NCBI GenBank assembly: GCA_947177215.1
Contig: CAMWTV010000003.1
Coordinates: 1 to 37,200 of the forward strand
Reading direction: 5' to 3'
Length of the DNA: 37,200 nucleotides
Source: an uncultured Muribaculaceae bacterium
GTDB lineage: Bacteria > Bacteroidota > Bacteroidia > Bacteroidales > Muribaculaceae
Under the pieces are notes generated by a model, which saw only the letters and a program-made list of their open reading frames with translations, did not search any database and was not told where the DNA came from. Position numbers and translations under genes: made by a program. Shown in pieces: positions 1 to 37,200 of the stretch. Every line of letters begins with the position of its first letter. The stretch's first letter is position 1.

Positions 1-3000
1 GTATGCCCCTCGCTGTCGCGGATGGATATACCTCCCAGATCAATGAAGCCCGGACGGAAATGCACCGAGTCTGTAGCCGTGTAGAACGTATTGGTGAAAT
101 TGACCTTCAGCCTCAGATCGTGGGCATACACATCGCCTTCAAGATCGATATACTTGAATGTGCCGAACAGACGCGCCCAACCCGAGGCCTGCCCCGATAT
201 GTCGGAGGCGAAAGCCTCCATATATGGGCGCATGAAAGCCACATTGGCATGGTCGACTGTGAACGTGATGTCCAACGAGTCATTCAGCGGGTAGATTGCA
301 CCGTCGACAAACGATTTTCTTCCGTCAGCCTGGTCTATTGCCGCATCAAGGGTTATGCCGCGGCTCTCGGTGTCCCAACGGCTTTTAACCAGAGCGTTGC
401 CAAGCACCGTCTTGTTGTAACTTATAGATTTGACCGCCAGCCCCGGGGTCTCGATCACAGGCTCGTCTGACAGCAGCTGCGAGCCATAGAACGTTCCGGT
501 GGCATCGCCGCCTATCATAACCTTGTCGATGCCGAGCGATTCAAACAGATAATCAAGATTGAAATTACGCAGACTTATAGTGAGCAGATCGAAAGGCGAC
601 TGTGACACGCTCCCCTCTATTTTCACAAACTGATTGCTGCGGCTCACGTCGACCCCTTTCACAGCGATATGTCTGAGTCCGTCAAGACTCACTGTCGCCG
701 GATGCACATTCCATGTCGAATCGTTGAAAGTCAGCTCGCCCGGATGAAGTTCTATCTCCGTGTGAAGCTCTTCGTCTTCATCGCGGCTGAAACGTGTAGT
801 GGCTCCGACGTTACCGTTATAAGCCTTTTCACGCGCTATGTTCCACTCTATGCCTGTGTTGAACATGTCCTCTTTCCCGGTGGCCTGCAACATCAGCGAC
901 AGAGGGCCGTTTTTAGTGGGTGCCACCGTGGATATGTCGAGCGAGGCATCACCGCTATCGCCGTTCAGATAAGCTGAAAACCGCGTATCCTCGATCAGTT
1001 TCGAGCCATTGCGCAGAAACGGTGCCGACAGATTCAGGGCCATCTCGTTTTCCGGCTCGCACACGGCTCCGTTAACCGTTACCGGATAGACCACACTGAC
1101 CGGAAGATTGAAAAAATATGCCGGCGACTCTGTGTCCTTGATCCTGAGACTGAATGTAAAGTCATTGAGGCCGTTCTCTCCGCGGCGATCAGGAGCGGCG
1201 ACCAGTGTGGGAAACACTTTCGACGCCATCTCCCTTACAAGCAACGGCAATGTTTTGAAATCGTAATCGCCTGTCAGCTCCCCGTCGATATAATCGCTTG
1301 CAAGCTTTATATGCCGGCCGGCCGAAGTCATAGCAAGGCTGCGCAAGGCGATACCGCCTCCGTCGGGAGTGTCAAGTTTCCAGTCAGAAAGGCCAGCATG
1401 TCCGTCCATATGACCGAAATCGCTGCCTGTGAGGTCAATATTCACATTTCCAGATATGACCGACCCCGGGAATTTGTGCCACAGATTCAGATTCGACGGA
1501 ATGAAGCGTTCCACCGTGCCGTCGACAACAATCCGCTTTTCTGCGGCGGCGTCAAGCGAGTACACACCCGACAGAGCAAACGCCACATCAGGATTGTCGA
1601 TCGAAGTTGCGGCGGTCAGCAGCCCGTTTTCAAGCTCGGCATGCGCTTTGGCTGCAGTATAAAGCGACCCCTTCAGCATCAGGCGGTCAATCTCGACATC
1701 GGCACTCCCGCTCCAAGCCCTGCCATTACGCGATATTCTGGCTTCAATATCGCCGGTCACTCCACCAACGGCGTCAGATCCTGTTACAGCCGCAATATCC
1801 ACAAAATCCTCGGTGGCGAATATCAGGTCGGATGTAAAACGTGAAGTCGACACAAAGTCTCCGTCGGCCACAAAGTCAACCGATCCGGGTTTCGTGTGCA
1901 ACGCGGCGTCAACCGAATATTTCCGTCCGTCAAGATTACCGCTGGCATTAAGCTCAATCCGTCCCAGCCTGCCGATCATCCTTACAACATCCGGCTTTAT
2001 ACGGGCTGTCGACGAGATTATTTTCGCTACCTCGGGCGCTGAAGCTTTCACCGACAGCTCTTCAACACTGAGCTTTCGCTCATCCCGGTCGATTCCGGCG
2101 GCCCTTCCTGCAAAAGCCACGGCCACTCCGTCGCCATAGGTAAGAGCCACATCAGCCTCCACATTCGTCAGATTCCCGTTCACCCTGAATCTATCGAAGC
2201 CTATGCGACGGTCGAACTTGCCGAGCAAAGGCACCAACGAAGCGAAATCGGCCGGAGTAACATAGCTATCAGGCTTCATGACAAAGGCAACATCGCCTCT
2301 GCGCAGCGATTCACCTACTGAATTTATCCCTTCGAGCGGAATTGTAACGTTTTCGGGCATTATGGCCGACTGCGGCAGAATCAACGACAGATTCCTGACA
2401 GTCAGGCTGTCGGAGCATATGGCAACATCACCGACCAGATTCTCAAGCACAAAGCCCCCACGCTCGCGGAAACCCATTCGCTTGATGCTCACCGCGAAGT
2501 CATCGTTTTTCAGGCGCGGAAGCCTCATGTCGGCCCTGAGATTGCTCACCCCTACATGACAGGGGTCGAATCCCTCTTTCACCGGCGCGTTTCTGACATC
2601 ATAGCTCACCGACGACCGGCGCAGCATCACCGTGTTGATCCTCAGGTCGAACCGCGAAGGGGGCCTGTTTTTTTCTTTCGGTGCCAGAGCGTCGATCAGC
2701 GGCTGGATATTCAGCGGCGCAGATGCAGAATCGCGCCACAGACGCGCACGCATGCCGTTGAGTTCAACATAATCGACCGTGACAGGCCCTCCGCCCACCA
2801 GACTGAAAAGCCTTATGCCTGCGCCGAGACGCCTGACGGCCAACGCAGTGTCGCCGGGGGCGGTCTCCACAGTCACATTGCGCAGAATTACACGGTTAAA
2901 CGGAACAATGCCCAGATCGCCCACAGAAACCTTGCAGTCAAGCAGATCGGACAGTTCGGTCTCGCACACGGAAGCGATCTGCCGCTGCACTCCAGGCACC

Positions 3001-3092
3001 GACAGAGCCACAAAAAGCACTCCCGGCACCAGCACCAGAAGGCATATGGCCGATACCAGGATAAAACGCAGAATGCGATAAACCGTTTTCAC
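1..3092 (-). CDS. AsmA/TamB-like inner-membrane-anchored envelope protein (C-terminus runs off the window)
   Basis: Reverse strand open from a GTG at 3092 (MKTVYRILRFILVSAICLLVLVPGVLFVALSVPGVQRQIASVCETELSDLLDCKVSVGDLGIVPFNRVILRNV...). The same frame is still open at the left edge (...FRPGFIDLGGISIRDSEGHT). N-terminal TM followed by repetitive beta-rich sequence. Not in the supplied ORF track, probably because of the GTG start and edge truncation. Confidence 0.8.
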   Translation of the reverse strand, partial: MKTVYRILRFILVSAICLLVLVPGVLFVALSVPGVQRQIASVCETELSDLLDCKVSVGDLGIVPFNRVILRNVTVETAPGDTALAVRRLGAGIRLFSLVGGGPVTVDYVELNGMRARLWRDSASAPLNIQPLIDALAPKEKNRPPSRFDLRINTVMLRRSSVSYDVRNAPVKEGFDPCHVGVSNLRADMRLPRLKNDDFAVSIKRMGFRERGGFVLENLVGDVAICSDSLTVRNLSLILPQSAIMPENVTIPLEGINSVGESLRRGDVAFVMKPDSYVTPADFASLVPLLGKFDRRIGFDRFRVNGNLTNVEADVALTYGDGVAVAFAGRAAGIDRDERKLSVEELSVKASAPEVAKIISSTARIKPDVVRMIGRLGRIELNASGNLDGRKYSVDAALHTKPGSVDFVADGDFVSTSRFTSDLIFATEDFVDIAAVTGSDAVGGVTGDIEARISRNGRAWSGSADVEIDRLMLKGSLYTAAKAHAELENGLLTAATSIDNPDVAFALSGVYSLDAAAEKRIVVDGTVERFIPSNLNLWHKFPGSVISGNVNIDLTGSDFGHMDGHAGLSDWKLDTPDGGGIALRSLAMTSAGRHIKLASDYIDGELTGDYDFKTLPLLVREMASKVFPTLVAAPDRRGENGLNDFTFSLRIKDTESPAYFFNLPVSVVYPVTVNGAVCEPENEMALNLSAPFLRNGSKLIEDTRFSAYLNGDSGDASLDISTVAPTKNGPLSLMLQATGKEDMFNTGIEWNIAREKAYNGNVGATTRFSRDEDEELHTEIELHPGELTFNDSTWNVHPATVSLDGLRHIAVKGVDVSRSNQFVKIEGSVSQSPFDLLTISLRNFNLDYLFESLGIDKVMIGGDATGTFYGSQLLSDEPVIETPGLAVKSISYNKTVLGNALVKSRWDTESRGITLDAAIDQADGRKSFVDGAIYPLNDSLDITFTVDHANVAFMRPYMEAFASDISGQASGWARLFGTFKYIDLEGDVYAHDLRLKVNFTNTFYTATDSVHFRPGFIDLGGISIRDSEGH

Positions 3093-3143
3093 AATGCGAA
3101 GATAGCTATTTTTATTTTTTCCATGAAAAGTTTGCAACACTTC

Positions 3144-3176
3144 TTTGGTTTATGTTTGGCAGAATATGTACCTTTG
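3144..3176 (+). promoter_or_regulatory. Bacteroidota-type promoter for the OMP gene (TTTG-N21-TACCTTTG)
   Basis: TTTG at 3144-3147, 21-nt spacer, TACCTTTG at 3169-3176, upstream of ATG 3258. Confidence 0.6.
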
Positions 3177-3257
3177 TTCCATTCTCACCTCTTTCCGGAA
3201 ACAATATACCCCTGCCGGGTGTTACCATCGGTAAACAAAGAAGAAGAGACTCTATAA

Positions 3258-3767
3258 ATGAACATCAGAAAGTGCATCACAGCTCTTGCCATCGCAGGCG
3301 TCGCGGTCTGTGGATCGGCTCAGGAGAGCAATCATGAAAAAACAGTAGGCCTGACAGCCGGTTACGTAGGCCACAACAACTCGGGACTGGCGGGAATTGA
3401 ATTCACCTACCGCTTCTCGAGTCATTTCAGGCTCGCCCCGCAGGCGCTCTATGCCTTCCGTCATCATGAAGAGGATGCACTGATTATAAATATCAACGCC
3501 CAGGTACCCTTCTCGCTTGGAGGCAGCTGGGAAATATATCCTCTGGCAGGTATCAACTACACCAGCTGGAACTTTCACGGCAGCAGGCTGGAAGCCCGCG
3601 ATGATGCCGATGTAACATCACGCATCAGCCGCTTCGGACTAAATGCCGGAGGGGGCATCGGCCTGACTCTTTCGCCGACACTGCGCATAGGCGCCGAAGC
3701 CCAGTGGGCGTTTGTAAAAGGCTATCGAAGCGGCAATGTGCTGGCTAAGATCGCATATATTTTCTGA
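3258..3767 (+). CDS. Small outer-membrane beta-barrel protein
   Basis: Signal peptide, alternating beta-strand pattern, C-terminal aromatic (AKIAYIF). Confidence 0.75.
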   Translation: MNIRKCITALAIAGVAVCGSAQESNHEKTVGLTAGYVGHNNSGLAGIEFTYRFSSHFRLAPQALYAFRHHEEDALIININAQVPFSLGGSWEIYPLAGINYTSWNFHGSRLEARDDADVTSRISRFGLNAGGGIGLTLSPTLRIGAEAQWAFVKGYRSGNVLAKIAYIF

Positions 3768-3790
3768 CAACAAACTAAAACTCGAACAAT

Positions 3791-4312
3791 ATGCTTAACA
3801 AAGAAGTGGAAAACGCGCTAAACGCGCAGATCAATGCCGAATTCTGGTCGGCATATCTTTACCTGTCAATGTCGATGCACTTTGCAAACAAAGGTTTCAA
3901 CGGCATTGCCAACTGGTTCAGAATCCAGTTCAAAGAGGAGCAGGACCACGCTACAATCCTCATGAACTATGTAAACTCACGCGACGGCAAAGTGGTGCTC
4001 GCACCCATTGCCGAAGTCCCCACCGAATGGTGCTGTCCTCTTGAAGCGTTCAAAGCCACTCTGGCTCATGAACAGAAAGTAACAGCCCTGATCAACGATC
4101 TCTACACCATCGCGGTCGAAGCCAAAGACTATGCCACACAGAACTCCCTGCAATGGTTTATCAACGAGCAGGTTGAGGAAGAGGAGACCGCACGCGGATA
4201 TATCGACACTCTCGAAAAGATCGGTGACAACGGTTATGGCCTCTATATGTTCGACAAAGAGCTGGCCGCCAGAACCTACTCCGTTCCGTCTCCGCTGGCC
4301 TCGGCCGAATAA
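3791..4312 (+). CDS. ftnA: Ferritin
   Basis: MLNKEVENALNAQINAEFWSAYLYLSMSMHFANKGFNGIANWFRIQFKEEQDHA... typical bacterial non-heme ferritin. Confidence 0.95.
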   Translation: MLNKEVENALNAQINAEFWSAYLYLSMSMHFANKGFNGIANWFRIQFKEEQDHATILMNYVNSRDGKVVLAPIAEVPTEWCCPLEAFKATLAHEQKVTALINDLYTIAVEAKDYATQNSLQWFINEQVEEEETARGYIDTLEKIGDNGYGLYMFDKELAARTYSVPSPLASAE

Positions 4313-4346
4313 TCCTTGATTCCACCGCCGAAGCGACATTCAACTC

Positions 4347-4409
4347 CATATCGGGCTGCACTCAGGAAGTATCTCACGGAAACTTTACGGGTGCAGTCCG
4401 ATTCATATG
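4347..4409. repeat. Imperfect inverted repeat in the ferritin downstream intergenic region
   Basis: CATAT..ATCGGGCTGCAC (4350-4361) versus GTGCAGTCCGAT (4391-4402)..ATATG; 11 of 12 complementary with one G-U. Confidence 0.6.
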
Positions 4410-4529
4410 AGTACCCCTCCGTGGCGTTCATACGACAGCCCGATGCCGGCCGGAATCTTTTTGCCTCCGGCAATGAACAAATTCCATACCGGCGCGGTTA
4501 TATTTTCAAAGCGTCGCAACTATTGATTT

Positions 4530-5756
4530 ATGAAAGGGATATTAAGAATTTTAATGGTGATAGCAGTTATTTATCCTCCGGGTGCTCACGCCCGGAGGAT
4601 AGCTGTTTCTACCCCGACGGCCAGCGCACAGAAAATAACATCGACTGAAGATCTGGCCGATGCGCTTGAACAACTCACCCCATTCACAGCCGATGTGAGA
4701 TTCGAGGTAGCCATGCCCATGGCAACCGACGATGTTGTCTACAACCTGCGGTTGTCGTCGGTCAGCGAACCTGCCGACACGCTTGCCTACATGAGATATC
4801 TCATAAACTGGCAACTACCGCGCGAAGAGACTGTGGCAGAAGGCTTTCTGGCCTATTTCGACGGTCATCATTACCGATACCGCGACAACCGGCTTCAGGA
4901 ATATCATTTTCTCTGGGACTCGGTGCCGTTTCTCACCGGGCGCGGCGGAGTGCAACGCAACGGCCAGTTTGTCGACCTGCTTCCGCGGTCGATCGCCTCG
5001 GAACTACGCGCCATGCTCACCGACAGCACATTCGCGGTCACATTCATTCCCGACACAACTGTCAACGGGCAACATGTGGCTCTCGTCACGGCCACACAGA
5101 ACGCCGGCGGATTCACCGGACGCAACTACCGCCTTGCGGTTGACCCCGCAACCGGTCTTCCACTCTCGGTAAGCAACGAATATAATCCGGGGCAGGTAAG
5201 CGAACAGGGCGTAGAGGTAACATACAGCTACGGAAACGAGGAAAGCCCTCTCCCCCCTTCATCAGAATCAGAACTGATTGCCATCTATCCCGAAGCATTC
5301 GAGAAATTCCGTGAAAGCAACTACCGCATAGAAAACCTGCGCGGTCTCGATCTGCCTCCGTTCTCGCTTCCGACCCTTACATCAGAGCGCTATACACGCC
5401 ACAAGGGGGATCCGTTCAAGGCTCCGGTAATACTCGCCATAATCGATCCGGAGGTTGAAAGCGCCGCAGCAACAGTGGCCGCCCTGCGCAAAAGCGTGGC
5501 CGCCCTCCCCTGCCAGACCGACCTGATAATGGCCTTTATGGGGAGCGACATCGACCGTATAGAGAGTGTGGCCGGCACCGCGGCTATGGGCGAGACTATG
5601 CTCATCTCGGCAAAATCGCTCGCACGCGACTGCGGCACATCGGTTTATCCTACAATACTGGTGGTGGGACGCGACGGAAAAGTTGAGAATGTAATCCTCG
5701 GATTCAACAACTCACTGACCGACGATGTTATTCAGTCGATAGCAATTATGAACTAA
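4530..5756 (+). CDS. Exported protein with a C-terminal thioredoxin-like fold lacking CxxC
   Basis: Signal peptide; C-terminal (AAATVAALRKSVAALPCQTDLIMAFMGSD...CGTSVYPTILVVGRDGKVENVILGF) has a thioredoxin-like cis-Pro region but no CxxC. Confidence 0.65.
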   Translation: MKGILRILMVIAVIYPPGAHARRIAVSTPTASAQKITSTEDLADALEQLTPFTADVRFEVAMPMATDDVVYNLRLSSVSEPADTLAYMRYLINWQLPREETVAEGFLAYFDGHHYRYRDNRLQEYHFLWDSVPFLTGRGGVQRNGQFVDLLPRSIASELRAMLTDSTFAVTFIPDTTVNGQHVALVTATQNAGGFTGRNYRLAVDPATGLPLSVSNEYNPGQVSEQGVEVTYSYGNEESPLPPSSESELIAIYPEAFEKFRESNYRIENLRGLDLPPFSLPTLTSERYTRHKGDPFKAPVILAIIDPEVESAAATVAALRKSVAALPCQTDLIMAFMGSDIDRIESVAGTAAMGETMLISAKSLARDCGTSVYPTILVVGRDGKVENVILGFNNSLTDDVIQSIAIMN

Positions 5757-5764
5757 CAAAGATT

Positions 5765-6280
5765 ATGCCCACAATGGAAACAATCTATTTCAAAACCGCT
5801 CCATGCCACACCTACGGCACTGTGCCCCGGGTTGGCGCCAAAGCCCCTGATTTCACGTTGGTCACCCCCGAACTCAAAGAGATACATCTGTCTGATTTCG
5901 CAGGCAAGCGGGTTGTGCTCAATGTGTTTCCGAGCCTTGACACACCGGTGTGCGCCGCCAGCGTGCGCCGCTTCAACCAGGAGGCCTCACAGCTTGAAAA
6001 CACCGTAGTTCTCTGCGTGTCGATGGATCTCCCCTTCGCAGCAGGCCGGTTCTGCGAGCTCGAAGGGCTGAAAGATGTGATTCCGGCATCAGCATTCCGT
6101 TCGCCTGTGTTCGCCGAGAAATATGGTCTCCGCATAGTCGACGGCCCTCTGAACGGCCTGCTTGCACGTGCAGTGCTTGTTGTTGACACCGACGGAAAGA
6201 TTATCTACCGTGACCTCGTTGAGGAAATCACTGAAGAACCACACTACAAAGAAGCGATCGAAGTGCTGAAAAAGCAATGA
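5765..6280 (+). CDS. tpx: Thiol peroxidase (Tpx family)
   Basis: VVLNVFPSLDTPVCAASVRRFNQEA...DLPFAAGRFCELEGLKDV. ATG at 5774 is an alternative start. Confidence 0.93.
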   Translation: MPTMETIYFKTAPCHTYGTVPRVGAKAPDFTLVTPELKEIHLSDFAGKRVVLNVFPSLDTPVCAASVRRFNQEASQLENTVVLCVSMDLPFAAGRFCELEGLKDVIPASAFRSPVFAEKYGLRIVDGPLNGLLARAVLVVDTDGKIIYRDLVEEITEEPHYKEAIEVLKKQ

Positions 6281-6311
6281 TCCCTGTTCAGCGACAATTG
6301 TGCCGATAACA

Positions 6312-6360
6312 CCGGCGGCGCCGTGTGACTGCATCAAAACGCATCACTCAGCGCCGCCGG
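6312..6360. terminator. Candidate bidirectional terminator between tpx and the ThrE-like small subunit
   Basis: Perfect 10-bp arms CCGGCGGCGC (6312-6321) / GCGCCGCCGG (6351-6360) between convergent genes. Confidence 0.5.
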
Positions 6361-6406
6361 CCTATATTGCAACCGCTCCGCTCAACCTGCCGCCAAAAGC
6401 TAAATA

Positions 6407-6895
6407 TCAGTCGTGCAGGGTGCGGGTGGCCCGGAATGATATTTTTTTCATGAGAAAGATGGGCACTACGGCACCTACCGCCATGGCCAGAAGGATGAAG
6501 AAACATGTCAGGCCGTTGCTGGCAAACAGATAGAAGTAGCGTGAAAAGGCCGCTTCGGAATTGTTGTATATGCACATGATCATCCCACCTACCGCCTTAT
6601 AGGCATATATGCCGGGAATCATAGGGAGCAACGCCGGGAACAGGCATGTCTCGGCAGGCACCTTCACTCGTGGCGAGAACAGCACGGCAAGCACCCCGAC
6701 AAGCAGCGAAGCCATGGCTGTGGCCACCACAATGTGTATCCCCGCCGGATTCATCAGCACGAAACGGAATGAATGACCGGCAGCGGCAATAAGTGCGCAG
6801 TAAAGATAAGCCTGTCTGGGTGGATTGCTTATAGCAGCGAAACCTGTGGCGGCTACAGCTGCAAAGGCAGCGTCCTGTATGAATTCAGCCAACAT
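6407..6895 (-). CDS. Threonine/serine exporter, small (ThrE_2-like) subunit
   Basis: Multi-TM; LFPALLPMIPGIYAYKAVGGMIMC typical of the second ThrE half; adjacent to the first half. Confidence 0.8.
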   Translation of the reverse strand: MLAEFIQDAAFAAVAATGFAAISNPPRQAYLYCALIAAAGHSFRFVLMNPAGIHIVVATAMASLLVGVLAVLFSPRVKVPAETCLFPALLPMIPGIYAYKAVGGMIMCIYNNSEAAFSRYFYLFASNGLTCFFILLAMAVGAVVPIFLMKKISFRATRTLHD

Positions 6896-6954
6896 AAAAT
6901 TCTGTGTATAAAAAAGTCGTTAATTATCAGCCGCGTCACAGATGCGGCATCCGG

Positions 6955-7764
6955 TCAGAACATCCCTACGTTCATCAAAAGCATGCCGGCACAGAGGCCT
7001 ATCGACAGGCAGCATGTTATGACCACGGCATTCATGGCACGCCCGAAGGCGCATATGTAATGACGGTCGAGCATGTCGCAGAATGAATTGATGTAAGGTA
7101 TGCCCGGCACAAGATAGAGCACACTTGTGCCGATAGCAATCTCGGGAGTACGGCCCAAAGAAAACAGACCGTCGGCAGCGGCAAGCACCGCCGAGACAAA
7201 AGAGCATGCAATGACCACCAGACGGGAGTCGACATGTTTTTCGGTAAGAGTCTGCTTCAACGCAAACCCGGCCGCAGTGGCAATGAAAACCACCGCCATA
7301 GCCATCATGTCGCCACCGAACAGGCGGCAGAACGACGCGTTTGCAATGGCAACCAGCATCAACACCGCCCAGCCTGACGACAAAGGAGTGTCGATTATCC
7401 GGCAGAAACGTTTCTGAGCTTCGCGGAAATCGACTTCACCGTCGGCCATATCCCAGCTCAAAGTGCTCAGACGGGTATTGATCGCAAAACTCACGGGGCG
7501 CTCCAGAATCGGAGCGACCGATGTGAAACACTGCCTGCCGCATCTGTCCATGACTGTGATATGAAGATGGCGCGGAAGCACCGACATCTCTACCGTCATT
7601 CCCAGCGAGGCTGCGATACGCTTTACATTCTTCTCAAGCCTTATACAGGTGGCGCCGCTGCTGAACAGCCATCCTGAGTATTCGGCAAGAAAAGCACATA
7701 CCTCTTTGGCCTTCGGACGGCTTTCAGGCGCTGACACACGTATGTCATTCATCTCCTTCGGCAT
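6955..7764 (-). CDS. Threonine/serine exporter ThrE-like (DUF1212) subunit
   Basis: CAFLAEYSGWLFSSGATCIRLEKNVKRIAASLG...VLYLVPGIPYINSFCDML. Confidence 0.85.
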   Translation of the reverse strand: MPKEMNDIRVSAPESRPKAKEVCAFLAEYSGWLFSSGATCIRLEKNVKRIAASLGMTVEMSVLPRHLHITVMDRCGRQCFTSVAPILERPVSFAINTRLSTLSWDMADGEVDFREAQKRFCRIIDTPLSSGWAVLMLVAIANASFCRLFGGDMMAMAVVFIATAAGFALKQTLTEKHVDSRLVVIACSFVSAVLAAADGLFSLGRTPEIAIGTSVLYLVPGIPYINSFCDMLDRHYICAFGRAMNAVVITCCLSIGLCAGMLLMNVGMF

Positions 7765-7963
7765 AACCCTCTTTTATCTGCGGATCACCGGGAATGAATA
7801 GTTCCTCGCTTTCGCTGCCAACCTCGATTATTCTGTTGCGATGCAGCCGGGAACGGCTTTCATGACGGTGATGATGTGCGGTAAATCCGTGGTAGAGCCT
7901 GACACAGATAATCAGAACCGACACAGCTGCTATGCAGCACCATGTAATTAACGGAATATTCAT
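7745..7963 (-). CDS. Small single-TM protein overlapping the ThrE-like gene
   Basis: 72-aa ORF with one TM and a His-rich segment; its 3' end overlaps the start of 6955..7764 by 20 nt. Confidence 0.5.
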   Translation of the reverse strand: MNIPLITWCCIAAVSVLIICVRLYHGFTAHHHRHESRSRLHRNRIIEVGSESEELFIPGDPQIKEGYAEGDE

Positions 7964-8130
7964 AATTTCAACGCTTTAAAGATTACTGCCGTTTTTTTGG
8001 CAGCCATTTCATGCAAAAGTTTCAACCGAATCCGCAATTTAAACACTATATCCGGCAAGATTGTTGTAACTTTGCAGTCCGCAAAAGGGTAATACGCCCC
8101 TGACAACCACAAAACAAAACTACAAAGACG

Positions 8131-8916
8131 ATGAATATGAAACGAAATTTAAGTTACACACTTTTAGGTGTTGCAGGAATAATCATGACAGCCTGCGGCA
8201 CATCACGCCAGACAACAGAGGCCGATCTCAGCGGTGAATGGAATGTAATCGCCGTTGACGGCAGCAAGATAAACATCGGAGAAGGGAGCGAGCAGCCGTA
8301 TATCGCGTTCGACACCGCCAACGGCAGAATATCCGGTTCGGCAGGGTGCAACCGCATGACCGGAGTGTTCGACACCACCGCAACAGCCAACGGCCATCTC
8401 GATATGTCGAAGATAGCCACCACACGCATGATGTGTCCCGACATGCAGCTTGAACAGAGCATACTTCAGGCCTGCGGCGCCGTAAGCACATTCAAGGTCG
8501 AGAAAAACGGCGATCTGGCTCTCTGCAATGCCGACGGCAAGACGGTTCTCACACTTGCAAAACGTGAGGCGGAAGTGTCGGTCAAAGCCCTCGCAGGCAA
8601 ATGGACTATCGTCGAAGTCAACGGAACCGAGGTTACAAACACCGCGGAAGAACCTAATACCATGACATTCGACATGACCGACAACAGTTTCAGCTGCCAG
8701 ACAAACTGCAACACAATCAACGGTTCATTCTCAGGCAAATATATCGACATCCGTTTCAATCCGGGAATGATGACACGGATGGCCTGCCCTGACACCTCGG
8801 TCGAGGACGGTCTGACCAAGGTGCTCCCCGAAATCACTTTCATGGGGCAGCTTGCCAGCGGCAACATAGGCTTCTACAACGCCGCAAACGATCTGGTGCT
8901 CATTCTTGCCCGATAA
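8131..8916 (+). CDS. Lipoprotein with two tandem META (HslJ-like) domains
   Basis: Lipobox (GIIMTACG); two copies of the NxxxGxF...TRMxCPD pattern (TRMMCPDMQLE, TRMACPDTSVE). Confidence 0.88.
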   Translation: MNMKRNLSYTLLGVAGIIMTACGTSRQTTEADLSGEWNVIAVDGSKINIGEGSEQPYIAFDTANGRISGSAGCNRMTGVFDTTATANGHLDMSKIATTRMMCPDMQLEQSILQACGAVSTFKVEKNGDLALCNADGKTVLTLAKREAEVSVKALAGKWTIVEVNGTEVTNTAEEPNTMTFDMTDNSFSCQTNCNTINGSFSGKYIDIRFNPGMMTRMACPDTSVEDGLTKVLPEITFMGQLASGNIGFYNAANDLVLILAR

Positions 8917-8938
8917 ACTCACACAATACACTTTTAAC

Positions 8939-8975
8939 GAGGCCCTGTGTCAGCATTTGCCGGCACAGGGCCTTG
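8939..8975 (+). terminator. Hairpin terminator (family copy T1)
   Basis: GGCCCTGTG ... CACAGGGCC after the META gene stop. Confidence 0.6.
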
Positions 8976-9031
8976 ATTCTTGCGGCGGAATCATTATCTT
9001 TGCATCAGCAATAAGTGAAAAATATCTTGCC

Positions 9032-11050
9032 ATGAGAAAATGTCTGTATATCGCCGCGGCCGCACTCGCCGCGCTGCCACTGTATGGTGCCCGCAAAACC
9101 GGCCATTCACAGGCCGGCTATCCGATAACCCCTGTCGAGTTCACTTCGGTAAAGGTTTCAGGGCCGTTCTGGGGAAGCCGTATGGAGGCGAGCCGCAATG
9201 TGACCATCCCGCTGGCATTCAGCAAATGTGAGGAAAACGAACGCTACGCCAACTTTGTCAGGGCGGCACACCCCGACGTGAGCCATAAAGTCACTGGCTT
9301 CCCTTTCGACGACACCGATGTCTACAAAACCATCGAAGGGGCGGCCTACCGATTGAGCAACTATCCCGACAAACAGCTTGAAGCATATGTCGACAGCATT
9401 ATCGAGGTGATGGGCGCAGCACAGGAGCCTGACGGTTATCTTTACACCGCCCGCACACAGAATCCGGCCCATCCTCATGAATGGAGCGGCAACGCGCGCT
9501 GGGAAGCAGTGGAGCATCTGAGCCATGAATTCTATAACCTCGGCCATATGATAGAAGGAGCCGTGGCCTATTATCAGGCAACCGGCAAAAGGAGGTTTCT
9601 CGACATCGCGATCCGCTTCGCCGACTGCGTTTGCCGCAACATCGGCGACGGCCCCGGACAACATCGGCTCATTCCGGGCCATCAGATAGCCGAAATGGCT
9701 CTTGTGAGGCTCTATAACGCGACGGGCGACCGGAAATATCTCGATCAGGCCAAATGGTTTCTCGATGCCCGTGGCACTACCGCCCGCAAAGACATGTATC
9801 TGCAGTCGCATCAGCCCGTGACAGAGCAGAGCGAAGCCGTAGGCCATGCCGTCAGGGCCACCTACATGTATGCCGGTATGGCCGACGTGGCCGCAATAAC
9901 AGGCGACACGGCCTATATCCATGCGATAGACCGCATATGGGACAATATCACCGGCAAAAAACTCTATATAACCGGCGGCATTGGCGCCCGCCATGCCGGC
10001 GAGGCGTTCGGCGACAATTACGAGCTTCCGAACGCGTCGGCCTATAACGAAACCTGCGCGGCGATAGGAAACGTGTATATGAACTATCGGCTGTTTCTGC
10101 TTCACGGCGAGTCGAAATATTACGATGTGCTCGAGCGCACACTCTACAACGGCCTCATTTCGGGAGTGTCGGTCGACGGGGGTAGTTTCTTCTATCCCAA
10201 TCCGCTTGAATCGGCGGGCAACTACAGCCGCAAGCCATGGTTCGGATGCGCCTGCTGCCCGAGCAACATCAGCCGTTTCATTCCATCGCTTCCCGGCTAT
10301 CTCTACGCGGTCAGAGACCGTGAGCTTTATGTGAATCTCTACATGCCCAACAAAGCCGACCTGGAGGTTGGCGGAAAGAAGCTCTCGATAAGCCAGGAGA
10401 CTGATTATCCGTGGAACGGCAGCATACGCCTTCGGGTGGATCGGGGCAACGCCGACATGGCCATGAACATACGCATTCCGGGATGGGTAAGAAACGAGCC
10501 TGTGCCCGGCGGCCTGTATGCCTATGCCGACAGTCTGGCACCGGGATATACGGTCAGAGTTAACGGCGACGAGGTTATCGGCGAATTGCAGTCGGGCTAT
10601 CTGAGGGTTGACCGCAGATGGCGCAAAGGAGATGTTGTGGAGGTTGAGTTCGACATGCCTGTGCGCACAGTCAGAGCCAGCGACAAGGTGGCTGCCGACC
10701 GCGGGCGCATAGCCGTGGAGCGTGGCCCTATAGTGTATTGCGCCGAGTGGCCCGACAACGGTTTCAACATCCACACCACGCTGCTGAACAGGAAACCCGA
10801 GTTCGAGGTGACTCACGACACGTCAACCCTCGGAGGAATCGACAGAATCACCACCCGGGTGCAGTCGCTCGGATATGCCCCTGACGGCACACTGACGGCA
10901 ACGGCGCATACCCTCACCCTGATTCCGTATTATGCCTGGGCACACCGCGGAGAGGGTGACATGGCCGTGTGGCTTCCTGCCGACATCTCGGCGGCCTCGG
11001 CTCTTCCGACACAGGATATAGAGCGTGAGGACAACGGATTTTTCAAATAA
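9032..11050 (+). CDS. GH127-type (DUF1680) beta-L-arabinofuranosidase-like glycoside hydrolase, exported
   Basis: ORF track starts at 8906, but ATG 9032 gives a signal peptide (MRKCLYIAAAALAALPLYG). Motifs GHAVRATYMYAGMADVAAITGD, YITGGIGARHAGEAFGDNYELPN, WFGCACCPSNISRFIPSL. Confidence 0.88.
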   Translation: MRKCLYIAAAALAALPLYGARKTGHSQAGYPITPVEFTSVKVSGPFWGSRMEASRNVTIPLAFSKCEENERYANFVRAAHPDVSHKVTGFPFDDTDVYKTIEGAAYRLSNYPDKQLEAYVDSIIEVMGAAQEPDGYLYTARTQNPAHPHEWSGNARWEAVEHLSHEFYNLGHMIEGAVAYYQATGKRRFLDIAIRFADCVCRNIGDGPGQHRLIPGHQIAEMALVRLYNATGDRKYLDQAKWFLDARGTTARKDMYLQSHQPVTEQSEAVGHAVRATYMYAGMADVAAITGDTAYIHAIDRIWDNITGKKLYITGGIGARHAGEAFGDNYELPNASAYNETCAAIGNVYMNYRLFLLHGESKYYDVLERTLYNGLISGVSVDGGSFFYPNPLESAGNYSRKPWFGCACCPSNISRFIPSLPGYLYAVRDRELYVNLYMPNKADLEVGGKKLSISQETDYPWNGSIRLRVDRGNADMAMNIRIPGWVRNEPVPGGLYAYADSLAPGYTVRVNGDEVIGELQSGYLRVDRRWRKGDVVEVEFDMPVRTVRASDKVAADRGRIAVERGPIVYCAEWPDNGFNIHTTLLNRKPEFEVTHDTSTLGGIDRITTRVQSLGYAPDGTLTATAHTLTLIPYYAWAHRGEGDMAVWLPADISAASALPTQDIEREDNGFFK

Positions 11051-11080
11051 CGGACGAGCATCTTATATACCTGCATGAAA

Positions 11081-11123
11081 CAAGGCCATGTGTCAAGACA
11101 TTTAATTCTGACACATGGCCTTG
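11081..11123. terminator. Bidirectional hairpin terminator (family copy T2)
   Basis: Perfect 15-bp arms CAAGGCCATGTGTCA / TGACACATGGCCTTG, 13-nt loop, between convergent genes. Confidence 0.75.
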
Positions 11124-11157
11124 CACCGTTTTTACTGAATCGGTTTCAGAGCCGGAA

Positions 11158-12147
11158 TCATTCGAGTGTGATCAGCTCGTAGGTCTGCGAGCCGAGACCG
11201 AGCTGCTCGCTGTAATCGAGCAAATGGGTGCCGTGACGCGAGTTTATGCGCTCGATAAGGTGCTCTTTTCCGGGGTCGTCGGAATTGAACACCAGGTCGA
11301 CACAGGCGCGGTCGAGGGCAACTGGATCAAGCGAGGCGAGAATGCCTATATCGCCCATCTGCGGAGCGTCGGGATCACCGTCACAGTCGCAGTCAACCGA
11401 GAGGTTGTTGGCCACATTGATGTAAAGGATGTTGCCCCCGGCATGGTTTATGACCGCCTGGCAGGCCTCGCCCATAGACTCCAGAAAATCGTCCTGCTCG
11501 GCTATGTTTTTCCATATCTCGGCGGCATCGCTGCATTTTCCGGCCGAATGGATATAGGCCTTTCCGTCAGACGAGGCTATGCCTATCGAGATATTTTTCA
11601 GAGCGCCGCCGAAACCACCCATGGCATGCCCCTTGAAGTGAGACAGCACAACAGTGAAGTCATAGTCGGTGTAATGGCGGCCCACAATGTCGTGCTCGAG
11701 ATGCCTGCCGTTGGAAACGGGAAGCAGAGTGTCGCCGTCGGCGTCCATTATATCGACTTTGGCGATGGCTGTATAACCATGGTCGGCAGCTGTTTTGAGG
11801 TGCTTCTCAGTTGTGTTGCGGTTGCCCTCATAGGCAGTGTTGCATTCCACGATAGTGCCGTTGACCAGCTGCACCAGAGGCTTGATAAGGGCAGTGTCGA
11901 GCTGGTTCGATTTTGCCGATTCACCGGTCGAGATTTTAACCGCTACGTTCGCGCCGTCGGCCTTCTTTCCAAGGGCTTCGTAGATTCTCACCAGATTCTC
12001 GGGAGTGATATCCTTGATGAGATAGACTTTTGAAACAGCCGAGTCGGCAGTTTCAGTGTCGGCGGCCTGTGAGCCGGCTTTAGCACCGCCGCATGACGAT
12101 AGCGCCAGCATAGCCGCGCATCCAAGAGTGAAAACTGTTTTTTTCAT
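11158..12147 (-). CDS. Exported DUF362-domain lipoprotein
   Basis: Lipobox (LALSSCGG); VVLSHFKGHAMGGFGGALKNISIG, CDCDGDPDAPQMGDIGILASLDPVALDRACVDLV typical of DUF362. Confidence 0.85.
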   Translation of the reverse strand: MKKTVFTLGCAAMLALSSCGGAKAGSQAADTETADSAVSKVYLIKDITPENLVRIYEALGKKADGANVAVKISTGESAKSNQLDTALIKPLVQLVNGTIVECNTAYEGNRNTTEKHLKTAADHGYTAIAKVDIMDADGDTLLPVSNGRHLEHDIVGRHYTDYDFTVVLSHFKGHAMGGFGGALKNISIGIASSDGKAYIHSAGKCSDAAEIWKNIAEQDDFLESMGEACQAVINHAGGNILYINVANNLSVDCDCDGDPDAPQMGDIGILASLDPVALDRACVDLVFNSDDPGKEHLIERINSRHGTHLLDYSEQLGLGSQTYELITLE

Positions 12148-12180
12148 GAAGGTTAGCTAACTTATGTTGAATTAAACAAA

Positions 12181-14097
12181 TTATTTGCCTAATCTGAGCC
12201 GGAATCCGCCCATGGCGGTAAATCCTGGCATCACATAACCGCGGTTTATCTCATAACGGGCGTCGGTTATGTTTTCGAGCCGCACGAACAGCGACAGGCA
12301 GCGGCACACATCGGCGGTGGCCTTGATGTTGAGCAACGCATAGCTCTGGCGCGCAATGTCGTCGGCAACATATAGCCCTTCCACCCCTTTGAGATCGGCG
12401 CATATATTCAGCCAGCCGACAGCCTGCCAGTCGGCCCCGATGTAATACTGGTTACGCGGAGCGCCTGTGAGATTGTGGAGCGAAGTGTGCAGAAAACTGT
12501 AAGAGGCACTGAGCATGAGCCTGCGGCCTACATGGCTTTTCGCCGACAGCTCGACACCTTTGTTTGTGAAAGTTCCGGTGTTGAGGTTTTTCAGTCCTGT
12601 ACCTTCGACCATGGCCTGCTGTATCATGTTGTCGCCACGGCTGATGTAGCCGGTGAGATCTAACCGCAGCCGTCCCCCGAAATCTTTACCGGCCGAGATC
12701 TCATAATTCCACATACGCTCAGGTTTCAGGTCAGGGTTGGCCATGCGGTAGAGATACAGCTCGCGGAACGAGGGGTTGCGGTAGCCCATGGCGGCCGAAG
12801 CCTTGGCATTGAACCCCTTCGGAAAGCTGAACGCCACCCCTCCCTGAGGCACCCACTGTGTGCCGAACATGTCGCTGTTGGCCATGCGCAAGCCGGCGCT
12901 GACCGTGAGCAGCCTGCGGGCGAAGGCCTGCGACAGTGTGAGATAGGGGGAATATTCCGTGATGCGCCGGCGCGCGATGGTAGTCATCGATCCGGGCTTA
13001 TGCTGGGTGCCGCCTGAAACGGGGATTTCGCCCGAATATGTGTCGAAATCGAATCCGACAGTGGCCGCACTGCCTCTCCACGGGGAGAAATTCTGATAGA
13101 GCAACGCTCCAAGGCGGTCGTCAAGGCTGTGGAAGTGGCGCGGATCATCGACAAAATGGTTTCCGTAGCTGTAATACAGGCGCGCTGTGCCGTTTACCGG
13201 GCCGTAATTGTCGGTAACCGCCACGGAGGCCTCGCCACGTGTAACATTCTGATGATATATCAGGTTGGAAGAGGGGTCGGAAAGACGGGGATATACCGGG
13301 TCGTTACCTTTGAAGTTCATAAGCGAATAATCGGCATAGGCTTTCCAGTTGTCGCTGAACTCATATGCGGCCTTGGCATAACCGCTCCACTGGTTGAAAT
13401 CAAGATGGCGCACATTGCCGTCGGTGCGGTCGTGCGACAACGACACAAGCGACGAGAATCGAGAGTAACGCGCGGTGGCGGTGAGAGACGACAGCCAGGT
13501 GTTGTAGGAGCCGTATTGCGAGGTCAGCGTTGCCCGGAACCCTTCAGACTGCGCGTTGCGTGTTATGACATTGATTGTGCCGGCCATGGCGTTGGAGCCG
13601 TAAAGCACCGACGAGGGGCCGCGCAGCACCTCAACACGCTCAACATATTCCTTGTCGTAGAAATCGGCCACATGATGTGAATAGATTCCGGCAAACTGCG
13701 GCTGGCCGTCGAGCATCATCAGCACCGCGCTGGCGCGGTCGCCTCCCACTCCGCGAATCTTGATATGCCCTGATCCGCCATTGCTCACACCGAAGCCGTA
13801 AACGCCGCGCTGAGTCACAAACAGGCTCGGCACCTGCCCCGATATGGCGGCAAGCAGCTGGGTCTGACCAGTAGCGGCGAGTTCCTTATTCGAGATAACC
13901 GACACGGTATATGGCATGAGCCGGGCGCTGACAGGGGTGTTTGAGCCCGTTACCACTACCTCCTGAAGCGGATGGATGGAATCGGCAACGCTCTTGCCTG
14001 CAGCACCGACACCGAACGAAACAGACACAAAGGCCATGGCAGCCACCATGTGTGGCGCCACGGCCCGGGACAGAAAACGGTAAAATATTTTTTTCAT
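12181..14097 (-). CDS. TonB-dependent outer-membrane receptor
   Basis: Plug domain (LQEVVVTGSNTPVSARLMPYTVSVISNKEL...VERVEVLRGPSSVLYGSNAMAGTINVITR) and barrel. Confidence 0.92.
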   Translation of the reverse strand: MKKIFYRFLSRAVAPHMVAAMAFVSVSFGVGAAGKSVADSIHPLQEVVVTGSNTPVSARLMPYTVSVISNKELAATGQTQLLAAISGQVPSLFVTQRGVYGFGVSNGGSGHIKIRGVGGDRASAVLMMLDGQPQFAGIYSHHVADFYDKEYVERVEVLRGPSSVLYGSNAMAGTINVITRNAQSEGFRATLTSQYGSYNTWLSSLTATARYSRFSSLVSLSHDRTDGNVRHLDFNQWSGYAKAAYEFSDNWKAYADYSLMNFKGNDPVYPRLSDPSSNLIYHQNVTRGEASVAVTDNYGPVNGTARLYYSYGNHFVDDPRHFHSLDDRLGALLYQNFSPWRGSAATVGFDFDTYSGEIPVSGGTQHKPGSMTTIARRRITEYSPYLTLSQAFARRLLTVSAGLRMANSDMFGTQWVPQGGVAFSFPKGFNAKASAAMGYRNPSFRELYLYRMANPDLKPERMWNYEISAGKDFGGRLRLDLTGYISRGDNMIQQAMVEGTGLKNLNTGTFTNKGVELSAKSHVGRRLMLSASYSFLHTSLHNLTGAPRNQYYIGADWQAVGWLNICADLKGVEGLYVADDIARQSYALLNIKATADVCRCLSLFVRLENITDARYEINRGYVMPGFTAMGGFRLRLGK

Positions 14098-14186
14098 CGG
14101 AAATTCTGTAACTTAACTGGTGCAAAGTTACAAAATCCTTTCCGATAGCCCCTTACCAATATTACGGTTCTCCCGACCAGATTTTC

Positions 14187-14681
14187 TTATTGCATCACAG
14201 AGTCGACTATTGCCGAGAAGGATGCTTCGTCGTGATAGCCTGACACAGCCGACAGACTGCCGTCGGGGGAGATAAACAGAATCATCGGTATGCCCTGCAC
14301 ACGATAACGGGCGGCAAGAGCCGGATGGCGGTCGACATCGACGCTGTAGAAGGTTGCCTTCCCTGCGTTTTTCTCGGCGACAGCTTTGTAGACCGGCTCG
14401 AATTTGCGGCACGGGCCACACCATGTGGCGTTAAAATCGACCACCATCAGTTTTCCTGACGATGCGGGGAGTGATTCGCCCGGCTTGAGCACGATTACGG
14501 CATTTCCGTTGACCTGAGCGGCCTCGTCGGCTGCGGCCTCGGCCGAGGCTTGCTCGGCCGCCTGTGCGTCGGCAAGCTGTGCGGCCTCCTCCTTTACGGC
14601 GGCTTTCGAGCCACACGACGTAAAGAGGGCGAAACCGAGAGTCAGGGTAAGTGCCAGAGGAACTGAACAGAATATTTTCAT
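14187..14681 (-). CDS. Thioredoxin-domain lipoprotein with Ala/Glu-rich linker
   Basis: Lipobox (ALFTSCGS), Ala-rich spacer, FNATWCGPCRKFEP, GIPMILFISPDG. Confidence 0.9.
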   Translation of the reverse strand: MKIFCSVPLALTLTLGFALFTSCGSKAAVKEEAAQLADAQAAEQASAEAAADEAAQVNGNAVIVLKPGESLPASSGKLMVVDFNATWCGPCRKFEPVYKAVAEKNAGKATFYSVDVDRHPALAARYRVQGIPMILFISPDGSLSAVSGYHDEASFSAIVDSVMQ

Positions 14682-14759
14682 AACTTTTTCAATTGTTTTA
14701 TCAGCGTTTTAATCAAGGCTGAAGCCCGCTGGCTTCGGCCACCATGTCATAGACAAAAA

Positions 14760-14797
14760 CGGAGGTGGGGTGGAAAAGGTTCTCCACTACACCTCCG
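14760..14797 (-). terminator. Intrinsic terminator of mdh
   Basis: Minus-strand CGGAGGTG ... ACCTCCG followed by TTTTTG. Confidence 0.7.
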
Positions 14798-14826
14798 CTG
14801 ATTAATTTCAGATTGCCTGTACGGAA

Positions 14827-15762
14827 TCAGAGAGCACCCTTGAGGGCTTCGTTTGTCTTGTGAACGGCTTCGGCACTCTTGTGGAAGAGGGCTTTCTCTT
14901 CTTCGTTGAGGTCGAATTCAACGATTTTCTCGATACCGTTACGGCCGATGATGGCAGGCACACCGATGCAGAGATCGCTTTCGCCATATTCGCCTTCAAG
15001 CAGGGCCGAGCAAGAGATAAGACGCTTCTGGTCGCCGAGAACGGCAGCTACCATCTGAGCCGAAGCTGCACCGGGAGCATACCATGCCGAAGTGCCGAGG
15101 AGCTTGGTGAGTGTAGCACCGCCAACCATTGTGTCGGCAGCTACCTTCTGGAGCTGGTCGGCAGGGATGAATTCAGAAGCGGGAACACCACGGTAAGCGG
15201 CGAAACGTGTGAGGGGGATCATGGTTGTGTCGCCGTGACCGCCGATAACGATGCCTTCAACTTCGGTTGCGTTAGCGCCGAGGGCAACGCTGAGGAAGTA
15301 TTTGAAACGGGCGCTGTCGAGTGCGCCGCCCATGCCGATGATGCGGTTTTTGGGAAGACCCGAGATTTTGTGGATCAGATAGGTCATGGTGTCCATGGGG
15401 TTGGCCACACAGATGATAACGGCATTGGGAGAGTGTTTGAGCACGTTTTCAGTTACCGACTTAACGATGCCGGCGTTAACACCGATGAGCTCCTCGCGAG
15501 TCATGCCCGGTTTGCGGGGCACACCTGAGGTGATTACCACTACATCGGAGTTGGCTGTCTTTGCGTAGTCGTTGGTAACACCTACCAGACGCGACTGCAG
15601 GCCGAGGATATTGGCGGTCTGCATGATATCCATGGCTTTTCCTTCAGAAACGCCCTCTTTGATGTCGATGAGAACAACCTCGTCGGCCACCTGAGTGGTT
15701 ACGAGCACATTAGCGGTGGTTGCGCCTACATTGCCGGCGCCTACAACTGTTACTTTTGACAT
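14827..15762 (-). CDS. mdh: Malate dehydrogenase
   Basis: MSKVTVVGAGNVGATTANVL...NPMDTMTYLIHKISGLPKNRIIGMGGALDSARFK...GGHGDTTMIPL. Confidence 0.95.
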   Translation of the reverse strand: MSKVTVVGAGNVGATTANVLVTTQVADEVVLIDIKEGVSEGKAMDIMQTANILGLQSRLVGVTNDYAKTANSDVVVITSGVPRKPGMTREELIGVNAGIVKSVTENVLKHSPNAVIICVANPMDTMTYLIHKISGLPKNRIIGMGGALDSARFKYFLSVALGANATEVEGIVIGGHGDTTMIPLTRFAAYRGVPASEFIPADQLQKVAADTMVGGATLTKLLGTSAWYAPGAASAQMVAAVLGDQKRLISCSALLEGEYGESDLCIGVPAIIGRNGIEKIVEFDLNEEEKALFHKSAEAVHKTNEALKGAL

Positions 15763-15811
15763 AGTTCAAGAAATATAATTGTTAGTTTTGGTAATACTGT
15801 TTATGACAATG

Positions 15812-15833
15812 CAAATATACGGAAATATTTCCG
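15812..15833 (-). promoter_or_regulatory. mdh -7 box with a flanking 14-bp palindrome
   Basis: Minus-strand TATATTTG (15812-15819) next to the perfect palindrome CGGAAATATTTCCG (15820-15833). Confidence 0.45.
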
Positions 15834-16023
15834 GATTAGACAATACAGTCGGCGGTTAAATTTATCATGACACCGGCGTGACGGGTAAGGTGCGGTATCA
15901 CTATTTCTGGGTATCGGGGCGGGTGAACGATATGCTTTCACTGATTAAAATTTACCGACTTTTAGGGATTGAAAGGCGAGGCAGGCGGTTGTAATTTTGC
16001 ACCGTCATTTCAAAACGAGGTAT

Positions 16024-17364
16024 ATGAACAGTTTCAACAAACTTATGAGAGCAGTGGAAAAGTGCAGCATCAGAAAGAGCGGGGCCATTATCGCCGTGGC
16101 ACTGGCTGCGGTGACAGCGTTTCCGGGGGCAGCCCACCCGTATGACCGCGATTCTGTGGAGGTTACAAAAAAACGCCGTCTGAGCATAGGTGGCTACGGC
16201 GAGGCGGTGATGACCCGTAACTTCTATAACGACAGCTATCTGCGTTATATCCGGCCGGAAGACTACACCAAGGGTGGCAACGGACGCTTCGACCTGCCCC
16301 ACGTGGTGATCTATTTAGGCTATGACTTCGGCAAAGGCTGGTCGATGGGCACGGAGATAGAGTTTGAACACGGAGGCACCGAGAGCGCCATAGAGTTCGA
16401 GAACGAGGAGGGGGGAGAGTATGAAAACGAGATAGAGAGGGGGGGAGAGGTTGCCCTTGAGCAGTTCTGGATCCAGAAATCGTTTATGCCCCAGCTCAAT
16501 GTGAGGGCGGGAATGATGGTGGTGCCTGTGGGACAGACCAACGCCCACCATATGCCCACCGAGTTTTTCGGAGTCTACCGCCCCGAGGGAGAGAACACCC
16601 TGATGCCCTGCACATGGCATGAGATAGGCCTGAGCGTGTGGGGACGTGCCGGGGCATGGCGCTATGAGGTGATGTTTCTGCCCGGTCTCGACAGCGAGCG
16701 CTTCGGCAACCAGGGATGGATTCACGATGGCTCGGCATCGCCTTATGAGTTCAAGATAGCGAACACATATGCCGGTGCGGCCCGAATCGACAACACATCG
16801 GTCAAAGGGCTGCGGCTCTCTTTGGCCGGATATGTGGGCAACAGTTTCCGCAACACCATGGCTCCGACATCGAACCCCAAAAACGACGGAGTGAGGGGAA
16901 CCGTGAGCATAGGCACATTCGACTTCTGCTATGACAACTACAACGTGGTTGCCCGCGGGCATTTCGACTACGGCCATCTGTCGGACGCCCACCACATCTC
17001 ATCGTTCAACATGTCGATGACCAACAAATCGCCGTCGAAACGCCAGACTGTGGCATCTGATGTGATCGCAACCGGAATTGAAGCGGGATATAACTTTTTC
17101 GGCCTCAGCCGCACCCTCACGGCATCGCGACAGAAGCTCTATCTGTTCGGCCGTTATGATTTCTACGATTCGATGTGGAAGATGGACGGAGGTGACCAGA
17201 AGGCCGACTGGTGCGGACGCCAGAGGGTGGCAGTCGGTGTGAACTACTACCCTATCCGCGACATCGTTGTGAAGGGAGAATATGCGATAGGCCTTCCCGG
17301 AAGCCAGTATAACAAAGAACCGAGCATCTCGCTGGGGGTTGCTTATTCAGGATGGTTCATGTAA
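16024..17364 (+). CDS. Porin-like outer-membrane protein
   Basis: ORF track starts at 15997; ATG 16024 (MNSFNKLMRAVEKC...) is better placed after a TAATTTTG box. Beta-barrel pattern (IGGYGEAVMTRNFYN...GTEIEFEHGG...LEQFWIQKSFMPQLNVRAGMMVVPVG). Confidence 0.75.
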   Translation: MNSFNKLMRAVEKCSIRKSGAIIAVALAAVTAFPGAAHPYDRDSVEVTKKRRLSIGGYGEAVMTRNFYNDSYLRYIRPEDYTKGGNGRFDLPHVVIYLGYDFGKGWSMGTEIEFEHGGTESAIEFENEEGGEYENEIERGGEVALEQFWIQKSFMPQLNVRAGMMVVPVGQTNAHHMPTEFFGVYRPEGENTLMPCTWHEIGLSVWGRAGAWRYEVMFLPGLDSERFGNQGWIHDGSASPYEFKIANTYAGAARIDNTSVKGLRLSLAGYVGNSFRNTMAPTSNPKNDGVRGTVSIGTFDFCYDNYNVVARGHFDYGHLSDAHHISSFNMSMTNKSPSKRQTVASDVIATGIEAGYNFFGLSRTLTASRQKLYLFGRYDFYDSMWKMDGGDQKADWCGRQRVAVGVNYYPIRDIVVKGEYAIGLPGSQYNKEPSISLGVAYSGWFM

Positions 17365-17404
17365 GCAAGACTCAACCGATTTATCATAATAACAAACCGA
17401 TCAA

Positions 17405-18574
17405 ATGAACAGAATTACTTCATGTTTTCTGCTGGCGGCTCTGCCGGCGGCAATGGCAATGACCTCGTGCAGCGAAGAGAAAGACGAGCCGGGCAACGGC
17501 TCGGCAGTTTCAGAAAAAGAGCAGATGCTGGCCCTGGCGGCAAACGATTATGTGAACCACACGGTGCTTCCCACCTACAAGGGTATGGCCGACGCGGCCA
17601 TCGAGCTTTATGACCTCTGCGAGACCATCAGCGAAAAGCACACAGCCGGCACCCTGGCCGAAGCCGACATAAAAGCGGCAGCCGACGTGTGGAAGGAATC
17701 GCGCCGCAACTGGGAGCTTTCAGAGGCGTTTCTTTTCGGCCCGGCCGGAGACTATAACATCGACCCCCACATCGACTCATGGCCTCTTGACAAGGGTTCG
17801 ATGGACAAACTTCTCGACGAGATACGCAAAGGCGCCGACTACAGCCTTGAAAACAACTTCGGTTACGGCCTGCTGGGTTTCCATTCGATAGAATATATGC
17901 TTTTCGAGCTGTCGGCCGACGGTCAGACATCGCTCACCCACACGCCCGACTACACACCTGAAGAGATCAAATATCTGCTTATGGTGGCCGAAGACCTCAG
18001 AAACCAGTGTGTGTGTCTGGAGGCATGCTGGGCAGGCACAGAGAATGTGTCGGCCGAAAAGCAGGAAATACTCGAAGAAGCCGACCTCGACAAAGACAAG
18101 AACTTCGGCGAGATGATGATAAACGCGGGCAAACCCGGCTCGATCTACAAAACCTATCAGGAGGTTGCCGAAGAGATTATCCAGGGTTGCATCGACATTG
18201 CCGACGAGGTGGGAAACACCAAGATCGGACGTCCCAACCAGGGTTCGTCGCTTTCTGACCGCAACTATATCGAATCGCCCTACAGCCTGAACTCGATCGA
18301 GGACTTCCAGGACAACATCAGGTCGATAAGCAACTCATATTTCGGTGCGGTCGATGGTGACGCCTCGATCTCCGACTACATCAGATCGGTTAATCCGGCG
18401 CTTGACACCGAAGTGAAAGAGGCTATCGAAAACTCGATAACGGCGATAGCCGCCATTCCGGAACCGTTCAGGGAGAACGCCACCTCACAGGCCGCCACCA
18501 ATGCCGTGAAGGTGACCGGAGTCGATCTGGTCAGGACTCTCAATAAAGTTTACGATCAATTATCGAACGACTGA
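17405..18574 (+). CDS. Imelysin (IPPA/ICMP-like) family lipoprotein
   Basis: Lipobox (AMTSCSE); WELSEAFLFGPAGDYNIDPHIDSWPLD and GFHSIEYMLF (GxHxxE) motifs. Confidence 0.88.
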   Translation: MNRITSCFLLAALPAAMAMTSCSEEKDEPGNGSAVSEKEQMLALAANDYVNHTVLPTYKGMADAAIELYDLCETISEKHTAGTLAEADIKAAADVWKESRRNWELSEAFLFGPAGDYNIDPHIDSWPLDKGSMDKLLDEIRKGADYSLENNFGYGLLGFHSIEYMLFELSADGQTSLTHTPDYTPEEIKYLLMVAEDLRNQCVCLEACWAGTENVSAEKQEILEEADLDKDKNFGEMMINAGKPGSIYKTYQEVAEEIIQGCIDIADEVGNTKIGRPNQGSSLSDRNYIESPYSLNSIEDFQDNIRSISNSYFGAVDGDASISDYIRSVNPALDTEVKEAIENSITAIAAIPEPFRENATSQAATNAVKVTGVDLVRTLNKVYDQLSND

Positions 18575-20232
18575 TGAAACAGAAATTCAGATTATTCTTT
18601 CTTTACGCCATGGCAGCAGGAACAGTGCTGCCTGGCGTTACTGCATGTGATGACAACGAGAAAATAACCGACGAGCCTTTGCCTGAGGTAAATGACAAGC
18701 CGGAGTGGTATTATGCCGGAGGTGAGCTCGGCACATCGTTTCTCACCACCGCCAACGCTTTGGAGCAGCCCACGCCTGTGGTAGAGTCGGAGGGGTTCTA
18801 CCAGCAGTTCAAAAACGGTGAATCGCTGTTTGAGAAACCGTTCATGAACAACACAAGCGGAGTGAGAAGCGGCCTTGGCCCGGTCTATATCCGCACATCG
18901 TGTGTGCACTGCCATCCGGCCTACAGCCACGGCAAACGTGTGGAGGCCGGCACCTATAACAGCGACGAGATAGGCAACGGCACCCTGCTGGTGGTCTATA
19001 ACCCCGACACTGAGGCATATGTGTCGTGGCTTGCCGGGATGCCTCAGCTTCACGCAGTGGCGCCGTTCAAGGCACCTGTCGACGAGAAAAAGATCACCGT
19101 AAAGTGGCTCGAAGCCACCGACGGATGGAACAACACCTTCCCCGACGGCGAGACCTATTCGCTGATCTATCCGGAGGTAAACATGCCTGAGGACGCCATC
19201 TATGTGGTGAACCAGGGATTCGAGCTTCCTGAATCGTATGAGGTAAGACTTGAAAGCACCATAGGCATCTACGGCACGGGGCTGCTCGACGCCATCGACG
19301 ACAGCGATCTTCTGGCACAGTATCGCCTCGAGGAGGCCGACGGATATATGCCTAACGGCCTGAACGCCGCCTTCTATGCCAACGGCCAATGGGTTAGCCA
19401 GTATGCCAACACCCTCCAGGGCGACGGCACAGGCTATGCCCGGCGCTTCACCTATGCCCTTTCACGCGGCCCTCTGCAGGACGCGGCAGGCGCCAACGCA
19501 TTCTGGAACATAACCAACGCCACCCGCAGCGACCGCCGCTACCATTATCTCGACGGAGCCGGCACATGGGCCAGATATTCGGCGAAAGATCCGGAGGTGC
19601 AGGCCGGATTCGACGAGTATATATCGAAAATCGACCCTGACCATGAATATGCCGAATGGTGGGAGGGCGATATGGAAAGCCGCATCCTGGCCTACTTGAA
19701 CTCGAAGAACCTGCCTGTGGAGGTGAGCGACGACGAATATACCGACCTGATGGTGTGGCACCGCGGCCTTGCAGTGCCCGCAGTGCGCGACATCGACAAT
19801 CCGGATGTTGCCCGCGGCAAAGAAAAATTCGAAGAGATAGGTTGCGCCTATTGCCACCGTCCGTCGTGGAAAACGGGTGAAGACCGCATAAAAGACCCTG
19901 CGAAGTTTTTCAAAGGCGACGAACTTCCCCGTTATCCCAACCAGACCATCTGGCCCTATACCGACATGGTGCAGCACAAGCTCCACATGGCCAACGACAT
20001 CCGCACCGGATGGTGCCGCACCACCCCGCTCTGGGGGCGCGGACTGCATCAGCGCATAACCGGATCTGACGGAGCCGACAGACTGCACGACTGCCGGGCA
20101 CGCACCGCCATGGAGGCTATAATGTGGCACGGCTACTCGCCCAACAGCGATGCCTATAAAACCGTGGAACGGTTCCGCAACCTGCCCAAGGCCGACCGCG
20201 ACGCTATAGTTACATTTGTCGACGCGATATGA
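18574..20232 (+). CDS. Di-heme oxidoreductase (DHOR/DUF1111-like) family protein
   Basis: Two CxxCH motifs (CVHCH, CAYCH) and CRTTPLWGRG...RLHDCRARTAMEAIMWHG signature; TGATG overlap with the imelysin stop. Confidence 0.88.
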   Translation: MKQKFRLFFLYAMAAGTVLPGVTACDDNEKITDEPLPEVNDKPEWYYAGGELGTSFLTTANALEQPTPVVESEGFYQQFKNGESLFEKPFMNNTSGVRSGLGPVYIRTSCVHCHPAYSHGKRVEAGTYNSDEIGNGTLLVVYNPDTEAYVSWLAGMPQLHAVAPFKAPVDEKKITVKWLEATDGWNNTFPDGETYSLIYPEVNMPEDAIYVVNQGFELPESYEVRLESTIGIYGTGLLDAIDDSDLLAQYRLEEADGYMPNGLNAAFYANGQWVSQYANTLQGDGTGYARRFTYALSRGPLQDAAGANAFWNITNATRSDRRYHYLDGAGTWARYSAKDPEVQAGFDEYISKIDPDHEYAEWWEGDMESRILAYLNSKNLPVEVSDDEYTDLMVWHRGLAVPAVRDIDNPDVARGKEKFEEIGCAYCHRPSWKTGEDRIKDPAKFFKGDELPRYPNQTIWPYTDMVQHKLHMANDIRTGWCRTTPLWGRGLHQRITGSDGADRLHDCRARTAMEAIMWHGYSPNSDAYKTVERFRNLPKADRDAIVTFVDAI

Positions 20233-22406
20233 CGGGAAAAACGGCTTTTTATATGCTTTTCATAATCACGGTGGCCCTTGCCGGGGCCACCGTGACTGAA
20301 AAGATATGCGGCAGTGCCGCCGCCATGAAATATGTGTATCACTCGCCTGTGACTGTGGCGCTTTGGTGCGGCACGGCCGTTGCCGGAATGTGGGCCGTTG
20401 TGCGCAGACGAAGGAGGATGCCGTGGTCGGCGTTCGCGCTGCACTCGGCGCTTGCGGTTATACTGGCCGGTGCCGGTGTGAGCTATCTCACTGCAGAAGA
20501 AGGGAGCGTGAGGCTGGCCGAAGGTGAGGCTGCAACCGGCTGTTTCACTGACAGGGAGGGAAACCGGGTCAGAATGCCGTTCAGCATAGGCTTGATAAGC
20601 AGCGAGGTGAAGTATCATCCGGGCACATCGTCGGCAATGGATTATGTGAGCGAGGTGAAGATAAGCAGAAACGGAACCGATGAGATCAGAACAGTGGCGA
20701 TGAACCGGATTCTGACAGTTGACGGATACAGGTTCTATCAGACAGGGATCGGGAACGGCACGTCGACACTTACCGTGAGCCATGACCCATGGGGAACAGG
20801 GATAACCTATTGCGGCTATGCGCTTATGATGATTGCGATGACCGCGTTTTTCTTTTCGCGCAAGAGCCGTTTCAGGGCGCTTGTCAGAGCAACTGCCACA
20901 GCGGCATTGATAGCTGTTCCGGCAGAGATGTGCGGCGCTGAAAACATATCCAATGATATGCCAAAGACCCTTCAGCGCCCTCTGGCCAGAAATTTCGGAC
21001 AACTCTATGTGATGTGGAACGGGCGCGTGGCACCTGTCAACACTCTTGCCCGTGAATTCTGCCTGAAGATCTATGGCAAAGAGAGTTACCGCGGCCTGAC
21101 GGCCGACCAGGTGCTGACGGGGTGGCTGTTCTATTACGACGACTGGAAGCGCGAGCCCATGATAAAGATAAAGGGGGATAAGGTTAAGCGGCTGCTCGGC
21201 ACAGAGAGCCGGTATGTGGCTCTGCAGGATTTCTACCGCGGGGGACGGTATCTCGCAGAGGAATATATCGCCGACCGCGATCTGCTCGAGGCCGACGAAA
21301 AGGTGGCGCTGATTTCACAGGTATGCACCGGAAATGTGTTCCGGATGTTCCCATACAGGGAGGAGGGGGGAAAAACCGGATGGATGTCGTGGGCTGAAAG
21401 ATTTCCGGCGGAGATGGGGGCCGACAACCGGCGTTTCATAGCCGGCATAACCCAGGCTGTGGCGCGCGACATAGCCCACGGACAATTCAACCGGGCCAAC
21501 GAAGCTCTGGACAGGATAAAAGCTTTTCAGGAATCGGCAGCGGGAAGAGAGAACCTGCCGTCGCCTTCGAGATTCAGGGCCGAACTGGCCTACAACCGGC
21601 TGAACTCACCGGGGAGAGCCGCTGTAACGGCACTGGCGGCAGGGCTGGCGGCATTCGCGCTTTTCTGCGCCGGAGCAGCGAGGAAAAGATGCGGCAGGAA
21701 TATCCGCCGAGCAAGAGCAGTCATAACAGTTCTGACCGGTATGATAACGCTCTATCTGGCCGCAATGATGACACTGCGCGCAATCGCCGCCGGCCATCTG
21801 CCGCTGACAAACGGACATGAAACCATGTGTGCCATGGCCCTGGCAGCGCTTGTTCTATCGCTATGGCTCGGAAGACGCCTTCCGGTAATGTTTCCCGGCG
21901 GACTGACAGTGAGCGGACTGGCTCTGGCTGTTGCGTCGATGGGTGAAAGCAATCCGGCAGTGTCGCCGCTTATGCCGGTGCTGTCGTCGCCGCTGCTGTC
22001 GATACATGTAATGCTTGTCATGACGGCCTACGCGCTGTTCGCAATAATGGCGCTCAACTCGGTGGCGGCACTGGCGGTGAGCCGCAGTGGCGAGGCGGTG
22101 AAACGTCTGGCCGACGTTTCCCTGCTACTGCTCTATCCGGCAGTGTTTCTGCTCGGGGCCGGAATCTTTACCGGAGCCATATGGGCCAACCAGTCGTGGG
22201 GCCGATACTGGGGCTGGGATCCGAAAGAAACCTGGGCGCTGATAACGTTTATTGTCTATGCCACAGCGATTCACACCGACACGTTCCGACGTCTGAGACG
22301 CCCGGCCACTATGCACATCTATCTGTTCGCGGCTTTTCTGGCTGTTGTCATAACCTATTTCGGAGTAAACTATTTCATGACCGGCCTCCATTCATATGCC
22401 TCCTGA
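20229..22406 (+). CDS. CcsBA-type fused cytochrome c biogenesis protein
   Basis: ResB-like N-terminal TM region and CcsA WWD-type motif WGRYWGWDPKETWALI; 4-nt ATGA overlap with the previous gene. Confidence 0.88.
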   Translation: MTGKTAFYMLFIITVALAGATVTEKICGSAAAMKYVYHSPVTVALWCGTAVAGMWAVVRRRRRMPWSAFALHSALAVILAGAGVSYLTAEEGSVRLAEGEAATGCFTDREGNRVRMPFSIGLISSEVKYHPGTSSAMDYVSEVKISRNGTDEIRTVAMNRILTVDGYRFYQTGIGNGTSTLTVSHDPWGTGITYCGYALMMIAMTAFFFSRKSRFRALVRATATAALIAVPAEMCGAENISNDMPKTLQRPLARNFGQLYVMWNGRVAPVNTLAREFCLKIYGKESYRGLTADQVLTGWLFYYDDWKREPMIKIKGDKVKRLLGTESRYVALQDFYRGGRYLAEEYIADRDLLEADEKVALISQVCTGNVFRMFPYREEGGKTGWMSWAERFPAEMGADNRRFIAGITQAVARDIAHGQFNRANEALDRIKAFQESAAGRENLPSPSRFRAELAYNRLNSPGRAAVTALAAGLAAFALFCAGAARKRCGRNIRRARAVITVLTGMITLYLAAMMTLRAIAAGHLPLTNGHETMCAMALAALVLSLWLGRRLPVMFPGGLTVSGLALAVASMGESNPAVSPLMPVLSSPLLSIHVMLVMTAYALFAIMALNSVAALAVSRSGEAVKRLADVSLLLLYPAVFLLGAGIFTGAIWANQSWGRYWGWDPKETWALITFIVYATAIHTDTFRRLRRPATMHIYLFAAFLAVVITYFGVNYFMTGLHSYAS
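20266..20295 (+). repeat. Perfect 12-bp hairpin inside the 5' end of the CcsBA gene
   Basis: TCACGGTGGCCC (20266-20277), 6-nt loop, GGGCCACCGTGA (20284-20295). Confidence 0.85.
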
Positions 22407-22569
22407 CCACGGCCAGAAAGCCAGATCCCGGCAGCAGTCTGACTGTCAAATATATAGCTGACACAAAGCGAGATCACCCGCCGAAGCCTGAAGAGTTACA
22501 TTATTTTTGTGTATTTTTGCAGGTTGTGAGGCCGTTGATTTGAACTACGGCGCAAACGAGGGTGTTATT

Positions 22570-24984
22570 ATGGGTGACTATCTGTTTATGGGAATGAAAG
22601 CGAGAAGAGTTTTGGCAAGCGCGCTTGTTGCGCTGGCTTCGTTTATGATATGTGTCACGGCATCGGCGGCCACCTACAGCAATGTGGCCGTGGCCGACTC
22701 CGTGACACCGGCCGGCATAGGCACAGTAGATTATCCGACATCGCAGTCGGTGGGTCTGGTTCTGAGCGGAGGTGGAGCCAAGGGGATAGCGCATATCGGC
22801 GTGATACAGGCACTGGAAGACAACGACATACCGATAGATTATGTGGCCGGCACTTCGATGGGCGCTATCGTGGGCGGCCTCTATGCCTCGGGATATACCC
22901 CTCAGGAAATGATGGATCTGATTCTGTCGAAAGGGTTTGCCATGTGGTCGACAGGCCAGATTGACCCTAACCTGACATATTATTTCCTTGATCAGCCGCG
23001 CACACCCGCTTTCGCGCATCTGAACATAAACCTTAACCATAAGGACTCTCTGGCCAACGCCGACCTTCTCCCATCGTCGCTGATCTCGCCGCTGCCTATG
23101 AATTTCGCATTCATGGATCTGTTCGCGGCCTATACGGCCCAGTGCGGAGGCGATTTCGACAGGCTGTTCGTGCCCTTCAGGTGTGTGACATCAGATGTGG
23201 TGCACAAACACAAGATTGTGTGCCGATCGGGAATGCTGTCTGACGCCATAAGGGCCTCGATGAGCTTTCCGGCAGTTTTCCAGCCGATAAAAATGAACGG
23301 CGTCGACGTGTATGACGGAGGAATCTACGACAATTTCCCGGTCGATGTGATGCGCGAGGATTTCGCCCCCGACATAATGATAGGTGTGGATGTACACTCG
23401 GAGAACGCCCCGCAGTCGAACGGCATCGTGGCGCAGCTGGAGAACATGATAATACAGAACAACGACTATGACCTGCCCGCCGACGAAGGGATCAGGGTGC
23501 ATATCGACGTGAGCCAGTTCTCGCTTCTTGACTTCGGCAAAGCGCGAGAGATATATGCCATCGGCTACAAGCGGGCCATGGAGATGATGGATTCGATAAA
23601 AGGACGTGTGACAAGCCGCGAACCGGCTCCCACCCGCCGGCTGCGCAGGGATGTGTTCAAGTCGACAACCCCCTATGTGAGATTCGATTCGGTGAGCGTG
23701 AGCGGCGGAACACCCGGACAGAACACTTATCTGACCCATCTTTTCGAGAACACGAAAAGCGACACCTTCGGCATAGAGCATGCCCGCATGGCCTATTACA
23801 GGGCGCTGTCGCCCGGCAAGCTGCGGAATCTGTTTCCGCAGGCCCACTACAACGACTCGACCGGACTGTTCTCGCTCGATCTCGAGGCAACGCCAAAAAA
23901 CAATTTCGCCCTTGGTGCCGGAGGCTATCTCACATCGTCGATAAACTCTATGATATTTGTGTCGGCAAGCTATGCCAGCATGTCGTATGGCTCATGGTCG
24001 ACCGAAATAATGGGCTGGGTGGGACAGAGCTACATGGCGGCACAGGCCTCAGGCAAGGTCTATCTGGGAAAATCGCTCCCGTCGGCGCTGGAGGTCACGG
24101 CGGTGGCATCGCGCCAGAGATATTATGAAAGCGACAAGCTTTTTTATGAGGACAATTCGCCCGCGTTCATATCAAGGCGCGAAGGGTTCGGACGCCTGAG
24201 CTATTCGTGGGCCGTGGGCCGCAGGGGAAAGGCCATGGTAGGCGTGGGCGGCGGCCAGTTTCACAACCGGTTCTATGCCAACGACGCGGCCAACTTTACG
24301 GAGACCGGCAAAGAGACCACGGCCATGAATCTGGGTCAGGCCATGGGGCGGCTCGAATTCAACACCCTCGACAATATGAATTATCCGGCCTCGGGCGGCC
24401 TGCTGAAAGTAACCGCCATACAGACAGCGGGCAACTACACGCATACATTCCACGACAGGGAACACAACCGCGTGGAGACCGACAGGGAGCAGCACTGGTT
24501 TCAGGCCGAGGTCAACGCCGAGAAATATTACCCGTTCGGCAACCGGTTCTCGCTCGGAACGTCGGTTAACCTGCTTGTGTCAAACCGGAAGCTGCTCGAC
24601 ACCTATTATGCCACCGTTGTCAATGCTCCGGCTTTCACCCCGACCGCCGCGCTTGAGGATGTGTTCAACAAGGCATTCCATGCAAACTCGTATGTCACAG
24701 CCGGAATTACCCCTATCTGGAGGCCTTTCTCAAGGGCACAGGTCAGGCTGTCGGCCCATATGTTTCTCCCCTTCAGAAAGTTCCGGATGGCCGATAACGG
24801 AATTGGGGTGAGTCAGGGCGACTGGTTTTCCGATCCGGAATTCGTGGGTGAGCTCGATGTGGTCTATAACCTGCCGTTCGCGTCGGTGTGCGGATATGTG
24901 AATTATCTGAGCTATCCGCGCAACAACTGGAACGCCGGCCTGTCGTTCGGGCTATTTTTCACAGCGGCTAAATTTTTGCGCTGA
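22570..24984 (+). CDS. Patatin-like phospholipase with C-terminal outer-membrane barrel (PlpD/type Vd-like)
   Basis: VGLVLSGGGAKGIAHIGVIQAL, GTSMG, DGGIYDNFP; POTRA-like segment and beta-barrel C-terminus. Start uncertain (22507, 22570 or 22591). Confidence 0.88.
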   Translation: MGDYLFMGMKARRVLASALVALASFMICVTASAATYSNVAVADSVTPAGIGTVDYPTSQSVGLVLSGGGAKGIAHIGVIQALEDNDIPIDYVAGTSMGAIVGGLYASGYTPQEMMDLILSKGFAMWSTGQIDPNLTYYFLDQPRTPAFAHLNINLNHKDSLANADLLPSSLISPLPMNFAFMDLFAAYTAQCGGDFDRLFVPFRCVTSDVVHKHKIVCRSGMLSDAIRASMSFPAVFQPIKMNGVDVYDGGIYDNFPVDVMREDFAPDIMIGVDVHSENAPQSNGIVAQLENMIIQNNDYDLPADEGIRVHIDVSQFSLLDFGKAREIYAIGYKRAMEMMDSIKGRVTSREPAPTRRLRRDVFKSTTPYVRFDSVSVSGGTPGQNTYLTHLFENTKSDTFGIEHARMAYYRALSPGKLRNLFPQAHYNDSTGLFSLDLEATPKNNFALGAGGYLTSSINSMIFVSASYASMSYGSWSTEIMGWVGQSYMAAQASGKVYLGKSLPSALEVTAVASRQRYYESDKLFYEDNSPAFISRREGFGRLSYSWAVGRRGKAMVGVGGGQFHNRFYANDAANFTETGKETTAMNLGQAMGRLEFNTLDNMNYPASGGLLKVTAIQTAGNYTHTFHDREHNRVETDREQHWFQAEVNAEKYYPFGNRFSLGTSVNLLVSNRKLLDTYYATVVNAPAFTPTAALEDVFNKAFHANSYVTAGITPIWRPFSRAQVRLSAHMFLPFRKFRMADNGIGVSQGDWFSDPEFVGELDVVYNLPFASVCGYVNYLSYPRNNWNAGLSFGLFFTAAKFLR

Positions 24985-24988
24985 TATA

Positions 24989-25019
24989 TTTGCTGTTTCT
25001 TCAAAACTGTGTAAATTTG
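24989..25019 (+). promoter_or_regulatory. Bacteroidota-type promoter for the DUF805 gene (TTTG-N19-TAAATTTG)
   Basis: TTTG 24989-24992, 19-nt spacer, TAAATTTG 25012-25019. Confidence 0.65.
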
Positions 25020-25089
25020 TGAAAGCTCGTAAAGAGCCTAAGCCATCAAGGCGTGTCATCACGCCGGAAACAACAAAAAATTTAAGCGT

Positions 25090-25503
25090 ATGAACAACTT
25101 CCAGCAGCAGGGTCAGTCCGGATTCGGGCGCCCCACTCCTCCGCCGGCACCTTACATAGGATTCGGCGATGCGATCCAGATCTGTATCAACAAGTATGCA
25201 ACATTCAGCGGCAGAGCCACACGCGCCGAATACTGGTGGTGGTATCTGTTTACGTTTATCGTGAGCGCCGTGACCATGTGGCTGGGTCATCTCGGCACAG
25301 TCGGCCTGGTTATCTATTATCTTATAAACCTGGCTCTGCTTGTGCCCACTCTGGCAGTCAGCTGGCGACGCATGCACGACATAGGCAAAGGCGGGGGCTG
25401 GTTCTTCATCAACCTGATTCCGCTTGTAGGCCAGATTATATGGATTGTGTGGTGCTGCAAGGAGTCTGAACCGTTCGACAACCGTTTCGGCCCGAGAAAC
25501 TGA
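25090..25503 (+). CDS. DUF805 small membrane protein
   Basis: FSGRATRAEYWWWYLFTF...SWRRMHDIGKGGGWFFINLIPLVGQIIWIVWCCKESEPFDNRFG. Confidence 0.92.
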   Translation: MNNFQQQGQSGFGRPTPPPAPYIGFGDAIQICINKYATFSGRATRAEYWWWYLFTFIVSAVTMWLGHLGTVGLVIYYLINLALLVPTLAVSWRRMHDIGKGGGWFFINLIPLVGQIIWIVWCCKESEPFDNRFGPRN

Positions 25504-25527
25504 TAACACCCCGCCATAAGAACATAA

Positions 25528-25575
25528 AGCAAGGCCCTGCGTCAATAATTTCTCTTTTTGACTCAGGGCCTTGCT
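25528..25575. terminator. Bidirectional hairpin terminator (family copy T3)
   Basis: AGCAAGGCCCTGCGTCA / TGACTCAGGGCCTTGCT, 16 of 17 complementary, between convergent genes. Confidence 0.75.
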
Positions 25576-25597
25576 GTGTGATGTAACGCCGGCTGTC

Positions 25598-27274
25598 TCA
25601 GGAATAGAGATAGCGTTTTATCGATTTTTTGGGTGTTTTCTCGAATTCGTGAGGCACAAGCTGAATGTGGTCAACCTTTTCGTATGGCGCCACCAGGCTG
25701 TTGAGATCAGTGCGGTTCTGCTCCATTATGGCGTGCAGAGCCGCCATATCAACATGGTCGGCATCCATGCGCTCATAGTCGGGATAGACGAGTGCAGTCA
25801 GCCCTTTGCCACGCTCCACAATAAGGCTCTCGCCCACATAGGGCATGTTGTTGAGTTTGGCCTCGATCTCCTCGGGATAGATATTCTGCCCTGACGCACT
25901 CAGAATCATGGTCTTGTAGCGCCCTTTTATAAACAGAGTGCCGTCGGCCGAGCGGGTTCCCATGTCGCCGGTGTGGAGCCATCCATCGCTGTCGATCACC
26001 TCGGCTGTTATGCCTGGATTTCTGTAATATCCTTTCATGCGGTTCTGGCCGCGCACACAGATCTCGCCCGGAATGCGCTCCGGGTCGTCGCTTATGATTT
26101 TCGACTCCATGTTCGGAAGAGTGCGCCCGCACGATGACGGCACAAACTCGCGCCATGGGGTGTAGCTTATCAACGGGCCGCATTCGGTCATGCCGTAGCC
26201 CACGGTGAAGGGGAATTTTATCTTGTGGAGAAATGCCTCTACCTCGCCGTTGAGCGGCGCGCCGCCGATTATGACTTCCTCGAAAGCTCCGCCGAAGGCT
26301 TCGACAAGGCGGTTGCGGATCTTGGCGTAGATGGCTCCGTCGATCAGCGGCACGGCGAGCGCCCAGCGCATGGCACGGCGGGTGATCATGGGCACGATCT
26401 GCTTGCGGTAGATTTTCTCAAGAATCAGAGGCACGCATATCACCAGATTGGGCCTGACCTTGGCCATGGCTCCGAGCAGAAGCCTCGGTGTTGGTGTCTT
26501 GCCGAAAAGGGTTATGAAGGTGCCCACGGCAAGGGGCACAAGCATGTCGAAGGCACAGCCGTAGGCGTGGGCCAGAGGCAGAAATGAAAGCGCCCTCGAC
26601 CCCTCGTAGTGAAGCCTCGAACGGATGCCGAACATCACGTTTCCACAAAGGTTGTCGAATGTCAGCATCACACCCTTTGAGAATCCGGTTGTGCCTGAGG
26701 TGTAGTTGATAACGGCAACATCTTCTTTGTCTACATCGGGATAAACCACGTCGGAGGGGTTGAACCCTGCCTTGTAAAGCGAACGGAAACGGCGTGAGAG
26801 ATTGCGGATTATTCGCTCTACGGGCTGCTTGCCCTGCTCGTTGCGTTCGGCCAGCACCTGGCGCGTCTCAAGCGATATGACAGCCTTCAGAGCCGGCATC
26901 TGCTCGAAATCGTATGTCTCCCATATCTGCTGCGACACAAAGAGCACCCCGGCTCCGGAATGGTTTATTATGTGCTGGGCATCGCGGGCGTTGAAATCGG
27001 AAAGTATCGGCACAATGGTGGCCCCGTAAGTTATGGTTGCCATGAAACACATGACCCATGTTGCCGAGTTTTTGCCTATAAGCGCCACCTTATCACCTTT
27101 TTTAAGTCCGATCTGGCTGAAAAACAGGTGGAACCGGGCTATCCTGCGGGCCATTTCGCCGTAGCTTAACACTTCGTCGGAACCATATTCGGTGAGCGCG
27201 GGCAAATCCCAGTTGTTTCTGAAACTCTGCTGATAGATAGTCAGCAGGCTGTCGTTATAATATTTCGCATTCAT
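25598..27274 (-). CDS. AMP-binding acyl-CoA synthetase/ligase
   Basis: INYTSGTTGFSKGVMLTF, GYGMTECGPLISY, DGWLHTGDMGTRSADGTLFIKGRYKTMILSASGQNIYPEEIE. Confidence 0.93.
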   Translation of the reverse strand: MNAKYYNDSLLTIYQQSFRNNWDLPALTEYGSDEVLSYGEMARRIARFHLFFSQIGLKKGDKVALIGKNSATWVMCFMATITYGATIVPILSDFNARDAQHIINHSGAGVLFVSQQIWETYDFEQMPALKAVISLETRQVLAERNEQGKQPVERIIRNLSRRFRSLYKAGFNPSDVVYPDVDKEDVAVINYTSGTTGFSKGVMLTFDNLCGNVMFGIRSRLHYEGSRALSFLPLAHAYGCAFDMLVPLAVGTFITLFGKTPTPRLLLGAMAKVRPNLVICVPLILEKIYRKQIVPMITRRAMRWALAVPLIDGAIYAKIRNRLVEAFGGAFEEVIIGGAPLNGEVEAFLHKIKFPFTVGYGMTECGPLISYTPWREFVPSSCGRTLPNMESKIISDDPERIPGEICVRGQNRMKGYYRNPGITAEVIDSDGWLHTGDMGTRSADGTLFIKGRYKTMILSASGQNIYPEEIEAKLNNMPYVGESLIVERGKGLTALVYPDYERMDADHVDMAALHAIMEQNRTDLNSLVAPYEKVDHIQLVPHEFEKTPKKSIKRYLYS

Positions 27275-27354
27275 TTAAAGTTTTCACCTCATTTTTTAGT
27301 CAGCCGCAGGGCTGATGGAGTGGAAATTACAGAACCTGAGCTGTATTATAATAA

Positions 27355-27385
27355 CAAAAGTAGGCAAAATGTTTGACCTGGCAAA
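27355..27385 (-). promoter_or_regulatory. Promoter of the AMP-ligase gene (TTTG-N19-TACTTTTG)
   Basis: Minus strand TTTG (27385-27382), 19-nt spacer, TACTTTTG (27362-27355). Confidence 0.65.
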
Positions 27386-27420
27386 AGCCATTGTCGCGGA
27401 CAGCTTCCGTGGCGGGGCAC

Positions 27421-27459
27421 AAAAAAATCCATTGTTTCCTTCACAGGTAACCATGGATT
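27421..27459 (-). terminator. Intrinsic terminator of the candidate small RNA
   Basis: Minus strand AATCCATGGTTACC-TGTGAA-GGAAACAATGGATT followed by a T-run. Confidence 0.75.
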
Positions 27460-27686
27460 AAAGCCAAAAGGCACGATTTGTGATTCTAAAACGTTGCGAC
27501 TATAAAGCCGACAACTTCAAGTGTAGAGATTATATCTTACTTACATTCATCTAATCCGGAATGACCAAAGCCGCTCTACACGCCTCCCGGCGGGTGGCTT
27601 GCTCCGCTTTTCCAAATTTACATGTAGTTTATAGAGTCAGTATTGCTGTCCTAAAACCTGTACCTTGAAAAAATGCCATCGGATTC
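27421..27686 (-). ncRNA. Candidate free-standing structured small RNA (~265 nt), family unknown
   Basis: Lies between a consensus promoter (27692-27722) and an intrinsic terminator (27421-27459), both minus strand; no ORF of 60 aa or more; several local complementary stems. Confidence 0.6.
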
Positions 27687-27691
27687 TGGTG

Positions 27692-27722
27692 CAAAGTTAA
27701 CGATTTCTTTTCATATGCCAAA
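27692..27722 (-). promoter_or_regulatory. Promoter of the candidate small RNA (TTTG-N19-TAACTTTG)
   Basis: Minus strand TTTG (27722-27719), 19-nt spacer, TAACTTTG (27699-27692). Confidence 0.7.
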
Positions 27723-27776
27723 ATCGGCAGAGCACGCCGGAATTGACCGGGTGTCAGGCAAATGAGTTAAATATTC

Positions 27777-28913
27777 TTAAAACCGGTTGATTATGGCGGC
27801 TATCTCGCGGGCATCGTCTTCTGAGATGCAACGGCTTATGGGTAGACTGACACACGACGAGGCCAGACTCTCGGTGACCGGAAGCCTCCCGGCATATTCC
27901 TTTCCGAGTGTGGCGGCATAGCACGGCTGCAGATGAGGCGGCACGGCATAGTGAATGTCCCACCCTATGCCGTTGTCATCGAGATAACCGGTGAAGGCCT
28001 CGCGGTCGGCCACATGCACAACGAACTGGTGGAACACATGGTCGGCGGTGAGGCGGGGCAACGATATTTTCGGATTCATTATCCCGGCGCAATAGACCGA
28101 GGCAAGACGGCGGCGCAGATCGTTTTCCTGATCTGTAAAAGGGAGTTTGCATGACAGCACTGCCGCCTGAACCGGATCGAGGCGGCAGTTATAGCCCTGA
28201 TATATGTTGTGGTAACGGCGGTCGGCGCCATAATTGGCAAGCGCTCTGACGGTTCGGGCAAGCCGGGCGTCGTGGGTGGTCACGGCTCCGGCATCGCCTA
28301 TGGCCCCTATATTTTTTGTGGGATAAAAGCTGAAGCCGGCCGCATCGCCCAACGCTCCGGTCACTGTGTGGCCGTAAAGACCGGGGGTGTCAGAGTGCGC
28401 CCCTATGGCCTGGGCGTTGTCTTCGATAACTTTCAGGCCATGACGGCGCGCCACGTCGGCCATTGTCGCGTTCCAGCTCACTTTGCCATAGAGATGCACC
28501 GTCATGATGGCGCGGGTGCGCGGTGTGACAGCCTCTTCCACACGCGCCGGATCGAGGTTGGAGGTCGACGCCTCAGGCTCGACAAGCACGGGGCGCAGCC
28601 CGGCGTCGCTTACGGCAAGCACTGTGGCTATATAGGTGTTGGCAGGCACGATCACCTCATCGCCTTCGGCCATTACACCCATCGCCATATAGGCCCGCAG
28701 AATGAGCCTCAACGCATCAAGCCCGTTGCTGACACCAACGGCATAGGGAGCGCCCGTGAGGCTGCACAGCCGGCTCTCCAAGGCCTCGACCTCGGGGCCG
28801 CCTACATATCGGCCGCTTCTTACCACCCTCAAAACCGCCTCTTCGATGGCGCCGGCGTAGGGGGCGTTAACTTTGTCAAGATTCAGAAATTCAAAACGTG
28901 TGGCTGGCTTCAT
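27777..28913 (-). CDS. DegT/DnrJ/EryC1/StrS aminotransferase (FdtB/QdtB-like)
   Basis: RSGRYVGGPEVEALESRL, VIVPANTYIATVLAV, VIEDNAQAIGA, GFSFYPTKNIGAIGDAGAV. ATG 28913 preferred over 28949. Confidence 0.9.
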   Translation of the reverse strand: MKPATRFEFLNLDKVNAPYAGAIEEAVLRVVRSGRYVGGPEVEALESRLCSLTGAPYAVGVSNGLDALRLILRAYMAMGVMAEGDEVIVPANTYIATVLAVSDAGLRPVLVEPEASTSNLDPARVEEAVTPRTRAIMTVHLYGKVSWNATMADVARRHGLKVIEDNAQAIGAHSDTPGLYGHTVTGALGDAAGFSFYPTKNIGAIGDAGAVTTHDARLARTVRALANYGADRRYHNIYQGYNCRLDPVQAAVLSCKLPFTDQENDLRRRLASVYCAGIMNPKISLPRLTADHVFHQFVVHVADREAFTGYLDDNGIGWDIHYAVPPHLQPCYAATLGKEYAGRLPVTESLASSCVSLPISRCISEDDAREIAAIINRF

Positions 28914-28926
28914 GACTTTCTGACGT

Positions 28927-29355
28927 TTAAAACACCGGCTCCATCTCAAGCGAGAGCCGCTTGAATTCTTCGAAATCTCTCACATAATCGCTCTCGGCGA
29001 AATCGGTCGAGGCAAGGGCAAGGCACACGGCACCCGACGAGAAGTTGACCAGAGTGCTCCACAGCCCGGGGGGGAGCAGCAGCCCCTCGAAAGGTTTGTT
29101 GAGGGTGTAGGTGCGCCAGGTGTAGCCGTCGCAGACCTCTACATCGAAACTGCCGCTGACGGCCACCAGAACCTGGCTCATCTCGTGATGGGAATGGCCT
29201 CCGCGCCCCTCCCCTCCCGGCACATCATAAGTCCAGTAGGCACGTTTCAGCTCAAACGGGAGCTGGGCGAAGCTCTGGGCAAATGTAAGATTGCCGCGTG
29301 GATCGTGGATACGGGGCAGTTTCAGCAGCTCGGGCAATTTCCTTTTTGTCGACAT
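28927..29355 (-). CDS. WxcM-like cupin, dTDP-4-oxo-6-deoxyglucose 3,4-ketoisomerase (FdtA/QdtA-like)
   Basis: RIHDPRGNLTFAQ, GGHSHHEMSQVLVAVSGSFDVEVCDG, FSSGAVCLALASTDFAESDYVRDFEEF. ATG 29355 preferred over 29382. Confidence 0.87.
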   Translation of the reverse strand: MSTKRKLPELLKLPRIHDPRGNLTFAQSFAQLPFELKRAYWTYDVPGGEGRGGHSHHEMSQVLVAVSGSFDVEVCDGYTWRTYTLNKPFEGLLLPPGLWSTLVNFSSGAVCLALASTDFAESDYVRDFEEFKRLSLEMEPVF

Positions 29356-29371
29356 ATATCCTAATGTTTTA

Positions 29372-30265
<894 letters not shown>

Positions 30266-30277
30266 TGCCACTGATTG

Positions 30278-31459
30278 TTATTTATTTGCGGAAGCTTCTG
30301 TCACACCGCGGCTCCAATCCACGTTGTCGAGATACCATTTGACAGTAAGGCGTATTCCCTGCTCGAAACTTGTTTCGGGATACCACCCGAGCTCTTTCAC
30401 TATCTTCTCAGGGTCGATGGCATAGCGCATGTCGTGGCCGGGGCGGTCGGCCACATAGCTTATCAGCCGCTCGTCGACCTGCTCCAAGGGTATCTGCAAC
30501 AGGCTGCGGTAACGGCTGTCGGACTGTGCCATCTCCCTTACAAGCGAGATTATAAGGCGTACGATCGAGATGTTTTCCTGTTCGTTGAAGCCACCTATGT
30601 TATAGACCTCGCCCACTTTTCCGCGCCGGGCCACAATGTCGACAGCCTTGCAGTGATCGTCGACATATAGCCAGTCGCGCACATTCTCGCCGCGGCCATA
30701 GACCGGGAGCGGCTTCCCTTCGAGAATATTGTTTATCATCAGCGGTATCAGCTTCTCGGGAAACTGATACGGGCCGTAATTGTTGCTGCATCGGGTTATG
30801 TTGACCGGGAGGCCGTAAGTTTCATAATAGGCCATGGCAAGCATGTCGGCCGATGTTTTCGATGCCGAATAGGGTGAACGGGGCGACAGCGGAGTCTGCT
30901 CGGTGAAGAAACCTTCGCCATAACATTTCAGGTCATGACGCCCTGTGGCTATTTTGGCCACATCCCGGTTAAGCTCAAGCGGGCGCGGCTCACCGGGGGT
31001 ACGCTCAAGCGAGCCATACACCTCGTCGGTCGAGATCTGTATGAACTTCTTTCCCTGCCGATAGCGGGGCTTTCCGTCGTCGCCTGCCCCTTCAAGCCAT
31101 TCCCGGCGGGCACATTCAAGCATGTTGTGTGTGCCGAGAATATTCGTTTCAAGAAACACCCTCGGCCCGGTGATTGAGCGGTCAACATGACTCTCGGCGG
31201 CGAAATTCACCACATAGTCGGGATCAAACTCCCGCAGCACGCGGCTCACTTCCGCGGCATCGCCGATATCTCCCTTGACAAAACAGATATTGTCGCGCTC
31301 AAGGTCGGAGGCAATCGTTGGCAGATGGCCGGCATAGGTCAGCGCATCGTAAACCATGATGTCAACACCGTCGCCATACTTGCCCGACAGATACTTGACA
31401 AAGTTGGCGCCGATGAAACCCGCGCCTCCCGTAACCAGATATTTCTTTTTCCCAGTCAT
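30278..31459 (-). CDS. rfbB: dTDP-glucose 4,6-dehydratase
   Basis: YLVTGGAGFIGANFVKYL, FAAESHVDRSI, ISTDEVYGSL, PYSASKTSADMLAMAYYETYGLPVNITRCSNNYGPYQFPEKLIP. Confidence 0.95.
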   Translation of the reverse strand: MTGKKKYLVTGGAGFIGANFVKYLSGKYGDGVDIMVYDALTYAGHLPTIASDLERDNICFVKGDIGDAAEVSRVLREFDPDYVVNFAAESHVDRSITGPRVFLETNILGTHNMLECARREWLEGAGDDGKPRYRQGKKFIQISTDEVYGSLERTPGEPRPLELNRDVAKIATGRHDLKCYGEGFFTEQTPLSPRSPYSASKTSADMLAMAYYETYGLPVNITRCSNNYGPYQFPEKLIPLMINNILEGKPLPVYGRGENVRDWLYVDDHCKAVDIVARRGKVGEVYNIGGFNEQENISIVRLIISLVREMAQSDSRYRSLLQIPLEQVDERLISYVADRPGHDMRYAIDPEKIVKELGWYPETSFEQGIRLTVKWYLDNVDWSRGVTEASANK

Positions 31460-31753
31460 ACTTATGATATTTGTTCAACCGGATTCTCACCCGCGAATCC
31501 ATCTTCCCGTTTTCAAAGTTAAGCATTTTTTCCAAACCGCCATCTCAATTTCCGCCGAATTTTGCGTATCTTTGCGTGCGTTACATACAACAAATGCCGC
31601 CAAGGCATTGTTGGAAAAGACAAGTCAGTGTTCAAATTTTGATTCATACAAAATGCGAGCCTGTTTTTCAGGCGATTCAGGCGCGTTCACTTGCTGTCGG
31701 TTGAATTTTAGCTCTTACACAAACAGATTGTTTCACCATTCTAAGGTTTCCAG

Positions 31754-32518
31754 ATGAGTTTTAGCGACAATTTCAGGATGATGCCTCCGGTTACCAAAAA
31801 CCTCATCATCATCAATGTTATAATCTGGCTGGCGATGACCATGATACGTCCCGTAGCCGATATGCTTCAGCAATACGGGGCGATCTATTATTTCACGTCC
31901 GACCAGTTTCTGCCCTCGCAGCTGTTCACCTACATGTTCATCCATGCCAATTTCTGGCATCTGTTTTTCAACATGTTCGCCCTGTTCATGTTCGGAGTGA
32001 CCATGGAGAGGGTGCTCGGCGCCCCCAAGTTTCTGTTCTACTACCTTTCGTGCGGCATCGGCGCCGCCCTTGTGCAGGAAGGGGTATTCGCCATAATGAT
32101 CCACCACTACGCTTCGGTGTTCGAGAACGCCGGATCTGTAACCGCCATATTGCGCCACATCACAGCCAACAGCCGTGAGCTGCTCAATATCGGCGTAAGC
32201 CCACAGGAGCCGGCGGTACAACACATATTCAACCTCTACCACACCCCCACGGTAGGTGCGTCAGGCGCCATTTTCGGCATTCTGCTCGCCTTCGGCTACA
32301 TGTTTCCAAACGTGCGCCTCTATCTCATCTTCCCCCCCATACCCATCAAGGCGAGGGTCTTTGTGCTCTGCTACGCGGGCATAGAGCTGCTTTTGGGTGT
32401 CTACAACAGCCAGGCCGACACCGTGGCCCATTTCGCCCACCTCGGCGGCATGCTTTTCGGTCTGCTCATCCTCATTTACTGGCGAAAGAACCGCGTGATA
32501 GGCGGCCCGTATTTCTGA
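31754..32518 (+). CDS. Rhomboid family intramembrane serine protease
   Basis: HANFWHLFFNMFALFMFG, GASGAIFG (Ser), VAHFAHLGGMLFG (His). Confidence 0.93.
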   Translation: MSFSDNFRMMPPVTKNLIIINVIIWLAMTMIRPVADMLQQYGAIYYFTSDQFLPSQLFTYMFIHANFWHLFFNMFALFMFGVTMERVLGAPKFLFYYLSCGIGAALVQEGVFAIMIHHYASVFENAGSVTAILRHITANSRELLNIGVSPQEPAVQHIFNLYHTPTVGASGAIFGILLAFGYMFPNVRLYLIFPPIPIKARVFVLCYAGIELLLGVYNSQADTVAHFAHLGGMLFGLLILIYWRKNRVIGGPYF

Positions 32519-32528
32519 TCTTCCGACA

Positions 32529-33281
32529 ATGCGTCTGGTCTTAGTCAACATAACGGCATTTCTGATTCTAAAGCTTGTATGGCTTATCTCCCCGTCGGCC
32601 CTGACTGTCGAGGAGATAATAGGATCTCTTGCGCTGCCTGCCGGAACACAGGCTGCCCTGGCCATGCCGTGGACTATGCTGACCTACAGTTTCATCCATG
32701 TCGACTTCTGGCATCTGCTTGTCAACTGCCTGTGGCTGGCATGGTTCGGTGCCCTGCTCGCCGAAATTGCCGGGCGCCGGTGGCTGCTGGCGGCTTTTGT
32801 GTCGGGCGGCATCGGAGGGGCGATATGCTTCCAGCTGTTCACCGATGCGTTCAATCCCGGCTCCGAGGCATCGCTTTTAGGGTCGTCGGCCGCCGTGTTC
32901 TCGGTCATAACAGCCACCCTTGTGTGCGCGCCACGTAAAAAAGTTACTCTGGCCCTTATAGGCGCGTTCTCGCTGCGCTCTATCGCAGCCGTGGGGATGA
33001 TACTGTTTTTCCTCGCCTCGCTTGAGATGGAGCCGTCGCAGACAGCCGCACACATAGGGGGCATTGTAGCAGGAGCCGCCGGAGCGTTTGTGTGGCGCCG
33101 CCGTGCCCGCAAAAGCATGGAAGCCATGAAAAGCATGGCCCGCAACCGTCTGGAACAGATGTCGCTGATAGAGAAAGTAAACCGCGACGGCTATGCCTCG
33201 CTCACAAGGAGCGAACAGTTGCGGTTGTTCAATCTGTCGTCGGGCAACGCCCCCGTAAGGCGCAACACCCCGTCGAGATAG
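32529..33281 (+). CDS. Second rhomboid-family protease
   Basis: IHVDFWHLLVNCLWLAWFG, LLGSSAAVFSV (Ser), AAHIGGIVAG (His). Confidence 0.88.
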   Translation: MRLVLVNITAFLILKLVWLISPSALTVEEIIGSLALPAGTQAALAMPWTMLTYSFIHVDFWHLLVNCLWLAWFGALLAEIAGRRWLLAAFVSGGIGGAICFQLFTDAFNPGSEASLLGSSAAVFSVITATLVCAPRKKVTLALIGAFSLRSIAAVGMILFFLASLEMEPSQTAAHIGGIVAGAAGAFVWRRRARKSMEAMKSMARNRLEQMSLIEKVNRDGYASLTRSEQLRLFNLSSGNAPVRRNTPSR

Positions 33282-33307
33282 CCGCCCGGTCGAAAAAGAA
33301 TCATATA

Positions 33308-34468
33308 ATGAAAGCCCGAGGGAGCAGGCATATTATGAAAGTGTTGCTTGTCGCCGTAAACATAGCGGTGGCCCTCACCACCGTGGCCGCGGCATATGGA
33401 GGCATTGTGAACCCCGACATCACCCCCATTCCGGCGATTCTCGCCATGACATTTCCGGCATGCCTGATAATAACACTGCTGCTGGCCATAACCGATCTGC
33501 TGACCTTCCGGAAAGCAGCGCTAATACCGCTGCTCACCATCGTTGCCACACTCCCCTCCATCAGCGGCATCATCCCGTTAAACATCTTTGAGAAAAAGGC
33601 CAACGGCGGCGACAAGCCTTCGTTCACCATGATCTCATATAACGTATATCACCTCACCGACTGGAACAAACGCTCTGAAGGGGTCACCGATCCCGACCGG
33701 TGGCGCCGCGACGCCGACGCCGGCCTGGTCAATCCCACCCTGTCGTTCATCCTCCATGCCGCCCCCGACCTGGGATGCTTCCAGGAGATGCCTCCCGAAC
33801 TGACCGACCCTGCCCGAACAGCGATAAGGTGGAAGCTTATCAGCCAGAGCCAGGCCGATTCGCTGGCACAGCTTTTCCCACGACGCACCGGCTTCGACAG
33901 CGAGATAATCATGACCCGTTTTCCGATGCGCCCCGTAACCCTCAGGCAACCCGAAAGCGAGACAAGCAGCTTCGCGGCGGCAGTTGTCGACATTCTCGGC
34001 AAAGAGACTCTTGTTGTCAGCGCGCATTTCGAATCGATCGGCCTAAGCCCCGAAGACAAAGAGCTTTACCGGGAACTTACCAAAGGGGAGGCACACTCCA
34101 AACGCGACATCAGCCGCGTGCGCCATCAGCTGCTTCCCAAACTGGCACACGCCTTCAAGGCGAGGGCAGCCCAGGCACGCCTGCTACGCGAGCAGATCGA
34201 CTCGATCGGCATACACAATGTGATCATCTCGGGCGATTTCAACGACATTCCGGGATGCTATGCCATCCGCACCCTGTGTGGCAACGACTTTAAGACAGCG
34301 TTTTCCGAGGCCGGCACCATATCGCTGCCCACATATCACGGAAACCGCTTTTATTTCCACATCGACCACATTCTCTACCGCGGCGACTTCCGCGCGGTGG
34401 CATACAGCCGTCCGCGCATCCCCTATTCCGACCATTATCCCGTAATGGCCACATTCACCCTCCAATGA
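33308..34468 (+). CDS. Membrane-anchored endonuclease/exonuclease/phosphatase family protein
   Basis: N-terminal TM segments, then FTMISYNVYHLTDW...CFQEMPPE...ISGDFNDIPGCYAI...HIDHILYRGDF...PYSDHYPVMATFTL. ORF track starts at 33092 inside the rhomboid gene; ATG 33308 or 33335 is more plausible. Confidence 0.9.
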   Translation: MKARGSRHIMKVLLVAVNIAVALTTVAAAYGGIVNPDITPIPAILAMTFPACLIITLLLAITDLLTFRKAALIPLLTIVATLPSISGIIPLNIFEKKANGGDKPSFTMISYNVYHLTDWNKRSEGVTDPDRWRRDADAGLVNPTLSFILHAAPDLGCFQEMPPELTDPARTAIRWKLISQSQADSLAQLFPRRTGFDSEIIMTRFPMRPVTLRQPESETSSFAAAVVDILGKETLVVSAHFESIGLSPEDKELYRELTKGEAHSKRDISRVRHQLLPKLAHAFKARAAQARLLREQIDSIGIHNVIISGDFNDIPGCYAIRTLCGNDFKTAFSEAGTISLPTYHGNRFYFHIDHILYRGDFRAVAYSRPRIPYSDHYPVMATFTLQ

Positions 34469-34607
34469 CACCCTCCGGCAGGCAACCACAAAACGGTTCC
34501 GCCCGTCGAAACGCCTAAATCACTATTTCACAAGGCCGTCGCTTCGTTATTTCACTCTTTTTCATTAACTTTATCCCGAAATTCAATAATCCAACATTAT
34601 CAAGCAT

Positions 34608-36725
34608 ATGAAACCTATCGTTATGGGCATCTGCATGGCCGCCGCGGCAACAGCACTGTCGCTGTCATCATGCGGCAACAAAAAAGCCCACGAGAACCCG
34701 TTTCTCAAACCGTATGAAACCATCTATGAGATTCCTCCCTTCGAGGATATCCTGATCGAAGACTACATTCCGGCTTTCGACGCAGGCATCGCCGAAGCAA
34801 AGGCCTCGATCGACTCAATCGTGAACAACCCCGAGGCGCCCACATTCGCCAACACCATTCTGCCGCTCGACAATCTCAGCCCCACGCTTGAGCGCGTAAT
34901 GGGAGTGCTCATGTCGCTCACAGAGGCACACTCCTCGGCCGAGCTGACCGAAGTGTCGGAAAACCTCCTGCCCCGTTACACAGCCTTCAACGACGAGCTG
35001 ATGATGAACCAGGGCCTCTTCAACCGCGTGAAAGCGCTTTACGACAGCCGCGATTCGCTCGGACTTGCACACGACGAGACACGTGCCCTTGAAGAGACCT
35101 ACCGCCAGTTCGCCCGCAACGGCGCCCTTCTCACTCCCGAGAAACAGGAACAGCTCAAAGCCGTCAACAGTCGTCTGACCGACCTCTATCTGAAGTTCAA
35201 CAAAAACCTTCTCGCCTCAAACAACGCCTTTGAAATCGTTGTGGAAAACGAGGCCGACCTCGCAGGCATCCCCGCCTCGACAGTGGCCAACGCCGCCGAA
35301 GAAGCCAAATCGCGCGGCAAAGAGGGCAAGTGGGTGTTCACCCTCCACGCACCCTCGCGCCTGCCGGTTCTCCAGTATGCCGACAACCGCGACCTGCGCG
35401 AACAGATGTGGAAAGGCTACACCTCGAACGCACAGACCGGCGATAACGACAACCGCCCCGTAATTGCCGACATCGTCAAGACTCGCGCCGAGAAAGCCGC
35501 CATCATGGGTTATCCCGATTTCGCCTCTTACATGACCGCCGATGTCATGGCCAAGACTCCCCAGGCCGCCGAAGAGCTCCTCATGAGCATCTGGAAACCC
35601 GCCAAGGCCAAAGTGGCCATGGAAGTGGCCGAAATGCAGGCCCTCTCCGACAAGCTCGGCAACGACTTCAAGATAGCCCCCTGGGACTATTATTATTTCG
35701 CCGAGAAAGTGCGTCAGGACAAATATGCCCTCGATGAAAACGAGATCCGTCCCTACTTCGCCGTCGACTCGGTTACGAAAGGGATCTTCTCGATGGCCGA
35801 GAAACTTTACGGCATAACCTTCGAGCCGATAGCCGACGCGCCCAAATATCACCCCGACGTAAAAGTCTACGACGTGAAAGACTCGGAAGGCAAGCACCTC
35901 GCCGTGTTCATGACCGACTATTTCACACGCGCGTCAAAACGTCAGGGCGCATGGATGGAAGAGCTCAAGACATCATGGATCAACCCCGACGGCACAGCCG
36001 ACCGTCCCATCGTCTACAACGTAGGCAACTTCTCGAAACCCACAGCCGACGCACCCTCGCTGCTCACCATCGACGAGGTGCAGACCATGTTCCATGAATT
36101 CGGCCATGGCCTCCACGGCATGCTCTCTCGCGCACGCCTCAAAAGCCAGAGCGGCACTTCGGTCGACCGCGATTTCGTTGAGTTCCCCTCGCAGTTCCAC
36201 GAACACTGGGCCTTCCAGCCCGAGCTGCTCAAGGAGTATGCCCACCACTATCAGACAGGCGAGCTCATCCCCGACTCGCTGGTGCAGAAAATCAACGCTG
36301 CCTCTAAACACAACATGGGCTTCATGACAGCCGAACTCGTAGGCGCTGCCCTGCTCGACCTCAACTGGGGTCACCTCAACCCCGAAGGCGACATCGACGT
36401 GATGGCATTCGAGAACTCCGTTGCCGAGAAACTCGGCATGCCCGAACAGCTCACCTTCCGCTATCGCTCGCCCTACTTCAAACATATCTTCGGCGACGAA
36501 GGCTATGCTTCGGGCTACTACACCTACCTCTGGGCCGAAGTGCTCGATGCCGACGGCTTCGAGATGTTCGCCGAAAAGGGTGTGTTCGATCCCGAATGTG
36601 CAGCCCGCATGAAAACCGTGCTTGAAAGCGGTTCGTCGGAAGATCCCATGGTTCTTTACGAGAACTTCCGCGGACACCGCCCTGAGGCAGCCGCCCTGCT
36701 CCGTCAGCGCGGCCTGACCGACTGA
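34608..36725 (+). CDS. dcp: M3 family metallopeptidase (peptidyl-dipeptidase Dcp-like), lipoprotein
   Basis: Lipobox (LSLSSCGN); MFHEFGHGLHGML zinc site; C-terminal RYRSPYFKHIFGDEGYASGYYTYLWAEVLDADGFEMF. Confidence 0.92.
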   Translation: MKPIVMGICMAAAATALSLSSCGNKKAHENPFLKPYETIYEIPPFEDILIEDYIPAFDAGIAEAKASIDSIVNNPEAPTFANTILPLDNLSPTLERVMGVLMSLTEAHSSAELTEVSENLLPRYTAFNDELMMNQGLFNRVKALYDSRDSLGLAHDETRALEETYRQFARNGALLTPEKQEQLKAVNSRLTDLYLKFNKNLLASNNAFEIVVENEADLAGIPASTVANAAEEAKSRGKEGKWVFTLHAPSRLPVLQYADNRDLREQMWKGYTSNAQTGDNDNRPVIADIVKTRAEKAAIMGYPDFASYMTADVMAKTPQAAEELLMSIWKPAKAKVAMEVAEMQALSDKLGNDFKIAPWDYYYFAEKVRQDKYALDENEIRPYFAVDSVTKGIFSMAEKLYGITFEPIADAPKYHPDVKVYDVKDSEGKHLAVFMTDYFTRASKRQGAWMEELKTSWINPDGTADRPIVYNVGNFSKPTADAPSLLTIDEVQTMFHEFGHGLHGMLSRARLKSQSGTSVDRDFVEFPSQFHEHWAFQPELLKEYAHHYQTGELIPDSLVQKINAASKHNMGFMTAELVGAALLDLNWGHLNPEGDIDVMAFENSVAEKLGMPEQLTFRYRSPYFKHIFGDEGYASGYYTYLWAEVLDADGFEMFAEKGVFDPECAARMKTVLESGSSEDPMVLYENFRGHRPEAAALLRQRGLTD

Positions 36726-36743
36726 TCCATTCGCAAAAACATC

Positions 36744-36784
36744 AAGCCCCGCGTCATCGCATTCACCCGACTGACGCGGGGCTT
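36744..36784 (+). terminator. Hairpin terminator (family copy T4)
   Basis: Perfect 13-bp arms AAGCCCCGCGTCA / TGACGCGGGGCTT followed by TT. Confidence 0.75.
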
Positions 36785-36857
36785 TTCATGGCCATGAGTC
36801 TATGATCGCCGACGGCATCGCACAATCGCAACGACACCAACGACACCAAAGGTTTAT

Positions 36858-36888
36858 TTTGATTATTGCCGGAAATTTATTAATTTTG
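36858..36888 (+). promoter_or_regulatory. Consensus promoter for the right-edge transcript (TTTG-N19-TAATTTTG)
   Basis: TTTG 36858-36861, 19-nt spacer, TAATTTTG 36881-36888. Confidence 0.7.
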
Positions 36889-37124
36889 CAATGAATTTCA
36901 CACATTCAATTGGTCAAGAGCTTGGCTTTCTTCATCTGAGAGGGATTTCAAGAGGGTGTTTAAAGTGTCTGACCACACTGACAGCCATAAGAGCATGGCG
37001 CAGAGGCCGCCTTGCCTGACAAATGCCTTGAAGAGACCGGAAACCTGCCGCTCTCACGGAAGCGGGCCACCCCCGCCGACCTGACATTACTTTTCTACCA
37101 CTTCATCATTTTCGCATGACTATC

Positions 37125-37200
37125 ATGGATCAAAAGCCTGTTATCACACGAGCCGAAGAATGTGGCATTAAGGTTCACATAGGCTCATTAATCGAAAACG
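37125..37200 (+). CDS. N-terminus of a protein, possibly a small HTH-type regulator (truncated)
   Basis: MDQKPVITRAEECGIKVHIGSLIEN..., open to the window edge; the HIGxxIE start resembles short Bacteroidales HTH proteins. ATG 37116 is an alternative start. Confidence 0.4.
   Translation, partial: MDQKPVITRAEECGIKVHIGSLIEN

What the first reader, a model, noticed from the sequence alone, without database searches (positions are those of the whole stretch)
27421..27722. Free-standing small RNA gene between the dTDP-sugar cassette and the AMP-ligase
Seen: on the minus strand a consensus Bacteroidota promoter (TTTG-N19-TAACTTTG, 27722-27692) leads into ~265 nt with no ORF of 60 aa or more, ending at an intrinsic terminator (AATCCATGGTTACC-TGTGAA-GGAAACAATGGATT then a T-run). 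The next gene has its own consensus promoter (27385-27355) below that terminator, so this is not simply that gene's 5' UTR. The RNA contains GUGUAGAG..CUCUACAC (27581-27574 with 27528-27521), GUUG-UCG..CG-CAAC and GCCUUUUGGC. I do not recognise tmRNA, RNase P RNA, SRP RNA or a known riboswitch in it. Inference: a lineage-specific trans-acting or structural sRNA.
Basis: partly seen in the sequence, partly recalled or inferred. Interest (0 to 1): 0.72.

Follow-up and report, generated by a model that had tools for sequence, protein, structure and literature searches.

The report
Muribaculaceae sRNA pairing with starch-use mRNAs
The window holds a gene for a previously uncatalogued, family-specific small RNA of gut Muribaculaceae whose 26-letter invariant stretch is complementary to the start regions of mRNAs for starch and maltodextrin breakdown and uptake, so it probably switches those genes down by base pairing.

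Summary
On the minus strand a Bacteroidota-type promoter (27722-27692) and an intrinsic terminator (27459-27421) bound an ORF-free transcript of about 265 nt with no Rfam match. Covariance models find it in 85 of 198 sampled genomes of one family (Muribaculaceae), one copy each apart from one genome with two, in shifting gene neighbourhoods; no copy was confirmed outside the family. Helices covary strongly.

That element looks like a seed for mRNA targets. In an unbiased scan of 1,222 leaders of one genome, the two longest perfect complements precede an MFS sugar transporter and 4-alpha-glucanotransferase (malQ). Across orthologues, leaders carry significant complementarity in 15/18 (MFS) and 13/18 (malQ) genomes with the RNA, and in 0/5 and 0/7 without it (one anomalous genome, G008, set aside). 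Where one genus has A instead of U in the element, its targets carry the matching U. The complementarity maps only to this element. The window's own genome has such sites before malQ, the MFS gene and a GH97 gene.

Best reading: a trans-acting base-pairing sRNA, probably repressing alpha-glucan use. Expression and direction are untested.

The parts
27692..27722 (-). Promoter of the Bacteroides sigma-ABfr type: TTTG (27722-27719), N19, TAACTTTG (27699-27692)
   Evidence: same box upstream of 64/66 related copies
27421..27687 (-). The sRNA, about 265 nt; predicted 5' end near 27686, 3' end at the T-run; median predicted length over 55 copies 242 nt
   Evidence: 5' end inferred from the promoter, not mapped
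27680..27685 (-). P1 5' arm (AAUCCG)
   Evidence: pairs with 27558-27553
27553..27558 (-). P1 3' arm (CGGAUU), closes the 5' domain directly before the seed; sequence differs between species while pairing is kept
   Evidence: mean helix score 15.9 against 12.9 +/- 0.34 with arms swapped between copies (200 swaps, maximum 13.8)
27581..27592 (-). Hairpin CGCC-GGGA-GGCG with GNRA tetraloop; in related copies CGUU-GUGA-AACG, CGCU-GUGA-AGCG and others
27522..27547 (-). Invariant seed element AAUGUAAGUAAGAUAUAAUCUCUACA (GUAUGAU in place of GUAAGAU in other genera)
27493..27515 (-). Hairpin GUUG..CAAC (P5)
   Evidence: all 5 pairs with changes on both sides across 68 sequences
27455..27490 (-). Second conserved module UUUAGAAUCACAAAUCNUGCCUUUUGGCUUUAAUCC, containing the hairpin GCC-UUUU-GGC (27472-27463); role unknown
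27421..27459 (-). Intrinsic terminator AAUCCAUGGUUACCUGUGAAGGAAACAAUGGAUU-U7
   Evidence: 9 pairs with changes on both sides
27355..27385 (-). Separate promoter-like pair of the downstream AMP-ligase gene (not part of the sRNA)

Best explanation
The region is a gene for a trans-acting, base-pairing small RNA specific to Muribaculaceae. It is transcribed from its own housekeeping-type promoter and ends at its own terminator. A structured 5' domain closed by helix P1 is followed by a largely unpaired, almost invariant 26-nt element (window 27547-27522). This element acts as the seed: different parts of it pair, about 10-15 contiguous base pairs and often more with a bulge, with mRNA leaders just upstream of, or overlapping, the start codon. 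The best supported targets are an MFS sugar transporter and 4-alpha-glucanotransferase (malQ), with GH97 glycosidase, glycogen phosphorylase and SusC-type genes in some species. The likely effect is to block translation initiation and so lower starch/maltodextrin use. Shown here: the gene's anatomy, its conservation, covariation of helices, complementarity, and covariation between seed and target sites. Inferred: that the RNA is made, that pairing occurs in cells, and that it represses.
For: Family: 53/197 relatives by blastn; covariance model R1 in 85/198 genomes of the family and 61/141 of the good-quality ones, one copy each apart from G068 with two. Promoter in 64/66 copies. Neighbours not conserved. 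Structure: 14/17 pairs with changes on both sides, covariation score 0.299 against 0.144 in shuffles, 0/500; P1. Targets, unbiased: among 1,222 leaders of G524 the longest exact complements are the MFS transporter (13 nt) and malQ (12 nt); 4 duplexes at -20 kcal/mol or better against a mean of 0.5 for shuffled elements, 0/60. Orthologues: significant complementarity in MFS 15/18 and malQ 13/18 genomes with the RNA, against 0/5 and 0/7 without it (G008 set aside); all four genes 36/69 against 0/24, Mann-Whitney 7e-5. Seed-target covariation: the window's genus has A in the seed and AUAUCUUAC in targets, other genera have U and AUAUCAUAC; the cognate seed is better by about 4 kcal/mol where the site spans it. 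Sliding windows along each RNA peak only at the element (difference -7.2 kcal/mol, t = -10.6). Runs are antisense only (up to 15 nt) and not sense (up to 7 nt for malQ and MFS). Own genome: malQ -18.3, GH97 -16.8, MFS -12.8 kcal/mol. MFS and malQ lie next to each other in G030, linking the transporter to alpha-glucans.
Against: No expression or binding data. Genomes are related, so counts are not independent; the A/U change is one event in one genus, although several of its target sites match it. Some genomes with the RNA (G018, G043, and for malQ also G009 and G025) show no site before malQ and/or MFS. G008 has target sites but no detectable RNA. Duplex counts over all leaders at moderate energies (-10 to -14) do not exceed controls, so the regulon is small or many sites are weak. 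Predicted accessibility of the element is only modestly above average (0.50 against 0.42 unpaired). GlgP and GH97 sites are significant in a minority only.
Confidence: 0.8

Rival explanations
1. Same trans-acting sRNA and the same targets, but pairing activates or stabilises the target mRNAs instead of repressing them.
For: Direction is not tested; some sites lie 40-60 nt upstream of the start codon, where pairing could open an inhibitory structure or protect an mRNA 5' end.
Against: Many sites lie within about 40 nt of, or overlap, the AUG (G524 malQ: AUAUCAUACUUAUG), where the known Bacteroides sRNAs GibS and FopS repress (PMC7366714, PMC11697453).
Confidence: 0.15
2. The 26-nt element is a DNA site for a transcription factor that controls both the RNA gene and the alpha-glucan genes; the complementarity is a by-product.
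For: The motif recurs upstream of functionally related genes.
Against: Matches are found in one orientation only, antisense to the RNA. In the RNA gene the element lies about 100 nt or more inside the transcript, after a covarying helix. Sites in different species use different parts of the element (CAUACUUACAU, AUAUCAUACUUAC, UAGAGAUUAUA), which fits antisense pairing and not one fixed operator. At least one malQ site (G065) lies between a TAnnTTTG box and the AUG.
Confidence: 0.05
3. A structural or protein-bound housekeeping RNA (6S-, SRP- or Y-like) whose complementarity to leaders is incidental.
For: Single copy, elaborate covarying structure including a GNRA hairpin and a second invariant module.
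Against: No Rfam match (related copies). 6S RNA (RF01693) is elsewhere in the same genome and SRP RNA is a separate gene in L023. It is missing from many nearly complete relatives, so it is not essential. The complementarity is specific to the element and absent where the RNA is absent.
Confidence: 0.07
4. A leader or riboswitch of the downstream AMP-ligase gene.
For: It lies upstream of that gene on the same strand.
Against: The AMP-ligase is not downstream in any of the 29 other loci examined; its own promoter-like site lies beyond the terminator; neighbours vary freely between genera.
Confidence: 0.01

Closest known systems
FopS sRNA family of Bacteroides thetaiotaomicron (PMC11697453)
   Same: Trans-encoded Bacteroidota sRNAs that pair near the start codon of glycan-utilisation mRNAs (susC of PULs) and repress them.
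   Different: FopS is multicopy (14 members), with a single-stranded 5' seed followed by a terminator hairpin. Here there is one copy, with an internal 26-nt seed behind a large structured 5' domain, and no Rfam match. Targets here are mainly alpha-glucan genes (malQ, MFS transporter).
GibS sRNA of Bacteroides thetaiotaomicron (PMC7366714)
   Same: Intergenic sRNA regulating carbohydrate-metabolism mRNAs, including a glycoside hydrolase 13 family gene, through conserved seeds.
   Different: 145 nt with a 5' seed, conserved within Bacteroides; different seed and structure.
6S RNA / Bacteroidales-1 (RF01693)
   Same: Similar size, intergenic, structured.
   Different: A separate gene in the same genome carries the real 6S RNA (G000:C286:2005-2197); the RNA studied here does not match the model.
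Spot 42 and SgrS of enterobacteria (from general knowledge, not tested)
   Same: Functional analogy: sRNAs that tune sugar uptake and catabolism by pairing at translation starts.
   Different: No sequence relation; the Hfq dependence known there is not testable here.

Membership tests
Trans-encoded base-pairing sRNA | Independent transcription unit (own promoter and terminator, no ORF) | tested here: met
   promoter in 64/66 copies
Trans-encoded base-pairing sRNA | Encoded away from its targets, context not fixed | tested here: met
Trans-encoded base-pairing sRNA | Conserved seed complementary to target mRNAs near the start codon, with covariation | tested here: met
Trans-encoded base-pairing sRNA | Regulates target expression through pairing | not testable with these tools
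   needs genetics or biochemistry
FopS/GibS family | Seed in an unstructured 5' end followed by the terminator | tested here: not met
   seed is internal, after P1 and the GNRA hairpin
FopS/GibS family | Match to the Rfam model of the family | tested here: inconclusive
   no match to any of the 4227 models; FopS was deposited according to PMC11697453, but its presence in this copy was not verified
6S RNA (RF01693) | Covariance-model match | tested here: not met
   the match is at another locus of the same genome
Cis-regulatory leader / riboswitch | Conserved downstream gene | tested here: not met

The most novel reading that the evidence does not exclude
A previously undescribed sRNA family that coordinates the alpha-glucan regulon (transporter, glucanotransferase, GH97, phosphorylase, SusC) of a dominant gut bacterial family, with a seed so constrained by many targets that it is almost invariant across genera. 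The sRNA and its target sites change together in one genus and are lost together in others.
Probability: 0.7. Interest if true: 0.75.

Novelty: new member of a known kind. Interest (0 to 1): 0.66.

Why it matters
Muribaculaceae are major starch and glycan users of the mouse and ruminant gut (general knowledge). In the papers I could search I found no sRNA described for this family. This gives a candidate regulator with named targets and exact pairing sites, testable in Duncaniella muris DSM 103720, whose genome carries it (L142; genome G099). It also suggests that Bacteroidota outside Bacteroides use base-pairing sRNAs to control polysaccharide use, with visible co-evolution between sRNA and targets.

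Tried and rejected
(1) GUGUAGAG/CUCUACAC stem: rejected, the 5' arm is not conserved. (2) A pseudoknot GUAUGAU/AUCAUGC inside the RNA: suggestive at first, but the 3' partner varies freely while the 5' part is invariant. (3) 6S, SRP and known Rfam families: rejected. (4) Phage or mobile origin: no match in viral contigs for the seed; one match to the second module scores only 13.1 bits, E 0.51, with the model. (5) Copies in other families of the order: none in 389 genomes with R1; three weak R2 matches in 20 genomes (E 0.01-0.34) lack the anatomy of an RNA gene on inspection, the best being antisense in a leader. (6) Near-complement search for the whole 20-mer: extra hits not in excess of the reversed control (9 against 7), so the signal lies in shorter complements at specific genes. 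(8) Conserved neighbour gene: none. (9) Sites of the seed in the window's own genes: nothing better than -12.9 kcal/mol.

Full report
The observation. On the minus strand, TTTG (27722-27719), 19 nt, TAACTTTG (27699-27692) precede about 265 nt without an ORF of 60 aa, ending in the hairpin AAUCCAUGG...GGAUU plus T7 at 27459-27421; the downstream AMP-ligase has its own promoter-like pair at 27385-27355. Rfam has no match even at E = 10. A single-sequence fold is not informative (z = -1.6), so the case rests on comparison.

Family. blastn finds relatives of the 3' half in 53 of 197 related genomes. They share an invariant stretch, then a hairpin, AGAAUCACAAAUCNUGCCUUUUGGCUUUARUCC, and a terminator. 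A covariance model (R1) finds the RNA in 85 of 198 genomes of the family, 14 of 30 genera, almost always once per genome, and in no genome of other families among 394 sampled in the order (its 5 hits are all of the own family). A second model with laxer filters finds none in 20 relatives that lacked it, and in other families only weak matches (E 0.01-0.34) without the anatomy of an RNA gene. An exact scan of 85,462 genomes for the seed gives 63 stretches, largely labelled Muribaculaceae, Porphyromonadaceae, Bacteroidales or Duncaniella, including Duncaniella muris DSM 103720; a few metagenome bins bear unlikely names such as Paenibacillus or Staphylococcus, which I take to be mislabels because the same contigs sit in genomes of this family. 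The family is therefore Muribaculaceae.

Anatomy. 64 of 66 copies have the TAnnTTTG box upstream (7.4 expected). Neighbouring genes differ between genera and the AMP-ligase is not downstream elsewhere, so this is not a leader. In most genera the 5' domain shows P1 (e.g. ACACC/GGUGU), P2 (GUUGC/GCAAC), P3 (CCUURG/CUAAGG) and a GNRA hairpin (read by eye). In the window's genus P1 and the GNRA hairpin are clear, P2/P3 are not. P1 arms pair better within a copy than when swapped between copies (15.9 against 12.9 +/- 0.34). In the 3' half, 14 of 17 pairs show changes on both sides, covariation score 0.299 against 0.144 in shuffles, 0/500, and the slid controls fall to 0.116 or less (that alignment was fitted to the structure, which favours it).

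From sequence to function. The 26-nt element AAUGUAAGUAWGAUAUAAUCUCUACA is the most constrained part and has no conserved partner inside the RNA. Two weak database hits turned out to be its complement in mRNA leaders, which suggested a seed. I then scanned 1.6 Mb of one genome that carries the RNA (G524): of 1,222 leaders, the longest exact complements are an MFS sugar transporter (AUAUCAUACUUAC, -34) and 4-alpha-glucanotransferase (AUAUCAUACUUA, ending at the AUG); strong duplexes (-20 kcal/mol or better) number 4 against a mean of 0.5 for shuffled elements, 0/60. The proteins are a GH77 enzyme with CBM20 and an MFS sugar transporter by Pfam (NCBIfam agrees but below its cut-offs); in G030 the two genes are neighbours.

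Orthologue test. For four genes in 30 genomes (21 with, 9 without the RNA) I compared leaders (-75 to +12) with the genome's own element and 300 shuffles. Significant complementarity (p < 0.05): MFS 15/18 with RNA, 0/5 without; malQ 13/18 against 0/7; GH97 5/15 against 0/5; GlgP 3/18 against 0/7; together 36/69 against 0/24, Mann-Whitney 7e-5. The four genes were picked because G524 showed a site, so G524 itself is not in these counts. One genome without a detected RNA, G008, was set aside because its leaders carry the same sites as its close relatives; counting it would make 2 exceptions. Two genomes of genus g14, in which the element has been rewritten, were also kept apart: malQ shows no site, MFS one borderline value (p 0.03). 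Counted by genus, my tally from the same table is 9/12 against 0/5 (MFS) and 8/12 against 0/6 (malQ), Fisher about 0.01 each.

Covariation and localisation. The window's genus has GUAAGUAAGAUAU; its malQ and MFS sites read AUAUCUUAC (own genome G000, G001, G004, G007, G012). Other genera have GUAAGUAUGAUAU and sites AUAUCAUAC (G021, G029, G036, G065, G099, G524). Swapping the seed costs about 4 kcal/mol wherever the site spans the changed base. Sliding an 18-nt window along each RNA, complementarity to its own malQ/MFS leaders exceeds that to leaders of RNA-free genomes only over the element (-7.2 kcal/mol, t = -10.6). Matches are antisense only. Different species use different parts of the element, so the sites are not one inherited leader sequence.

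In the window's genome. Predicted duplexes: malQ (contig C109) site CGAGAUCUUCUUAUAUCUUACUAAACAUUU, -18.3 kcal/mol, starting at -42; GH97 (C22) UUAGAGAUAAUAUUACUUACGC, -16.8, starting at -55; MFS (C166) UUUAUAUCUUACAUUCAUC, -12.8, starting at -39.

Mechanism and limits. Sites near or over the AUG suggest that pairing blocks initiation, as for GibS and FopS in Bacteroides (PMC7366714, PMC11697453); repression is inferred. The roles of the 5' domain and of the second invariant module are unknown; stability or protein binding are guesses. Not every genome with the RNA has sites before these genes (G018, G043), and G008 is unexplained. The scan at moderate duplex energies shows no general excess, so the regulon is probably small.

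Noticed in passing
L077 4817-4938 and 7238-7362 (G068:C1), L089, L080, L095: In one genus (g14) the seed element is rewritten or lost, in several copies replaced by a local hairpin, while the 3' module is kept; malQ orthologues there lack the site. G068 carries two copies 2.4 kb apart.
   Followed up: partly
L172 (G008:C20), about 4639-4718: G008 has target sites before malQ and MFS, and a near-perfect complement of the seed (with a 3-nt insertion) in the leader of a gene starting MRKLTQWLIIALTF, but no copy of the RNA is found although the genome is 99% complete.
   Followed up: partly
RNA copies in G003, G005, G010, G028, G043, G046, G051, G056, G067, G070, G103, G559: An unexpected number of copies lie within about 600 nt of a contig end, often on the downstream side; assembly breaks at repeats next to the RNA are possible.
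   Followed up: no
L169 (G122:C166, another family of the order): UGUAGAAAUUAUGUCAUACUUAC, close to the complement of the seed, lies about 12 nt before the start codon of a secreted protein (MKKTLYILVLTCIPFFGFAQWG) in a genome where no copy of the RNA was found.
   Followed up: partly
L026 / L081 (G103): A copy in which the 3' module is replaced by unrelated sequence after the P5 hairpin although promoter, 5' domain, seed and a terminator-like hairpin remain.
   Followed up: no
G524:C1:1093521-1094895 (leader): A TrkH-like potassium transporter gene (named from its sequence, not scanned) has the strongest predicted duplex in G524 (-21.9 kcal/mol, 10 + 13 bp with a bulge), outside alpha-glucan metabolism.
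   Followed up: no
L023 1285-1392: The Bacteroidales small SRP RNA gene lies less than 100 nt from the sRNA gene in this genome (G036).
   Followed up: no
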